Source: Microvirga lotononidis | GTDB lineage: Bacteria > Pseudomonadota > Alphaproteobacteria > Rhizobiales > Beijerinckiaceae | Direction: 5' to 3' | Assembly (NCBI RefSeq): GCF_034627025.1 | Contig: NZ_CP141049.1 | Location: 930,001 to 994,000 of the forward strand | Length of the DNA: 64,000 nucleotides | In this document: in pieces, positions 1-64,000 of the stretch | Layout of the letters: each line of letters opens with the position of its first letter | Numbering within the stretch: position 1 is the stretch's first letter | Translations under genes and position numbers: made by a program | The notes under the pieces: generated by a model | Databases searched by the model: none | Seen by the model: only the letters and a program-made list of their open reading frames with translations | What the model was told of the DNA's origin: nothing

Positions 1-1605
1 GTTCATGGCGGCGGCCGTCAGCACGTGTTGCAGATGCGTTTTGGCCAACCCAATGTAGCGGGAGCGCCGCAGGTGTAGGACCCGGACCCCGGCCGAGATC
101 GTTCCCTCGATGCCGGCGCGCTTCTGGTACTCTTTGGCGAAGGCAGGCTGCGCCTCACGCTCGCGAGCCGCTGCAAGGGTCTCGTGCTCCTCTTGTGGGC
201 GCAGCGTCAGAAGCCGCCGCTCGCTTCGGGTACACTGTGCCTTCACCGGACAGGGACGACAGTGGGTTGTCGAGAAGCGCACCTTGAAGGCTGTTCGTCC
301 CTGCCAGTAATCGGGACGCCAGCTCCGGCTCTCGTGCCCGGCCGGACAGATCGCGACTTGCCGATCCCAATCGAAGATGAAGTCCTGCAAGGTGAAGCCA
401 TCACCGGATTGGGTCTGCCACTGATAATTCTGGGGAGCCGGCCCCAGGAGCGTGACGCGATAGGTCCGGCGACTGGCGACGAGTTGATCGGCCGCGACGT
501 AACCAGCATCGACAAGATGGGTGTCGGGCAGCAGACCTTTGGCTTCGAGCGCCGCATGGATGTCTTCGAGAGCGTCGCGATCCACGACCGGTGCCGGCGT
601 AGTCTCCACATGCGTGATCAGGTGCGGGCCGCCCTCGTCACAAGCCTCGGTCAGATGAACCTTGTAGCCAATCCAGGTCGTCGTCCCCTTATTGGCATAG
701 TGGACCTCTGGATCGTAGGGCGATCCGGCCATCAGCAGGGAGGGTGGAAATCCCTCATGCTCAGTCCGCCACCGCACCCGGGGAGTGGTCTCAGAGCATA
801 GGCCATCCTCAGGTTCTCCGGTCTGAGCCGGGGCGGTGAGACAGAAATTCTGCACCCAGACCTGCCGCAGCAGCTCAACGGCCAGGATCTCGCGCAACCA
901 TGCTGGTGCGTCAGGGGCTGTGATCGCCGCGAGCAACCGATGGCCATCGTGCCCGATCTGTTCAGCGTAGGCGCGCCGCTTCGCCTCGCCTTGCGGGACG
1001 TCATAGTCGTCAGCCCGCCTGCCATACCGCTCGATCCAGGCGGGATTGGCATGAGCGCGCAACCATGCGGGAGCCGCGGAGGCCAAGGCATTGAGGGCCG
1101 CCCGCATGGTCTCGGTCGCGCAGGCGAGACGGTTCAGGGAACGGACGGCTCCGAGCACATGCGTGGAGTCGGTGCGCTGGCGGCCTCGGGCGCCCAGCAG
1201 CTTGTGCTCCCGGCACAGAACCAGAAGCGTATCGAGGAGCTGCTCTTCCAAGCCTCCCGCCACCACACGACCGCGGAACTCGCTCAGAACAGAGGCATCG
1301 AAGCCAGGGTCGGTGAGTTCCAGGCCCAGCAGATACTTCCAATCAATGCGGCTGCGGACCGCATCAGCCGCCCGCCGATCAGAGAGGTTCTCAGCGAACT
1401 GCAGCAAGCTCACCAGCGCCAACCGCCACGGGCATTCGGCTGGCTGCCCGCAAGGGGCGAAGAGCGGCGCGAACTGGGCGTCGGAGAAGATCGTCCCGAG
1501 GCGGTCGCGCAAGTGCAGATAGGCATTGCCCTGGGGGAAGGCTGCACGGGCCACGGTTGCGGTCGAAGTCGGAACGTCAGCACTCACGGTCGGGCGGAGC
1601 GACAT
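1..1605 (-). CDS. IS1182-type transposase, cut by window edge
   Basis: Reading leftward from an ATG at 1605, preceded by GGAGGG, one open frame runs without a stop to position 1, so only the C-terminus is missing. The N-terminus (MSLRPTVSADVP) followed by a region with GRQRTDSTHV and a Cys-rich stretch (CRPCPVKAQC) matches the layout of IS1182/IS1380-like DDE transposases. It abuts an IS630 remnant at about 1634-1720, suggesting that this element inserted into or truncated that one. The frame looks intact within the window. Family assignment is from motif recognition only. Confidence 0.8.
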   Translation of the reverse strand, partial: MSLRPTVSADVPTSTATVARAAFPQGNAYLHLRDRLGTIFSDAQFAPLFAPCGQPAECPWRLALVSLLQFAENLSDRRAADAVRSRIDWKYLLGLELTDPGFDASVLSEFRGRVVAGGLEEQLLDTLLVLCREHKLLGARGRQRTDSTHVLGAVRSLNRLACATETMRAALNALASAAPAWLRAHANPAWIERYGRRADDYDVPQGEAKRRAYAEQIGHDGHRLLAAITAPDAPAWLREILAVELLRQVWVQNFCLTAPAQTGEPEDGLCSETTPRVRWRTEHEGFPPSLLMAGSPYDPEVHYANKGTTTWIGYKVHLTEACDEGGPHLITHVETTPAPVVDRDALEDIHAALEAKGLLPDTHLVDAGYVAADQLVASRRTYRVTLLGPAPQNYQWQTQSGDGFTLQDFIFDWDRQVAICPAGHESRSWRPDYWQGRTAFKVRFSTTHCRPCPVKAQCTRSERRLLTLRPQEEHETLAAAREREAQPAFAKEYQKRAGIEGTISAGVRVLHLRRSRYIGLAKTHLQHVLTAAAMN

Positions 1606-1633
1606 GGAACCCTCCAGATCTGGACCCAAGCCC

Positions 1634-2685
1634 CTACAGCCTGAACGCTGAGCTCACTTTAACCGCTCCACCGAATAACGAATTCGCCAGCAGTATCTTT
1701 CCCGAAACAAGTCCAACCAGCCGCTTGAGCTCGCGCCAAAGCTGATCCATCGGGCTCAGTTCCGGCGCCTGCCGGGGCAACCACACGAACCGGATGCGCA
1801 GCCGGTCGGCCAGGGCTTGGGTTTGCGGGGCGGTGTGGGCACTCGCCCGATCGCTCAGCAGCCAGAGCCAGCCGGCGCGGCGATACCGACGCCGCAACGC
1901 GCGCAGGAACGCCTGCGCGTTGGCCTGACCGGCGCGATGGCGTATCAGCACCATGCGGCGAGCACTTCCCAGATCGATGGCCCCAAACAGCACCCGCTTG
2001 GCATTGCGGCCGGTGATCGGCACCACCGCCTGGGTGCCCTTGAGCGCCCAGGTCGCGCGCAGCGGCGGAAACAGCCGCAGCAACGTCCAGTCGAGGCACA
2101 GCAGCCGATCACCCCTGTGCCAGCCCGCCTTCAGACGTCGGATGATGCCCCTTTTTTCTGCGCCAGATGAGCCGCGCGCTCGACATAGACGTAGCGGGGC
2201 CGCTTCCAGCGATAACCGGCTTCGTGCAGTCGGCGCCGCAGCGTCCGCGGGCTGACGGCGATGCCCTTGGCAGCCAGGTCGTGCGCCAGGAGCGGCACGG
2301 TCCAGCCTGTGGCCTGATAGCCGCAGCGGCGGGGATCGCGTGCCAGGGCTGCCGCCAACCGCCGCGGCGTGAGAGTGTGATAGAGACGAGGGCGTCCGCT
2401 GCGCGGCCGGTCGCGGAGGGCCGCGGCCTCGTGCTCGGCCTGGTACTGCGTCAGCCAGCGGTGCACGCTGGAGCGGTTGACGCGGCAGCGGCGGGCCGCC
2501 TCAGCCATAGAATGCCCCTCGGCCACCAGCAGCAGCGCCTCGAGGCGGCGATCCACACGGGCCTCACGGGCACCAGCAAGCGCGGCAGCCAGCCGCTTGC
2601 GATCCGCCTCGTCGAGCCCCGTCCCGGGAGAGCGATCATGTCGTTGCATGCTCCCAAGGAAACACCCGCAGCTCTCGCGTTGCAA
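1634..2685 (-). pseudogene. IS630-type transposase in two frames, 3' end truncated
   Basis: The first frame (2685 to 2131) holds the helix-turn-helix half (MAEAARRCRVNRSSVHRWL and RSGRPR). The second (about 2165 to 1634) holds the DDE half, with LSDRASAHTAP and PELSPMDQLWRELKR. The frame changes by -1 at an A6G4 run on the minus strand (T6 at 2152-2157). Such runs can serve programmed frameshifting or transcriptional slippage in IS elements, so the split alone need not be inactivating. However, the C-terminus after RELKRLVGL departs from the family and runs into the neighbouring IS1182 element. This copy is probably dead. Confidence 0.75.
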
Positions 2686-2859
2686 GTCTTATGGCGACCT
2701 ACTTAGCGGGCTTATGTACGCTGTGTCTCGGGGGCGGCCGCTTTGGGTGCGACATGATCCCAGCAATCGATTTGCCTCGGTGCTCAACGTCGTGTCGGGG
2801 TCATTAGGAATCGGCGCCGAGAGCACCCTGCAGGCCCCGCATCGTAGCGGTAACAATCC

Positions 2860-5199
2860 TCACCTAAGAATTTCCACGCGTTGGACCGCGCACTCGAGGC
2901 GGATAACGCGAGCGTTCCGCCAACTCTCAAATCGGCTGCCAGCGCCGATCACTGCGGGGAGACCGAGTTCGCGTGCTCTAATTGACATATGTGAGTTCTC
3001 CCCACCGAATTTCGTGACGATGCCTTTGATCCCGCGCGTGAATACCCAATCGAAGCCCGGATCCGCGTTCTCGATAAACAGGATGCCATCCTTCAAGGAG
3101 ATGTCATCCACACCTGTGACGAGGCCTTCGACTGTGTTTCCGGTGATGAAGCTGGGACGCGATTCGAAGACATGAAAGCCGAAGATGTCTTTTGGGGAAC
3201 ACAGAACGTCCGGCAGGCGTAGATGCCTAGTCGTTTCCCAGGCCCTCCGATTTCGTCTGGCCACGGCGCGCAAGAAGGACGAAAGGTCCTTGCGCATTTC
3301 CACAGCGAGGGCAATCTCTGGTAACGTGAGGAAGGATAACTCCTCTCGGTTAAGGCCGAGGTCGGCCCCGATCAGCGCAAGCTGCTCTAAGGCGTCAGAA
3401 ACAAGCCAGCTGAATGCATGTTTGACGCGTTCGCGGGCCTGAATCGCATTCATTGCGAACGCTTCGAATTCCGGCCAACCGAAGGCGTAGCCAGTCTGAT
3501 CGAACTCCAGACAAACGCGGGAGATCTGAGCAGGTGACAGAACTGGAGCAGCCGCCGGCGTCTCTGTCGGGTTTCCCCTGACAGAGCGATTCACCCAGTC
3601 GAAATATTGACCGCGTGGGTCGTCGTATCGCGGAACAGTGATCTCATATGTGCCGGGGCGAATATGTCCATGCAGCTTGAGGAATGCTGCAGGCTCGAGT
3701 ACGGCAAAATCGTGAACCAGTTGGGCGCCAACAGCATCGGAGGCACACACAATGGCGTCAAGAAATCCTTGAGGAACCAATTGTTCAGCCTCCAATGACT
3801 TCAGAATGTCTGTCGCGACGAAGGCTGCCCTCGCCACCTCCGCGAACAGCACAGTACCGTGCACACGAGCCTTCTCGATCAACGACAATACGTCGAGTAA
3901 CCCGCGGCCCGCATTCTGCTTTACCTGCCCTGCGGCGGACTCTAACCTTTCGATCCCCTCCGCAGCGCGGTCAAAAAGGGCGCCTCCGCTGACAATTCGG
4001 TTTGTGAGGATTCCGAGAGCGTCGAGATACGAGGCCCATTCATCGTCTGAAAGGCTAGAAAACTGCTGACGCCACTGACCGTCCCTCATTCGGGGCTTGA
4101 GGCAGGTCGGCACGACACGAAATTCGATCTTGTCATGGAGTTCTGGTTCTTGATTCAGTTTTCGTTGTGCATCGGCGATGACCTTTTGGGCAACGGGTTC
4201 TGGCACCGTGGCAGGAATAAAAGATGCCACGCTCGCGGATACGCTAACATATGGAGTCCCGCCGATCATATGCACAAGGGGAATCGATCGGAGGTCTCGG
4301 TATCCGAACTTCTCCCGAGCGGTCGCCCAGGCGGTGTCACTCAGTAAGTGCCGGTAGAGCGAAGCGGCAAGCGACCTTGGCTTCGTGCCAATCAACTCGG
4401 CCGGATTTAAATCCGGCATAACTCCAAGGGTGTGTCCGACGAGGCCTTGGCCGTCGTTAAACCTGTTGACGTCCTCGATCGAAGCTTTGACGCGATTAAG
4501 CGATCGCAGAAGGCCATCAATTCGATCGCCCCAGGTTCCATCCTTTATCCCTCGCGTAGTGATTGGCCGCACCTGAAAGACGACAACCGTAGCCTCATTT
4601 GTGATCGCGAACTCGATATCGACCTCTTTGACACCGACAATATTGACCACTTCGTCGATCGCCGGCAGCAAACCGCGGAGCGGCTTCGGAACATCGTGCC
4701 CTGGCACAAAGATGTACGTGCGTGTCCCGTTTCCCCCGGAAGTAACAACCGTGGTGTCACCGCTCTCATCGTAGCTGACAATGCAATAGGGTAGGCCCGA
4801 GTCTGGGTCGCAGGTCATGACCACGCCACTTAGCGCAACATCTTGAGCCATCGGCTGAATGAACACCTCGTCCGCGGGCGTCGGATCACCGTAAGAGGAG
4901 AATACGTCGTCTATAGCCTGGCTCAGCTGTTCGTCCGTGTGTAGACCCAAAACTGAAAGGTACTTCCCGGCTTGCGATTGTTCCGAGCCATCCTCCGAAG
5001 CTGCGCTTGACCGAACGATCAGCGGTTCAGACGCCCCAATAGCCATTCTTATTCTTTTGGTCGATCCAGTGCCTTCTCGGCGCCACTGTTCATACGTCAA
5101 ACAATAGCCTGGCAAGACCCTAAAATGTGAAGCAGCAGCACGAAGAGCCAATAACGTCTTTGCTTTTGTAGAACGAACGGCTTCTGCCATAATGTTCAT
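2860..5199 (-). CDS. PEP-synthase/PPDK-like phosphotransfer protein
   Basis: A protein of about 779 residues with the outline of PEP synthase or pyruvate phosphate dikinase. An N-terminal ATP-grasp/PEP-PPDK nucleotide-binding region has PLIVRSSAASEDGS near residue 45. A long uncharacterised middle section follows. The C-terminal swivelling phosphohistidine domain has GGENSHMSIRARELGLP, with the expected phosphorylated His near residue 737. No TIM-barrel PEP/pyruvate domain was recognised, so it is not a complete PEP synthase; relatives phosphorylate small molecules or act beside a separate catalytic partner. An upstream TTG at 5220 is possible, but ATG 5199 has GGAGA about 11 bases upstream. 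A sigma-54-type promoter (5794-5809) faces it across a 590-base leader. Substrate unknown. Confidence 0.75.
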   Translation of the reverse strand: MNIMAEAVRSTKAKTLLALRAAASHFRVLPGYCLTYEQWRREGTGSTKRIRMAIGASEPLIVRSSAASEDGSEQSQAGKYLSVLGLHTDEQLSQAIDDVFSSYGDPTPADEVFIQPMAQDVALSGVVMTCDPDSGLPYCIVSYDESGDTTVVTSGGNGTRTYIFVPGHDVPKPLRGLLPAIDEVVNIVGVKEVDIEFAITNEATVVVFQVRPITTRGIKDGTWGDRIDGLLRSLNRVKASIEDVNRFNDGQGLVGHTLGVMPDLNPAELIGTKPRSLAASLYRHLLSDTAWATAREKFGYRDLRSIPLVHMIGGTPYVSVSASVASFIPATVPEPVAQKVIADAQRKLNQEPELHDKIEFRVVPTCLKPRMRDGQWRQQFSSLSDDEWASYLDALGILTNRIVSGGALFDRAAEGIERLESAAGQVKQNAGRGLLDVLSLIEKARVHGTVLFAEVARAAFVATDILKSLEAEQLVPQGFLDAIVCASDAVGAQLVHDFAVLEPAAFLKLHGHIRPGTYEITVPRYDDPRGQYFDWVNRSVRGNPTETPAAAPVLSPAQISRVCLEFDQTGYAFGWPEFEAFAMNAIQARERVKHAFSWLVSDALEQLALIGADLGLNREELSFLTLPEIALAVEMRKDLSSFLRAVARRNRRAWETTRHLRLPDVLCSPKDIFGFHVFESRPSFITGNTVEGLVTGVDDISLKDGILFIENADPGFDWVFTRGIKGIVTKFGGENSHMSIRARELGLPAVIGAGSRFESWRNARVIRLECAVQRVEILR

Positions 5200-5562
5200 T
5201 GGTCGATTTTCTCCATTCAAGGCAATGCTCTCGGTTTTATTGGGGCTTTCCGTCGGAACCGAATGAATTGCTGACTATGAAAAATTGACCGCACAGAGAT
5301 CGGCCCTTCGTTTCGAGCTGTCCCATTACGGCTGCAGCCAGACTGAGCTGGCCGACATCATCTTGAAGGGACGCCAAGCGTTCCAGCCACCTAGTTCGTG
5401 TAGCAGCCAGCTCCGCCTTTGGTACGTTCGGCGATCAACGCATGTCCGAACTCAACCAAGCCCGCGAAGACGGAATCCTGTGGATCGTCCAGCGGTAACT
5501 TGGCGCTGGGCAGTGCTTTCCCAGTTGAACTTGACGCTCGCCTGCACGAACACGCCGTAGCG
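5200..5562. other. Leader of the PEP-synthase-like gene, no intact gene
   Basis: This stretch lies between the 64-codon ORF and the PEP-synthase-like gene and would be transcribed leftward from the 5794-5809 promoter. On the minus strand, fragments of plausible coding sequence appear in changing frames (VFVQASVKFNW, then DDPQDSVFAGLVEFGHALI). This suggests the decayed 3' part of a gene that began at 5757. No terminator hairpin was seen. Confidence 0.35.
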
Positions 5563-5757
5563 CTAAGCCCTCCAATCGTGGACCTGCGGACTACTAGCAC
5601 GCGGTGTCTCCTCGAATTGTGCGGTGCCCGTCGATGCCAGGCGCCAGTAGCGGCCGCTGACGATGGTGAACAAATCCGTGACCTTCTTCTGCATCGGGAG
5701 GTCCCGCTGTAGTATGGCCTGATCCCTGGCAGACAGCAATGTGCGAACATTATGCAT
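5563..5757 (-). CDS. Small ORF just downstream of a sigma-54 promoter
   Basis: A 64-codon frame whose start lies about 26 bases after the expected start site of the minus-strand sigma-54 promoter at 5794-5809. AAGGA directly abuts the ATG, which is unusually close. The product (LPMQKKVTDLFTIVSGRYWRL in its middle) has a natural-looking composition and no recognised domain. After its stop, coding-like fragments continue in other frames to about 5400, so it may be the 5' end of a larger decayed gene. Its position first in a NifA-type transcript is the main reason to list it. Confidence 0.35.
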   Translation of the reverse strand: MHNVRTLLSARDQAILQRDLPMQKKVTDLFTIVSGRYWRLASTGTAQFEETPRASSPQVHDWRA

Positions 5758-5793
5758 TCCTTGCGCGACGCGTTGCGGACACCTAGAGCAACG

Positions 5794-5809
5794 TGCAACA
5801 TGCGTGCCA
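5794..5809 (-). promoter_or_regulatory. Sigma-54 promoter facing left
   Basis: On the minus strand the sequence is TGGCACGCATGTTGCA, a perfect match to TGGCACG-N4-TTGCA with the -24 GG and -12 GC ten bases apart. It points toward the small ORF at 5757 and the PEP-synthase-like gene. The NifA-type site at 5864-5879 is centred about 88 bases upstream of the predicted start, a normal enhancer distance. Confidence 0.75.
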
Positions 5810-5863
5810 AAAGGAAAAACTCATTTAAATACGAGGCAATCGATCGGCCGCATTTCCGACATT

Positions 5864-5879
5864 TGTCGCGCCTCAGACA
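5864..5879. promoter_or_regulatory. NifA-type upstream activator site (TGT-N10-ACA)
   Basis: TGT, ten bases, ACA: the NifA enhancer consensus. The motif is palindromic and sits between two oppositely oriented sigma-54 promoters, about 88 bases from one predicted start and 117 from the other. TGT-N10-ACA occurs often by chance, so its weight comes from this placement. It would tie both transcripts to nitrogen-fixing conditions. Confidence 0.65.
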
Positions 5880-5962
5880 ATGCCAGGGGTTTTGTCGCAT
5901 TCTTGGTAAGACGGTTGAGCCATGTGAAGAAAATCAATTGGAATCGACTGCTGCGTTCCCTC

Positions 5963-5978
5963 GGGCATGGCTCTTGCT
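5963..5978 (+). promoter_or_regulatory. Sigma-54 promoter of the aminotransferase-ThDP operon
   Basis: GGGCATGGCTCTTGCT fits the -24/-12 consensus with correct GG-to-GC spacing. It lies about 115 bases before the ATG of the HisC-like gene. It differs from the dctA promoter at 31181-31196 only in the first and last bases. The only other strong match is the opposed promoter at 5794-5809. Confidence 0.7.
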
Positions 5979-6092
5979 TTTCCAGGTGTGCCATTACACA
6001 CTAACGGAGCCGTTTGATGTCTACAGGTAACAATCTCACTTGGGCTAAAACGATAGTCCCATCCCTTATAGATAAGGTCCGAGGTCTCCATA

Positions 6093-7166
6093 ATGGAATG
6101 TAAGACTGTCCCCTCAATTGATGAAGCTAAGGGGCAGGCCGAGGGCCTGGTGATTACAAAGCTCTCATCAAACGAGAACCCGTTTGGTCCTTCGCCCAAG
6201 GCGGTTGCCGCCGCACAATCGGCAGGCCGCTCGGCGAGCCGATATCCGGAACGCACGGACAGCAAGCTTTGCGATACTCTGGCAGCCTTCCACGGCCGGG
6301 GCCTCGCAACAGCCCATTTTTTCTCGGCAAACGGTGGTGTTGAGGTCCTGTCGCTCGTCGAGGATGCGCTTATCCACCCCGGCCAGCGGGCAATCATTTG
6401 CCCGCCGTGCTTTGGAGGATACTCGCAATCGCTGTCCAACAAGCGATGTGAGATAGACAAGGTCCCACTTGTCGGATCCGGCTTCAACCTCGACGTGGAT
6501 GCGATCTTGTGCGCGGTCACCGAGGAAACCCGGTTGGTATATCTGTCCAATCCGAACAACCCGACTGGAACGTGGTTTGGCGGAAATCCGTTGAAGGAAA
6601 TTCTCGACGGACTGCCTGAACACGTCACGGTGATCTACGACGAAGTATACTATCAATTCGCTACTGAAGAGGGCCTTCCTGACGCCATCCGTCACGTCGT
6701 CGATGGTCGGAACATCGTGATCGTTCACAGCTTCTCCAAGGCTTATGGTCTGGCGGGCATGCGCCTCGGTTATGGCATTGCGCCCCAGCGGACAGCACAG
6801 AAGGTGCAAAAGCTGAAGCGCAGTTTCCACCTGAGCAACCCAGGTATGGAAGCGGCTATGGCTGCTCTGGAAGATACCAGTCACTTGCAGCGTACCGTCG
6901 AAAACAACCATGTCGAACGGCGTCGCCTCTTGGAAAGGCTGTCCGAGTTGAGTCTGGAGGTGACACCGAGCCAGGCTAACTTCGTTATGGTCCGCTGTCC
7001 CGAAGGCTACGACGCTGAGGAACTGACAACGGTGTTGGCCAAGCGTGGCGTGATGGTGCGACCTGCATTCTATCTGCCGCACCATATCCGGGTCACAGTC
7101 GGTACACCGGACGACAATACGCGCCTACTCACGTCGCTCGCACAATTCTGTAGGGTTGAGGGATGA
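6093..7166 (+). CDS. HisC-like PLP aminotransferase
   Basis: A 357-residue fold-type I aminotransferase of the histidinol-phosphate/aromatic class. Visible signatures are the N-terminal LSSNENPFGPSP substrate-side motif, LSNPNNPTGT, the YDEVYYQF aspartate region, and SFSKAYGLAGMRLGYG with the PLP lysine at about residue 216. Length is normal for HisC. The ATG is preceded by GAGG. Its stop overlaps the start of the following ThDP enzyme, so the two are translationally coupled. A sigma-54 promoter and NifA-type site upstream imply expression during symbiosis, which argues against a housekeeping histidine role. The true amino donor and acceptor cannot be read from sequence; a modified amino acid or amino sugar pathway is possible. 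Confidence 0.85.
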   Translation: MECKTVPSIDEAKGQAEGLVITKLSSNENPFGPSPKAVAAAQSAGRSASRYPERTDSKLCDTLAAFHGRGLATAHFFSANGGVEVLSLVEDALIHPGQRAIICPPCFGGYSQSLSNKRCEIDKVPLVGSGFNLDVDAILCAVTEETRLVYLSNPNNPTGTWFGGNPLKEILDGLPEHVTVIYDEVYYQFATEEGLPDAIRHVVDGRNIVIVHSFSKAYGLAGMRLGYGIAPQRTAQKVQKLKRSFHLSNPGMEAAMAALEDTSHLQRTVENNHVERRRLLERLSELSLEVTPSQANFVMVRCPEGYDAEELTTVLAKRGVMVRPAFYLPHHIRVTVGTPDDNTRLLTSLAQFCRVEG

Positions 7167-8773
7167 TGAGAACTATGACGGGCGGTGAGGCAGCTGTTCT
7201 TTCGCTGCACAATCTCGGAATAAATACAATATTCGGCCTGCCTGGCGTGCAGAACGATTGGCTCTATAACGCATTGTACGATCATCGCAACAAGTTTCGC
7301 GTCATCCACGCACGACACGAGCAGGGCGCGGCCTACATGGGCCTCGGCCACGCGCTGGCGAGCGATTTGCCAACAGTCTTCAACGTCGTTCCGGGGCCCG
7401 GCCTTCTCAACGCCACGGCAGCGATGTCGACGGCATACGCGCTTAACGCGAAGCTGATGTGCTTGACTGGACAGATCAACTCGACCGCCATCGGCAAGGA
7501 TTGGGGCGAATTGCACGAGATCAATGATCAGCTTTCGATCCTACGTTCGCTGACTAAATGGGCGGACAGAGCGGACACCCCGTCGGAGATCCCTGTCTTG
7601 ATTGGCGAAGCCTTTCGCCAGATGCTCTCCGGGCGGCCGCGGCCAGTTGGACTTGAAATTCCGATGGACGTGCTTGCGGGCAAGGCCCCGGCGAATCCGC
7701 AATTCAACATGCCTCCCTGCTATGAACCGCCTCTCGACGAAGATGCGATCGAAGAGGCGGCCAAGCTGCTTGGCGGCTCAGTTTCCCCGCTGATCTTTGT
7801 CGGGAGCGGTGCGCAAGGCGCGAGTGCTCTTGTTCGTCAGTTGGCCGAGACCTTGCAGGCGCCCGTCGTCGCATACCGCACTGGCATGGGCGTCGTGGAT
7901 GCCCGAAGCTATCTCTCGCTTCACCAGCCGGCCGCCAAGGAGCTTTGGAAAAGGACTGATGTGGTGCTGGCAATCGGCAGCAATATGCGGGTTCCCGCGA
8001 GGAAATGGATTCAGACCTACAGGCCCGACATCATCCGCATCGACGTCGACCCGACCAGCCACCGCAAGTTCTTCACACCGGAATGTGAAATCACGGCGCG
8101 CGCAGAGCAGGCCTTGCCGCTTTTGCTGAGAAGGCTCGAAAACCACAACACAGTCCGCCCGTCGCGGGAGGCTGAATTGTTGGAGGTTAAAGCCGACTGG
8201 GCAAGACGTTCCGCAGTTCTGGAGCCGCAGCTCAGCTATCTCAAGGTCATCCGCGATGAAATTGGCGAACATGGCATCTTTGTCGACGAGTTAACCCAGG
8301 TCGGCTTTGCCAGCCGTATCGTTTATCCGGTATATAACCCTCGCACCTACATATCGACCGGTTACCAGGGAACGCTCGGCTATGGCTTTCCGACGGCGCT
8401 TGGGGTGAAGGTGGCAAAGCCGGACGTTCCTGTGGTCTCTGTCACCGGCGACGGCGGATTCATGTTTTCCGTGCAGGAACTCGCCACCGCCATTCAACAC
8501 AAGATTCCGTTGATCGTCCTGCTTTTCAATAACAACCGCTTCGGCAATGTCCAGCAGATGCAGATCAACCATTACGGTGGGAGGGTCATAGCTACCGATC
8601 TGCGGAACCCCGATTTCTGCCGCATGTCGGAAAGCTTCGGCGCGCAGGCGATCCGAACTGTATCGCCTGAAGAAGTACGGTTCGCACTGCGCCGGGCGAT
8701 TGCGACGACGAAGGTGCCGACCGTCATTGAAGTCACCGTCGGCGATATGCCGAGTGTTGACCAGTTCCGTTGA
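7163..8773 (+). CDS. ThDP-dependent enzyme, acetolactate-synthase/decarboxylase family
   Basis: A 536-residue full-length thiamine diphosphate enzyme. The N-terminal pyrimidine-binding domain carries the catalytic glutamate in HARHEQGAAYMG (E53). A central Rossmann-like domain follows, and the C-terminal ThDP-binding domain has GDGGFMFSVQELATAI...NNNRFGN, the GDG-to-NN metal/ThDP motif. The family decarboxylates 2-oxo acids and may ligate the product. The start overlaps the aminotransferase stop by four bases, so both products probably act in one pathway, one supplying or consuming a 2-oxo acid. It is too long and of the wrong type for classical phosphonopyruvate decarboxylase. The exact substrate is unknown. 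Confidence 0.85.
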   Translation: MMRTMTGGEAAVLSLHNLGINTIFGLPGVQNDWLYNALYDHRNKFRVIHARHEQGAAYMGLGHALASDLPTVFNVVPGPGLLNATAAMSTAYALNAKLMCLTGQINSTAIGKDWGELHEINDQLSILRSLTKWADRADTPSEIPVLIGEAFRQMLSGRPRPVGLEIPMDVLAGKAPANPQFNMPPCYEPPLDEDAIEEAAKLLGGSVSPLIFVGSGAQGASALVRQLAETLQAPVVAYRTGMGVVDARSYLSLHQPAAKELWKRTDVVLAIGSNMRVPARKWIQTYRPDIIRIDVDPTSHRKFFTPECEITARAEQALPLLLRRLENHNTVRPSREAELLEVKADWARRSAVLEPQLSYLKVIRDEIGEHGIFVDELTQVGFASRIVYPVYNPRTYISTGYQGTLGYGFPTALGVKVAKPDVPVVSVTGDGGFMFSVQELATAIQHKIPLIVLLFNNNRFGNVQQMQINHYGGRVIATDLRNPDFCRMSESFGAQAIRTVSPEEVRFALRRAIATTKVPTVIEVTVGDMPSVDQFR

Positions 8774-9066
8774 GGTGAGCTGCATCAGCGACGGTTACAT
8801 TATACCGACCGAAGATCCGATTGGCACCAGTTTCCGGAAGGCAGTTTCTTCCTGTAGTCCAAGGCCACAGGGTTCATGCGGGATAGAGGCGCTGCAGTTT
8901 GGTGCGGGCCTGTGCGGTCGTGAAGCGCCAATGGGCTGTCACTCTCATTGTATTGCGTCCAGCCTCCCAGGTTTTGTCGCAAGTTGTGGCTGAGAACAGA
9001 TCTTGCGCTGGCCCCTATACCCGGGTCGAATTTTCGGGTTGCGTCCGATGCTTTGACAATCAGCAA
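8774..9066. other. Intergenic stretch without a recognised feature
   Basis: About 290 bases follow the ThDP enzyme. An open frame continues in phase into the zinc-ribbon gene at 9067, but its composition does not look protein-like. I saw no strong terminator hairpin or promoter. Confidence 0.4.
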
Positions 9067-9330
9067 ATGGAGGGTTGCTTGACTGCTCATTACCAGCCCG
9101 ACCGGTTCGCTTGTAAATCCTGCGGGGCGGCGTCCATTACGCTCCCGGACGTCATCCACGATGGTGCGGAACTGTTCTGCGCTGGATGCAGTCTGTCGCT
9201 CGGAACGTGGAGCCACTTCAAGGAACGCATCCGCCAGGTGGTTCTCAGCGAGATCGAGAGTGGTCGGGCCTCTCCCGAGCGAGCCAGCAGCGATATTCCG
9301 ATCGATCGTATAAATTCGCCTCTTCGTTGA
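9067..9330 (+). CDS. Small zinc-ribbon protein
   Basis: About 87 residues with two CxxC pairs (CKSCGAAS and CAGCSLSL) about 20 residues apart, separated by LPDVIHDGAELF and followed by GTWSHFKERI. This is the pattern of small zinc-ribbon proteins common in Methylobacteriaceae. The ATG at 9067 has a poor ribosome site; GGAGGG lies just downstream, so a TTG a few codons later may be the true start. It has no obvious partner and stands between the ThDP operon and the IS cluster. Function unknown. Confidence 0.5.
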   Translation: MEGCLTAHYQPDRFACKSCGAASITLPDVIHDGAELFCAGCSLSLGTWSHFKERIRQVVLSEIESGRASPERASSDIPIDRINSPLR

Positions 9331-9555
9331 CTTCGGCATGACAAGCCGCTTGAGCGGGCGACTACGGAAGGTTTACCTTATTCGGTCAGGATGATCTCAC
9401 CGGGCGTGGCGCGAAACACCTCGATCTGGTGCGGGGGCTCTACTCCTCCGCTGAGCGCCCTGGTTGAGGCTCAAGACAGCGCCTCGACTGGGGCGTTTCT
9501 ATTTTCAAAACTGACAGACTTGCATCATAGGATAGGGCTGCGTATTTCGCGGGAT

Positions 9556-9712
9556 GCGTTGCCCCATCACCAGTTCGACGGTCGCCCAGGCCTGGGCCGA
9601 GGAGCGGGCGCGGCTGACCCGGGTGCCCGAGACATTGCCGGAGCCGTTCGATCTGGTGGCCACCCGCCAAGTCGGTCGCGACGGGCTGGTGTCGTTCGAG
9701 GGGCGCCAATAC
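9556..9712 (+). pseudogene. IS21 istA fragment
   Basis: The frame reads AQAWAEERARLTRVPETLP then LPEPFDLVATRQVGRDG and VSFEGRQYV, typical of the C-terminal half of an IS21-family IstA. It is cut at 9713, where an IS66-type terminus begins (GTAAGCG), so it is the target of that insertion. Nothing of istB remains. The 225 bases to its left hold no gene that I can support. Confidence 0.6.
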
Positions 9713-9752
9713 GTAAGCGCGCAAATCTCCGCACCTTTTCATTGATGAAGCC

Positions 9753-10235
9753 GTGATGCAGTCTGTGTCCGCAATGGAGACTGTGGACGCAATGACATTG
9801 AATAGCGCGGAAGTACCGGGGCAGCTGAGGGTCGTCAGGGTTCTTCGCAACGGGAAGCGGTGGTTCGATCCGGTTGAGAAGGAGCGCTTGATCGATGCAT
9901 GCCTTGAGCCGGGGGTATCGGTGGCAGGGCTCGCGCTGGCGCACGGGATCAACGCCAATCAGTTGCGCAAGTGGGTCAAGCTGCGCCAGGACCGGAAGGC
10001 GAGCGAGAAAGCGTTGCTGGCTATGGGTCGCTGCGCGCCGTCGGCCTTCGTGCCGGTGGTTGAGACCGCGCCGATGGCGCGGCGGCCGGCCCCGCCAGCT
10101 CGGCCGCCAGCGGCACGGGTCCGCGTGACAGCGTCGCTGCCGAACGGTGTGCGGCTTGAGCTTGACGATGCGGATGCGCAGGTTCTGTCGGCGATGATCG
10201 AAGCGCTGGGGCGGTGCAGTGTTCCGGCTGGCTGA
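9753..10235 (+). CDS. tnpA: IS66 family accessory protein TnpA
   Basis: About 160 residues with a helix-turn-helix (VSVAGLALAHGINANQLRKW) and a C-terminal LPNGVRLEL motif, as in the first ORF of IS66 elements. The left terminus GTAAGCG lies at 9713. The next gene, tnpB, starts at GTG 10219 (VFRLADDLRVYLH) but is broken after about 14 codons by the IS3 element that begins at 10263. No tnpC transposase follows, so the element cannot move on its own. Confidence 0.75.
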   Translation: MMQSVSAMETVDAMTLNSAEVPGQLRVVRVLRNGKRWFDPVEKERLIDACLEPGVSVAGLALAHGINANQLRKWVKLRQDRKASEKALLAMGRCAPSAFVPVVETAPMARRPAPPARPPAARVRVTASLPNGVRLELDDADAQVLSAMIEALGRCSVPAG

Positions 10236-10262
10236 TGATCTGCGCGTCTATCTGCACCGGGA
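10219..10262 (+). pseudogene. tnpB: IS66 tnpB, 5' stub
   Basis: The GTG-started frame gives VFRLADDLRVYLHRDG, the conserved start of IS66 TnpB, and overlaps the end of tnpA. It stops at the left inverted repeat of an IS3 element. Confidence 0.6.
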
Positions 10263-10315
10263 TGGTCTTGCTTCGGAACAATGGAGAGCACTTCTTATAA
10301 TCCAGGAGGTGCTCC

Positions 10316-10606
10316 ATGCCCCACACACGCTTTACGAGAGAGTTTCGGGATGAGGCGGTGCGGCTCGCTCTGACCAGCGGCCGCAGCCGACGGGCGATTG
10401 CTGAGGATCTCGGCGTCGGCCTGTCGACCCTGCGCAGCTGGCTCGACCGTCGCCGTGAGCACGAGATCGACGCTCCGCCCGAGGAGCGGCAGGAGGACAT
10501 GGCGACCGAGCTGAAGCGGCTGCGGCGCGAGAACGAGATCCTGCGTCAGGAGCGGGAGATCCTCAAACGGGCCACCGCTTTTTTCGCCAAGGAGGGAAGT
10601 CGATGA
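10316..10606 (+). CDS. IS3 OrfA (DNA-binding half of transposase)
   Basis: A 96-residue helix-turn-helix protein with a leucine-zipper-like tail (LKRLRRENEILRQEREILKRA) typical of IS3 OrfA. Its stop overlaps the OrfB start at 10603, the usual arrangement for coupled or frameshifted production of OrfAB. Confidence 0.85.
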   Translation: MPHTRFTREFRDEAVRLALTSGRSRRAIAEDLGVGLSTLRSWLDRRREHEIDAPPEERQEDMATELKRLRRENEILRQEREILKRATAFFAKEGSR

Positions 10607-11181
10607 AGCTCCGGTTCATCGATGCGGCGAAAGAGAGCTTCCCCGTCACCCGTCTGTGCCAGGTCCTCGGTGTCAGCCAGAGTGGCTACTTTGCCTGGAG
10701 ATCGCGTCCAGCCAGCCCGCGCCAGCGGGAGGATCTGGTGCTGTTGGCCCACATCCGCTCGGCCTTCACCCGCTCGCATGAGACCTACGGCAGTCCACGC
10801 ATGACCCGCGAGCTGCAGGATGAAGGACTGCAAGTCGGTCGCCGTCGGACCGCCCGGCTGATGCGGGAGAATGGCCTCAAGGTGCGGCAGAAGCGGCGCT
10901 TCAAACGCACCACTGACAGCCACCACGCCTTTCCGATCGCACCCAACCTGCTCGAGCAGGATTTCTCAGCCACTCGTCCGAACCAGAAATGGAACGCCGA
11001 TATCTCATACGTGTGGACGAACGAGGGCTGGCTGTATCTGGCCGTGGTCCTCGATCTGTTTGCTCGCCGGGTGGTTGGTTGGGCGGTGAGTGACCGGCTG
11101 CACAAGGAACTCGCGCTCGAGGCGCTGCGCAAGGCTCTGGCGATCCGAAGACCCGGCGAGGGGCTGACCCACCACGCGGAC
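10603..11181 (+). pseudogene. IS3 OrfB, 5' part
   Basis: The integrase-like half of the transposase (VTRLCQVLGVSQSGYFAW; HETYGSPRMTREL; NQKWNADISYVWT with the first catalytic Asp). It is cut at LTHHAD, the second catalytic Asp, by the IS110 element. The reading frame resumes at 12567 with RGSQYCSIAYQ. Confidence 0.8.
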
Positions 11182-11467
11182 AGTAAGTATGCTTAGGCCA
11201 GTGTTCCTGGGCGGCCTGACCCTCACGGCGATAGACCGGCTAACATCACTGGTATCGCAAGGCGCCGGTGTGGCCTGACCCACACGCTGATCGACCACAA
11301 CCCGTGTCTTTCCTCGGACCTGTCGGCCGCCCGGGAGCCTTGCGGTGAGGTTTGCCTCACCGGTGCATGTGACCCAAGAAGGGCCTGACATCCTGTCGCA
11401 TTACTGTCCTGTCCAGGCATGCGGTCGTGGTGAACCGTCGATCCACGGTCGAACCAGGAGAGCCGGT

Positions 11468-12550
11468 ATGGAAGTTGGTCAGGACGTTGTCTTACATCCC
11501 GTTGTCGGCGGGGTCGACACGCACAAAGATCTTCACGTCGCCGCTGTTGTCGACGAACACGACCGTGTTCTCGGGACCCAGTGCTTTGCGACAACCCGAC
11601 AGGGATATCGGCAGATGCTCGCCTGGATGCGCTCCTTCGGACAGCTCCGGTGCGTTGGCATTGAGGCCTCAGGCACCTATGGCGCCGGGTTGCTGCGCTC
11701 CATGCAGAATGCCGGTGTCGAAGTTCTGGAGGTCACGGCTCCGGATAAACCGGACCGGCGCAAGCGGGGCAAGAACGATGATCTCGACGCTCAGAACGCC
11801 GCGCATGCCGCCTTTGCCGGCAAGCGCACCGTCACGCCCAGAAGCCGGGATGGCATGATCGAATCCTTGCGCGTTCTCAAGGCGTGTCGAAAGACAGCAG
11901 TGGTGGCGCGGCGCATCGCGTTGCAGATGATCCAGAACACCATCGTCTGCGCGCCGGACGGGTTGCGGGAGGCGCTGCGCCAGATGACCCGCATGCAGCT
12001 GGTCAGGACCTTGGCGGCATGGCGGCCTGACCTGACTGACTACCGCAATGTGGATTCCGCCTATAGGATCAGCCTCAAGTCGCTCGGCCGCCGCTATGTC
12101 GAACTGCACGATGAGATTGCCGACTTGGACGTTATGATCGGTGCCATTGTCGATGAACTTGCCCCCAACCTCGTGGCCCGGAACTCGATTGGTCACGCAG
12201 GGGCGGCCCAGTTGCTCCTGACAGCGGGGGACAATCCGGAGCGCTTGCATTCCGAGGCCGGCTTTGCCGCACTCTGCGGTGTCAGCCCGGTCCCAGCCTC
12301 GTCCGGCAAGACGACGCGCCACCGTCTCAACCGGGGTGGTGATCGAGCCGCCAACAGTGCTCTGCACATCATTGCGATCGGGAGGCTTCGGACCGATCCG
12401 CGAACCAAGGCCTACATGGCTAAACGCGTCGCTGAAGGCCACTCCAAGCTTGAGGCGATCCGGTGCCTGAAGCGCTACATCGCGCGCGAGGTGTTCACCC
12501 TAATCAGCCAGCGGCAAAAGGAGATCAACCAGGCTCGGATCACCGCTTGA
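11468..12550 (+). CDS. IS110-family transposase inserted in IS3 orfB
   Basis: About 360 residues with the N-terminal RuvC-like DEDD domain (VVGGVDTHKDLHVAAV; GIEASGTYGAGL; KNDDLDAQNAA) and the C-terminal transposase-20 domain carrying SGKTTRHRLNRGGDRAANSA with its conserved serine. Frame and length are complete. Noncoding sequence of about 285 bases precedes the gene within the insertion (11182-11467), the place where IS110-group elements encode their guide RNA. It is related to the IS110 at 43995, which also interrupts an IS3 orfB. Confidence 0.85.
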   Translation: MEVGQDVVLHPVVGGVDTHKDLHVAAVVDEHDRVLGTQCFATTRQGYRQMLAWMRSFGQLRCVGIEASGTYGAGLLRSMQNAGVEVLEVTAPDKPDRRKRGKNDDLDAQNAAHAAFAGKRTVTPRSRDGMIESLRVLKACRKTAVVARRIALQMIQNTIVCAPDGLREALRQMTRMQLVRTLAAWRPDLTDYRNVDSAYRISLKSLGRRYVELHDEIADLDVMIGAIVDELAPNLVARNSIGHAGAAQLLLTAGDNPERLHSEAGFAALCGVSPVPASSGKTTRHRLNRGGDRAANSALHIIAIGRLRTDPRTKAYMAKRVAEGHSKLEAIRCLKRYIAREVFTLISQRQKEINQARITA

Positions 12551-12566
12551 CAAACAGAAGGGCGTC

Positions 12567-12872
12567 CGTGGCAGCCAGTATTGTTCGATCGCGTACCAGG
12601 CCGAGCTGAGGAAGCACGGCATCCGGATCTCGATGTCCGGGACAGGGAACTGTTACGATAATTCGGTGGTCGAGACCTTCTTCAAGACCTTGAAGTCCGA
12701 GTTGGTCTGGCGCACCGTCTTCCAGACGAGAGTTAAGGCCAAGGCGGCAATTGGTCGTTACATCGATGGCTTCTACAATCCCGTCCGGCGTCATTCGACA
12801 CTGGACTATGTCAGCCCGGTTCAGTTTGAAAGGCTGGCCAGATCGCTACAAAACCGCTCTCCACTAAACTGA
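12567..12872 (+). pseudogene. IS3 OrfB, 3' part
   Basis: Continuation of the orfB split at 11181: RGSQYCSIAYQAELRKHG, then CYDNSVVETFFKTLKSEL with the catalytic Glu and the YNPVRRHSTLDYVSP end. It joins the 5' part in frame if the IS110 is removed. Confidence 0.8.
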
Positions 12873-12906
12873 AGCAAGACCACCAGGTGGAAGGCCCAAA
12901 CATTAT

Positions 12907-13039
12907 CTACAGGGTCGCTTGCGCGCCCTTACGGCCCACACAGAGAGAGGTCCTTCCACCCGGCACCGGACGCTCAAAGAACGGCCGGTATTCTGCCCCG
13001 CCTTTGATCACCGCGTGCACCACACGGGCCATTTTGGCG
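12907..13039 (-). pseudogene. IS110-family transposase, C-terminal piece split off by IS21
   Basis: The minus frame reads LTAKMARVVHAVIKGGAEY then RPFFERPVPGGRTSL, the natural end of the transposase whose larger part lies at 15684-16843. The two parts were separated by the IS21 at 13047-15683. The 7-bp direct repeats at 13040-13046 and 15684-15690 confirm this. Confidence 0.85.
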
Positions 13040-13196
13040 GTCAAAGTGAGGATACCGACGAAGCCGTCCACTTCGTCCAATCTGAAGCCGTCCAGGCATT
13101 CCGATTTCAAGCCGTCCATGGGTCCGAGGTGAAGTCGTCCACCTGAGCGCCGCTCTTCGGGTCAGTGATGGATGGTGGTTGAGGTGGTGACGCTGG

Positions 13197-13943
13197 TCAA
13201 GCGTCGGCTGGCGTGTGGCGGGTCTTGCGCAGGCTCTCGCCGGTCAGATTAATCCGGTAGGCGTTGTGCACGACCCGATCGAGGATGGCGTCCGCCAGCG
13301 TCGGAACGCTGCCGATCATCGCGTACCAGTTCTCGACCGGCACCTGGCTCGTGATCAGCAGCGAACCGGCATCGTAGCGGTCCTCGACGATTTCCAGCAG
13401 ATCGCGCTGCTGCTCGCCGGTGAGCGCCTCAGGACCCCAGTCGTCGAGGATCAGCAGCTTGGCCCGGGCAAGACTGCGTAACAGGCGAGAGTAGCGGCCA
13501 TCGCTGCGGGCGAGATCGAGCGCCGCAAACAGCCGTGGCACACGATGGTAGAGCACCGACAGGTCCTCCCGGCGGGCCCGGTGTCCCAGGGCGCAGGCGA
13601 GCCAGCTCTTCCCGACCCCGCACGGGCCGGTGATCAACAGATTGCGCCGCTCGCGGATCCAGTCGCAGGTGGCCAGCTTGAGAAACAGCGCCCGGTCGAG
13701 GCCGCGTGCGGCCCGGAAGTCAACATCCTCGACGCTGGCGGGATGGCGCAGTTTGGCCGTTTTGGCCCGGGTCTCGCAGCGCTTCTGCTGCCGCGTCGTC
13801 ACTTCATGATCGAGGATCAGGCCGAGCCATTCGGCATGGCCGAGCGCGTCAGCCTCGGGAGTGGCGCTGAGCGCCTTGAAGCCTTTGGCCATGCCGTGCA
13901 GGCCCAGCGCGTGAAGCTGGTCGAGGGTGGGATGGATCAACAT
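13197..13943 (-). CDS. istB: IS21 IstB ATPase helper
   Basis: About 248 residues; AAA+ ATPase of the DnaC/IstB type with Walker A GPCGVGKSWLACALG, Walker B LLILDDWG and the sensor region LLITSQVPVENWY. It supports IstA in target selection. ATG 13943 follows AGGAGA and lies just after the istA stop. The ORF is open a little further upstream, but the start chosen gives the family N-terminus (MLIHPTLDQL). Confidence 0.9.
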   Translation of the reverse strand: MLIHPTLDQLHALGLHGMAKGFKALSATPEADALGHAEWLGLILDHEVTTRQQKRCETRAKTAKLRHPASVEDVDFRAARGLDRALFLKLATCDWIRERRNLLITGPCGVGKSWLACALGHRARREDLSVLYHRVPRLFAALDLARSDGRYSRLLRSLARAKLLILDDWGPEALTGEQQRDLLEIVEDRYDAGSLLITSQVPVENWYAMIGSVPTLADAILDRVVHNAYRINLTGESLRKTRHTPADA

Positions 13944-13956
13944 GGTCGGTCTCCTG

Positions 13957-15489
13957 TCAGTGGAAATACCCCGGTCCGCGGACATTGGGGTGGGTGAGAA
14001 CGGGCGTATCGGCGGCGGGAGCGCGCTCGCGGTAGGTGTCGAGAAGCGACACGATGCTCTTGTAGGTCAGCGCCTGGATCGCCAGGGCTTTGGCCGCGAC
14101 CGCCTCGACACGCTCCTGCGGGATGCCGCGCATGTGCTGCAAAACCCCGATGCAGGTGCGAAAGCCCTGCTCGGGATGGCGGCGGGCGGACAGAATGGCG
14201 GCAATCAGCCCCTCGGTGTTGGGGCCGATCGACGCCGCCCAGGAGCGGAAGCGCTCGGGCGACCAGGCGGCATAGCGGCGATGCGAGCTCGGCATGTGCT
14301 CGGCCTGCGTGCCATGCGCCCGTCCCGCATAACGCCGCGCGTGGGCCGCGACGCGTCCGCCTTTGTGGAAGGCCTCGATCGTGCGCTGGGTGACGCGCAC
14401 CTCGACCTGCTGGCCGATGAGGCCAAATGGCACCGAGTAGAAGAAGCCCTCGACCTCGATGTGGTAGTCGAGCCCGACCCGGGCGAACTGCCACTGCGCG
14501 AAGACGTAGTCCTCGGCCGGCAGGGGTGCGAGGGCCGGCTTCTCGATCGTCTCGAACAACTGGCGCCGGCTGACGCCGAGCCGGCGCATGGGTACGCTGT
14601 TCATCCGCTCGACGGCCTCGGCGATCGCGGCATTGGCCTCCTGGAGCGAGAAGAAGGTGCGGTGGCGCAGGCGACCGAGAATGTAGGATTGGGCGAAGCG
14701 CACCCCGGCCTCGACTTTGGCTTTGTCCTTCGGCCGGCGCGGTCGGGCTGGCAAAATGCCGACCGCGTAATGGGCCGCCATCTTGCCGTAGCTGCGGTTG
14801 ATCTCGGGATCGTAGAACGAGGCCTTGTGGACGCCGCTCTTCAGGTTGTCCGGCACGACGAGCTTGGTCACGCCACCCTGGAACCGGAACATGCGCACAT
14901 GCGCCTCGATCCAATCCGGCAGGGTCTGGGTCCAGGTGGCTTCGGCATAGGTCAGGTTGGAGGCGCCGAGCACCGCGACGAAGATCTCGGCCTGGCGGAT
15001 CTCGCCGGTGAGTGGATCGACGATCGGCAGCTTCTTGCCCGAGTAATCCACGAACACCTTGTCGCCGGCGACGTGATGCTGACGCATGGTCGGCGTCAGG
15101 CGGCGCTCGAAGGAGCGGACCAGGTCGCAGAAACGCGAATAGCCGTAGCCGTCCGGATGGTCTGCCCGGTACTCCTCATGCAGGATGGCGATGCTGACGC
15201 CGGGCCGCTTGAGTTCCTGGACCAGGTGAGCCCAATCCGGCTCCGGCCGGCGGCGCGTTCCGACCCGGGTGCCCGCCCGGGCGAACAGCTTCTCCTCCAG
15301 GGCCGCGTCGGTCAGGTCCTCCGGCAGGGGCCAGGCCAGCCCGGCCGCCTTGGCCCGCTGGATGGCATCGCGCACGGTCGAGCGCGCCGCACCGACAATC
15401 CGGCCGATCTCGCGATCGCTGGTTTGGCTGGCGTGGAGCCGCAGCACTTGCCGCATCTGTCGCATGGTCATCTCTCTGTTTGCTGGCAT
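13957..15489 (-). CDS. istA: IS21 IstA transposase
   Basis: About 510 residues: N-terminal helix-turn-helix (SDREIGRIVGAARSTVRDAI), rve/DDE catalytic core (DKVFVDYSGKKLPIVDP; FVAVLGASNLTYAEATWTQ; VVPDNLKSGV) and C-terminal beta-barrel (GLDYHIEVEGFFYSVPFG). An upstream ATG at 15525 exists, but ATG 15489 has GAGAGGA before it. The full-length gene agrees with an intact element. Confidence 0.9.
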   Translation of the reverse strand: MPANREMTMRQMRQVLRLHASQTSDREIGRIVGAARSTVRDAIQRAKAAGLAWPLPEDLTDAALEEKLFARAGTRVGTRRRPEPDWAHLVQELKRPGVSIAILHEEYRADHPDGYGYSRFCDLVRSFERRLTPTMRQHHVAGDKVFVDYSGKKLPIVDPLTGEIRQAEIFVAVLGASNLTYAEATWTQTLPDWIEAHVRMFRFQGGVTKLVVPDNLKSGVHKASFYDPEINRSYGKMAAHYAVGILPARPRRPKDKAKVEAGVRFAQSYILGRLRHRTFFSLQEANAAIAEAVERMNSVPMRRLGVSRRQLFETIEKPALAPLPAEDYVFAQWQFARVGLDYHIEVEGFFYSVPFGLIGQQVEVRVTQRTIEAFHKGGRVAAHARRYAGRAHGTQAEHMPSSHRRYAAWSPERFRSWAASIGPNTEGLIAAILSARRHPEQGFRTCIGVLQHMRGIPQERVEAVAAKALAIQALTYKSIVSLLDTYRERAPAADTPVLTHPNVRGPGYFH

Positions 15490-15683
15490 CGCGTCCTCTC
15501 TGGTGGAGAGGTCGCAATGCCCCAATCGGATGACCCGGTGCAGCAGGGTTCTTCAGACCGATCCCTGGACGGGATCAAATCGGAAGGAGGGACGGCTTCA
15601 AGTCGGAAGGGTGGACGGGATCAAATCGGAACCGGGGACGACTTCAAGTCGGTACACATGGACGGATTGCGTCGGTATCCGCA

Positions 15684-16843
15684 GTCAAAGCGGTCACGGC
15701 CTTGCGGCGCAGATCAGCATCGTGACGATCGCGCTCGGTGTAGCGGCCAAGTTTATCCCGAAAGCTGTTGTCGCGCTGGCGGGCTGCGACCTGAGCGGCC
15801 ATCCACAACGCCCGGCGCAAGCGGGCATTGCCGTACTTCGACAGTTTGGTGCGGCCACGGAACGTGCCCGACTTGCAGGTGGCCAGATCAAGACCACAGA
15901 ACTTCAGGAACTGGCGGTGGTGCCCGAAGCGGCGCAGATCACCGGCTTCCGCCAGGATGGTCAGGGCGTGGATTGGTCCAATTCCCGGGATCGTGCACAG
16001 CCGCTGATAGTCAACGTGATCAGCCAGCATTGCATGAGCGAGCTTCTCAATCTGATCCCTCTGTCGGATCAGACTACGGACCTCGGCCAGAACCATGCGG
16101 AACATGGCGATGGCCGCAGAGCCTTCTGCTACGGGCAGAGCCGTAGAGGAGCGTGCGGTCTCATAGATATCGTTGAGCAACCGGGCTTTGGAGACCTTGC
16201 GGCCGATCACGGGCCATGCCTCCTCCACAAAGCTCTCCCGGTCCAGGGCCATGATGCTGGAGGGCGTGGGAAAGCGCTCGAGCAGGGCCAGGAACCAGTC
16301 GGAGCGGCTGTTGCCGGCGAAACGCTCGATCTCGGGAAAGTACAGAGGCAGGTAATGGGTCAGGATCCGGTGCCAGGTCTCGGTCTTGGCCTTGGAGATC
16401 GCCTCATGGGTTTTTGACAGCTCTTGCAGGTCGTTGATCCCGGCCGCCAGGGGATCGACATAGCGTTGGGTCGCTCCAATCCGGAGCATGTGCAGGATCA
16501 CCTGTGCGTCCTTGGGATCGTTCTTGTCCCAACCATTGTGCAGCGCCTCCCGGGTGCGGGCGAGCGCCACGGACGAGACCAGCCGCAACTCGAAGCCGGC
16601 TGAGAGCAGGCGGTAGGCCAGCCCGCGGTGGTAATCGCCTGTGGCCTCAAAGCCGATGAGCACTGGGCCGCCGTAAGCCATAATGATCTCGACGAGGCGG
16701 TCATACTCCGCCTTTTTGCTCAAGATGGTAAGCCGCCGACGCCGCTGATGGCCGGCAGCCTCGATGAGCACCTCGTGGCGGTGCTTGGCGATGTCGATTG
16801 CTACCAGAGTGGCAGGGACAGGTGTACGATTGAGCTCGGTCAT
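15684..16843 (-). pseudogene. IS110-family transposase, N-terminal and central part
   Basis: About 386 residues from [25 protein letters not shown] domain ([39 protein letters not shown]) and transposase-20 domain (IPGIGPIHALTILAEAGD). The frame is interrupted at AVTALTA by the IS21 insertion and its last residues lie at 12907-13039. The two parts join in frame over the duplicated 7 bp, so the gene was intact before IS21 arrived. Confidence 0.85.
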
Positions 16844-16959
16844 GGTCGGTCGGCCTCCAGTGTGTGTTCAGCGACATCACTGTGAGACCTGTCGGCTGGC
16901 CATGACCACCCCGGGCAGCGCGGCTGCGCAACCCGGACCAGCTCCGCCGCGCTGCTTCC

Positions 16960-17351
16960 CCATGTACTACGGCACCGAACTGACTTCGAACGCCGTTCTC
17001 ACTTGGTGTGCCGAGCACCGGATCGAGTGGCATTACATTGCCCCGGGCAAGCCGATGCAGAACGGCTACATCGAGTCGTTCAACGGCCGCATGCGCGATG
17101 AGCTGCTGAACGAAAGCCTGTTCTTCGGACTGGATCATGCCCGCGAGCTGATCGCGGCCTGGGTTGAGGATTACAACACGGAGAGACCCCACTCTTCCTT
17201 GGGCTATCAGACGCCGCAGGCGTTCTCCAAAGCCCTACGAACCGCAAGGGACCATCACATTGCGCAACGGACAGGCTCCGCGCGCTGGCCCCTTGCTCCT
17301 GTCGCGCCACACGGCGTATCACCTGCCGAGGCTCTAAACGCCACTGGATGA
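16960..17351 (+). pseudogene. IS3 OrfB, 3' fragment
   Basis: The frame from [20 protein letters not shown] through [20 protein letters not shown] and [18 protein letters not shown] is the C-terminal catalytic part of a second IS3-type OrfB. It begins at the second catalytic Asp motif (D-Y-G-T-E), next to the noncoding end of the IS110 at 16843. The 5' part of this orfB is not present nearby. Confidence 0.75.
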
Positions 17352-17545
17352 AACTTCAGCAGCAGGTCAAACCCAAGAACCGGCCGCGATCAGGACTATC
17401 CGCAAGGGTCACTCGGCTCAAATCATGGGCCCGAGCGGGTGAGCTGTTGAGAAAAAGCTTGCAAAGTGCCCCGCGATTAGAGGCCCCATCAGATCTTGTT
17501 CTGACCCGTATCTGATGCAGGCGGTAGGGCAGGGCGCAGCCAGAA

Positions 17546-17968
17546 CTAGCCACGCCACCAGTTGCCAATCTTTGAAAGGGTGCGCGCCAGCACGCGACCC
17601 AACCTCGAAAGGAAACCCGCAGGCTCGGGAGCCAGGGCCGCGGCGTCTCGGCGGTCGCGGGCCTTCACCGCCGCTATGACCTCCGGTGCCATAGCGCCAG
17701 CCCAGCTGACGCGGTTCCCCTTGATCCAGTAGTGCGACTGACAGGGAAAGCTCCAGTTGCCGATCGAGGGGGAGAGGGAGACCGTGCCGCCGTCCTCTTT
17801 CAGGTGCCACTTGGCCGGATTGAGCGGCGTGACGACCTCGCTCCCGCAGCCGCAGCAGCACAGGTGCAGCGCCGTCGCGTAGCGCTTCGAGACGTAAAGG
17901 AAGCCGGGCGCGGGTCGCTCCGGTATGTACTCCACAAACTCCGGGGAGAGCTGGTCGATGCGGGTCAT
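17546..17968 (-). CDS. DUF6527-type protein of a ubiquitin-like operon
   Basis: A 140-residue protein with a Cys cluster (CCCGC, residues 37-41) and the conserved block SIGNWSFPCQSHYWI (68-82). I recognise this as the DUF6527 family found with bacterial ubiquitin-like (Bub-type) operons, where it is thought to process or remove the Ub-like protein; that activity is recalled knowledge, not visible here. The last 35 residues are basic and lack a recognised domain. Its ATG overlaps the E1-like gene stop (ATGA), so the two are translationally coupled. It is the last gene of the operon. An IS3 fragment ends about 195 bases downstream. Confidence 0.75.
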   Translation of the reverse strand: MTRIDQLSPEFVEYIPERPAPGFLYVSKRYATALHLCCCGCGSEVVTPLNPAKWHLKEDGGTVSLSPSIGNWSFPCQSHYWIKGNRVSWAGAMAPEVIAAVKARDRRDAAALAPEPAGFLSRLGRVLARTLSKIGNWWRG

Positions 17969-19134
17969 TCGGCTCCCTCATTGGCGATCTCGCCGGGAGC
18001 GATAGCATAGCCCGTGTAAACGGCCTGTCCCGTATCGCGGTAGATTCCGACCATCTTCTTCCACTGGATCACCGCCATGGCGGCGTTAAGCGCGTTGAGC
18101 TCGGCAATCTGGATGTTCGTCGTGTAGTCGTTGGCTGCGGCGTCGTCGGCAAAAGAAATATGCCGCTCCGCGATCCCGCGGGTAGCGGGCGTGCTCGAAG
18201 TCACCCGCACGATGCCACCCATCTGGCCGTCTGTCAGGAGAACGCCCAGGCCGACCTCGACGAACGGGGTTCCGTTCGCAGTAAGCCTGTCCACGACTAT
18301 GCGCTTGGCGGCGCCCTGGTCGATGCAGACAAAGACGAAGTCGAGCCCGTCGAGCAGGGCCAGGTTGTGCTCGCTGAGGAAGGCGTCATGCACGATGATC
18401 CCGTTGTGCATGTTCGAGTAGATTTCGCTGAGCCGCACCGCCTTCCTCGGACGCGCCTGCAGTTCTTCGAGAGTGGGAGCACCGGGCGCGCGAAAGGCGT
18501 TGTGCTGCGAGAACACATCGCCGTCGATCAGTCGGATTTCGGCAACCTCGGTCTTCGCGACCAGGTCGAGCACGTAGCTGCCGGTTCCGCCGAGACCGGC
18601 GATGCCGACCTTCTGGCCCGCCAGCTTGCCGTTCACTGCCGAGATCCCCGCGCGGCTCGATGCCGCGTCCACATACTTGAACGGTCCTCCGCACTCGTCC
18701 GCAGGGATCGCGGGGAAGATGCGGGCGTCGGCGTCGGGATCGAGCTTGGTCGCCTCGCCGGTGATGCGAGCGATGTAGCTCGTCATCTTGTGGTGATAGT
18801 CCCGGTAGTCGGCCTTCGCCGAGAAGGTGTGGTCGGCGCTGACGCCGTCGCAGAGCACCTGCGGCGTGGAGCTATTCTCTATGGCGCGGATTTTGCCGCC
18901 GTCGCTGTGGCAGGGGTGCTCCCCGGTCCAGTAGGCGACGTGATCCCCCGGCTTGTTCGTCACGTCGCCCGAAAGGTCGAGCCGCGAGATCAGGATGCCG
19001 CGCTGCACGGTGCGGTCGGCCCCGACATAGGGGACATTCCTGACGAGCAGGAAGCCACCCCGAATGTCGAGGTCGTAGCCTTCGTTCCGCAGGCGGGAGA
19101 GGTCGGAACTAAGAGCGATTGGTCGAAGTGACAT
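17965..19134 (-). CDS. E1-like ThiF-family adenylyltransferase with N-terminal extra domain
   Basis: A 389-residue protein. Residues 1-150 form a conserved module with LLVRNVPYV and GEHPCHSDGGKIR, which I associate with DUF6791; its H-P-x-x-x-x-x-G pattern recalls E2 enzymes, but that link is inference. Residues 170-389 are the ThiF/MoeB/E1 domain, with the ATP-binding GLGGTGSYVLDLVAK (180-194) and LIDGD (202-206). FVFVCIDQGAAKR contains a possible catalytic Cys (C270). The enzyme should adenylate the C-terminus of the Ub-like protein encoded just upstream. The long open frame continues upstream, but ATG 19134 lies within the end of the Ub-like gene (26-base overlap) and gives the family N-terminus. 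Complete and undamaged. Confidence 0.85.
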   Translation of the reverse strand: MSLRPIALSSDLSRLRNEGYDLDIRGGFLLVRNVPYVGADRTVQRGILISRLDLSGDVTNKPGDHVAYWTGEHPCHSDGGKIRAIENSSTPQVLCDGVSADHTFSAKADYRDYHHKMTSYIARITGEATKLDPDADARIFPAIPADECGGPFKYVDAASSRAGISAVNGKLAGQKVGIAGLGGTGSYVLDLVAKTEVAEIRLIDGDVFSQHNAFRAPGAPTLEELQARPRKAVRLSEIYSNMHNGIIVHDAFLSEHNLALLDGLDFVFVCIDQGAAKRIVVDRLTANGTPFVEVGLGVLLTDGQMGGIVRVTSSTPATRGIAERHISFADDAAANDYTTNIQIAELNALNAAMAVIQWKKMVGIYRDTGQAVYTGYAIAPGEIANEGAE

Positions 19135-19378
19135 CGAATTCCATCCCGTCCTTAACCTTGACCGACTGGCCTTCGACCACGGCTCCGGTGGGTTTGTTGC
19201 CTTGGCCGCGTGAGTACTGGATCGTGTACTGGATGCCGTCGCCGGTCGGCGGGTTCTCGAAGGCCAGGGCGACGACCTCCTCGAAGGTGAGATCATCGTT
19301 CTTCGGGATCGTCTTGGGCCGTCCGTTGATAATGATGGTGACTGTCTTGATGTCCTCGTTCCGGTGCGGAGCGTTCAT
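19109..19378 (-). CDS. Ubiquitin-like protein, multiubiquitin (PF14452-type) family
   Basis: A small protein of 89 residues: VTIIINGRPKTI, FEEVVALAFENPP, YTIQYSRGQGNKP and VKVKDGMEFDVT follow the beta-grasp outline of the Multi_ubiq family, with one domain rather than tandem copies. The C-terminus ends VTSTNRS without a di-glycine, as in other members, so maturation or direct activation differs from eukaryotic ubiquitin. AAGGAGA precedes the ATG. It is the first gene of a three-gene operon with the E1-like and DUF6527-type genes. The promoter lies in the shared 135-bp gap with the XRE regulator. Confidence 0.85.
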   Translation of the reverse strand: MNAPHRNEDIKTVTIIINGRPKTIPKNDDLTFEEVVALAFENPPTGDGIQYTIQYSRGQGNKPTGAVVEGQSVKVKDGMEFDVTSTNRS

Positions 19379-19422
19379 ACGCGTTCTCCTTAGACGTGGG
19401 ACGCGCCGCTGCCAGACGCGCC

Positions 19423-19440
19423 GATTGCAGATTCGCAATC
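19423..19440. promoter_or_regulatory. Palindromic operator 1
   Basis: GATTGC, six bases, GCAATC: a perfect 6-bp inverted repeat. It overlaps the -35 hexamer (TTGCAG, 19426-19431) of the rightward promoter, whose -10 is TATATA at 19448-19453. A second operator with the same layout lies 46 bp away. The neighbouring XRE regulator is the likely binder (inference). Confidence 0.65.
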
Positions 19441-19447
19441 GATTCCG

Positions 19448-19453
19448 TATATA
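19448..19453. promoter_or_regulatory. Shared TATATA -10 of a divergent promoter pair
   Basis: TATATA can serve as -10 in both directions. Rightward, it pairs with TTGCAG (16-bp spacer). Leftward, it pairs with TTGCAA (17-bp spacer, lying in operator 2). If correct, the Ub-like operon and the XRE/ImmA genes compete for one compact promoter. Confidence 0.5.
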
Positions 19454-19468
19454 GAAGCGAGTCGACGA

Positions 19469-19486
19469 AATTGCAAGATCGCAATT
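19469..19486. promoter_or_regulatory. Palindromic operator 2
   Basis: AATTGC, six bases, GCAATT: same arm length and spacing as operator 1 (consensus RATTGC-N6-GCAATY). It overlaps the -35 region of the leftward promoter for the Ub-like operon. Confidence 0.65.
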
Positions 19487-19513
19487 GCGTTCCGATTTCG
19501 CAACGGTGAGGAC

Positions 19514-19858
19514 ATGACAGACAGGTTTGACAGCGAAGCCTTTTACGCGGCCCTGAACGCCGCTCGCCTGAGCAAGCAGATGACATGGAAAGACGTGGCC
19601 GAAGAGGCCGGGATAGCAGCTTCGACGCTGTCCCGCATAGGCCACGGGGCAAAGCCCGATGTGAACGGCCTTGCGGCCCTTCTCGCCTGGTCGAACCTCA
19701 AGGCGGAAGATTTCATTCGGGGAGCAAAGACAGAAGAAGCGGAGCCACTGGCAAAGATCACGGCGCTCTTGCGTGCGGACCCGCATCTATCGACGCAGAA
19801 CGCACAGCTGATGGAGAACATCGTCATCAGCACCTACAACAAGCTCCGGGGCACCTGA
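19514..19858 (+). CDS. XRE-type helix-turn-helix regulator
   Basis: A 114-residue protein with an N-terminal helix-turn-helix (MTWKDVAEEAGIAASTLSRI, residues 25-44) and a C-terminal helical tail. GAGG precedes the ATG. It is divergent from the Ub-like operon and one base upstream of an ImmA/IrrE protease gene. XRE/ImmA pairs elsewhere act as repressor and inducing protease, so it probably binds the two palindromes in the shared promoter. That role is inferred from context. Confidence 0.8.
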   Translation: MTDRFDSEAFYAALNAARLSKQMTWKDVAEEAGIAASTLSRIGHGAKPDVNGLAALLAWSNLKAEDFIRGAKTEEAEPLAKITALLRADPHLSTQNAQLMENIVISTYNKLRGT

Positions 19859-19859
19859 A

Positions 19860-20423
19860 TTGACGTTCCGTCGTGGTTTCAAAGCCGAGGCAAACCGGAT
19901 CGCGCTGCGCATCCGCGACCGAATGGGACTAAGCCCCATTGACCCCCTTGATCCTTTCGAGGTCTGTACCCGACTCGATATCCGTGTGATCCGGCTGAGC
20001 GAGATCGACCCGCACTCGGCCTTCCTGAGAGGCGAGAGCTCGGCCTTTTCGGCCGTCACTGTTCCCTGCGGGCACGAAATGGCCATCGTCCATAACGACT
20101 CGCATCATCTCTACCGGCAGCGGAGCAACCTGGCCCATGAGCTCGCCCACTGCTTCCTCGGCCACAAATGCACGCCGCCGCTCACCGAGAAGGGCGAACG
20201 GGCGCGGGACGGCGGGATCGAGGGGGAAGCGAACTTCTTGGGTGGCGCGCTTCTGATCCCCAACGAGGCGGCGCTGCACATCATCAGCAACGGCCTCATG
20301 ATGGCGGCGCAGCGCCTGTACGGGGTCAGCCAAGCTATGCTTACCTATCGGCTCCGCATCAGCGGCGCTCATACGATCTACCGGCGCAGGTCCGGCCTCC
20401 CGTATAGGGGAAGCCGCATCTGA
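19860..20423 (+). CDS. ImmA/IrrE-family metallopeptidase
   Basis: A 187-residue protein with the zinc motif HELAHCFLGH (HExxH at residues 93-97) and a downstream third ligand candidate in EGEANFLGGALLIP. The start is TTG at 19860, one base after the XRE stop, so translation is coupled. Relatives cleave partner repressors in phage, ICE and defence systems. Here it would relieve repression of the Ub-like operon upon a stress or phage signal (inference). A strong hairpin follows the stop. Confidence 0.8.
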   Translation: MTFRRGFKAEANRIALRIRDRMGLSPIDPLDPFEVCTRLDIRVIRLSEIDPHSAFLRGESSAFSAVTVPCGHEMAIVHNDSHHLYRQRSNLAHELAHCFLGHKCTPPLTEKGERARDGGIEGEANFLGGALLIPNEAALHIISNGLMMAAQRLYGVSQAMLTYRLRISGAHTIYRRRSGLPYRGSRI

Positions 20424-20449
20424 CTGGCAGGGGCGCTCCCCTGCCAGTC
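20422..20449 (+). terminator. Strong hairpin after the ImmA/IrrE gene
   Basis: A perfect 12-bp inverted repeat (arms GACTGGCAGGGG and its complement) with a four-base loop begins inside the stop codon. No T-run follows, so it is either an atypical terminator or an mRNA-stabilising stem. It closes the XRE/ImmA unit. Confidence 0.65.
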
Positions 20450-21046
20450 GATAAGCCTCAATATTCCGAGGCCAGCATGATCGTGAGAACGCTCACGGTT
20501 TTCGCCGGGTCGGCGGGATCGTCGCGGTACTGTCATATGTGGACGCTCCCCTTTGGCAAGGGATTTGTTGACGTGTTTGCAAGGTGGTCGGGTGCAGTCA
20601 TTTGTACGGCCTGTTGGTGCGGCACGTCTGACCGCTGGCCCTGATGGAATCCGCTGATCAAGTCCCTGACAGGTTGGCGTGCTCGAAGCTTTGAGACTGT
20701 GAAAGTCAGGATTTGACCTGTCGGACAGTGTCGGACCCGGTCGTGTTGTGCACGAGATAGCCGAGTTCAGAACCCGCCATTCTGGCATGATTGCTCTCGG
20801 CTTGGGCAACGTGGGCGGTCAAGCCCCATAGCCGCTTGGCGGTGCGCCACAGGCGCAGGGCTTGAGGGCCCGCCGGAGCCCCAAGCCATCATTCAAGCTG
20901 CCAGAGGCAACTCGCTCTGACACTGTCCGTCAAATCAAGTCCAGGATTCTACAATTATTGGCCCTGGATCTGAGCTTAAATCTTCTTTTCTCTTCGCCGG
21001 TTCGCGGCTAGGAGATAACGCCAGATTTTGGTGACGGCCTGACAGA
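20450..21046. other. Noncoding stretch with repeats
   Basis: About 600 bases without a gene I can support. The part at 20527-20690 resembles 25838-26000 (shared blocks such as GCAAGGGATTT, TCGGGTGC and CCGCTGGCC). A possible small repeat-bounded unit lies at about 20715-20945: its ends carry imperfect inverted copies around GGACAGTGTC. On the minus strand between them is a protein-like trace (LRLWRTAKRLWGLTAHVAQ), so it may be a gene remnant. Confidence 0.35.
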
Positions 21047-22320
21047 TCAGGCGGCGGGTTGAGCTTGAGATCCAGGTTGGGAAGCACCGACCTCAAGGCC
21101 GTCAGCGAACTTCACACCCTGGATCAGCTTTGGCAACTGGTTTGGTCCATCAAGGCGTCGCCAGCCCTTCTGAGCTCCCTCGACCAGCTTGAAGACCATG
21201 ATCAAGGCAGTTTGGTTTGACAGACACCCCTTGGCCCGGATTGTTCGGTGCCGCACGGTGGCGAACGTACTTTCAATCGGATTGGTCGTTCTCAGGTCTT
21301 CCAGTGCTCGGCGGGAAAATCGTAGAAGGCCAGGAGCGCATCGCGATCTTTGACCAGGCAGTCCACGGCTTTCTCGTACTTGATGCGGTAGGTTTGCGTG
21401 AAGGCGTCGAACGCGGCCAGAGCATCCTTCTTGGTCTCGGCCATCCAGATGGCCTGAAGGGCGGATTTGGCTTTGGCGTGAAGGCTCTTCGGCAGCCGGT
21501 TGAGGACATTGGCGGTCTTGTGCACCCAGCAGCGCTGCTCGCGCGTCAGAGGCCAGACCTCGCCGAGCGCCTTCCAGAAGCCCAGCGCACCATCGGCCAC
21601 CGCGATTTCCGGCGCAGCCGCCAATCCCCGCCGTCTCAGGTCCAGCAGCAGGTCGCGCCAGGAGTGGGCGCTCTCGCGCAGGCCATCGGTAAAGCCTACC
21701 AACTCCTTTTTGCCTTCCGGCGTCGCCCCGATGAGGACGAGGATGCACTGGGCTTGGTCTTCCAAGCGTGCCTCCAGATGGATGCCGTCCGCCCACAGGT
21801 AGACATAGCGCTTGGCCGACAGATCACGCTTTTGCCAGCGGGCATGGTCCTCGCTCCAGACCTGCTTCAGGCGAGCGATGGTCGAGGCCGACAGCCCGGG
21901 CGCGTCCTGGCCCACCAGGGCCGAGAGCGCTTCGGCAAAGTCGCCGGTGGAGATGCCTTTGAGGTACAGGACCGGGATGAGCACCTCCAGGCTCTTCGAG
22001 CGCCGGGCATAGGGTGGCAGGATCGAGGGCCTGAACCGAACCTGCTCGGTCGGGCTCGCCTGCCGGTCACGCACGCGGGGCTGGCGCACGCCGACCGGGC
22101 CAATGCCGGTCAACACCTCGCGGGATGGCAGATAGCCGTGGCGCACCAGGCGCTGCAGTCCGTTCTCCGTCTTGAGTGTGGCGTGCTGGGCGAGGAAATC
22201 GGCGACTTCGGCCTCAATGGCTTGGGCCAGTAAGGCGCGGGCACCCTCGCGCAGGATGTCGGTCAGAGAGTCGGTAAAGCTCCCTGGCTGGGCGAGCTTG
22301 AAGACGTTATGATCAGACAA
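21047..22320 (-). pseudogene. IS256-family transposase with one frameshift
   Basis: From 22320 the frame has the IS256/mutator signature: LSALVGQDAPGLSASTI, YVYLWADGIHLEARL, LVLIGATPEGKKELVGF and RCWVHKTANVLNRLPKSLH. It ends at about 21292 in AEHWKT. The remaining conserved end (LRTTNPIESTFATVRHRTI onward to 21047) follows in another frame. The junction is explained by loss of one base in the codon after HWK. The rest is full length, so the damage is recent. Confidence 0.85.
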
Positions 22321-22428
22321 GGCGTATCCCTCCTTCGGTGGAGAAGTGGAGGCTCGAACACCCCCACGATACGCCGCTTCATCCCTTCATGCCGTCCCCA
22401 ACTTACGACGCTATCTCCGCGGCTAGCC

Positions 22429-22677
22429 CACTTCAACTTTGTTGGAGACAGCATTCTCGGGACAGACGTGAACCTTGAGGCAGGCTCAATTCTTGCCAAC
22501 CATCGCAACGAGCTGCCTGATCCGACTATTGTGATCCTCTATGAGGGCACCTCGATTGAAACTGGTGCCCTGAAGTTCGGAGCCATCGTGGGGGATGGCT
22601 GTCGCATTGGCTCCAATGCCGTTCTTGCGCCTGGCACTATCCTGCCAGCAAAGACCGTCGTGCAGCGGCTTTCCTAA
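22429..22677 (+). pseudogene. Fragment of a left-handed beta-helix acyltransferase-like gene
   Basis: The plus frame reads HFNFVGDSILGTDVNLEAGS then LKFGAIVGDGCRIGSNAV and APGTILPAKTV, the hexapeptide-repeat pattern of LpxA-like transferases and sugar nucleotidyltransferases. The 5' part is missing where the IS256 begins. The 3' end runs straight into the terminus of the IS110 at about 22672, which supplies the stop. It is a remnant of a former resident gene. Confidence 0.55.
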
Positions 22678-24089
22678 GAAACAGCTCCCGCGGGTGCGAC
22701 GACACCGACCTCCTGCAACACGAAGCCAAACGCCTTGGCGCGGCGGTGTAAGTTATCGATCACCCGCTTTCGATACCGCTCCTCATAGTACGACGCTCCC
22801 GGATCAACGTAATCCATGCCATGGCGCAGGGCGTTGTAGAACAGCGCTGCAATCTTACGAGCGGTTGCAGTCACAGCTTTGGCCTTGCCGATCCGCGTCG
22901 ACAGGCGCCGGTAAAAGGCACCCAGTGCCGTCTCCGTCTTGCCGATCGTCACGGCCGCCAGCCGCAGAAGGGCCGCCGCCCGACTGCCTGACCGGCGCGT
23001 TCGGGAGGAGAGCACCTTGCCCCCGGAGATCTTATTGCCGGGCGCGAGGCAGAGCCAGGAGGTGAAGTGCTTGCTGCTGGGCCAAGCCGTCAGATCCGTT
23101 CCGCACTCCGCGATCAGTTTGAGTGCCAAGGACGGCCCTAGGCCGTGGATCCGGGTCAGGTCCTGGCCCAGAATCGCATAGAGGGCGCCACGAAGATCGA
23201 AGCTCGGCTCATTGGGCTGGCGGCTCATGCGTCGGCGAGGAGGCGGCAAGGAAGCGGAATCGGGCTTATGGGGGCTCAGCGACTTGAGAACGGCTTCGAT
23301 CCTCTGGTCGCACGCCGCCACTTTGTGCTGATAGGTGTCGTACAGCGCCAGCGCCTGTTCGAGCGCGAACAGATGCTCGGCGCGATAATGACCCGTCAAC
23401 CCCTTCTCGATCGTCTCGGAGCTGGAGTGACACCGAACGTCTCTTAAGTTCGCCAGGACTGCCGGATCACGTTCCCCGGCGAGAATGGCACGGATGATGC
23501 GCATGCCTGTGGCGCCGGTGATGTCGCTGACCACGTGATGCAGCTGCAGGTTCATCTCGGTCAGCGCCTTCTGCATGTGCTGAATATGCGAGGCGGCATA
23601 CTCGAGCAGGCGCTCACGCTGGCGCAGATACGCGCGCAGTTCGGCAATCTCGGCTTTGGGTTGGAAGCTGGCGCGCAACAGGCCATAGGCATGGAGGCGC
23701 TGGAGCCATTGCGCATCCTTCACATCCGTCTTGCGTCCGGGCACCTGCTTGGCGTCACGGGCATTGACCAGAAACACCTCGAGGCCGCGGTCCTGCAGGA
23801 TCTCGAAGACCGGGATCCAGTAAACCCCGGTCGATTCCATGACGACGGAGGTGACGCCACAAACCTCGAACCAGTCGGCCAACCGGTGCAGGTCGGCGGT
23901 AAAGGTCCCGAAGCTGCGGACAGGCTCGTCAGCGCAGTCGGGTCCCACGGCCGCCATGTGCATCGTGGCCCCGACATCGATGGCGGCGGCATGGGGGTGA
24001 ACCACCGGCAGGCTCTGGCGATCTTTGCCGGCTTCTCGTTTGCGTCTCATCGGCTCCTCCTTAGGGTGGGAGGGGCTGGACTGCGCCAA
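22674..24089 (-). CDS. IS110-family transposase (large type)
   Basis: A 471-residue protein with DEDD domain (HAAAIDVGATMHMAAVG; MESTGVYWIPVFEIL; GRKTDVKDAQWLQRL) and transposase-20 domain (IHGLGPSLALKLIAECG; SGGKVLSSRTRRSGSRAA with the conserved Ser). AAGGAGGAG precedes the ATG. It is a close relative of the copy at 57200-58573 and shares its terminal TTCCTAAGAAACA. The open frame is intact. Confidence 0.85.
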   Translation of the reverse strand: MAQSSPSHPKEEPMRRKREAGKDRQSLPVVHPHAAAIDVGATMHMAAVGPDCADEPVRSFGTFTADLHRLADWFEVCGVTSVVMESTGVYWIPVFEILQDRGLEVFLVNARDAKQVPGRKTDVKDAQWLQRLHAYGLLRASFQPKAEIAELRAYLRQRERLLEYAASHIQHMQKALTEMNLQLHHVVSDITGATGMRIIRAILAGERDPAVLANLRDVRCHSSSETIEKGLTGHYRAEHLFALEQALALYDTYQHKVAACDQRIEAVLKSLSPHKPDSASLPPPRRRMSRQPNEPSFDLRGALYAILGQDLTRIHGLGPSLALKLIAECGTDLTAWPSSKHFTSWLCLAPGNKISGGKVLSSRTRRSGSRAAALLRLAAVTIGKTETALGAFYRRLSTRIGKAKAVTATARKIAALFYNALRHGMDYVDPGASYYEERYRKRVIDNLHRRAKAFGFVLQEVGVVAPAGAVS

Positions 24090-24268
24090 AGGTCAACTTC
24101 CTAACCGGGATCACCCTGGGGCGTCACCACTCTCAAGCGCGCAACAGTCCATGGACCATGTTTTTTAACGGGGTCATGCGCCACCAATAAGCGAACGGCC
24201 GCTCCCCTCCGGCAACAGACTACCAGCAAGCTGTTTCTGACCCCACAGGCGGACCCAGTCCGCGACGG
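24090..24268 (-). ncRNA. Conserved noncoding end of IS110, candidate guide (bridge) RNA
   Basis: The 180 bases upstream of this transposase match the region upstream of the IS110 at 57200-58573 in several blocks (GGAGGGGAGCGGCCG, ACATGGTCCA, CTTGAGAGTGGTGACGCC, GATCCCGGTTAGGAA), although no protein is encoded. IS110-group elements make a structured guide RNA from this end; assignment here is by position and conservation only. Confidence 0.4.
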
Positions 24269-24555
24269 TTTTTTAAGATGTCCCGCTCCATCCGGGTGCG
24301 ATCGAGTTCACGGCGCAGCCGGGCGATTTCCGCCGCCTGATCGGCCGGGGATGCGCTGCCAGCTGGCAACGGCGTGGGAGCGGCCCTGGACCGGGGCGCA
24401 GCTCCATGGGCAAGAGCCCGCCAGTTGCGCAGCATGGATGGGGAGATCCCCAGCTCGGTCGCGATCTGCATGGTTGGGCGGCCACTGCTCTCCAGCAGGG
24501 CAACGGCCTCTCGCTTGAACTCGGGGGTGAATTCTCGCCTCGTCTTCGTCATCAA
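24220..24555 (-). pseudogene. IS3 OrfA, 3' end replaced
   Basis: The frame starts TKTRREFTPEFKREAVALLE with a helix-turn-helix and zipper (ARLRRELDRTRMERDILK), as in IS3 OrfA, but after ILK the expected end is replaced by the end of the IS110 element. No orfB follows. Confidence 0.7.
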
Positions 24556-24611
24556 ACACCTTCCCGCTCCCGCAGGAGCGTATCAGAGGTGTCCGTCAAA
24601 GCGAGGGAAGA

Positions 24612-25751
24612 TCAGAACACCATCAGGCGAGCAGTCGTTGGAGACAGCGCGCCCTTGGTGCGCACGGTGCGGTGCCGCACGGTCGCAAACACGCTCTCAA
24701 TCGGGTTCGTCGTGCGCAGATGGATCCAGTGCTCAGCCGGCCAGTCGAAGAAGGCTAGCAGCGCCCGCTGGTCCTTGCGCAGGCACTCCACCGCCTTCGG
24801 ATAGCGTGCGCCATAGGCGTCCTCGAACAGATCGAGGGCGACCTCGGCCTGAGCGCGGGTCGGGGCGAGATAGATCTCCCGCAGGGCCCCCTTCATGCCG
24901 GGCTGCACGGACTTGGGCACCTTGTTGAGCACGTTCGCGGTCTTGTGCAGCCAGCAGCGTTGATGATGCGTGCCGGGAAAGAGCTCGTCGAGCGCCTTCC
25001 AGAAGCCCAGCGCTCCGTCTCCCACAGCAATGTGAGGCGCAATCGACAGACCCCGCCGCTTGATCTCGACCAGCAGCTCGCGCCAGCTCTGGGCACTCTC
25101 GCGCACGCCGGCCTGGAAGCCGATCAGCTCCTTCCTGCCCTCCGGGGTGGCGCCGATCAGCACCAGGATGCATTCAGCCTGGTCCGCCATCCGGGCCTGC
25201 AGGTAGACGCCGTCGGCCCAAACATAGACGTAGCGCCGAGCCGAGAGATCGCGGGCCTGCCAACGCTCGTACTCGCCCTGCCATTCGCCCGTGAGTCGGG
25301 TGACCACCGAGGGCGAGAGGTTGGGCGCATCCTGGCCGAGCAGGGCGGAGAGCGCCTCCTGGAAGTCGCCGGTCGAGAGCCCGCGCAGGTACAGGATCGG
25401 CAGCAGCGCATCCAAGCTTTTGGTGCGCCGCGCCCATTTCGGCAGGATCGCCGAGGTAAAGCGGATGCGGTCGGCATCATCCGTGGCGCCGCGGTCGCGG
25501 ATCTTGACCCGGCGGACCGCCACCGGGCCGATGCAGGTCTGGAGCATGCGCTCGGGGCCATGCCCGTGCCGGACCAGGCGCTCGCGGCCGTCCGGCAGCT
25601 TGAGATCGCGCATGCTGGCCAGATAAGCCTCGGCCTCGCTCTCGATGGCTTGGGCCAGCAGCTTGCGCGCGCCGGCTCGGAGAAGATCGGTCAGGGGATC
25701 GTCGATCGTGTCGGGCTGACGAAGGCGGACAATGCTGGTAGTCTCGTTCAT
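24612..25751 (-). pseudogene. IS256-family transposase, C-terminus truncated
   Basis: About 379 residues, nearly complete (LSALLGQDAPNLSPSVVTRL; YVYVWADGVYLQARM; RCWLHKTANVLNKVPKSVQ; LRTTNPIESVFATVRHRTV) but ending at TTARLMVF. Related copies continue with about 40 more residues. It stops where the IS3 orfA remnant starts. It is related to, but clearly different from, the IS256 at 21047-22320. Confidence 0.8.
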
Positions 25752-26105
25752 GACGTATCGCTCTCCTGGAGAGGTTCTGGCAGGCTCGACACCCGCCTCG
25801 ATACGTCGCCTTTCTCAATCCGTCATCACCCATGTATGGATGCCCCCGTTCGCGCAAGGGATTTCTGAACAGCTTCGGCATGTGATCGGGTGCGGTCATG
25901 TATCAGGCCTTCTGTTGCGGCCATGATCATGCCGCTGGCCGGTATGGAGATACGCGGAGCAGGTGCAGATCAAATTCCCGAGCGCGAAGCTCTTTGGGTG
26001 ATAATGCTTTTCCTGCTCCCGATCTGACCGATCGTTTTGCCCTTACTGTTCCTCGACCTCCTCACACGCCTGACGCACCGGCAGGATCGATGCCGGATCT
26101 CCCGA
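25752..26105. other. Noncoding stretch with a diverged repeat
   Basis: The segment at 25838-26000 is a diverged copy of 20527-20690. It lies between the ends of IS256 and IS110 elements and holds no gene that I can support. Confidence 0.35.
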
Positions 26106-27149
26106 TCACGACGCCGTTGCTGCCGGAACTCTGAAGTCCTCGCCTTTCGTCAGCATGGCCCAGGCGGACCGCGCCATCTTGTTCGCCAGCGCAATGGCCA
26201 CGAGCATCCTCGGCTTGCGCGCCAGCATGCGGGCAAGCCAGGAGCCTTCCGGCGCGCTCTTGCGCCCTGCGCTCTTGACGACAGCCATCGCGCCGATGAT
26301 GAGCAGACGTCGGATATCACGCTGGCCCATCTTCGAGGTGCGCCCGAGCACCTGCTTGCCGCCGGTGGAGTGCTGGACCGGGACAAGCCCGAGCCAGGCG
26401 GCGAAGTCGCGTCCGCGTCTGAAGCTCTCCATCGGCGGTGCGAAGGTTTCGATCGCCATTGCGGTGATCGGCCCGATCCCGGGCATGGTCTGCAGGCGTG
26501 ACGTCGTCACCCCACGCGCGGCCTCGCGTTTCAACACCCTCTCGAGATCCGCGATCTTGCCGTCGAGGGCTGCGATCTGGTCGAGATAGAGGCGACCGAG
26601 TTCGACGACCAGTGGCTGAAGGGTCGTGTTGACGTCCTCGATCACATCGCTGAGCAGCTTCACTTTGGCTGTTCCCTGTGGCGCGACGACGCCGTGCTCG
26701 GCGAGATGCCCCCGCAGCGCATTGATCAGCTGCGTGCGTTGGCGCACGAGAAGATCCCGCGTGCGGAAGACCATCGCTCGCGCCTGCTGTTCCTCGGTTT
26801 TGACTGTGACGAACCGCATGGTCGGGCGTGCCGCCGCCTCGGCGATGGCCTCTGCGTCCGCCGCGTCGTTCTTCTGGCGCTTAACGAAAGGTTTTACATA
26901 GACCGGCGGGATGAGCCGCACTTCATGCCCGAGAACCTGAAGTTCGCGGCCCCAGTCATGCGCTGTGGCGCAGGCCTCCATCGCAACAATGCAACGTGGC
27001 TGCTTGGAGAAGAACGTCAGAACCTGCTGGCGGGTCAGTTTCCGGCGAAAGGCCACGCTCCCATCGGCGCGGGCGCCGTGCGCCTGAAAGACACGCTTTG
27101 CAAGGTCGAGACCAATGATGTTAACGTCTGTCACGGATGCCCTCTCCAT
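26106..27149 (-). CDS. IS110-family transposase (IS1111-like)
   Basis: About 347 residues: IIGLDLAKRVFQAHGARADG, VAMEACATAHDWGREL and KNDAADAEAIAEA at the N-terminus, and MPGIGPITAMAIETFAP plus STGGKQVLGRTSKMGQRDIR at the C-terminus. It appears intact. It differs from the 11.5, 16.8, 22.7, 44.0 and 57.2 kb IS110 types. Confidence 0.85.
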   Translation of the reverse strand: MERASVTDVNIIGLDLAKRVFQAHGARADGSVAFRRKLTRQQVLTFFSKQPRCIVAMEACATAHDWGRELQVLGHEVRLIPPVYVKPFVKRQKNDAADAEAIAEAAARPTMRFVTVKTEEQQARAMVFRTRDLLVRQRTQLINALRGHLAEHGVVAPQGTAKVKLLSDVIEDVNTTLQPLVVELGRLYLDQIAALDGKIADLERVLKREAARGVTTSRLQTMPGIGPITAMAIETFAPPMESFRRGRDFAAWLGLVPVQHSTGGKQVLGRTSKMGQRDIRRLLIIGAMAVVKSAGRKSAPEGSWLARMLARKPRMLVAIALANKMARSAWAMLTKGEDFRVPAATAS

Positions 27150-27194
27150 TTGTGAATGATCCTCAGATCACCACCTTGGCACATTGTGATGCCG

Positions 27195-27470
27195 TCAGGA
27201 GGGGGCATCCACTCCATCAGGTTCCGAAATAACTCTCGGAGCACTGATCTCGGGCATGTCGCTGGAATCAGGCATTGGGACTCCGATGATCTTGCAGGTC
27301 TCGCCGACGCCAATCTGGCTGATCAGAAAGGCGATCTGACCGGGCAGGCCGTCGTTGTTGGCGGCCGCGGCTGCCGATGAGGCGGCATTGTGAACTCTCT
27401 CGTCGAGGCTGCTGTCAGACAGTCCGTGTGATAGGGCAAGTCTCACGAGTTCCGCAATGATAGTGGGCAT
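27195..27470 (-). CDS. Small conserved-looking protein, unknown function
   Basis: A 91-residue protein from ATG 27470, with GGAG five bases upstream. The core (LSDSSLDERVHNAASSAAAA then NNDGLPGQIAFLISQIGVGE) recurs in degenerate form at 52281-52484 next to nodH, including the sequence around the start codon. No known domain recognised; composition suggests a soluble helical protein. Two copies within one symbiosis region, each near a gene remnant, suggest a family specific to such regions. Confidence 0.5.
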   Translation of the reverse strand: MPTIIAELVRLALSHGLSDSSLDERVHNAASSAAAAANNDGLPGQIAFLISQIGVGETCKIIGVPMPDSSDMPEISAPRVISEPDGVDAPS

Positions 27471-28030
27471 CGGTGCTCCATTCGTATGAACGATGGGAAG
27501 GTAAGTACCATGTAGTATCTTTGTAAAGAGGCACAGCAAGTTCGAGTTCGCCGGCCATCACAAGAACGCCGAGTCGGTCGATCTCATTGATGAATCGGTA
27601 AGCCGAACGAGATCGTTTGAACATTTGTTCAGCGCGTCGAACACGATCGCATCGCCCTTAGCGCCGGATTCGCGCATTATCATCGACGGGGCCGCCAGAG
27701 TGGTCGACTTGGGCACGCCGAAGACCTCATCGACAATCGCGCCGTGTTGCTCAACGTCGATCAGCATCCCAGCACGGCGTGCGCTGCGTCGGTCAATCTC
27801 CTCAACGGGGGACTCGGCGGATGGCTCGTAGGCGGCGCTCTTCGCGGCTTCTTGCGTCTACTTCGTCGCATGCTGTAGCGGGCCGCAGACAACTTCGCCG
27901 AGGCGGTGGCGTCCATTCCGCCGGCGTTTGATGTAGCAGTCGGTGGCGAGCTTAGTGAGCCAGGACTTACTGACTCGCGCAACGCTTCGAGCTTTTCCAA
28001 TGAGACTTCTCGATTCGTATCTACGTCCAT
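27415..28030 (-). pseudogene. Unidentified broken gene
   Basis: From ATG 28030 (GGAAGGGG upstream) a frame starts MDVDTNREVSLEKLEALRES. Protein-like sequence then continues in other frames (SAESPVEEIDRRSARRAGML; IVDEVFGVPKSTTLAAPSMI; RSRSAYRFINEIDRLGVLV). The last piece resembles RFVGELNSFGILVTADDF at about 52170. It looks like one gene with at least two frame changes, preceding the small protein at 27470. I do not recognise its family. Confidence 0.35.
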
Positions 28031-28181
28031 GTTAGGTTTCCCCTTCCGTCGTTGAAATGGACAAACGACTCGCTGTTGCTGAGAGTTTGGACAAGTAGAA
28101 GAGTCACTGTTATTGATGCAGCCGCGTCCAAATGAGCTTGCTGGTTTCACGCTCTGCACGCTCGAGTTTGCCGATGCTGAG

Positions 28182-28440
28182 TTAAGTTCGCCGGTGGGCA
28201 GCAGCGCCTTCCGCTCGTAACGCCAAGATGCCGGGTTCCTCGCGCTTGGAGATCACAGGCCGCTTGCGACAACGTCCCGTCTCCAGGCCGATCCGCTCAG
28301 GCTTCGATCCCAGCGATCCAAGCCAGGCAGCCAGTGCCGCGGGCTCGCTCGGCACTTTGACCTCCCTCCCGACCTTGCCCGTCCCTTCCACGTCGCACGC
28401 GCTTGAGCATTCGACTGCCACATCAATCCCGCCTTATAGT
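28182..28440 (-). pseudogene. IS110-family transposase N-terminal fragment
   Basis: The frame AVECSSACDVEGTGKVGREV then SEPAALAAWLGSLGSKPERI and GLETG matches the first about 60 residues of an IS110-type transposase; the rest is absent. Confidence 0.5.
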
Positions 28441-28530
28441 GACATGGTCATCCCCGCAGGCTGCTTGGAGAGTGTCGAGGAGCGTCGCCACGACGATTTG
28501 ATCTCCAAAGTCGGATAGCGAATTTCATCG

Positions 28531-29559
28531 TCAGCCAATTCGATCCATGATTTCGGCTTGAATCGCGTTTGCGGTGTGTAGAGAAGCATCTAGTTGCAGG
28601 TTCCCAAATGCGAGTTGACAAAGAAGGTAGTTGGCACCTGCCACTTCCAGCTGATTGAGAAGAGTTTGTCGCACAGAAACTGCCGTTCCTGCTACACACA
28701 ATTCACTCTCGACTGCTGCATCGAAGGTCAGCGGCAGGTTTGGGGGAGTCGGGATAGCATTTTGGTCGCAAAGGTCTTTAAAGCTCTTGAGCCATCGTTC
28801 GTAAGCAGGTGCTGCGAGCGAGTAGGCGTGTATGTCAGAATTCCCAATCACGACCATGCGGAGCAATCCAAGGAATGGCGCTTGATGGTCCGCGTCAGGT
28901 TTGTGTTCTCGATTGGCGCGGAAGGCTTCAGTAATTCTTCGAAGAGAAGAGGAAGGTCCTACGCAGGCGATATTTGCGCCATTCGCAGCGGCCCAGCCTG
29001 CGGTCTCGGGTTGATTGGTGGTGATCCATATCGGCGGATGTGGACGCTGATGGGGTCCTAGCGTCAAAGGAACGCCGTTCAGCTCGAAATGGTGGCCTTG
29101 ATAGGACAGCGTGCCGCCCTTCATCGCCTCAGTAAGGATTTCGCTGGCTTCCGCGTAGCGGCCTGGCGCCGCCTCCGCCCCAATTCCGAAGTAACCCAGC
29201 TCGATCGAGAGAGAGCCGCGTCCGATACCCAGCTCGAGCCTGCCACCGCTCAATTGGTCCAGCATACAGATCTCTTCAAACGCACGCAGCGGATGAGAAA
29301 GGACAAGCAGCATTACTAACGGGCCGACACGAAGTCGCTGTGTCCGCTGTGCAACACTCGATAGGAAGAGGTTCGGCGATGGACCTCTCCCATGCGGGGT
29401 ACAGTGGTGCTCACCAAGATGGTATGCATAGAAACAAAGGTGATCGCACGCCTCCGCTAAGGTCAGGCGAGCTGCGTATTGTCGGGCGATGTCGCCGCCG
29501 CCATCATCCAGATGATCGAAGATGCCGCAGGTTAACTTCGAAGGAGAGACGTGTCTCAC
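28531..29559 (-). CDS. Luciferase-like flavin-dependent monooxygenase
   Basis: A 342-residue protein of the bacterial luciferase/LLM superfamily (TIM-barrel flavin enzymes using reduced FMN or F420). Typical blocks are CDHLCFYAYHLGEHHCTPHG, LRVGPLVMLLVLSHPLRAFE, LDQLSGGRLELGIGRG, YQGHHFELNGVPLTL and HPPIWITTNQPET. The start is GTG with GGAG nine bases upstream. It lies 100 bases after dctA on the same strand with no clear terminator between, so it may share the dctA transcript. Substrate unknown. Confidence 0.8.
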   Translation of the reverse strand: MRHVSPSKLTCGIFDHLDDGGGDIARQYAARLTLAEACDHLCFYAYHLGEHHCTPHGRGPSPNLFLSSVAQRTQRLRVGPLVMLLVLSHPLRAFEEICMLDQLSGGRLELGIGRGSLSIELGYFGIGAEAAPGRYAEASEILTEAMKGGTLSYQGHHFELNGVPLTLGPHQRPHPPIWITTNQPETAGWAAANGANIACVGPSSSLRRITEAFRANREHKPDADHQAPFLGLLRMVVIGNSDIHAYSLAAPAYERWLKSFKDLCDQNAIPTPPNLPLTFDAAVESELCVAGTAVSVRQTLLNQLEVAGANYLLCQLAFGNLQLDASLHTANAIQAEIMDRIG

Positions 29560-29659
29560 TCAGTTATCTCCAAGTTCGCGCAGGCTTTTGACGTACGTTT
29601 GTTCAGGGGGTGCACAGGAGTTTGCAGTCACTGCATTTCGCGCTTCTGATGTCATCGGT

Positions 29660-31084
29660 TCACGAGGCGCTATTCGGCGCCTGCGGGTCGGTTCTGCAGT
29701 GCTTGTGACCAGCCTGGCGATTTTGCAGGTTGCGATGCGCGACCCTACTCGGCGGGTGCGGGATCGGCGGGTGGCCGGTCTCGGTCTCGGTAAGCTGATG
29801 GCCGCGCAAGGCAGCTCCCAGCTGCGCTTGGTCGAGTTCGCCTTCCCAGCGGGCAACCACAAGCGATGCCACCGCGTTACCGATCAAGTTCGTCAGCGCC
29901 CGGCATTCGGACATGAAGCGGTCGATGCCAAGGATCAGAGCCATGCCAGCAACCGGAACACTCGGCACGACGGAGAGCGTAGCGGCCAGCGTGATGAAGC
30001 CGGCCCCTGTGACACCTGCCGCACCCTTCGAGGAAAGCATCGCAACGAGCAGCAGGAGAACCTGATCGCTGATTGACAGATCCGCATTCGTCGCTTGGGC
30101 GATAAAAAGGGCCGCCAGCGTCATGTAGATGTTGGTGCCGTCCAGGTTGAAGGAATATCCGGTCGGGATGACGAGGCCCACCACCGAGCGCTTGGCGCCG
30201 GCCTTCTCCATCTTCTCCATGAGCGAGGGCAGCGCGGCCTCCGAAGACGATGTTCCGAGGACCAGCAGCAGCTCTTCCTTGAGGTAGCGGATGAGAGAAA
30301 AGATCGAGAAGCCATTGTAGCGGCAGACCGCGCCGAGAACCCCGAACACGAAGAAGAAGGCCGTGATATAGAATGTCCCGACCAGCAGCGCGAGGTTGAT
30401 CATCGAGCCGAGGCCATACTTGCCGATCGTGAAGGCCATTGCGCCGAAAGCGCCGAGCGGTGCCGCCTTCATCAGGATGCTGACGAGCTTGAAGATGGGC
30501 GCGGTGAGCGCCTGGAGGAAGCAAATGACCGGCTTGCCCGTCTCTCCGACCATCGCCAGCGCAATCCCGAAGAGGACGGAGAAGAACAGCACCTGCAGGA
30601 TGTCGCCTTCCGCAAAGGCGCCGACAATCGTTACCGGGATGATGTTCATCAGGAAGCCCGTCACGGACCGCTCGTGGGCCTTGGCGGCATAAGTATTCAC
30701 GGCCTGGACATCGAGCGAGGCCGGATCGATGTTGAGGCCGGCGCCCGGCTGAATGACATTGGCGACGATGAGGCCGACGATCAGGGCGAGCGTCGAGAAG
30801 GTGAGGAAGTAGACCATCGCCTTGCCGACGACCCGGCCGGCCTTCTGGGGATCGTTCATGCCGGCAATGCCGGTCGTAACGGTCAGAAATATAACGGGCG
30901 CGATGATCATCTTGACGAGCTTGATGAAGGCATCGCCGAGCGGTTTCAGGCTTTCACCAATTCCCGGATAGAAATGACCGAGTGCGACGCCGAGGATGAT
31001 TGCGGCAAGCACCTGCACGTAAAGCTGGGCATGAAAGCGCTTGCGGGGCACAAGGTTTGCGCTGTGGGCTTGTGGGGTCAACAT
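29660..31084 (-). CDS. dctA: C4-dicarboxylate transporter DctA
   Basis: About 474 residues, an inner-membrane Na+/H+:dicarboxylate symporter of the DAACS family that imports succinate, malate and fumarate, the carbon source of bacteroids. It has multiple membrane segments from [20 protein letters not shown] onward, the re-entrant serine-rich loop ([14 protein letters not shown]), [20 protein letters not shown] and [20 protein letters not shown]. The frame is open upstream to 31192, but ATG 31084 has GGGAGAG upstream and gives the family N-terminus. The sigma-54 promoter at 31181-31196 is about 100 bases upstream. The C-terminal tail is longer than usual. Confidence 0.93.
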
Positions 31085-31180
31085 GGATTTCTCTCCCTGG
31101 CCGGATTGGGGCGGGCTCTTCGTCCCTCCCCGGTTTTCTCCCGTCTCGGCGCTCCGGTCGAACGCGGCTGCGATGTCAAC

Positions 31181-31196
31181 TGCAAGAGCCATGCCA
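31181..31196 (-). promoter_or_regulatory. Sigma-54 promoter of dctA
   Basis: On the minus strand TGGCATGGCTCTTGCA has the -24 GG and -12 GC with correct ten-base spacing. It faces dctA. DctD binding sites lie 60-125 bases further upstream. Confidence 0.85.
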
Positions 31197-31258
31197 AACC
31201 AAACAACGAGCGAATCGCGCGGTTCTCAGGTATTTCGGAAGCCTTGTGCAGTACGCTT

Positions 31259-31274
31259 GTGCGGATTTCCGCAC
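31259..31274. promoter_or_regulatory. DctD-type activator site 1
   Basis: GTGCGGATTTCCGCAC, a near-perfect palindrome with 7-bp arms, matching the inverted repeats known upstream of dctA in rhizobia. Located between dctA and dctB. Confidence 0.75.
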
Positions 31275-31288
31275 TGGCTGCCTTCCCC

Positions 31289-31305
31289 GTGGCGGAATCC
31301 CGCAC
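31289..31305. promoter_or_regulatory. DctD-type activator site 2
   Basis: GTGGCGGAATCCCGCAC, an imperfect version of site 1, 30 bp away (about three helical turns) on the same DNA face. It ends 13 bases before the dctB start, so bound DctD could also affect dctBD transcription. Confidence 0.65.
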
Positions 31306-31317
31306 TAAGATTCGCCA

Positions 31318-33207
31318 ATGGCCGGTCTGGAGAATGCGGTGGCAGAAGACGGCATCGACAAGGGCACCTTGCAGCATGCCCCATTGATGTTCCCTGGCAG
31401 ATCGGCCGCCGGTCGATCTCTCTGGCTTGCGGTTTTGCTCGCACTTCTTGGTGCGGCCCTCGGTTTTGTCGTCTTTGCAACGGGCCAGATCGCTGGCGCC
31501 GGAGCGGAGTATGCCCTACGCAACCGTGCGCTTGCCGCGCTCCCGCTTGTAGCCGACAGTTTGAAAGCGGACGTCGAGAAGCAGAGATTGATTCCGCTGA
31601 TCCTGGCCCGCGACGGTGCGGTTCAGGAGATGTTTTGCAGTCCGAGCTCTGCCAAGGAAGCCGCGCTCGACGACAAGCTTCGCGGCATTGCCCGCGATGC
31701 CACGGCTTCCGTGGTCTATGTCATCAACACCGAGGGCATAGCGGTTGCTGCGAGCAACGCCGGCGAGCCGACCAGTTTCGTCGGCAACGACTACCGCTAC
31801 CGCCACTACTTCACCGAGGCGATGGCAAATGGCACGGCCACGCAATATGCGCTCGGCACGACCAGCGCGCGCCCGGGCCTATACCTGGCGAGCCGGGTTG
31901 ACGGGTCGGAGGGTCCGCTCGGCGTGGTCGTGGTGAAGGTGGAGCTCGACCGGGTCGAGTCGAGCTGGAGGGAGAGCGGCTTCGTGGTCTTCACGACGGA
32001 TGAGCGCGGCGCTGTCCTTGCGACGAGCGTGCCCCAATGGCGTTTTGGCGATCTCTCACCTCTTTCCGAAGAGGAGACGGAAACCACCCGCGATCATCTG
32101 CAGCTATCAGGCGCGACTTTCAAGCCGGTGCCGCTTTCCCAGCGTGGCGGCAACATGGTCACCGCAAGTCCTGCGGGCAGATCAGCCGGCTTCGTTGCGG
32201 TTTCGCGGGATCTCGGTAAAGCAGTTCCGGGCTGGCGTCTGTCCCTGCTCATTCCTGCTGACGCTGAGATTTCTTCGGCGGCCATAACGGGCCGCGTAAC
32301 GACACTGCTTGCCCTGATTCTCCTTGGGTTCGTCGTTTTCGTCATTGTCCGACGGCGGCGGGCGATCCGACAGCGGCAGGAAGCACTTGCGCGCATAAAT
32401 ACCGAACTCGAGTACCGCGTCAATCTGCGCACGGCGGATCTCCGCCGCACGGACCAAGCGCTCGCGCACGAGATCGCCGAGCGCGAGAACGCTGAGGAGA
32501 GGGTGCGCCGCCTGCGTGATGAACTCGCTCAGGCGAACCGGCTGTCTATTCTTGGGCAGATCGCGGCCGGGGTCGCCCACGAGATCAACCAGCCGGTGGC
32601 AGCGATCCGAACCTATGCTGAAAGTGCCGCGCGCCTTCTTCAGAACGGCCGGTCGCAAGACACCGCTGGGAATTTGAGCTCGATCGTCGCCATGACCGGC
32701 AGGATCGGGTCAATCACAGAAACACTGCGGTCCTTCTCCCGCCGCGCGACCGGAGCGATATGGCCGTTACCAGCGGAAGAGGCGATTGATGGTGCGCTGT
32801 CGCTCCTGTCAGGCCGAATCCGCGATTCCGGGGTGATGATCGAACGAAAGCGGACCGACTCGTCTCCAATGGTGATGGCAAGCCGCATCCGGTTGGAGCA
32901 GATCCTCGTCAACCTTCTTCAGAATGCGCTCGACGCCTTAGAGGACCAACCGGAGCCCCAGGTCGAGATCGCGCTCACCGCGAAGGAAGAAATGGTTGCC
33001 ATTTCCGTCCGGGATAACGGTCCCGGCCTTGCCCCCGACATCCGCCGGAACCTTTTCATGCCGTTCACCACCAGTAAGGAAAAAGGCCTCGGTCTTGGCC
33101 TGGTCATTTCAGAAGAGATCGCACGGGAGCTCGGCGGCTCATTGCGGCTCGATACGAACCATGAGAAAGGAGCTTCCTTCACGGTCGAACTGAGGCGTGC
33201 GGCATGA
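31318..33207 (+). CDS. dctB: Dicarboxylate sensor histidine kinase DctB
   Basis: A 629-residue membrane sensor. A first membrane segment ([20 protein letters not shown]) is followed by a periplasmic sensing region of about 270 residues with paired-PAS-type motifs ([36 protein letters not shown]). A second membrane segment ([15 protein letters not shown]) and a coiled-coil linker follow. The kinase core has the phosphorylated His in [18 protein letters not shown], the N box [10 protein letters not shown] and the G boxes DNGPGLAPD and GLGLGLVIS. It senses C4-dicarboxylates and phosphorylates DctD. Its stop overlaps the dctD start (ATGA). Divergent from dctA. Confidence 0.92.
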
Positions 33208-34586
33208 GTGCGGAAAAAGGACCAGTTATTTTTGTGGACGATGACGAGGATCTGCTACGGGCAACCAAGCAGATGCTGGAGCTTGCCTGCTTCTTTCCGA
33301 TCCTTTTCCGCTCGGCCGAGACGGCGCTCGCCACGATAGATAAGGATTTCGAGGGGCCTGTAGTGAGCGACATTCGCATGCCCGGAATGGACGGGCTCCA
33401 GCTCTTCGAGCGGGTGAAGGCGATCGACCCGGATATTCCAGTCGTCCTCATCACTGGGCATGGCGATGTCGAGTTGGCCGTCGCGGCCATCAAGGGCGGC
33501 GCCTACGATTTCATCCCGAAGCCATATGCGACGGAGCGACTTCTAGAGACGCTGCATCGTGCTTCGGAGAAACGGCACCTGGTTCTGGAAAACAGGCGTC
33601 TAAAGGACGCGGTCGCCCGATCCGCCGGCGATATGCCGCTCATCGGCGAGGCGCCGGCCATGAAGCGGTTGCGCAGAACGCTCCGCCAAATCGCCGATAC
33701 CAATGTGGACGTCCTCGTGGAAGGTGAAACAGGCACCGGCAAGGAGGTGGTCGCCGCGCTGCTGCACCGGTGGAGCAACCGGCACGCGAAACCCTTTGTC
33801 GCGTTGAATTGCGGCGCGCTCCCGGAAAGCGTCATCGAGAGCGAGCTTTTCGGACATGAGGCAGGCGCCTTCACGGGAGCACAGAGGCGCCGGATCGGGC
33901 GGATCGAGCATTCAAACGGTGGGACGCTCTTCCTCGATGAAATCGAGTCTATGCCGCCCCCGCTTCAGGTGAAGCTGCTCAGGGTGCTCGAAGCCCGGCA
34001 GATCACGCCGCTCGGCACCAATGAAACCCGAAGCATCGACCTTCGTGTCGTCGCCGCGACGAAGGTCGATCTCGGCGATCCAGCGACCCGCAGAGATTTC
34101 CGGGAAGACCTCTATTTCCGGCTGAACGTAGTGACGTTACGCATCCCGCCGCTTCGCGAGCGCCCCGAAGACATTCCGGCGCTTTTCGGCCATTTCCTGG
34201 AGCGCGCATCGAAACGCTTCGGCCAGCCGGTGCGGGAGATGACCGCGGCCGTGCGCGACCATCTCATGGGCCACAAGTGGCCCGGCAATGTTCGCGAACT
34301 CGTTCATTTTGCCGACCGCGTCGCCCTGGGGCTCGAACCGGCATTGGAAACCTCGGTTGTATCGACTCAAGAATGCGGGACCGCACCAGGCCTAAGTCTT
34401 GCTGAAAAGGTGCGCCGTTACGAAGCAACTGTAATTCACGAAGCCTTGCAGGAACATCGCGGCGATATGCAACAAGTGATCGAAACACTTAGAGTCCCTC
34501 GCAAAACTTTCTTCGATAAATTGAAACGCCACGGGATAAACTCGGCCGATTATCGAAAGAATCGCGAGTGTTCGAAACCTTCTTGA
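33204..34586 (+). CDS. dctD: Sigma-54-dependent response regulator DctD
   Basis: A 460-residue NtrC-type activator. The receiver has [16 protein letters not shown], the phosphorylated Asp in [13 protein letters not shown], and ITGHGD. The central AAA+ domain has Walker A GETGTGKE, the GAFTGA sigma-54 contact loop, Walker [12 protein letters not shown] and RREDL-like [14 protein letters not shown]. The C-terminal Fis-type helix-turn-helix contains [20 protein letters not shown]. It binds the two palindromes between dctA and dctB and activates the dctA promoter. Coupled to dctB. Confidence 0.92.
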
Positions 34587-34785
34587 ACTTGCACATCGCG
34601 GAAAGGCTGCGATGATGTGTTGACGCCAGCGCATTGGAATAGTTAAAGCCGCTTGTGCCGAATGCCACGCTATTTTGCCTCAACCCTTACTGTAATACCC
34701 ATCCACTGAAGTTCTGACTCGGGTTTGCGATGGAGTTCCTGACGTGATTCACTGATCGCCGGGTGCTGTTGATGGGGATCAGCAT

Positions 34786-35849
34786 GGCTGCCCTCCGGAT
34801 CCGCCAGGACTACTCACCGTGCGACTTACGCCAGCGGGCCGCCCGCGAGAGGGATCCCAGGGCGATCTTGCGGCTCTTGGCCATTGCCAATGCGCTGGAG
34901 GGCCTGACCCGCGCCGAGGCGGCCCGGCTCGCCGGCATGGAGCGCCAGGCCCTGCACGATGCCATCCAACGCTTCCATGCCGCAGGCACTGACGGCCTGC
35001 ATGACCGCTCCCGTTCGGGTCGCCCGGAACACCTCACTCCCGGCCAGCAGCCCGCGCTCAGGGCGCCCCTCCTGCGCGGACCCCAGCCGGAGCGCGATGG
35101 GGTGAGCGCCTGGCGCCTGGTTGATCTGTGTGACTATGTCGAGCGGACTTAGGGCGTCCGCGACAGCCAATGGGGTCTCTCCCGCGTGCTCAAGCGGCTC
35201 GACTAGTCGCGTCAGAAGACACGGCCCTCGCCCCCGAAGGGCCATCCGGCCGCACAGGCGGCGTTCAAACAATCAGCTCCCATCAAAGCTTCAGGCCTTC
35301 GCGGCGGAGCATCCTGACGCACGTCTTCACCTCTGGTGTCAGGACGAGGCGCGCTTGGGCCAGAAGGGCCGGACCACCCGGGTCTGGGATGAGCGCGGGG
35401 TGCGCCCGCCGGGCGTGGTCGACCGGCGCTTCGAGAGGCTGTATCTGTTGGCCGCTTGCCGTCCGGGCACGGACGAGGCCTTCGCGCTGGCGCTACCGCG
35501 AGTGCACGCCGACGCGATGACGGTGCTTCTGGAGCACTTCTCGCGCCAGCTTGCGCCGGGCGTGCATGCGGTGCTCGTGCTGGATCAGGCCGGCTGGCAC
35601 GACGAGCGGGCCTTGCATGTGCCCGCGTCCATCACGCTCCTGTCATTGCCGTCGGCCTCGCCCGAGTTGAACCCGGTGGAGCGGATCTGGCTCTATCTGC
35701 GTGAGCGGGATCTCTCGCATCGCGTGCTGGACGACGATGGGGCTGTCCTGGAGGCCGTCTGCCGCGCCTGGACCAGGCTTCTTGATGAGGCGGGTCGGCT
35801 CACGACACTTACTGCTTATCCTTATCTGACCACGTCAGAAATTCCGTGA
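34786..35849 (+). pseudogene. IS630-family transposase with stop and frame changes
   Basis: The N-terminal helix-turn-helix half (AALRIRQDYSPCDLRQRAAR; LTRAEAARLAGMERQALHDA) ends at a stop at 35152. The DDE half resumes in another frame (LHLWCQDEARLGQKG; VLVLDQAGWHDERAL; LPSASPELNPVERIWLYLRE). Frame changes between 35150 and 35290 make it nonfunctional. It is distinct from the IS630 at 1634-2685. Confidence 0.8.
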
Positions 35850-36048
35850 GCGGGTATAATCCCTGAAATATAACCGCCAGACCGAAGCGCCGACGGCAAT
35901 ATTGGCTTTCTGGCCAGGTATTTTCTTCTCATTTTGGGGCTGCAGCTCGCTCGCTTCGGAACAACGGTCCACTAATGGGATGGACCGGCTGCTTCCCCCG
36001 GCGGGTACTCGGCAAAGGCTGGTACCCGCGACAACGGGAGAAGCAGCC

Positions 36049-36183
36049 ATGGAGCCCGAGATAGAGAATTTATTTCCGACCCTTACGATGATTGGCATCG
36101 ACATCGGCAAAGACGTCTTCTCCCTTGTCGGCTTCGATGCCGAAGGGAAGATCGCCTGCCGTCGCAAGATCAAGCGGGGTGGC
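36049..36183 (+). pseudogene. IS110-family N-terminal fragment beside nodD
   Basis: MIGIDIGKDVFSLVGFDAEG then KIACRRKIKR is the start of an IS110 transposase, cut after about 44 residues where the sequence meets the 3' end of nodD. Confidence 0.65.
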
Positions 36184-36185
36184 AA

Positions 36186-37145
36186 TCACGCCGAGGTGGT
36201 ATAGGAATGCCTGAGCTGTCCCGTGGCCTCACGCGGGTAAGCCATGTGGGATGCCTCGTGTAATAGTATCTCTCGCATCCAGATGCTTGCTGGATCATTA
36301 TTGTGAAGGGCAGGCCATTGGACGGCTTCGGTGAATGCGGGAAGTGGCAGCGGCAGTTCAACGATCCGCAGGGGTATCGTCTTTGCGAAATGCTCAACCA
36401 GCCGTAAGGGCATGGTTGCTATACGGTTGGTGCCTGATAGCACGGGTGGGAGCATGCTAAAGCTGTCCACCACGACCTCAAGACGTCTCTTGAATCCGTG
36501 CTCGAGCAAAAACCATTCCTCGATGGAGGGCTTCCGTGTCCGTCCGAACTTGACCGCAACGTGCCCCATCGACATGTATCTCTCGAATGTAAGCTGCCGC
36601 GGTAGCTGCTTGTTCATGCGGCAACCTACACACACAAGTTTCTCGTCAAACAGTGCCACTCTAGGATGCACGCTCGACATGAATACTTCCGGAAGGACTA
36701 GAAAATCGACGTCACCGCGCCGGAGAAGCTCATCGGGGTCATCGTCGAGAGGCAGCAATTCGAAGCTGACGGCGGGAGCTTCCCGGGCAACACGCTCCAC
36801 GACCTTTCTAAAAAATACGAGTGTCATGAAATCGGAAAGGATGATCCTGAAGCGGCGCTCCGATTGGGCTGGGTTGAACCGGTCCGAGGAAATGATGGAG
36901 AGCTGGATGTGCAGCAGAGCCTCGCGGACTGCGGGGGCGAGCCCTGCCGCACGCGGTGTTAGGACAAGTTCACGGCCCCTCATCGTGAATAGCTCATCGC
37001 GGAAATAGGCGCGTAACCGGCCGACGGCCGCGCTCATGGCCGGCTGGCTCAGGTTGATGCTGCGTGCCGCCGCCGTGAGGTTACGCTCGGTCATCAGAGC
37101 ATCGAGCGCGACGAGGAGATTGAGATCAAGGCCCTTGAAACGCAT
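36186..37145 (-). CDS. nodD: LysR-family nodulation regulator NodD
   Basis: A 319-residue LysR-type regulator that senses plant flavonoids and activates nod-box promoters. The start [20 protein letters not shown] and the helix-turn-helix [20 protein letters not shown] are close to classical NodD; the effector domain follows ([29 protein letters not shown]). The gene is complete. It lies 8.7 kb from nodA, separated by transposase remnants, and points away from it. A half-nod-box (ATC-N9-GAT, 37157-37171) lies 12 bases upstream of the start and may allow autoregulation. An IS110 fragment touches its 3' end. Confidence 0.9.
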
Positions 37146-37156
37146 GGTGTGCAGTG

Positions 37157-37171
37157 ATCCATAGCATGGAT
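37157..37171 (-). promoter_or_regulatory. Half nod box upstream of nodD
   Basis: ATCCATAGCATGGAT has the ATC-N9-GAT NodD half-site and matches the first part of the nodA nod box (ATCCATAGCGTAGAT) in 13 of 15 positions. The second half of a nod box is not recognisable, perhaps lost when IS30 sequence joined at about 37214. Confidence 0.5.
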
Positions 37172-37213
37172 GTGGGCGGATTCAAGCGGTCGTCGCAACG
37201 GTGAAATTTTAGC

Positions 37214-37390
37214 TCATCGCAGATACTGGTCCAAGGCCTCGGCAGGGGTTCTCCAGCCAAGGGCCTTTCGCGGCATGGTATTGAGGGCCAGTGCCACAGC
37301 TGAGATGTCATCGACGCTATGCGCGCTGAGGTCGGTCCCCTTTGGAAAGTACTGGCGCAGCAGACCATTGGTTGTTGTTGCCCCGAAAGA
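37214..37390 (-). pseudogene. IS30-family transposase C-terminal fragment
   Basis: The minus frame NNNGLLRQYFPKGTDLSAHS then ISAVALALNTMPRKALGWRT and PAEALDQYLR is the C-terminal end of an IS30-type transposase. The upstream part is missing. It directly adjoins an IS3 fragment at 37400. Confidence 0.7.
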
Positions 37391-37399
37391 TCGGACAGA

Positions 37400-38239
37400 T
37401 CATCCCGGTTGACGTGAGGCGATGAACTCACGCGGGGAACGATCGCCGAGCGCCTTGTGCGGGTGAAGGCTGTTGTCATGCTCGAACCATAAGGGAAGGC
37501 TTTCCATGACCGTTCTCGCATCCGGGATCGGGTTTACCCGGACGTCATCACGCGTGATCGTCCGTACGAAGGCTTCGGCCAGGCCGTTGCTATGCGGGCT
37601 CTGCACCGGCGTGGTGCGCGGCTCCAGCCCCATCTCCCGCGCCAGGCTCTTCGTGTCATGCGCGATGTCGCCCGAGCCGTTGTCGGAGAGCCCTTCGATG
37701 GTCTCCGGCAGCCGGTTCACGGACCCGAAGCGAGGCTCCACCGCCGTGATCATCAGATCCTGCACGTCCTCGCCCGTGAGTCCTTCGGTCGTGGCCACAT
37801 GCCCCAGCACCTCGCGATCACAGCAGTCGAGTGCAAACGCCACCCGCACCGTCTCGCCATTGGCGCAGCCGATCTCGAACCTATCCGAGCACCAGCGCAG
37901 ACTGGAGCGCTCCACGGCAACACGCCCGTCGTGCCAACGTGTCTCAGCTCCGCCAGCATGGCGCTGCAGCAGGAGGTCATGGGCCTTCATCACTCGATAG
38001 ACCCGCTTGTGATTAGGCGCAGGACGACCCTGCTCACTGCAACAGCTCGAGTTTTTGACATCCGGGCGCATGATGCCGTTATAGAGGTGATGATAGGCGC
38101 CGTGCGCTATCTGATGCTCATCAGAGTGTCCCTCCTCGGCCCTAGCAGGGAGGGAGTAGAAGAGGGCCGCGATGACAACGATCGTCATCACGACAGCTAA
38201 GGCGTTATAGAAGGCCGCCCAGATTTCGGCACGCCGCAT
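37400..38239 (-). CDS. In-frame chimera: exported protein N-terminus and IS3 transposase
   Basis: A 279-codon open frame from ATG 38239, with a perfect AGGAGG upstream. Residues 1-70 look like an exported protein: membrane segment ALAVVMTIVVIAALFYSLPA, then a His/Asp-rich part and the SSCC motif of small secreted proteins. At about 38035 the sequence switches to the C-terminal half of an IS3-type OrfB (KRVYRVMKAHDLLLQRHAGG; RWCSDRFEIGCANGETVRVA; LSDNGS; VQSPHSNGLAEAFVRTITRD). The fusion stays in frame, but a working protein is unlikely. Best read as a host gene truncated by an IS fragment. Confidence 0.6.
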   Translation of the reverse strand: MRRAEIWAAFYNALAVVMTIVVIAALFYSLPARAEEGHSDEHQIAHGAYHHLYNGIMRPDVKNSSCCSEQGRPAPNHKRVYRVMKAHDLLLQRHAGGAETRWHDGRVAVERSSLRWCSDRFEIGCANGETVRVAFALDCCDREVLGHVATTEGLTGEDVQDLMITAVEPRFGSVNRLPETIEGLSDNGSGDIAHDTKSLAREMGLEPRTTPVQSPHSNGLAEAFVRTITRDDVRVNPIPDARTVMESLPLWFEHDNSLHPHKALGDRSPREFIASRQPG

Positions 38240-38899
38240 CGAAGCCTCCTTTTCCCTAAGACCGACGCTCGGCCGGGTCGGCATCGCGCCCTCAGTGATC
38301 ACGAGCGCCTTCACCCGCAGCCGCACAGAGTTACGCCGACATAAGGCGATGATGATTGCGGCAGCACTCCACGCCAATTATCCGCGTGGCTGATTGGATT
38401 ACACGTTGGTATGGGCTGGCGATGCGCGGGGTATAAGCGGGGATGTCACATCAACCAAGTAAAGGCCTTTCCGGCGCGGGCCTCGCCTGCCTAAGTCCTT
38501 GAAAACGCACAATCGGGCATCCGCGCGAGGGGCAGTATGCGTACGTAAAACACTTTGATGTGACGACGCCCTTCCGAGAAGTGCCAGAGCCTAACCTCAG
38601 GGGTGTTCCTGAGAACGGACCCTGGGGCCGCATGTGGTCAGCCTTTTGCGAAGGGATCCTCGCATAAGCATCGCTTTACCGGACGCAGAGCAGAATCGCC
38701 GAACAATCAAAATGCTTGCCGTTGAACACCACGTCCTCCGTTGTCGGGATTTCAATCATAGTAGCTAAAACTCTGAAACAAACTGTCTGCGCCATAACCC
38801 AGCTCGGATCTACTAAGGGCTTGGCAGGCAACAACCTGCCCAAATGGGCAACTGGTGCGTTGTTGGAACAAGGACCATCCGTTCTGAACGGAGCTGCCG
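38240..38899. other. Noncoding stretch with transposase traces
   Basis: No intact gene. At 38676-38740 on the minus strand VVFNGKHFDCSAILLCVR resembles the N-terminus of an IS6-type transposase. TTTGATGTGA occurs at about 38555 and again at about 40229, on the two sides of the ISAzo13-type element. No promoter or terminator was recognised. Confidence 0.35.
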
Positions 38900-40148
38900 A
38901 TGTCGCTACCCTCCCTTCACCCATGTGGATGCCCCAAGTGTCACTCGCGCAAGCCCCATCCGGACCGCATGCTTCATCGGCAGATCAACCTGCTTGCCAG
39001 CCGGCTCGACGAACAGCAGCGCCGGTGGTTTATCGCGTTTGAGGCGATGCGGATCGGCTGGGGCGGCACTCAGCGGCTTGCCCAGATCACGGGCTTGAGC
39101 CCCCATACCATCCGGCGCGGCCGTCGCGAACTCGAGGCCGGGCTTGTTGACCGCCCCACCGAGCGCGTGCGGGTCGCCGGTGGTGGCCGTCCCACCCGAG
39201 AGGTCCAGGATCCTGAACTCCCACAGACCTTGGAGGAGTTGCTCGAAGGCGAGACAGCGGGTGACCCGATGGGTCGGCACGCCAAAGCCAAGCGGAGTTC
39301 TCTGCATCATCTGAGCCATGAGCTTGCCGTCGCAGGACACCCGGCCAGCCGCCCCACGGTGGCGCGCCTGCTGCGCCAATTGGGCTACTCGCCCAAAGCC
39401 AATGCACGGCGTACCGAGGCGCACAGCACGCCGCCTGAGCGCGATGCGCAATTCCAGCACATCGCCGAACAGCGCGCGCAGTTTGCAGCCACAGGTGAGC
39501 CGATCATCAGCGTGGATTCGAAAAAAAAAGGAATTGGTCGGTGACTTCAAGAACCCGGGCCAGACGTGGTGCCGGAGAGCCGAGCCGGTCTTGGTGCACG
39601 ACTAGCCGCAGGATGCAGTCGGTCAGGCCATTCCTTACGGCATCTACGAGATCACAACCAACAGCGGCTATGTGTGCATCGGCGATTGCTTTGACACCCC
39701 GCGCTTTGCCGTTGAGGCGATCAGTGACTGGTGGGAGAGCGAAGGACAGAAGCGCTTTCCAGAAGCCGGGCGTCTCCTCGTCCTGGCCGATGCGGGCGGC
39801 TCGAACAGTTGCCGCTCCCGAGTTTGGAAAGCCCAGTTGCAAGAACAGCTCTGCGATGCCTGCGGGCTCGAGGTCACGGTGTGTCACTATCCCACCGGCT
39901 GCTCGAAGTGGAACCCAATTGAGCACCGGCTCTTCAGCTTCATCAGCTTGAACTGGGCTGGCGTGCCGCTGCGGACCTTTGCGACGATGGTCCGCTACAT
40001 TGCCGGAACCGTCACGGCAGCCGGGCTGCGGGTGAATGCTCGCCTCAAGCGTGGTGGCAATGAGACCGGGGAGCGGGTCTCCGACGAGGTCATGCGTCGC
40101 CTCCACCTGAGGCCGCATGCCGTCTACACGCTCTCGCCGCGAACTTGA
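38900..40148 (+). pseudogene. ISAzo13-type transposase with frameshift and stop
   Basis: Frame one (38900-39544) has LAQITGLSPHTIRRGRRELE and VARLLRQLGYSPKANARRTE, and ends at an A9 run (39531-39539). After loss of one base the protein continues KKKELVGDFKNPGQTWCRRA, but a TAG at 39603-39605 interrupts it. The rest (VLADAGGSNSCRSRVWKAQL; CHYPTGCSKWNPIEHRLFSF) runs to 40148. The A9 run may be a slippage site used by the family; the TAG is a true defect. Confidence 0.8.
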
Positions 40149-40330
40149 TAACCTGAATTGGCAAATAGTTGGCTGCCAAGCCCTAAGGTGCGACAGCATT
40201 CTGCCCACTGGATGAGGACACCTATACTTTGATGTGATTGCTATCGCACAGGGCTGCCGCTAAGGCGCTGTTAGCGCATGAACTCATTGCGTCTGAGGGC
40301 GTTTTGCTCGTCCTGATCTGAGGAGGAGCC

Positions 40331-40976
40331 ATGCTGACGGCCGCACAGTGGGCGATGCTGGAGCCTTTGGTGGAACAGTGCCGTCCCAAGGGCAAGACAC
40401 CGCCGCAGGATCTACGACGGACCATTGAGGCCATGCTCGGCGGCATGAGAATGGTGCCAAAGGGCGGTCCGTCCCCGCTGAGCTGGGGCCGTGGTGGCGC
40501 GCGGCTCAGACCTTCATCCGCTGGGCGCGTCGGGGTGTCTGGGAGCGTCTCCTGGTGCAGGAGCACAGCATCCAGCTCGGAATGACGTTCCTCGACGGCA
40601 GCAGCGTGCGGGCGCATCAGAAGGCCGCCGGAGCTCGCCGAAAAGGGGCTCTCAAGCTGAGCGAGACCATCGTGAAGCACTTGGCCGCTCTCGTGGCGGC
40701 TATGGCACCAAGGTTTGCGTGATCGCGGACGGTCTCGGACGCGCCGTCGCGTTCCGCATCGCCCCCGGTCAGGCGCATGAGCTGCCGCACGCCATTCCTC
40801 TGCTGGACAGCCTGCCGGACGTGCCAATGTGGGTTGTGGCCGATCGCGGCTACACCAGCCATGGTTTTCGTGAGCACATCTGGAGCATCGGCGCACGACC
40901 CGCTATCCCACCGCGGCGCCATGAGGCGCCGGTGGCATGCCCCGAGTGGATCTACAACAACCGCAATGTTGTCGAG
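40331..40976 (+). pseudogene. IS5-family transposase, 5' part, degenerate
   Basis: Starts MLTAAQWAMLEPLVEQCRPK. Several frame changes follow (traces: WWRAAQTFIRWARRGVWERL; GTKVCVIADGLGRAVAFRIA; VVADRGYTSHGFREHIWSIG). It ends at YNNRNVVE, where a serine-recombinase element is inserted. The last part of the same gene (RLWARLKEWRAVATRYEKTA) lies at 42827-42943. Confidence 0.8.
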
Positions 40977-42823
40977 ATGGTCTGATCACAAATGACAAAT
41001 TCTGCCTAAGTCGCTTCGGACAGCTCAGGTTGAGTTGGTGGCGGATGCCGTTGCACTTGCGCCGGACCTGTTCGTCGGGTTGCCCTTCGTTGCCGAACTT
41101 GTCTGCGACAGGAGGCAACAATGAGGAAGTGGCGGATGCACCGGACATGCCAGCCTCATCCGGACGGGCAGAGCCGGTGGGATCGGACCTATCAGCAATT
41201 GATGGCCTGGACGCAGGTGTCCCAAGACGCCGCGGTTCCGGTCGGCCCCGAGCTTCCCGCACGGGAGGTGAACCATGAGGACCGGGGTCTATGCACGGGT
41301 CTCCACCCAGCGCCAGGCGCAGGCCGACGGGCTCGCTCAGCAGATTGATCGCCTGCAGGCTCACGCCCGTCAGCAGGGGTGGAGCGTCGCCCCGGAGCAC
41401 ATCTTCCGCGATGATGGCTATAGCGGCGCCAAACTCACACGGCCAGGTCTGGAGCGGCTGCGCGACCGCGCGGCTCTGCGCGAACTCGATCGGGTTCTGA
41501 TCACGGCGCCAGACCGGCTCGCGCGCAATTATGTGCATCAAGTCCTCCTGCTCGAGGAGATCACGGCCGCCGGATGCCAGGTCGAGTTCCTCGACCGGCC
41601 GATGAGCCAGGATCCGCATGATCAACTCCTGCTGCAGATTCGTGGGGCCGTGGCCGAGTATGAGCGCAGCTTGATTGCCGAGCGCATGCGCCGTGGTCGC
41701 TTGCGCAAGCTGCAGGCCGGAATCCTGATGCCGTGGACGCGCCCACCCTACGGCTATCGGGTGGATCCCGAGCGACCGCGGGATCCGGCCGGAGTCCGGC
41801 TCGATCGGGCTGAAGCTGCCGCGGTGGCCGAGATGTATGGCTGGTACGCGGACGAGGCCCACAGTCTCTTCGGGCTGGCCAAGAAGCTGCAGCAGGATGC
41901 CGTGCCGCCGCCGCGGGTGCAGGGGCGCTGGAACGTGACGACCTTACGGGCCATTTTGACCAACCCCGTCTACGCCGGACAGGTGTACGCTGGTCGCATT
42001 CAGGCTGCCCCCTACCGCGTGCGCCCGCCGGAGGAGTGGATCGCCGTGGCACACGTTCCGGCGATCGTCACACAGGAGCAATTTGATCGCGTGCAGACCA
42101 AGATCGCCCAGAACCGACAATTTGCCCGCCGCAACAACACGGCCCATCGCTATCTGCTGCGCGCCCTTGTCAGCTGTGGGATATGTGGATTGTCGTGTTT
42201 GGGCCGCAGCTTGCCATCCGGCTATTGCTATTATTGCTGCCGCGGCAAGCAGTCGCCGCGGCAGTCCTATCGGGAGACCCGATGCCCCTCCCGCTTCATC
42301 CCGGCCGAGCAAGTCGATGACCTCGTCTGGAGCGACTTATGTCAGGTGCTCACCCATCCGGAGTCGATCCGGTTCGCCCTGGAGCGGGCGCACGGGGGAC
42401 ATTGGCTGCCCCAGGAACTGCAGGCGCGCCGGGAGGTGCTCCGGCGCGGCCAGACCCATCTTCAGCAGCAGATTGAGCGGCTCACGGAAGCTTATCTGGC
42501 CGGCGTGCTCGGGCTTGAAGAACTCCGGCGGCGCCGGCGTGATTTGGACCAGGCCAAAGAGGCCCTCGAAGCCCAGGTGCGGCAACTGGAGGCCCAGGTG
42601 GATCGCCAGACCGAGATTACCCGCTTGAGCCTGAGCATCGACGGGTTCTGCCGCCGGGTGCGGGTCGGGCTTGAGCAGGCGACTTGGGAGCAGAAGCGGC
42701 AATTGATCGAGTGGCTGGTGGTGCGTGTCATCGTCACCGATGGGCAGGTCGAGATCCGCTATGCCATTCCGACCAGCCCTGCCGGTGAAGCCACTCGGTT
42801 TTGTCATTTGCATTCAGACTATC
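40977..42823 (+). mobile_element. Serine-recombinase element inside an IS5 gene
   Basis: About 1.85 kb bounded by imperfect inverted repeats of about 23 bp (40977-40999 and 42800-42822, 19 matches, sharing GTCTGA and CAAATGACAAA). TCGAG occurs on both sides (40972-40976 and 42822-42826). Removing the element restores the IS5 reading frame (NRNVVE joined to RLWARLKEW). Its only sizeable gene is a large serine recombinase. It resembles no named IS family that I can identify with confidence. Confidence 0.7.
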
Positions 42824-43059
42824 GAGCGCCTCTGGGCGAGGCTCAAAGAGTGGCGGGCTGTTGCAACCCGCTACGAGAAGACCGCAGCGTCCTTCATGGG
42901 CATTCTCTGCCTTGCCGCCGCCCTCGACTGGATCAAGTCCTAACAGGCCCTAGCTGTTTGGTGGCGGAACGTTGTTGGGATCAGGTGCGTTGCGCGATTG
43001 AGGAGTACGCTTGGCGCTTCGATGGCCTGCGACGCCGAGCCCCTCGTCGAAGGAGATGA
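41275..43059 (+). CDS. Large serine recombinase, C-terminus read into the flank
   Basis: Residues 1-150: resolvase domain with catalytic Ser in YARVSTQRQAQADG and LDRVLITAPDRLARN. Then a recombinase domain (ILTNPVYAGQVYAGR), a zinc ribbon (CGICGLSC with CYYCC) and a long coiled coil (EVLRRGQTHLQQQIERLTEA). These are the features of transposon-type large serine recombinases. No stop occurs before the right inverted repeat; the frame continues about 80 codons into IS5 and beyond, ending at 43059. The natural protein probably ends near residue 516 (RFCHLHSDY). The added tail may or may not harm it. Confidence 0.8.
   Translation: MRTGVYARVSTQRQAQADGLAQQIDRLQAHARQQGWSVAPEHIFRDDGYSGAKLTRPGLERLRDRAALRELDRVLITAPDRLARNYVHQVLLLEEITAAGCQVEFLDRPMSQDPHDQLLLQIRGAVAEYERSLIAERMRRGRLRKLQAGILMPWTRPPYGYRVDPERPRDPAGVRLDRAEAAAVAEMYGWYADEAHSLFGLAKKLQQDAVPPPRVQGRWNVTTLRAILTNPVYAGQVYAGRIQAAPYRVRPPEEWIAVAHVPAIVTQEQFDRVQTKIAQNRQFARRNNTAHRYLLRALVSCGICGLSCLGRSLPSGYCYYCCRGKQSPRQSYRETRCPSRFIPAEQVDDLVWSDLCQVLTHPESIRFALERAHGGHWLPQELQARREVLRRGQTHLQQQIERLTEAYLAGVLGLEELRRRRRDLDQAKEALEAQVRQLEAQVDRQTEITRLSLSIDGFCRRVRVGLEQATWEQKRQLIEWLVVRVIVTDGQVEIRYAIPTSPAGEATRFCHLHSDYRAPLGEAQRVAGCCNPLREDRSVLHGHSLPCRRPRLDQVLTGPSCLVAERCWDQVRCAIEEYAWRFDGLRRRAPRRRR
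42827..42943 (+). pseudogene. IS5-family transposase, 3' part
   Basis: RLWARLKEWRAVATRYEKTA then SFMGILCLAAALDWIKS is the conserved C-terminus of the IS5 transposase whose 5' part ends at 40976. Confidence 0.8.
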
Positions 43060-43106
43060 ACCGTCCCGGGATTCCCGGAGGCTCCAACACCTGACAGGAT
43101 GGAGCC

Positions 43107-43433
43107 ATGACGAAGCGAACACCCCCGTATTCACCAGAGGTCCGCGAGCGGGCGGTCCGGATGGTTTTCGAGCACCGCGACGAGTACGCCTCCCAGTATG
43201 AGGCGATCCTGTCGATTGCGGCCAAGATCGGCTGCTCGCGCGAGACGCTGCGCCACTGGGTGCGGCAGGCCGGGTGCGACCAGGGCCTTCGCCCCGGGCC
43301 GACGAGCCAGGAGCAGGAGAAGATCAAGGCCCTTGAGCGTGAGGTACGCGAACTGCGCCAGGCCAACGAGATCCTGCGCAAGGCCAGCGCGTATTTTGCC
43401 CAGGCGGAGCTCGACCGCCGCTTCAAGCCATGA
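43107..43433 (+). CDS. IS3 OrfA
   Basis: A 108-residue protein with helix-turn-helix ([20 protein letters not shown]) and zipper ([20 protein letters not shown]). Its stop overlaps the orfB start (43430). OrfB is broken, so this copy is inactive. Confidence 0.8.
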
Positions 43434-43793
43434 AGGCCTTCATCGACGAGCATCGTGAGGTCTACGGGGTCAGCCGATCTGCCGTAGGACCACCGTCAGC
43501 GACGCCGCTGCCCCTTGCCCGCGCGACCGGGTCGGGCTTTGTCTATGTGGCCTTCGTGATCGATGCCTTCGCCCACCGGATCGTGGGCTGGCGTGCGTCA
43601 CGCTCGGCTCGGGCCGAGCTCGATGCTCGATGCTCGATGCTCTCGAGCAAGCTCTCCATGACCGGCAGCCCTGGCAAGCCAACCTCATTCACCACAGCGA
43701 TATGAGGGGTTCAATACGTGTCACTGAAGTACACCGAGCGCCTCGCCGAGGCGGGGATTGAGCCATCGGTCGGCAGTGTTGGCGACGCGTACG
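43430..43793 (+). pseudogene. IS3 OrfB, 5' part, internally deleted
   Basis: Starts [17 protein letters not shown], jumps by deletion to TGSGFVYVAFVIDAFAHRIV, and changes frame after GWRASRSA. It then reads LKYTERLAEAGIEPSVGSVG and DAYD, where an IS110 is inserted. The end of the gene is at 45063-45297. Confidence 0.75.
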
Positions 43794-43994
43794 ACTGTGA
43801 GAATGTGAGAGCCGCTCGGAAGGCCTGACCCTTCGTACGATTGACTGCGTGTCATTGCATTGACGTGTCGGTCCTCCGGGCGGCACCTGACGGTCTGCTG
43901 TCGCGTGACTTGATAGGAGCTTGAGGGTCTCGTCCCATCACAGTCCTGTCCGCTCGCAGGAACCTGTCAGGTTCTTACCTTCGGAGGACGAGGA

Positions 43995-45065
43995 ATGCGC
44001 AAGACTGATCCTGCTGAGATCATCATCGGCATTGACACTCACAAAGAGGCCCACGCCGCCGTCGCCATCAACGGGCTGGGAGCCCGCCTTGGGGCAATGA
44101 CCCTGCCGGTGACCAGCAGAGGCTATCACGAGATGGAGAGCTGGGCTCAGTCCTTGGGTCCCGTTCGCGCCTTTGGGATCGAGGGGACAGGCTCTTATGG
44201 GGCTGGCCTGGCACGCTTCCTGCAGGAGAGAGGCCACAATGTCATCGAGGTCAACCGCCCCAATCGCCAGATCCGGCACCAGCATGGCAAGAATGACCCG
44301 CTTGACGCTGAGAACGCGGCCCGCGCCGTTCTCAGCGGCCAGGCAAGGGCGGCTCCGAAGTCGGGCACCAGCTCCGTGGAAATGATCCGCCATCTCAAGG
44401 TGGCGCGAGACACCGCCGTCAAGAGCCGCACCCAGGCGATGGTCACCCTCAAGACGATCATCGTCAATGCTCCCGCTGCCTTGCGCGAGAGCCTTGACGG
44501 CCTCACCGGCAAAATGACCCTGATCCGCCATTTAGCCGCCTTGAGACCAGGAGCGATGACTTCGCCAACAGCCTCAGCCAAAGCAACATTGCGCGCTCTC
44601 GCCCGGCGCTGGCTGATGCTCGATGCTGAGATCAAAAGCCACGATGCCGATCTCGATGCTCTGACCTCCGCCTGCGCGCCGACCCTGAAGGAGGCTCATG
44701 GCATGTCGACCGGTACGGCTGCCGAGATGCTGATCCTCGTCGGCGACAATCCCGAGCGCATCCGCTCGGAAGCAGCCTTCGCCAAACTGTGTGGCGCCTG
44801 TCCCATTCCGGCCTCGAGCGGCAAGACTTCACGTCACCGTCTCAACCGCGGTGGCCATCGTCAGGCTAACGCGGCTCTATATCGCGTCGTCATTATCAGA
44901 ATGCGCAGCCATCCACCAACTCTTGACTATGTCCGTCGACGAACGGCAGAGGGTAAAGGTAAGATGGAGATCATTCGTTGTCTCAAGCGCTTTGTCGCGC
45001 GGGAGATCTTTGGCTATCTCTGCCGAGCCAGAAGGGATCCCACGACGGTCCCTTCGACCTCTTGA
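43995..45065 (+). CDS. IS110-family transposase inserted in IS3 orfB
   Basis: A 356-residue protein with DEDD domain (IIIGIDTHKEAHAAVAINGL; GIEGTGSYGAGLARFL; KNDPLDAENAARAV) and transposase-20 domain (CPIPASSGKTSRHRLNRGGH). The frame is complete. It is related to the IS110 at 11468-12550, in the same orientation relative to its host orfB. About 190 noncoding bases precede it. Confidence 0.85.
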   Translation: MRKTDPAEIIIGIDTHKEAHAAVAINGLGARLGAMTLPVTSRGYHEMESWAQSLGPVRAFGIEGTGSYGAGLARFLQERGHNVIEVNRPNRQIRHQHGKNDPLDAENAARAVLSGQARAAPKSGTSSVEMIRHLKVARDTAVKSRTQAMVTLKTIIVNAPAALRESLDGLTGKMTLIRHLAALRPGAMTSPTASAKATLRALARRWLMLDAEIKSHDADLDALTSACAPTLKEAHGMSTGTAAEMLILVGDNPERIRSEAAFAKLCGACPIPASSGKTSRHRLNRGGHRQANAALYRVVIIRMRSHPPTLDYVRRRTAEGKGKMEIIRCLKRFVAREIFGYLCRARRDPTTVPSTS

Positions 45066-45297
45066 CCTCTATAGGAGCATCAATGCTCTGGCGGAAACCG
45101 TCATCGGCCTGTTCAAGGCCGAAGTGATCCATCGGCGTGGTCCGTGGCGCTCGTTTGAGGCGGTTGAGTTTGCCACCCTAGAATGGGTCGACTGGTACAA
45201 CAACCGGCGCCTGCTCGAGTCCATCGGCAGCATTCCGCCCGCCGAGGCGGAAGCCACCTACTATGCCCAGCTTGAGCTCACGCCGATGGCCGCATAG
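45063..45297 (+). pseudogene. IS3 OrfB, 3' part
   Basis: SINALAETVIGLFKAEVIHR then FATLEWVDWYNNRRLLESIG and PPAEAEATYYAQ is the C-terminal part of the orfB split by the IS110 at 43995-45065. Confidence 0.75.
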
Positions 45298-45309
45298 AAT
45301 CCAAGCCAA

Positions 45310-45663
45310 TTAGCCTCCGGAAAATCCGGCGCGGTTCACCCGCACCGCCGCCCGGCTCCACAGGGCAAAGGGCAGGCCCAGCTCGTCGGGCGTGTGCCGG
45401 CGGATCAGCGCGCGGACCTGCGCTTCCTGCTCGACCTGGAGAAACCGGCCTGTGCCAGGGGCCGGGCCGCGCGGCCCGCTGGCCAAGCCGGCCTGGCCCT
45501 GCTCGGCGAAGCGGCGGCAGATATCGAAGACGCCGGTGCGCGTCAGACCCACCTGCGCGGCAATGGCATCATAAGTCAGGCCGCTCTCGCGCAGGCCGAT
45601 CACCTGCCGGCGGCGCTCCTCTTGCGCGGCTGCTGGCAGCTTGCGCATGTCTATATGCTTCAT
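45310..45663 (-). pseudogene. IS630-family transposase N-terminal fragment
   Basis: The frame from ATG 45663 has KLPAAAQEERRRQVIGLRES and LTYDAIAAQVGLTRTGVFDI, the helix-turn-helix half of an IS630-type transposase. It is cut at about 45340, where IS3 sequence begins; the DDE half is absent. Confidence 0.65.
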
Positions 45664-45846
45664 CCAGCCAAACTGGAGTCTTCCGCAGCAGATTTCAAGA
45701 GTACCCAAGCCGGATCAATAAGTCGACGGTGCCCCAAGCAAGGGGATTAACGATTTTGAGTGCACGCAAGCTATTTTCTTTGGAGCGTGACTTATCTCTG
45801 AGTACCAGATGGCTGCCGGCAGGATTTGGACGGTGCGCATAACTTC

Positions 45847-45894
45847 ATCCATAGCGTAGATTGCTGCCATCAAAACAATGGATTTTACAATGCT
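45847..45894 (+). promoter_or_regulatory. nod box
   Basis: A 48-bp match to the nod box: ATCCATAGCGTAGAT at the 5' end (ATC-N9-GAT half-site), then CATCAAAACAATGGATTTTAC at the 3' end (last base of the motif at 45888). It faces the receiver-nodABCIJ genes. The first gene starts about 420 bases downstream, an unusually long leader. This is the only full nod box I found in the window. Confidence 0.9.
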
Positions 45895-46315
45895 ACCGAA
45901 CAACCAGTAGCAAAGGTCAGGTTAGACACCTATAACTCGGGAATACTAGAATGGCTATCGATCTTAATCCTGCCCTCGGGAAAAATTCTCAGCTGTACCC
46001 CGAGCATCAACCGAAGCGCATGTCCATTGCAGTCACGTTCTCCGGCCTGCGCAAACTGCATCGCGCCCGCTCGACACGACAAGCGCCCCCCACGTCGCGG
46101 AGGCGCTTGCTAGCTACAAACCTTCGTATAGCTTTCCCAAACCATTCGATATCAGCCACATACCTCCGTACAATTGAGCCAGCCCTCGATCCCGCTTTAG
46201 CTTCGCGAGGAATGGGGTGTTGCTGATCGCAGGTGCCAAATGCTTCTGCCACCCGGCCAAATGGATCCCATGTCCATCGCAGTGGAAACGTGCAGAAGAT
46301 GCAGGGAAGCCGTTG
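45895..46315 (+). other. Long leader between nod box and receiver gene
   Basis: About 420 bases with no gene I can support. A short open frame (45951-46226) has no protein-like signature. Two similar segments, ATGTCCATTGCAGT near 46019 and ATGTCCATCGCAGT near 46270, point to an internal duplication. Confidence 0.4.
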
Positions 46316-46726
46316 GTGAATCTGGTACGGATGGCTCATGCACCCGATGCAATCTCCATCGTGTATGACAATCAAATAGGGCGCGAAGCGATGACGGACA
46401 TCCTCTTTTCGGCGGGCTTCATCCCAGAACTGTGCCAGAGTGCAGATGAGTTCTTGAAACCCAGCCGCCTTCGGAGCACGTCCTGCTTGATCGCGGACAT
46501 GCAGTTGCCCCGGGTGACAGGGATCGACCCGTGCGACCATCTGGTTGCATCCGGAAAGGCCATTCCCACCATTTTGGTCACAAGCCGATCCGGCGACGAC
46601 CAGCGGGCGCGGGCGCTGCGAACCGGTGCGTCCTATTACCTGAGCAAGCCATTCAGTGACAGCGAGTTGCTTCCATGCATCAACTCCACTCCGATATGCC
46701 AGACAGCGCGGAAGAGGCGCACATGA
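46316..46726 (+). CDS. Lone response-regulator receiver domain (FixJ/NodW-like)
   Basis: About 136 residues from GTG 46316 (GGGAAG six bases upstream; ATG 46331 is the alternative). Receiver features: [12 protein letters not shown], where the first of the two acidic residues is Tyr but the second Asp is kept; the phosphorylated Asp in [13 protein letters not shown]; Thr in ILVTSRSGD; and Lys in [11 protein letters not shown]. It most resembles FixJ/NodW/NodV-pathway receivers, but the LuxR-type output domain is missing and the last 15 residues look random. The stop overlaps the nodA start (ATGA), so it is part of the nod-box operon. It may titrate phosphate, bind a partner, or be a decayed regulator. 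Confidence 0.65.
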
Positions 46727-47352
46727 ATATTGCCATATCCAGCGCTACGGGAGTTCTCTTACGGCGCTCTCAGGTGCGGTGGAGGCTGGCCTGGGAAAAC
46801 GAGCTGCAACTCTCCGATCACATCGACCTGTCCGAGTTCTTTCGAAAGACCTACGGACCGACTGGGGCCTTTAATGCAAAACCATTCGAAGGCAATCGGA
46901 GCTGGGCTGGCGCGAGGCCTGAGCTCCGCGCAATCGGCTACGACTCGGGTGGTGTAGCAGCTCATATGGGCTTGCTGCGCCGCTTCATCAAGGTTGGCGC
47001 GGCCGACCTGCTAGTGGCTGAACTAGGATTGTACGCCGTCCGTCCAGATCTTGAGGGGCTCGGAATCAGCCATGCAATCCGCGCCATGCATCCAGTCCTG
47101 CAGGATCTGGGCGTCCCATTCGGCTTCGGCACGGTTCGGCACGCGCTGCAGAAGCATGTTGCAAGGCTGGGCCGGCACGGTCTGGCGACCATTGTGTCGG
47201 GGGTTCGCGTGCGGTCTACCCATCCAGACGTGTATCTAAACTTGCAGCCCACGCGCGTCGAGGACGTACTCGTCGTGGTTCTACCGATTGGACGCTCGAT
47301 CAGCGATTGGCCGACAGGTACGATCATTGATCGGAACGGACCGGGGCTGTGA
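46723..47352 (+). CDS. nodA: Nod factor N-acyltransferase NodA
   Basis: A 209-residue NodA that transfers a fatty acyl chain to the free amine of the deacetylated chitooligosaccharide in the cytosol. Landmark blocks: [75 protein letters not shown] and IDRNGPGL at the end. The start at 46723 (GAAGAGG upstream) gives an N-terminal extension of about 15 residues before the usual start, as in several Bradyrhizobium/Methylobacterium NodA proteins. It overlaps the receiver gene upstream and nodB downstream (GTGA). Confidence 0.95.
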
Positions 47353-48008
47353 AACACCTGGATTATATATGCAAAGTGCCGAGTGCATTTGATGTCAACA
47401 CTGGAGATCGTAGCGTCTATCTGACGTTTGACGACGGTCCCCATCCACTTTTCACACCAAAGATCCTCGACGTGCTGGCGGAGCATCGAGTGCCGGCGGC
47501 TTTCTTCGTCATCGGCTCCTGCGCGGCAGCCCAGCGAGACCTCATCCGACGCATCGTTGCGGAAGGGCACGAGGTCGCTAACCACACGATGACTCATCCG
47601 GATCCGTCCAGATGCAAACCCGACGAAGTACAATACGAAATACTTGCGGCGAACAGGACCATTAAACTGGTGTGCCCCCAGGCCTCCGTGCGGTACATGC
47701 GCGCGCCGTTTGGCATCTGGACTGAAGACCTGCTCACTGCATCCGCGCGCGCTGGACTGACGCCCGTACACTGGTCGGCAGACCCGCGCGACTGGTCTCG
47801 CCCCGGAGCCAACGCGATTGTCGATGCAGTGCTTGGCTCTATCCGGCCGGGCGTGATTGTGCTCTTGCACGACGGGTGCCCTCCCGACGAGTTGAACCCG
47901 GGCACTCGCGCCGGCCTGCGCGATCAGACGGTCAGGGCGCTGTCCCGTCTGATTCCAGCATTGCATGACCGTGGATTTGAAATCCGCTCGCTTCCTCAAC
48001 GTTACTGA
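47349..48008 (+). CDS. nodB: Chitooligosaccharide deacetylase NodB
   Basis: A 219-residue NodB homology (polysaccharide deacetylase, CE4) enzyme that removes the N-acetyl group from the non-reducing end. Metal-binding motifs are [13 protein letters not shown] and [11 protein letters not shown]; further catalytic blocks are MRAPFG and VLLHDG. The start is GTG, overlapping the nodA stop. Normal length. Confidence 0.95.
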
Positions 48009-48023
48009 AAAAGCCGACATCCT

Positions 48024-49307
48024 ATGAACCTGCTTGCCACAACCAGCACTGTCGCCATCTCCTGCTACGCACTGCTCTCGACCGCTTATAAAGGCATGCA
48101 GGTGGCTTATGCTGTGCCGACAAACGGCCCACTGGCGTCGGACGACCCGGCCGGCTCCGACCCTCTGCCGAGCGTGGATGTCATCATCCCCTGCTTCAAC
48201 GAAGACCCAAGCACGCTCTCGGCATGCCTCGCTTCGGTTGCCGACCAGGATTATGCGGGAGAGCTGCGGGTCTATGTGGTCGATGACGGTTCTAGGAACC
48301 GCAACGCCGTGGAACCTGTACACGACACCTACGCGCGCGACTCGAGGTTCCATTTCATTCTGCTCCGCGAGAACGTTGGAAAGCGCAAGGCGCAGATCGC
48401 GGCGATACGCCGCTCATCCGGAGGCTTGGTGCTCAACGTTGACTCGGACACGACCCTCGCACGCGACGTCGTCACAAAGCTTGCATCGAAGATGCAGAAC
48501 CTATCGATCGGTGCAGCCATGGGCCAATTGACAGCCAGCAACCGAAGCGACACTTGGCTGACGCGGCTAATCGACATGGAGTACTGGCTTGCCTGCAATG
48601 AGGAACGCGCAGCGCAGGCCCGCTTCGGCGCTGTTATGTGTTGCTGCGGCCCTTGTGCTATGTACCGCCGGTCTGCACTTCTTTTGCTGCTAGATCAGTA
48701 CGAGACGCAGCTGTTCCGGGGCAAGCCAAGCGACTTCGGTGAGGATCGCCACCTCACGATCCTTATGCTGAAGGCAGGCTTTCGCACCGAGTACGTTCCG
48801 GATGCCATCGCGGCAACCGTCGTTCCGGACAGCCTGGGGTCGTATCTGCGCCAGCAACTCCGCTGGGCACGGAGCACGTTCCGTGACACTTTGCTTGCGT
48901 TGCGCCTGCTGCCCAGTCTCGATCGTTACCTCACGCTGGACGTGGTCGGACAGAATCTCGGCCCACTCCTTCTCGCGCTAGCGGTACTCACCGGACTTGG
49001 GCAGCTCGCACTGACAGCCGAAGTGCCTTCGTGGACAGTCCTGATGATCGTGTCCATGATAATAACACGCTGCAGCGTGGCAGCGTTTCGTGCTGGCCAG
49101 CTTCGATTTCTCGGCTTCTCGCTGCACGCAATCATCAATATTCTTCTCTTACTCCCCCTGAAAGCCTATGCCTTGTGTACATTGAGCAATAGCGATTGGC
49201 TGTCGCGTGGCCCCGCGGCCAACGTTCCAAACAGCAGTAGAAAACTGGGCGCTATCCAAAGACCAAAGTTGGTGGCATCTGACGGCACTTGCAGCGACGA
49301 GCGATAG
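48024..49307 (+). CDS. nodC: N-acetylglucosaminyltransferase NodC
   Basis: A 427-residue membrane GT2 chitin-oligosaccharide synthase. It has an N-terminal membrane segment, the UDP-GlcNAc-binding [13 protein letters not shown] and VVDDGSRN, the DSDT metal motif, GED, and QQLRWARS (the QxxRW processivity motif), then C-terminal membrane segments ([20 protein letters not shown]). It builds the Nod factor backbone. 15 bases after nodB. Confidence 0.95.
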
Positions 49308-49464
49308 CCGACTTAGCGCAGGCGGACGAGTTTTGAGACAGGACAGGAAAAGTCAGTTGCTGAATCGGGATTTGGCTACAGAGGATCCTTACAGGCTCGA
49401 GCCCAATTCGCTCGAACGGGAACCTCGTACAATCATAAGCGCAAAAGGTTCCCTACCTGACTCT

Positions 49465-50379
49465 ATGTCAACCGTGGCAATCGATTTTGCCGGTGTAATG
49501 AAATCATATGGCGACAAAATCGCTGTCGACGGGCTGTCGTTCACCGTTGCGCCGGGAGAGTGCTTCGGCCTGCTGGGACCAAACGGCGCAGGGAAAAGCA
49601 CGATTACGCGTATGGTCCTCGGAATGACAACGCCTGACGCGGGTACGATCACGGTGCTCGGCGTGCCGGTTCCGGCACGCGCTCGTTTGGCACGCGAGCG
49701 CATCGGCGTGGTTCCGCAATTCGATAACCTTGACTTGGAACTGACCGTACGCGAGAATCTGTGGGTGTTCGGGCGCTACTTCAGCATGAGCACGCGCGAG
49801 GTCGAAGCGGTCATCCCATCGCTCCTTGAGTTCGCCTGTCTTGAGAGCAAAGCAGATGCACGGGTCACGGAGTTATCCGGCGGCATGAAGCGGCGCCTGA
49901 CGCTGGCGCGAGCGCTGGTCAACGACCCGCAGCTGTTGGTGATGGATGAGCCGACCACTGGGCTCGACCCGCACGCGCGCCGCTTGGTCTGGGAGCGCCT
50001 GCGGTCGCTGTTGGCGCGGGGCAAGACGATCCTCCTGACGACCCACTTCATGGAAGAGGCCGAGCGCTTGTGCGATCGGCTGTGCGTGCTCGAGGGAGGG
50101 CGTAAGATCGCCCAAGGCCGACCTCATGCGCTGATCGACGAGCAGATCGGGTGCCAAGTGATTGAGATCTACGGTGGCAATCCGCATGAGCTGCGTGCGC
50201 TAATCAGGCCCTACGCGCAGCGCATTGAGGTAAGCGGCGAGACGCTCTTTTGTTATGCGTCCGATCCGGAGCAGGTGTGCGTGCAACTGCGCGGGCGCGC
50301 GGGTCTGCGGCTTCTGCAGCGTCCCCCAAATCTGGAGGATGTCTTTTTGGGACTGACTGGGCGTGAGATAGGGAAATGA
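49465..50379 (+). CDS. nodI: Nod factor exporter ATPase NodI
   Basis: A 304-residue ABC-2 ATPase: Walker [16 protein letters not shown], signature [15 protein letters not shown], Walker [13 protein letters not shown] and switch His in [11 protein letters not shown]. The frame is open to 49207, but ATG 49465 gives the family N-terminus; the sequence before it is not NodI-like. It partners with NodJ, whose start overlaps its stop (ATGA). Confidence 0.93.
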
Positions 50380-51170
50380 ATATAGGCAAAGGTTTTTCGG
50401 CGGGTCTGCCAGCTAACGCATGGAACTGGGCCGCGGTATGGCGCCGCAACGGTCTTGCATGGAGGAAAGTCGCGCTTGCATCGGTTCTTGGCAGCCTCGC
50501 CGAGCCTATGATCTATTTGTTTGGCCTCGGCTTTGGTTTGGGAATAATGGTAGGTAGGGTTGACGGCACCTCATACATCGCGTTTCTGACCGGCGGCATG
50601 GTTGCGACAAGCGCGATGACTTCCGCGACCTCTGAAACGATTTATGCCGCTTTCGCCCGAATGAACGCTCAGCGCACGTGGGAGGCAATCCTGCACACAC
50701 AGCTCACGCTCGGCGATATTGTTCTGGGTGAGTTGGCGTGGGCAGCGACCAAAGCCGTCCTGGCTGGAACGGCAATTATGTTTGTTGCCGCAGCTCTGGG
50801 CTATGCAGCGTGGCCATCCGCCCTCTATGCACTACCAGTCGTTATCCTCACTGGTTTCGCCTTCGCGAGCTTGGCGATGGTCGTCGCGGCGCTGGCGCCC
50901 AGTTACGACTATTTCGTGTTTTACCAGACGCTCGTCCTCACACCGATGCTGTTCCTATGTGGCGCGGTTTTCCCGGTCGCCCAACTGCCCACCGCTTTTC
51001 AGCATGTAGGGCACTTCTTGCCGCTAGCACATTCGATTGAGCTGATCCGTCCGGCGATGCTCGGCCGCCCGGCCGGCAGTGTCGGCCTGCATATCAGCGC
51101 ACTTTGCATGTACATAATACTGCCGTTCTTCCTGTCGACAGCGCTGCTTTGTCGACGCCTGATGCGTTGA
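50376..51170 (+). CDS. nodJ: Nod factor exporter permease NodJ
   Basis: A 264-residue ABC-2 permease with six predicted membrane segments ([77 protein letters not shown]). It exports lipochitooligosaccharides with NodI. Overlaps nodI. Confidence 0.93.
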
Positions 51171-51279
51171 CGTCACTTTCGACCACTACAAGAACGAGCC
51201 GGCGGAGAGATAACAGCGTGGATTCTAGTGCTGGCCCCATCCGAACCTTCGCACCCGATGATAGCTGGAAGTACATACG

Positions 51280-52026
51280 ATGACCTACCCCACACCGACG
51301 CCTGAGCCATTTGCAGTTCTTGCGATGCCAAGGACTGGCACGCACTATCTGGAAGCATTGCTCAACGAGCATCCGAACGTACTGAGCAACGGTGAGTTGC
51401 TCAATACGTATGACTCAAATTGGCCCGATAAGGATCGCCTGATACGCAGCGATCGGGAACTCCTAGAGCTTGCCTACCTGGGCTATCCCACGCGGAGCGA
51501 CAAGAAGGTGACGCGTATCGGCTGTAAGATCAACGAACCTCAGTTTCACGACCGTCCGGGCTTTTTTGCTGAGCTGGCCGGTTGGCCAGACCTGAAGGTC
51601 ATCCTCGTGGTTCGCAGAAACCCATTAGAATCGCTACGGTCGCTGGTGCAGGCAAGGCAAAGCGGCAAGTGGCTGAAGTTCAGCTCGGACAGCAATGCGG
51701 CTCCGCCACCGCGCGTCAGACTGTCAATCACAGAGTGCGCGGCCTACTTCGAGACCGCGGACGCTTTTCACGCTCGGGTCGCGGACTCCTTCGCGGCAAC
51801 CAACATGCTTATGATTGAGTATGAGAGCCTTCTTCGCCAACCCGCCGCATGCGTGGCAGCGATTTGGGATTTCCTGGGGGTTCCAGCGCTTCAGCTTCCC
51901 GGGCGCGCGATCCTTCAGCGCCAGGAAACGCGACCACTGGACCAAACGGTACAGAATTATCATCAGTTGCGGCTGCACTTCGCAGACGGACCTTACGCGA
52001 GATTCTTTGAGGTTGGCGACGCGTGA
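51280..52026 (+). CDS. nodH: Nod factor sulfotransferase NodH
   Basis: A 248-residue PAPS-dependent sulfotransferase that puts sulfate on the reducing-end sugar of the Nod factor. The 5'-phosphosulfate loop is LAMPRTGTHYLEALLNEHP and the 3'-phosphate site lies in VVRRNPLESLRSLVQARQSG. C-terminal ETRPLDQTVQNYHQL is typical. It lies 110 bases after nodJ, probably in the same transcript. Its presence agrees with the PAPS-forming genes downstream. Confidence 0.93.
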   Translation: MTYPTPTPEPFAVLAMPRTGTHYLEALLNEHPNVLSNGELLNTYDSNWPDKDRLIRSDRELLELAYLGYPTRSDKKVTRIGCKINEPQFHDRPGFFAELAGWPDLKVILVVRRNPLESLRSLVQARQSGKWLKFSSDSNAAPPPRVRLSITECAAYFETADAFHARVADSFAATNMLMIEYESLLRQPAACVAAIWDFLGVPALQLPGRAILQRQETRPLDQTVQNYHQLRLHFADGPYARFFEVGDA

Positions 52027-52280
52027 CTAGCCTTCGCACCCACTATCGACCTTCTCGATATCGACGAGGCACGAAAGAAAATCGTGTCAACCCCGGCCCG
52101 GCGCGGGCCGTGGTCTCCGAGACCCCGTACCTCATCCCGGTTTCGGACGATATCATCGGCGGCATCAGCCGCTTCGTCGGTGAGCTCAACAGCTTTGGGA
52201 TACTCGTAACGGCGGACGATTTCGCTTTCAATGGCCTCTCTACGAAGACGCCGCCTGAAATCCTTCATCCCATTGCACAC

Positions 52281-52484
52281 AAGAATGGGGCACCAATACC
52301 CATTTCCACTAAGAAACTCTCGCGGCTTGCCGAGTCACATGGGCGACCTGACAGCAGCCTTGACGAGGCTGTCCAGGACGTCGCCTCATCGGCTGCCTCT
52401 GCTGCTAACGACGACGGCCTGCTTGGTCAGGTCGGCATCGATGAAATCTGCAAGATCAGCGAAGGGATTAATGCCGATGTCTGA
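52281..52484 (+). pseudogene. Degenerate copy of the 27.2-kb small protein
   Basis: RPDSSLDEAVQDVASSAASA then NDDGLLGQVGIDEICKI parallels the protein at 27195-27470, with a deletion of about ten residues. The bases matching its start codon region are AATGGGGCACCAATACCC, where the ATG has become ATA. Sequence 60-110 bases upstream (RFVGELNSFGILVTADDF) also parallels the broken gene at 27.5 kb. Confidence 0.5.
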
Positions 52485-53034
52485 TGTCAGCAACATGCCA
52501 AAGTTCAGCGCTCGAGCCCTTCCCGACGATCGCGCGATCGAAATCAGCGTCAACGCCTATCCGTGCCTCGCGCAGGCTGGAAAAACGGAAATCCTGGAAC
52601 TCGCGGAGCGAGACTGGGGCGGCTGCGGCAAGGCCGACGAAGTCGCGAACATAATTGAGTCCCGCGACGGCGAAGTGGATCGCTTTCTGGCTATCCTGTC
52701 GACGCACCCCCGCATGGTTGGCGAGGCTCGACCGGTGGAGCATCTGCGATCCCGAGAGATGAATGTTCCAGACGACATTCTAATGGATATCGGCGCGCTT
52801 GGCTGGAGATACATCAGCCTGAGCGGCGATTACCGCTGGTATTATGTAACCTCGGGAGCCGGCAGCACCGTCCGCTACGCAGTCTTCGCCGCCGCGCCAC
52901 AGCCTCAGAGTGGTTCACACGTCCTCCAAGTTACCAAAGTTTATTGCATAATCCTCGCGCGCGTCCCTGCTTTAGGCCAAATCACCGGCGGCTTGGACGT
53001 GACAGCGCACTATAGTCGTTTATCCACTCGTTAG
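52477..53034 (+). CDS. Hypothetical protein between nodH and the APS kinase
   Basis: About 185 residues from ATG 52477 (AAGGGA nine bases upstream; ATG 52471 also possible). Blocks such as ERDWGGCGKADEVANIIESR and EVDRFLAILSTHPRM look like real coding sequence, but I recognise no family. The first residues (MSDVSNMPKFSA) resemble the C-terminal end of the small protein at 27.2 kb (PDSSDMPEISA). It lies 14 bases before the kinase fusion, so they may be cotranscribed. No signal peptide or membrane segment seen. Confidence 0.5.
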   Translation: MSDVSNMPKFSARALPDDRAIEISVNAYPCLAQAGKTEILELAERDWGGCGKADEVANIIESRDGEVDRFLAILSTHPRMVGEARPVEHLRSREMNVPDDILMDIGALGWRYISLSGDYRWYYVTSGAGSTVRYAVFAAAPQPQSGSHVLQVTKVYCIILARVPALGQITGGLDVTAHYSRLSTR

Positions 53035-53048
53035 AGGGGGAAGTTTAC

Positions 53049-53831
53049 GTGAAGAAAATTCTGATTATGGGCCTACCCGGCGCTGGAAAGACCACACTGG
53101 CGAAACTCCTTGCGCCGCTGCTTAACGCCGTTCACTTCAACGCCGATGACGTGCGCCGTGAAATCAACAAGGACCTGGGTTTTGGCCCTGAGGATCGGCT
53201 CGAGCACGCGCGCCGTATGGGCTGGCTGTGCGATCAGGTCGTCAAGACAGGCGCCTTTGCTATCGCGGACTTCGTCTGCCCGACGCCCGCGACGAGACGC
53301 GCGTTCATGGATGACGGACCGGCCTTCGTGGTCTGGATGCGGCGCGTCCAAACCGGCCGCTTCGAGGACACCAATGCGCTCTTCGAACCGCCGGAAACTT
53401 GCGACGTCGCTGTCGGTGTAGAGGGCGCACCAGAATATTGGGCGGAACGCATCCGGCAAATGCTGCTGCCGGTCTTCGACCCACAGAAGCCTACGGCTCT
53501 CTTTCTCGGCCGCTACCAGCCGTTTCATGAGAGCCACCGTGCACTCATAGCTGAGGGCATCCGCCGCGTCGGTCAGGCCTGCATCGCCGTTCGTAATACA
53601 CACGATCTGGACGACGCAAATCGCTTCGCCTTCGAGGATGTCAAGGCCCGCATTGAGGCAAGGCTGCGCGACTTCTACGGGCGTTATGTCGTGGTGCAGG
53701 CGCCGAACATCACGAAGGTTTTTCACGGCCTGGATCTGGGTTATGAGGTGGAGCAGATTGTGCTGGGCGACGCCATCCAAGCCGTCTCGCCGACCGCGGT
53801 TCAGAACCGTTTGAGCCAAGCAACTTCCTAG
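53049..53831 (+). CDS. APS kinase-like domain fused to an NMNAT-like adenylyltransferase domain
   Basis: A 260-residue protein in two parts. Residues 1-145: P-loop kinase (ILIMGLPGAGKTTLAKLL) with HFNADDVRREINKDLGF, EHARRMGWLCDQVV and AIADFVCPT, the APS kinase (CysC) outline; GRFEDTNALFEPPE follows. Residues 150-260: nucleotidyltransferase fold with FLGRYQPFHESHRALI, the GRFQPFHxGH active-site motif of NMN adenylyltransferases. It lies between nodH and nodPQ, and NodQ here lacks its usual kinase domain, so the likely role is APS to PAPS for NodH. What the second domain does is unclear. Confidence 0.8.
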   Translation: MKKILIMGLPGAGKTTLAKLLAPLLNAVHFNADDVRREINKDLGFGPEDRLEHARRMGWLCDQVVKTGAFAIADFVCPTPATRRAFMDDGPAFVVWMRRVQTGRFEDTNALFEPPETCDVAVGVEGAPEYWAERIRQMLLPVFDPQKPTALFLGRYQPFHESHRALIAEGIRRVGQACIAVRNTHDLDDANRFAFEDVKARIEARLRDFYGRYVVVQAPNITKVFHGLDLGYEVEQIVLGDAIQAVSPTAVQNRLSQATS

Positions 53832-53979
53832 GAGTCCGGCAGTCAAGGCTCCCTACAGAAACAGGTGGTGCAGCAAGGTTCATGCCTTCTTGGGATTGTT
53901 GAGACGACGCGCGAGTGGACCCTACTAATCGGCGGTGGAGGCGGGCGCGACAGGGCCGGGACAAGCCGGGATATCGGCC

Positions 53980-54190
53980 CAGCGCTGGTCCTGCAAGTAC
54001 GGCATCAGCGTTCGTGATCCCGCCAAGATGATGCAACAGCTTGGTACCGAGGTCGACCCATCTGCGATTTTTCGTTGGATGAAGCGCTTGCCCCGGAAGT
54101 CGAGGCGTGGGCCCGCCGGTATCAGGGCCATCGGTCTAGCTCCTGGCGGGTCGATGAAATGTATGCACGGGTTGGCGGTGGGAGGAAGCT
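53980..54190 (+). pseudogene. IS6-family transposase N-terminal fragment
   Basis: [20 protein letters not shown] and [12 protein letters not shown], then after a frame change [20 protein letters not shown] and [10 protein letters not shown], match the N-terminal part of an IS6-type transposase. It lies between the kinase fusion and nodP and is open in frame with nodP. The remaining parts of the 53832-54245 gap show no gene. Confidence 0.65.
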
Positions 54191-54245
54191 AAGAATGAAT
54201 GCGGCGTGCACCTTGTGCCGACCCAAAGAGTTTAGGAGCAGTCCC

Positions 54246-55229
54246 ATGATCAGCGGGCGTGAGGGAGCTGTGCGACACGCAGACCAGATTCATTCCCAAA
54301 GGCACATCCCCGACAGTAACCTGCTTCGGTCCGTGTTGACCCATCTCGACCGCCTTGAGGCGGAGAGCATCTACATCATGCGCGAGGCGGTTGCCGAAAG
54401 CGACAACCCGGTCATGCTATATTCGATCGGCAAGGACTCGTCAGTTCTGCTGCATCTGGCGTTGAAGGCGTTTTATCCGGCGAAGCCTCCATTCCCTCTG
54501 CTTCACGTGGACACGACCTGGAAGTTTCGCGAGATGATCGCATTCCGGGACCGGAGAGCGCGCGAACTCGGGCTCGATCTGTTGGTGCACACCAATCCCG
54601 ATGGACTGGCCCGCAATGTCGGTCCGATCAGCCACGGCTCCGAGGTCCATACCGACGTCATGAAGACCCAGGCGCTCAAGCAGGCGCTCGAGCGCTACGG
54701 CTTCGACGCGGCTTTCGGCGGCGCCCGCCGCGACGAGGAGAAGTCACGGGCGAAGGAACGTGTCTTCTCACTGCGTAATGCGCATCACTGCTGGGATCCC
54801 AAGCGTCAGCGCCCGGAGCCCTGGCAGCTCTATAACGGCCGCAAGCGCTGGGGTGAGAGCCTGCGCGTCTTTCCACTCTCCAACTGGACCGAACTCGACA
54901 TTTGGCTCTACATCCACCGTGAGAACATCCCCATCGTGCCGCTCTACTTCGCGGCTGAGCGACCGGTCGTGGAGCGGGACGGCATGCTCATCATGGTGGA
55001 TGATGACAGGCTGCCGCTCCATCCTGGCGAGCAGCCACAGCTCCGATCTGTCCGGTTCAGAACGCTCGGCTGCTATCCCCTGACCGGTGCGGTAGAGAGC
55101 ACGGCAGCCACGCTCCCGGACATTATTCGCGAAACGCTCGAGGCGCGCACGTCCGAGCGAAATGGGCGCGCGATCGATAAGGACACGGCAGCGTCCATGG
55201 AACGCAAGAAGCAAGAGGGCTACTTCTGA
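54246..55229 (+). CDS. nodP: ATP sulfurylase small subunit NodP
   Basis: A 327-residue CysD-type PAPS-reductase-fold protein that makes APS from ATP and sulfate with NodQ. Motifs: [20 protein letters not shown] (PP-loop SxGKDS), [33 protein letters not shown] and [17 protein letters not shown]. The open frame extends back into IS6 sequence. ATG 54246 has AGGAG eight bases upstream and is preferred over ATG 54195. The stop overlaps the nodQ start (TGATG). Confidence 0.92.
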
Positions 55230-56818
55230 TGACGGTTCATCGCGCACCTGAGAGTTTCGAGCTGGAGGATTACCTCGCGGCCCAAGAGCGCAAGAGCTTG
55301 CTTCGCTTCATCACCTGCGGCTCCGTCGACGACGGCAAGTCCACGCTGATCGGCCGCCTGTTGTACGAGTCCAAGCGCCTGTTCGACGATCAGCTCGCCA
55401 CGCTCGAGCGCGATTCACGCAAGCACGGAACCCAAGGAGGAGAGATCGACTTCTCGCTCCTGGTCGACGGGCTTGCCAGTGAGCGCGAGCAGGGGATTAC
55501 GATCGATGTTGCCTACCGGTTCTTTTCGACGGATCGGCGGACCTTCATCGTCGCCGATACGCCGGGCCATGAACAATATACGAGGAACATGGCGACGGGC
55601 GCCTCGACGGCCGATGTGGCCATCCTTCTCATCGATGCACGCAAAGGGATCACGCGGCAGACCCGTCGACATGCTCTGCTCGTATCCATGCTCGGGACCC
55701 GGCACATTGCCTTGGCCATCAACAAGATGGATCTCGTGAACTGGTCGGAGGCGAAGTTCAATGAGATAGTGGCGGCGTTCCATATCTTCTCGGGCAACCT
55801 CGGCTTTGAACGCGTGACTGCGGTTCCATTGTCCGCCTTGCATGGCGACAACATCGTTAGGCCGCCACCGCAGGCCGCTTGGTATCAGGGCCCGACGCTT
55901 CTGTCTTATCTTGAGACGGTGGAGGTAGTGCCTAGGGGCGGAGCCGAGCCGTTTCGCTTGCCGGTTCAATGGGTCAACCGGCCGAACCCGGACTTTCGGG
56001 GCTTCGCGGGTCTGATAACGAGCAGCGTGATCAGGGTTGGAGAGCGGGTGCGGGTGGTGCCCTCCGGCCTTGAGTCCACCGTTGCAGGGATCGTGACATT
56101 TGACGGAAATCTGGATGAGGCAGTTGCCGGGCAGTCCGTTACGCTTATCTTGTCCGATGAAGTTGATGTCTCCCGGGGCGATATCATTGCTTCCGTTGAG
56201 CAGGCTCCGCATGTCTCCGACAGGATCGATGCCCGCCTGTTCTGGATGGCAAGAGAACATCTGAAGGAAGGCGACCAATTTCTCCTGAAGCTTGGGACGC
56301 AAACGGTTCCCGTCACAGTGATCGCGGTTCGCCAGAAGATCGATCTTGCGACACTCACACCTGTGAATGTTTCCTCCTTGGGAGCGAACGACATTGGGGA
56401 CGTCATTCTCACAGCCGATTATCCAGTTGCATTCGATACCTATGCGGAGAGCCGCTGCACGGGCGGATTCATCCTCATCAATAGGGAGAGCTTCGACACG
56501 GTTGCGATTGGCCTAGTGAGTGGATTAGGCCATAGTTCTCAGGACCAGACGGAGGTCGATCAGAGCAGGGCACAGAAAACTTGGCTCAAGCCCCCCAGCG
56601 AAAGACCTTGGCGAAGTGTGCTCAAGGCAATCTCATGGCGGATCACAGGCTCACTTGACACAATGGTCGTCGCATTCTTCTTTACGCAGAATGTCCGCCT
56701 GTCGGCAGCGATCGGAGCCACGGAGGTTTTAACAAAGCTCGTACTCTACTATGGGCATGAGCGTCTCTGGGACCGGATCATGTTTGGGCTGATCCGCAGC
56801 GGTGACGGGCCACGGTAG
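55229..56818 (+). CDS. nodQ: ATP sulfurylase GTPase subunit NodQ with C-terminal DUF2061 instead of APS kinase
   Basis: A 529-residue protein. Residues 1-445: CysN-type GTPase with G1 CGSVDDGKSTLIGRLL, G3 DTPGHEQYTRNM, G4 INKMD and two beta-barrel domains. Typical NodQ then carries an APS kinase of about 180 residues. Here a linker leads to about 70 residues of DUF2061 (RSVLKAISWRITGSLDTMVV; GATEVLTKLVLYYGHERLWD), a short two-helix membrane domain. The ATP sulfurylase could therefore sit at the inner membrane. The kinase step is presumably done by the fusion protein at 53049-53831. Coupled to nodP. Confidence 0.88.
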   Translation: MTVHRAPESFELEDYLAAQERKSLLRFITCGSVDDGKSTLIGRLLYESKRLFDDQLATLERDSRKHGTQGGEIDFSLLVDGLASEREQGITIDVAYRFFSTDRRTFIVADTPGHEQYTRNMATGASTADVAILLIDARKGITRQTRRHALLVSMLGTRHIALAINKMDLVNWSEAKFNEIVAAFHIFSGNLGFERVTAVPLSALHGDNIVRPPPQAAWYQGPTLLSYLETVEVVPRGGAEPFRLPVQWVNRPNPDFRGFAGLITSSVIRVGERVRVVPSGLESTVAGIVTFDGNLDEAVAGQSVTLILSDEVDVSRGDIIASVEQAPHVSDRIDARLFWMAREHLKEGDQFLLKLGTQTVPVTVIAVRQKIDLATLTPVNVSSLGANDIGDVILTADYPVAFDTYAESRCTGGFILINRESFDTVAIGLVSGLGHSSQDQTEVDQSRAQKTWLKPPSERPWRSVLKAISWRITGSLDTMVVAFFFTQNVRLSAAIGATEVLTKLVLYYGHERLWDRIMFGLIRSGDGPR

Positions 56819-57199
56819 CGACCGCGGCCTGGGCCGTCTTCCGGAGTGCGCCAGGCAAGTCCAGACCCTGTTCCCAGCATCAGCTGTCTCTTGAACAGTC
56901 GCGTGAAAGAGGCGAAATCAGTTTAAAGGACGAACAATCAGTGAACGTTTATGCCGAAGTTGGCCTCTGCATCCGCGGACCCGCCTTGTCCATGAGAGAA
57001 TTCTGCGGATCGTGTTCAGTGAGATCTCTGAGGCGCTCTTTCTGACACGTTGATCTTCCCTCGCGTTGGATACTGCTGGCGAATTGCATGTTGCCGCTTC
57101 ATTCGCAGCCAGAGAGCTGATCTGCAGCGCTCGAATGCAGAGCGCCGGTGGTCCGCTCTGGAAGCTTGGCAGCCGCCTCGGAAGCTCCAAAGCGAATTC
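56819..57199. other. Intergenic stretch after nodQ
   Basis: No intact gene. The plus-strand frame at about 56960-57190 has protein-like pieces (HERILRIVFSEISEALFLTR; LDTAGELHVAASFAAREL) with a stop between, so a gene remnant is possible. It ends at the TTCCTAAGAAACA terminus of the next IS110. Confidence 0.35.
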
Positions 57200-58573
57200 C
57201 TAAGAAACAACGAGTTCGGTTGAGGCGAGCTCTGCCTTTTCCAGGACGTAGCCGAGCGACTTGGCGCGGCGGCGAAGATTGCTCAGCACCCGCTGCCGAT
57301 AGCGTTCCTCGTAGTACGCCGCCCCCGGATCGGCGTAGGCCATGCCGTGACGGAGCGTGTTGTAGATCAGCACCGCGATCTTGCGCGCTGTCGCCGTGAT
57401 CGCCTTGACCTTGCCGACCCGCGCGGCCAGCCGCCGGTAGAAGGCGCCCAGCGCTGTCTGGGTGCGCCCGATCGCGCCCGCGGCCAGCCGCAACAGTGCC
57501 GCGACCCGACTGCCGGAGCGGCGCGTGCGGCTCGACAGCACCTTGCCCCCAGAGATCTTGTTGTGCGGCGCGAGACCCAGCCAGGAGGTGAAGTGCTGGG
57601 CGCTCGGCCAGGCCGCGAGATCCGGGCCGCACTCGCTGACGAGCTTGAGCGCCAGGTAGGGTCCGATCCCATCGATCTGGGTCAGGTCGACCCCGAGGAT
57701 CGCATGCAGGGCCGCGCGCACCGGCACGGCCGGCTCATGGGCCTGCGGCTGCGCGCGGCGGGGCGGCGGCAGCGGCACCGCCGGGGGCGGGCTGGCCGCC
57801 TTCAGGCGCTCCAGCACGGCCGCGATGCGCTCGTCGCAGGCGGCCACCTTGGTCTGGTAGACCTCATACAGTTCGAGCGCCTGGGCCAGGGCGAAGATGT
57901 GCTCCTCCCGGTCGTTGCCGACCAGCGCGGCGCGCAGGGTCGCGAGCGGGGTCTTGCAGCGCCCGTCGCGCAAGGCGGCCAGGCGGTCGGGATCACGCTC
58001 GCCTGCCACCAGGGCCCGAATGATGCGCAGCCCCGTCTGGCCGGTGATGTCGGCCACCACGTGATGGAGCTGCAGGTTCATCTGGGTCAGCGCCTTCTGC
58101 ATGTGCTGGATGTGGGCAGCGGCAGCTTCCAGGAGGCGCTCACGCTGGCGCAGATAAGAGCGCAGGGTGGCGATCTCGCCTTGCGGCTGGAAGCTGGCCC
58201 GCAGGAGCCCGTACTCATGCAGGCGCTGCAACCACTGGGCGTCGCACACGTCCGTCTTGCGGCCCGGCACCTGCTTGACCTCGCGGGCATTGACGACCAC
58301 CACCGCGAAGCCGCGTTGGGTGAGGATCTCGTAGAGCGGGATCCAGTAGACCCCAGTCGATTCCAGGGCCACCGTGGTGACCCTGCACTGCCCAAACCAG
58401 TCGGCGAGGCGCTGCAGGTCACCCGTGAAGGTGCCGAAGGTGCGCACCGGCTCGGGATCGCAGCGGGACGAGACGGCTGCCACATGGATCCGGGCGCCGA
58501 TGTCGACGGCGGCCGCATGGGGATGGATCGGGGCAAGATCCCGCTGCAGGTGGGACGGCGATTTGCGCGGCAT
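57200..58573 (-). CDS. IS110-family transposase (large type)
   Basis: A 457-residue protein related to that at 22674-24089: HAAAVDIGARIHVAAV, ALESTGVYWIPLYEIL, GRKTDVCDAQWLQRL, IDGIGPYLALKLVSECG and SGGKVLSSRTRRSGSRVA. AAGGAGGAG lies upstream. It appears intact. Confidence 0.85.
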   Translation of the reverse strand: MPRKSPSHLQRDLAPIHPHAAAVDIGARIHVAAVSSRCDPEPVRTFGTFTGDLQRLADWFGQCRVTTVALESTGVYWIPLYEILTQRGFAVVVVNAREVKQVPGRKTDVCDAQWLQRLHEYGLLRASFQPQGEIATLRSYLRQRERLLEAAAAHIQHMQKALTQMNLQLHHVVADITGQTGLRIIRALVAGERDPDRLAALRDGRCKTPLATLRAALVGNDREEHIFALAQALELYEVYQTKVAACDERIAAVLERLKAASPPPAVPLPPPRRAQPQAHEPAVPVRAALHAILGVDLTQIDGIGPYLALKLVSECGPDLAAWPSAQHFTSWLGLAPHNKISGGKVLSSRTRRSGSRVAALLRLAAGAIGRTQTALGAFYRRLAARVGKVKAITATARKIAVLIYNTLRHGMAYADPGAAYYEERYRQRVLSNLRRRAKSLGYVLEKAELASTELVVS

Positions 58574-58790
58574 GGCAGGCTCCTCCTTTGTGACATCAAC
58601 GGAGGGCGGGGCTGCGCGAGATCATCACATTCCTAACCGGGATCGCCTGGGCGTCACCACTCTCAAGTGCGCAGCAGCCCGTGGACCATGTTCGCCATCG
58701 GGGTTGGGACCACCACATGGGCATCGGCCGCTCCCCTCCGCAGCCGATCATAGAGCGCCCTGTTTCTCCCGCCACAGGCGGATTGAAAAT
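58574..58790 (-). ncRNA. Conserved noncoding end of IS110, candidate guide (bridge) RNA
   Basis: Shares ordered blocks (CCGCCTGTGG, GGAGGGGAGCGGCCG, ACATGGTCCA, CTTGAGAGTGGTGACGCC) with the region upstream of the related IS110 at 22.7 kb. Intervening bases differ, as expected if loops specify different targets. Position and conservation only. Confidence 0.4.
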
Positions 58791-58898
58791 TCGCGACCGT
58801 TCGCCAGCAGTATCGCGTTGGTGGCTCTCCCGCACTTTGCGTGGATGAGTCGCAGTAACGTGGCCTGATCCCGCCGATTTCTGGGGACAGAGCGGCGC

Positions 58899-59600
58899 AT
58901 GAACCCGCTTTCGCTCATTCCCGGTTGCCGGATCCGTCACGTCACTCCTTTCGGCCAGAACGCCCTAGTTGTTGCAGTTGAGGGGCGTGCTCCCCATGGC
59001 CGCTGCCCTGCATGCCGGCATATCAGTGGCAGCGTGCACAGCTCCTCAGTCCGGCATCCGGCGGATCTCCCATCCTTCGGACGCGAGGTCCGTCTGCAGG
59101 TCCATGTGCGGCGTGTCTACTGCCACAATCAGGCTTGCTCGAAGCAAACCTTCACGGAGCCTCTCTCCCGTCTTCTCAAGCCTTATGCCCGACGCACATT
59201 AAGGCTGGACAAGGCTCAAGGCCGGATCGGCATTGCGTTGGGAGGGGAGCCCGGTGCCAGGCTCCTCGCGCATGGAGCCATACCAGCCAGTGCCTACACA
59301 ATCCTGCGCCTGGTTCGGCACCAGCCGCTTCCCAGCGCCAGCCGCCGCGTATTGTCGGCGTTGATGACTGGGCGGTAAGGAAGGGGCGCACCTATGGATC
59401 CATTCTGGTCAACCTGGAACGCCGAAAGCCAATTGAGCTTTTGCCCGACCGAACCGCGTCCACCTTCTCGGCCCGGCTCCGGCGCCACCCCGATATCAGG
59501 ATCATCGCTCGTGACCGCTCCAGTGAGTACGCCCGCGGCGCGGCCACGGCCACTAAGGTCATCCAGGTTGCGCATTCCAGGGATGGTGATCGGTGGCTCG
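58899..59600 (+). pseudogene. ISL3-family transposase, frameshifted and truncated
   Basis: MNPLSLIPGCRIRHVTPFGQ, a zinc-finger region (CPACRHISG; YCHNQACSKQTF), then after a frame change near 59350 VGVDDWAVRKGRTYGSILV and IIARDRSSEYARGAA. The end is lost where an IS21 begins (about 59580). Confidence 0.8.
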
Positions 59601-59727
59601 ACGCGATCGTGATCACTCGTTCCAGTGATCGTGATCACCGTCAGCATTGACCTGGTGGTCTGCTGAGCGGGAGTGAAGCGGTCCGTACCGCCGGCAGTTG
59701 CAGGGTGGTCTGGAAACAGGCGTCAGG

Positions 59728-60453
59728 TCAAGCCCGGCGCCGCAGGCTGTCGCCCTTGAGTTCAATCCGATGCGCATTGTGAATGACGCGATCCAGGATC
59801 GCATCGCCGAGCGTGGGATCGGCAATCACATCGTGCCAGTGTGACACGGGAACCTGACTGGTGATCAGCAGCGAGCCCTTGTCGTAGCGATCGTCGACGA
59901 TCTCGAGAAGATCCCGGCGCTGCTCGGCGCTGAGCGGCTCCGGGCCCCAGTCATCGATGATGAGCAGATCCGTGCGCTCCAGGGCACTCATCAGCCGGGC
60001 CAGACGGCCTTCGCCGCGGGCCTGGGCCAGATCGGCAAACAGGCGCGGCGCCCGCCGGTACAGAACCGAGAAGCCGTCGCGACAGGCCTTGTGCCCAAGC
60101 GCACAGGCGAGCCAGCTCTTGCCCGTCCCGGTCGGGCCGACAATCGCCAGGTGATTGTGATCGCGCACCCACTGGCTGGTCGCCAGCGCCTGGAACAAGG
60201 CCCGGTCGAGACCGCGTGAGGTGCGGTAGTCGACATTCTCGATGGTGGCGTTCTGGCGCAGTTTGGCCGCGCTCAGGCGGCGCGCCAGACGACGGTTGTC
60301 GCGGAACGTCGCTTCCCGATCGACCAGAAGACCGAGCCAGTCGGCATGGGGCATGGCCGCCGCGTCGGGGTTGGTCTGCAACTCGATCAGCGTGTCGGCC
60401 ATGGCACTCAGGCCAAGGGCGCGCAGGCGTTCGACGGTGGGATGAAGCAGCAT
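59728..60453 (-). CDS. istB: IS21 IstB ATPase helper (second copy)
   Basis: About 241 residues: Walker A GPTGTGKSWLACALG, Walker B LLIIDDWG and LLITSQVPVSHWHD. It belongs to a second IS21 element whose left end, with repeated GATCGTGATCAC motifs, lies at about 59580-59650. Complete, but its istA is truncated. Confidence 0.85.
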   Translation of the reverse strand: MLLHPTVERLRALGLSAMADTLIELQTNPDAAAMPHADWLGLLVDREATFRDNRRLARRLSAAKLRQNATIENVDYRTSRGLDRALFQALATSQWVRDHNHLAIVGPTGTGKSWLACALGHKACRDGFSVLYRRAPRLFADLAQARGEGRLARLMSALERTDLLIIDDWGPEPLSAEQRRDLLEIVDDRYDKGSLLITSQVPVSHWHDVIADPTLGDAILDRVIHNAHRIELKGDSLRRRA

Positions 60454-60466
60454 GAGGATCTCCTGA

Positions 60467-61243
60467 TCAGTGATAGTAGCCGGGGCCACGGATGTTGGCG
60501 TGGACGAGAACCGGCGCGTCCTGCGCCGGCTCAGAGGCCTTGGGCGTGCCGCTCTTCAGAATGGCGGCCACCGAGGTGTAGGACCGGGTGTTGATCGCCA
60601 GCGCCTGCGCGCAGGCCGCATCGACCCGCTCGGCCCCATAGCGCTTGACCAGGCCGAGAATGCCGATCGCCGAGCGGAAGCCCTGCTCGGGATGCGGCCG
60701 GGAGCGCAGGATGACGTCGATCAAGGTGGCCGCGTCGGCCCCGACCTTGCCCGCCTCGCGGCGGATGCGCTCATGCGTCCAGTCGCGGTAGCGCCGATGC
60801 GAGCTCGGCATGTGTTCGGCCACCGTGGTCGGCCGATGCGGACGATGGGAGCGCACATGCGAGGCCACGCGCTTGCCGCGCCAGAAGACTTCGATGCTGG
60901 TGGCCGTGATCCGCGCCTCGACCTCCTGGCGCACGAGGCTGTGCGGCACGCTGTAGTAATGCTTGCCGATCTCGATGTGATAGTCGAGACCGACCCGGCA
61001 GCGCTTCCACTCGGCATACTCGTAAGCTTCGGCCGGCAGCGGCAGGAGCGCCGGGCGGTCGAGCGCCTCGAACAGCTCGCGCCGGCTGCAGCCCCACCCG
61101 CGCAAGGGGCGCTCGTTCAGGTCATGCAGCAGATCGTGGATGGCCGCGTTGAGGGCCGGCAGCGAGAAGAAGCGGCGGTTGCGCAGGCGGGCCAGGATCC
61201 AGCGCCCGACCACCTGAACGCCGACCTCGACCTTGGCTTTGGA
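60467..61243 (-). pseudogene. istA: IS21 IstA, N-terminus missing
   Basis: The frame runs from [20 protein letters not shown] to the stop at 60467 ([34 protein letters not shown]). About half of IstA, including the helix-turn-helix and most of the DDE core, is gone at 61243, where a recombinase-bearing element starts. Confidence 0.85.
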
Positions 61244-61281
61244 TTAAGCCGTCAAATGCTGGTCATACGGGGATCACCGCC

Positions 61282-61554
61282 CAGACCGTATGGATCACGC
61301 ACCCGTTCCATCCGCTGAGCGGGCAGAAGCTCGCCCTTGTCAGCCGAGGGTGCCACTGGGGTGAGGATAGGGTCGTCTATCGCGGTCCTGATGGCGTCTT
61401 GCGAACGATTGCGGCAGCGTGGACCGATCTCGATCCACCGGACGAGTTCCGTCGTGTTGCGGCCGGGCGGGCGGCTTTCCGTACGGTCGATCTCCTCGCG
61501 TTATGCACCCTCCTGGACAGGCTCGCGCTGCGCCCGGAGCGCGGCAAGTTGTAA
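61282..61554 (+). CDS. DUF5372-type small protein of a recombinase element
   Basis: The frame reads VWITHPFHPLSGQKLALVSR, then WGEDRVVYRGPDGVLRTIAA and AAWTDLDPPDEFRRVAAGRA, ending at 61554. I recognise it as the small DUF5372-like protein often found ahead of transposon recombinases. No normal start codon is visible in frame, so the 5' end may be lost at the junction with IS21 (61243). Confidence 0.5.
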   Translation, partial: QTVWITHPFHPLSGQKLALVSRGCHWGEDRVVYRGPDGVLRTIAAAWTDLDPPDEFRRVAAGRAAFRTVDLLALCTLLDRLALRPERGKL

Positions 61555-61723
61555 GGGAGATTATGCCGCATGTGTAAATCTAATTCCGCCATGCCATGCG
61601 CCGCAACGCGAGCTTGCATCGCGCTAAAGACCTTCAGGTGTAAGGGAAGTAGCGTCAACCTGGCGTTTGACGACGGTCACGTTGTGGCATATTCTACTTT
61701 ACATCTCTCGGGCGAGGTTGATC

Positions 61724-62197
61724 ATGGCAAGGCCAAACCGCCGGGATCTCAAGAGCGCCGCACTGGCGCGCGACGGCACCCTCAATCCCCATCCCGAGGG
61801 CGTCCAGGACGCCTTGTTCACCAGCAACCCGTTCTTCGATGCGCGCGATCTCATCCAGGTGCGTTACGAGATGGTGCGTCGGCATCAGATGGACGGTCTC
61901 TCCATCAGCGAAGTCGCCGCGGCCTTCGGGGTCTCGCGCCCGACCTTCTACAAAGCCCAGAATGCCCTGGCCAGCCAGGGTCTGGCCGGTCTTATCCCGG
62001 GCCAACGGGGTCCCAAGGACGGCCACAAGCTGTCGGCCGCGGTGGTCTCCTTCGTCTCCGAGATGAAGCTTGCCAGCCCGGACCTCACCACGCTGCAATG
62101 TCTCGACGCGATCCAGGAGCGGTTTGGTCTCAAGGTCCACAAGCGCAGTTTGGAACGAGCGCTGGCGCGCAAAAAAAAACGCTCCCATCCGGCCTGA
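61724..62197 (+). CDS. Helix-turn-helix protein of a recombinase element
   Basis: A 157-residue protein with helix-turn-helix (LSISEVAAAFGVSRPTFYKA) and SLERALARKKK at the end, preceded by GAGG. The frame stops just after an A9 run (62171-62179). In the -1 frame the protein continues for 90 codons (ETYERLRAAVLSAEPVWGLD and LTRLLAGIVVALMEGPAHA) to 62463. A slippage product may thus exist. Confidence 0.65.
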   Translation: MARPNRRDLKSAALARDGTLNPHPEGVQDALFTSNPFFDARDLIQVRYEMVRRHQMDGLSISEVAAAFGVSRPTFYKAQNALASQGLAGLIPGQRGPKDGHKLSAAVVSFVSEMKLASPDLTTLQCLDAIQERFGLKVHKRSLERALARKKKRSHPA

Positions 62198-62463
62198 TCG
62201 GCATCGGCGCCGTCGAGACCTACGAGAGATTGCGAGCCGCGGTCCTGTCGGCCGAGCCGGTCTGGGGTCTGGACCTTGGCATCCTGCGCCAGCGTGGCGT
62301 GGCAAGCTGGCTCAAGGGGCGAAGCCTTCGGTCGCCCGTGCCCGCCAGACCGGCACCAAGGTCGCCTGTCCTGGTTGTCGAGCCCGTGTCGCCCGCTGGC
62401 GAACTCACCCGCCTTCTGGCCGGGATCGTCGTTGCGCTCATGGAGGGCCCCGCCCATGCCTGA
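62180..62463 (+). CDS. Second half of the A9 frameshift product
   Basis: A coding-like frame without its own start: IGIGAVETYERLRAAVLSAE to the stop at 62463, overlapping the recombinase start (62456). It is best explained as an extension of the upstream helix-turn-helix protein by slippage at A9. Confidence 0.45.
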
Positions 62464-64000
62464 TCTCAAAGTGACGGCCGATCATCTCAAGCGCGATGCC
62501 TATCTGTATGTCCGTCAATCGACCTTGCGTCAGGTGGCCGAGCATGGTGCGAGCACGCAGCGCCAATATGGCTTGCGCGGTCGCGCCATCGCCGCCGGCT
62601 GGCCGGCCGAGCGCATCCGCGTCATTGATCGGGACCTCGGCAAGTCCGGCTCCAGCGCCGCAACCCGTGATGGCTTCCAGGAACTGGTCAGTGAGGTGGC
62701 GCTCGGCAAGGCCGGGATCGTGATGGGGCTTGAAGTCTCGCGTCTGGCGCGCAACTCCGCCGATTGGCACCGGCTCATCGAGCTGTGCGCGCTGACGGCC
62801 ACGCTCATTCTCGATGAGGATGGCATTTACGACCCGGCCGAATTTAATGACAGGCTCTTGCTCGGCCTGAAGGGCACGATGAGCGAAGCCGAGCTCCATA
62901 TCCTCAAGGCGCGGATGCGCGGGGGTCAGCTCAACAAGGCCCGGCGCGGCGAGCTCGAAATGGCTCCGCCGGTCGGTCTGGTCTACCGGCCTGATGGCGG
63001 TCTCGACCTCGACCCCGACGCGGAGGTCCAGGGGGCCTTGCGTCTGGTGTTCGAGACCTTCGCCCGCACCGGCAGTGCCATGCGCACGGTGCGCTTCTTC
63101 CAGGAGCAGAATCTTTTGTTCCCGCGCCGGCTGCGCAAGGGGCCGAATAAGGGAGAGCTGTTGTGGGCCCCGCCGCAGCACGCCCGCATTCTGCAAGTGC
63201 TGCATAACCCGCGCTATGCCGGCGCCTTCGTGTATGGCCGGACGCGCACGCGTCATCGGCCTGAGGGAGGGGCCGCGACAATCCGGGTCCCCAGGGCCGA
63301 GTGGCAGTTCGTCATCCCGAACCTGCATCCGGGCTATATCAGCTGGGAATGCTTCGAAGCCAATCAACTCCGGCTCGCCGACAACGCGCGCGCGTTTGGC
63401 GGGGAGCGCCTGTCCGGTCCCGCCCGCGAAGGACCTGCGCTGCTGCAGGGCCGTGTGTTGTGCGGTCTGTGCGGCTCGCGCATGGGCGTCCGCTATCAGC
63501 AGGAGCATGGATGCAGCGTTCCAGTTTACATCTGCCAGGAAACCCTGGTGCGACGCGGCGGAGCGGTGTGCCAGACCATTCCGGGCAAAGTCGTCGATCC
63601 GGCCATTGGCGCGCTTCTCGTCGAATTGATGACCCCGATGACGCTGGAGGTCACCCTGGCCGTGCAGCAGGAACTTGAAGCGCGCGGCCGAGACCGACAA
63701 CTTGCGTCGTCAGCACCTCGAACGCATGGCCTATGACGTGGAGTTGGCCCGTCATCGCTACATGAAAGTCGATCCCAATAACCGGCTTGTTGCCGACACC
63801 CTGGAGGCAGACTGGAACGACAAGCTGCGGCTTCACGCCGAAGCAGCCGAGGCGTATGAGCGCAAAGCTCGCGAGCAGGTCGGTGAACTCGACGCCGAGG
63901 CGCGGCGGCGCATTCTTGATCTCGCCGAGCAGTTCCCGCGCGTCTGGCATGATCCCCGGATCGACCCACGGGAGCGCAAACGTATCCTGCGTCTGCTGAT
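62456..64000 (+). pseudogene. Large serine recombinase, frameshifted, cut by window edge
   Basis: Starts MPDLKVTADHLKRDAYLYVR, with the catalytic Ser in YVRQSTLRQVAEHG; then GIVMGLEVSRLARN, a recombinase domain (QVLHNPRYAGAFVYGR) and a zinc ribbon (CGLCGSR). At about 63685 the frame breaks (ELEARGR); the coiled-coil continuation (LRRQHLERMAYDVELARHRY; DPNNRLVADTLEADWNDKLR) proceeds in another frame to the window end. Either one base was gained or two were lost. It differs from the recombinase at 41275. Confidence 0.75.

Follow-up and report, generated by a model that had tools for sequence, protein, structure and literature searches.

We report that five genes in a 64-kb stretch of Microvirga lotononidis DNA (the whole stretch analysed, here called the window) form a set whose probable function is to attach a small ubiquitin-like protein (Ubl) to other proteins, under the control of a repressor and a protease. 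Established at the level of sequence are the gene set and its order, the adenylation residues of the E1-like enzyme (E1), a serine-terminated Ubl, a fixed overlap between the Ubl and E1 genes, twin operator-like sites and linkage to an M78 metallopeptidase gene. The broader reading, mechanism included, that the cassette represents a DUF6791-type branch of Multi_ubiq operons with no detectable E2, sister to the branch with a JAB-E1 (BubCD) and an E2 (BubB), seems to us evenly poised. Such a branch makes testable what the minimum machinery of a ubiquitin-like pathway is: the sister operons have E1, E2 and JAB, and here one uncharacterised domain occupies the place of the last two. If conjugation works here, the route would dispense with a separate E2, with a Gly-Gly end and perhaps with thioester chemistry.

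The gene set and its surroundings

The features of the locus are listed in Table 1. The Ubl, E1 and DUF6527 genes are divergent from the XRE and M78 genes (17546-20423). A sequence-only reading of this DNA had described five intact genes, and we found all ORFs open and the positions correct; its family names (PF14452, ThiF, DUF6791, DUF6527, ImmA/IrrE) were borne out by HMM search. That reading had also called the conjugation cassette complete, which was not borne out, as neither an E2 nor a JAB gene was found in it.

Table 1. Features of the locus, in coordinates of the window
Feature	Position	Strand	Remarks
DUF6527 protein, 140 aa	17546..17968	-	PF20137, 86.5 bits
E1-like enzyme, 389 aa	17965..19134	-	DUF6791 (PF20590), 167.9 bits; ThiF, 56.4 bits
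Ubl, 89 aa, one Multi_ubiq domain	19109..19378	-	PF14452, 59.5 bits
Ubl/E1 gene overlap, 26 nt	19109..19134	-	
Operator-like dyad GATTGC-N6-GCAATC	19423..19440	.	
Operator-like dyad AATTGC-N6-GCAATT	19469..19486	.	46 bp from first dyad
XRE/Cro-type regulator, 114 aa	19514..19858	+	HTH_3, 22.1 bits, slightly below cut-off of 23
M78 (ImmA/IrrE) metallopeptidase, 187 aa	19860..20423	+	PF06114, 47.8 bits; TTG start; HELAH
Terminator-like hairpin	20422..20449	+	Perfect 12-bp stem, 4-nt loop, no T run; end of M78 gene

The claim that everything around these genes is broken IS material was correct in part. An integrase-core piece (16764-17351) is incomplete, and a Mutator/IS256-type copy at 21047-22320 is seemingly split (the Pfam scan covered its 342-aa part only), but ORFs of 262 and 522 aa, which form an IS21 pair, and of 399 and 471 aa, both of the IS110 family, are seemingly full-length; beyond the Pfam titles, the IS family names are our presumptive assignments. 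Location in a symbiosis region, also proposed, is plausible from two groups of genes in the window: ABC transporter genes (49207-51170), which we take to resemble nodI/J, and PAPS_reduct/EF-Tu-type GTPase genes (54075-56818), which we liken to nodP/Q.

The locus is one of thousands of relatives, and its gene set is intact and widespread in bacteria, with a sporadic distribution: at least 7,965 of the 7,999 scored candidates listed were E1 homologues, and E1 relatives occur in 117 plasmid records. For closer comparison we used 80 loci, the best of 408; since these were retrieved with two conserved E1 peptides, the sample favours the DUF6791 branch by design.

A serine-ended Ubl and an E1 with a DUF6791 domain

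The Ubl ends in ...FDVTSTNRS, without glycine. At all 83 loci compared, which range from rhizobia to archaea, it is serine-terminated and its gene overlaps that of the E1 by exactly 26 nt, an overlap that follows at the present locus from the conserved E1 start at 19134 (the ORF is listed as 17965 to 19296). Resampling of E1 codons gave an expectation of about 15 terminal serines, as against the 83 observed, and in these comparisons of sequence the terminal serine itself is under selection. The Ubl of one wider relative, L090, ends in alanine.

Many Ubls are made as precursors, and it could be argued that this one is trimmed before activation, for example by the DUF6527 or M78 protein, so that an internal residue is exposed and takes a conventional thioester route with an E2 encoded elsewhere. 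The DUF6527 gene, present in 83 of 84 sources, has a seemingly metal-binding product, which would suit such a role. We nevertheless regard trimming as unlikely: the last 11 residues of the Ubl consensus are without glycine, the glycine at position -12 (77/83 loci) lies ahead of the seeming last strand, and selection acts on the terminal serine itself. As to an E2 elsewhere, neither PF14462 nor PF14461 had a match in the host genome. PF14461 was used without a positive control, and PF14462 detects an E2 in 5 of 10 genomes known to encode one, so that a diverged E2 could lie elsewhere in the host genome.

Within the operons themselves, a BubB-type E2 model matched 0 of 84 DUF6791-type sources and 11 of 11 loci of the other type. 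This model was built from ten loci and then recovered those same ten; L143 (match at 70 bits) and PF14462 (5 of 10) served as independent tests. A JAB-type motif was present in 7 of the 8 other-type ORFs read; the eighth, from L143, may be the wrong ORF. DUF6791 stands where the other branch has its E1-fused JAB domain.

In the E1, DUF6791 occupies residues 10-156 and the ThiF adenylation domain residues 170-355. The sequence-only reading had made its case hinge on the residues needed for activation: the E1 adenylation residues are present and invariant across the aligned relatives, whereas the glycine end of the Ubl and an invariant cysteine in the ThiF domain are absent from the alignments. 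The only cysteine among the invariant E1 columns is C75, in DUF6791, and an invariant tyrosine, Y337, precedes the last long helix. A PDB profile search gave DUF6791 no sequence relative below E 0.16 and no E2 rows. We read the domain against the strand pattern and HPN motif of E2 enzymes. By hhalign it has one weak match, to a PF14462-type E2 profile (Prob 11.6, E 0.0026), confined to residues 1-35; the scores with two other E2 profiles were at control level.

In the DUF6527 protein, C37, C39, C41, C76, S78 and H79 are invariant in 80 aligned sequences, a Cys/His motif of the pattern C37-x3-C41-x34-C76-x2-H79; the protein is predicted to comprise a metal-binding beta domain followed by C-terminal helices.

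That the Ubl and E1 serve a sulfur-carrier or small-molecule pathway of the ThiS/ThiF kind, instead of protein tagging, strikes us as very improbable, as the Ubl has no Gly-Gly end, no rhodanese domain was found in the E1 by Pfam scan, and the neighbours are M78 and XRE genes, not biosynthetic ones.

The XRE/M78 pair and the divergent promoter region

Absence of the XRE/ImmA pair from all related loci would have counted against its being part of the system. Instead, an M78 gene lies upstream in 55 of the 71 relatives that were informative (those showing M78 or having 2.5 kb of sequence on that side), as against downstream in 2 of 69; in the remaining 16 the 2.5 kb upstream contain no M78 gene. 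Seven of the loci with M78 are covered by under 2.5 kb of upstream sequence, and leaving them out gives 48 of 64 by hand count. M78 also occurs as a fusion to UvrD-PDDEXK (2 of the 13 large M78 proteins were scanned with Pfam), and at some loci other genes replace it.

The divergent promoter region contains both dyads, and their core, ATTGC-N6-GCAAT, has no further copy in the window. With nested dyads counted, 3 were observed, compared with a mean of 0.28 in 1000 mononucleotide shuffles, 13 of which reached 3. In the promoter regions scanned at more distant loci the dyads were not found, except for a single one in L010. By PADLOC profiles, M78 is a moderate match to capP (E 5.6e-9, residues 55-157) and the XRE protein gave no match to capH. 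The XRE regulator is predicted to be both a repressor and the substrate of M78. An inducible form of the system, as the sequence-only reading had suggested, is consistent with the conserved twin operator-like sites and with the published CapH+CapP precedent, which likewise has an HTH repressor adjoining an M78 peptidase with HExxH beside a putative immune operon. CapH+CapP acts through ssDNA-activated cleavage of the repressor, and the present pair may do likewise.

The pair might instead be a toxin-antitoxin (addiction) module that does no more than stabilise the Ubl cassette on mobile DNA. Kopfmann (2016) placed DUF955 loci beside 70% of PF14452 proteins and proposed an addiction role for such pairs on Synechocystis pSYSX, and the sporadic distribution and the 117 plasmid records fit that picture. 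We consider it decidedly unlikely for the present pair, where twin dyads in a shared divergent promoter region are the usual layout of a regulator, and where M78 can be fused to UvrD-PDDEXK or be replaced by other genes; moreover, a 2026 paper on Bub operons describes CapH+CapP as controlling CBASS and further immune operons, and counts 219 Bub operons out of 544 with CapW or CapH+CapP.

A possible pathway and its relation to known operons

With the XRE protein taken as a regulator, the pathway might run as follows. XRE would bind both dyads and repress both divergent transcripts until cleaved by the M78 protease, which would itself be activated by DNA damage or ssDNA. The ThiF domain would then adenylate the carboxylate of the C-terminal serine of the Ubl, and the acyl group would pass to proteins through DUF6791 as a built-in E2-like module, perhaps via loop Tyr337 or invariant Cys75. 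DUF6527 would be a metal-binding partner, acting as a releasing or specificity factor, and the whole may constitute a stress or defence response; the suggested action on the mobile elements themselves gained no support. Only tentatively do we propose E2-less conjugation, in which one DUF6791-E1 would activate and transfer a serine-ended modifier with no conserved ThiF thioester cysteine, the two genes being frozen in their 26-nt overlap between archaea and rhizobia and induced by a DNA-damage protease.

Bub operons reportedly use serine/oxyester chemistry. Bil (BilABCD), also a bacterial Ubl conjugation operon, has E2 and JAB genes, for which no counterpart was found in the present cassette. 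The Bub operons (Citrobacter BubA/BubB/BubCD; PDB 9ea4, 9eae, 9eav) share with it a Multi_ubiq Ubl, control of the CapH+CapP type and an E1 tyrosine in the corresponding loop; BubCD is the nearest fold to the E1 here, which classes as BubCD-type. Yet Bub has an E1-fused JAB and the BubB E2, neither of which was found here, with DUF6791 in their place.

The combination of a Ubl cassette with XRE/M78 is already in print, and its general kind has been known since 2006, when Iyer, Burroughs and Aravind (PMC1779556) described operon class 6e: a Ubl of 1-3 beta-grasp domains, an E1 with a JAB or other N-terminal domain, and a Cys/His protein. In a subset of the E1s they describe the N-terminal domain was uncharacterised; from the description in the text we infer this domain to be DUF6791. 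Class 6e and the present locus have in common a Ubl and an E1 whose N-terminal domain is not a JAB, and each includes a Cys/His protein. Class 6e, however, has an RWD/E2-like domain, and none was found in the DUF6791 branch. The Cys/His pattern given for class 6e is C-x3-C-x(35-38)-H-x2-C, as against C-x3-C-x34-C-x2-H here, and the serine end and fixed overlap, which go unmentioned in the class 6e section of that paper, are both present here.

Locus, distribution and standing of the unit

The five-gene unit comprises genes for a DUF6527 protein, an E1 with DUF6791 and ThiF domains, a single-domain Multi_ubiq (PF14452) protein (Ubl) and, across a 135-bp gap, an XRE regulator and an M78 (ImmA/IrrE) peptidase. 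All five genes are open, as the sequence-only reading had claimed. Its immediate flanks are IS elements; the same reading's broken IS material is represented by a partial integrase-core fragment and an apparently split IS256-type copy, but the IS21 gene pair and two ORFs of the IS110 family flanking the unit appear full-length. Genes resembling nodI/J and nodP/Q lie ~29-36 kb away. A perfect 12-bp stem-loop without a T run begins in the M78 stop codon.

Coordinates of features in the window and in related loci (L numbers)
Feature	Source	Position	Strand
DUF6527, E1 and Ubl genes	window		minus
E1 start, within Ubl gene	window	19134	minus
XRE and M78 peptidase genes	window		plus
Dyad starts	window	19424; 19470	
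Stem-loop	window	20422-20449	
M78-UvrD-PD-(D/E)XK gene	L008	1845-5258	
M78-UvrD-PD-(D/E)XK gene	L041	1695-5225	
Proteasome beta-like gene	L037	3651-4481	minus
Subtilase gene	L026	3188-5524	plus
CapK+CapS-like set	L018	1656-2207	
DndB and SocA/Panacea genes	L017	3748-5235	
DndB and SocA/Panacea genes	L043	3613-4671	

At least 7,965 of 7,999 scored candidates were E1 homologues, the nearest listed being 88% identical. Among 408 genome loci with an E1 relative, the best 80, kept for comparison, span proteobacteria, cyanobacteria, acidobacteria, Bacteroidota, planctomycetes, one Streptomyces and two archaeal contigs (L050, L055). The domains are sparse in random draws, host counted throughout: DUF6791 in 4 of 289 class genomes, and PF14452 in 12/385 and 15/398 genomes, with one match in the 7.3-Mb, 4-contig host genome. 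By tblastn, 117 of 72,556 plasmid records carried an E1 relative; none was found on 50,697 phage records.

We ran our own HMMs on every ORF of the 80 loci, of three more (L082, L084 and L085) and of 12 kb of the window, 84 sources in all. Ubl and DUF6527 were each detected in 83, the absences (Ubl in L042, DUF6527 in L009) falling at contig ends; the remaining sources shared gene order and strand. Ubl lengths, taken from the longest ORF, were 84 to 301 aa. The unit is a genuine, selected and widespread module, and it belongs to a class described in 2006 (PMC1779556). The regulator link has been in print since 2016, as a DUF955 neighbour (PMC4963859), and the CapH+CapP link is also covered (PMC13373217); further prior art is found in PMC12687455 and PMC12355090. 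PMC13373217 states that phage protection by Bub operons has not been demonstrated. What makes the unit interesting is its branch, in which no E2 was detected and the Ubl terminates in Ser; the mechanism of that branch is a proposal.

E2, JAB and the DUF6791 domain

In other-type loci, the Multi_ubiq operons with JAB-E1 (BubCD) and E2 (BubB), an E2 match, standalone or fused, was present in 11 of 11, ten of which had seeded the E2 model; a JAB-type motif was present in 7 of 8 ORFs read, and a weak DUF6527-like match (16-33 bits) in 6 of 11. The same E2 model gave zero matches, at E up to 10, in all ORFs of the 84 DUF6791-type sources. PF14462 was not found in the host and 11 further DUF6791-type genomes, a profile that was present in only 5 of 10 other-type genomes, and PF14461, run without a positive control, was not found in the host. 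The description of the unit as a complete conjugation cassette is thus not upheld, and since neither E2 nor JAB was found in these loci, DUF6791 would occupy the place of the two missing functions.

Invariant DUF6791 residues include H65, G71, P74, C75, G79, F104, S105 and K107, C75 being the sole invariant cysteine of the whole E1. In the predicted model, a helix and four strands precede the H-P-C loop, which is followed by three short strands and then a long helix. Compared by hhalign as a possible E2 fold, the domain scored 23.6 against PF14462-type E2s, but its scores with two further E2 profiles, 12.7 and 10.0, lie within the 9-15 of unrelated profiles.

The serine end of the Ubl

We observed that the Ubl ended in serine in 83 of 83 cases (consensus F-[N/D]-V-T-x-T-[D/N/V]-[K/R/Q]-S; codon TCN in 81, AGC in 2), with exactly 26 nt of overlap up to the E1 ATG in every one. 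Resampling of synonymous codons with the E1 proteins fixed predicted serine in 15.2 of 83, and the mean probability of a stop at the Ubl end position was 0.08; because of these values, the Ubl C-terminal end appears, from sequence, to be under selection of its own. The multi-ubiquitin protein of solved structure 9cd2 also ends in TDKS.

PF14452 was also sampled more widely, in 25 additional genomes: typed by reading, 13 were DUF6791-type, 11 were other-type and one was cut off; three of the 13 (G266, G004, G271) overlap with the 84 sources. The 13 Ubls ended in Ser in 12 and Ala in L090. The latter (same genome region as L145) belongs to a divergent DUF6791-type subclade and ends in SRTGQA, its sister L089 in SRTGQS. 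The serine end reaches beyond the DUF6791-type branch, since other-type L088, L111 and L117 share it; L095, L114 and L116 have different ends, and further other-type Ubls are fused to E2. The parts of the literature available to us held no mention of this end, which could nevertheless be in print.

Upstream regulators and other neighbours

The association of XRE and M78 genes with the cassette, proposed from the window, was borne out by a neighbourhood survey: M78 lay upstream in 55 of 79 loci having both Ubl and E1, as divergent XRE+M78 (25 loci), divergent M78 with no XRE called (7), a divergent single protein of XRE-M78 size (6), a same-strand pair (4) or a large same-strand M78 protein (13, both of two scanned being M78-UvrD-PD-(D/E)XK by Pfam). 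It was not found within 2.5 kb upstream in 16, and eight contigs were too short upstream to judge. Downstream, M78 occurred in 2 of 69. Divergent XRE+M78 was present in each of the five nearest loci (66-69% identity).

The dyad ATTGC-N6-GCAAT occurs twice in the divergent promoter region and nowhere else in the 64-kb window. A pair with 45-bp spacing recurs in L002, L003, L004 and L006, and a single dyad in L005 and L010; the remaining loci scanned held 2 in 851 kb. These dyads support predicted XRE control of both divergent transcripts in the window. The motif was not found in the more distant loci scanned, as expected if their regulators differ. By analogy with CapH+CapP (PMC13373217) and PprI work, DNA damage may induce cleavage by M78.

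The same-strand fusions of L008 and L041 lie upstream of Ubl, 11 more loci have M78 proteins of like size, and four other-type loci have M78 matches of 1121-1170 aa, identified by match and size; fusion to UvrD/PD-(D/E)XK suggests that the M78 domain senses ssDNA or DNA ends. L018 and L019 have a same-strand upstream gene pair (a product of 360 or 436 aa followed by one of 183 aa) resembling CapK+CapS, the 183 aa protein of L018 giving weak winged-helix matches below cut-offs. In two Hymenobacter (L017, L043), the cassette is preceded by DndB and SocA/Panacea genes. The subtilase (PF00082, 101 bits) of L026 is encoded immediately upstream, also on the same strand; ORFs comparable in size and order occur in L039 and L040. 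In L037, a cyanobacterial MAG, the proteasome beta-like gene (PF00227, 48 bits) is found ~1.1 kb upstream of the Ubl gene and on the strand opposite to it, a pairing of tag and protease that is of interest.
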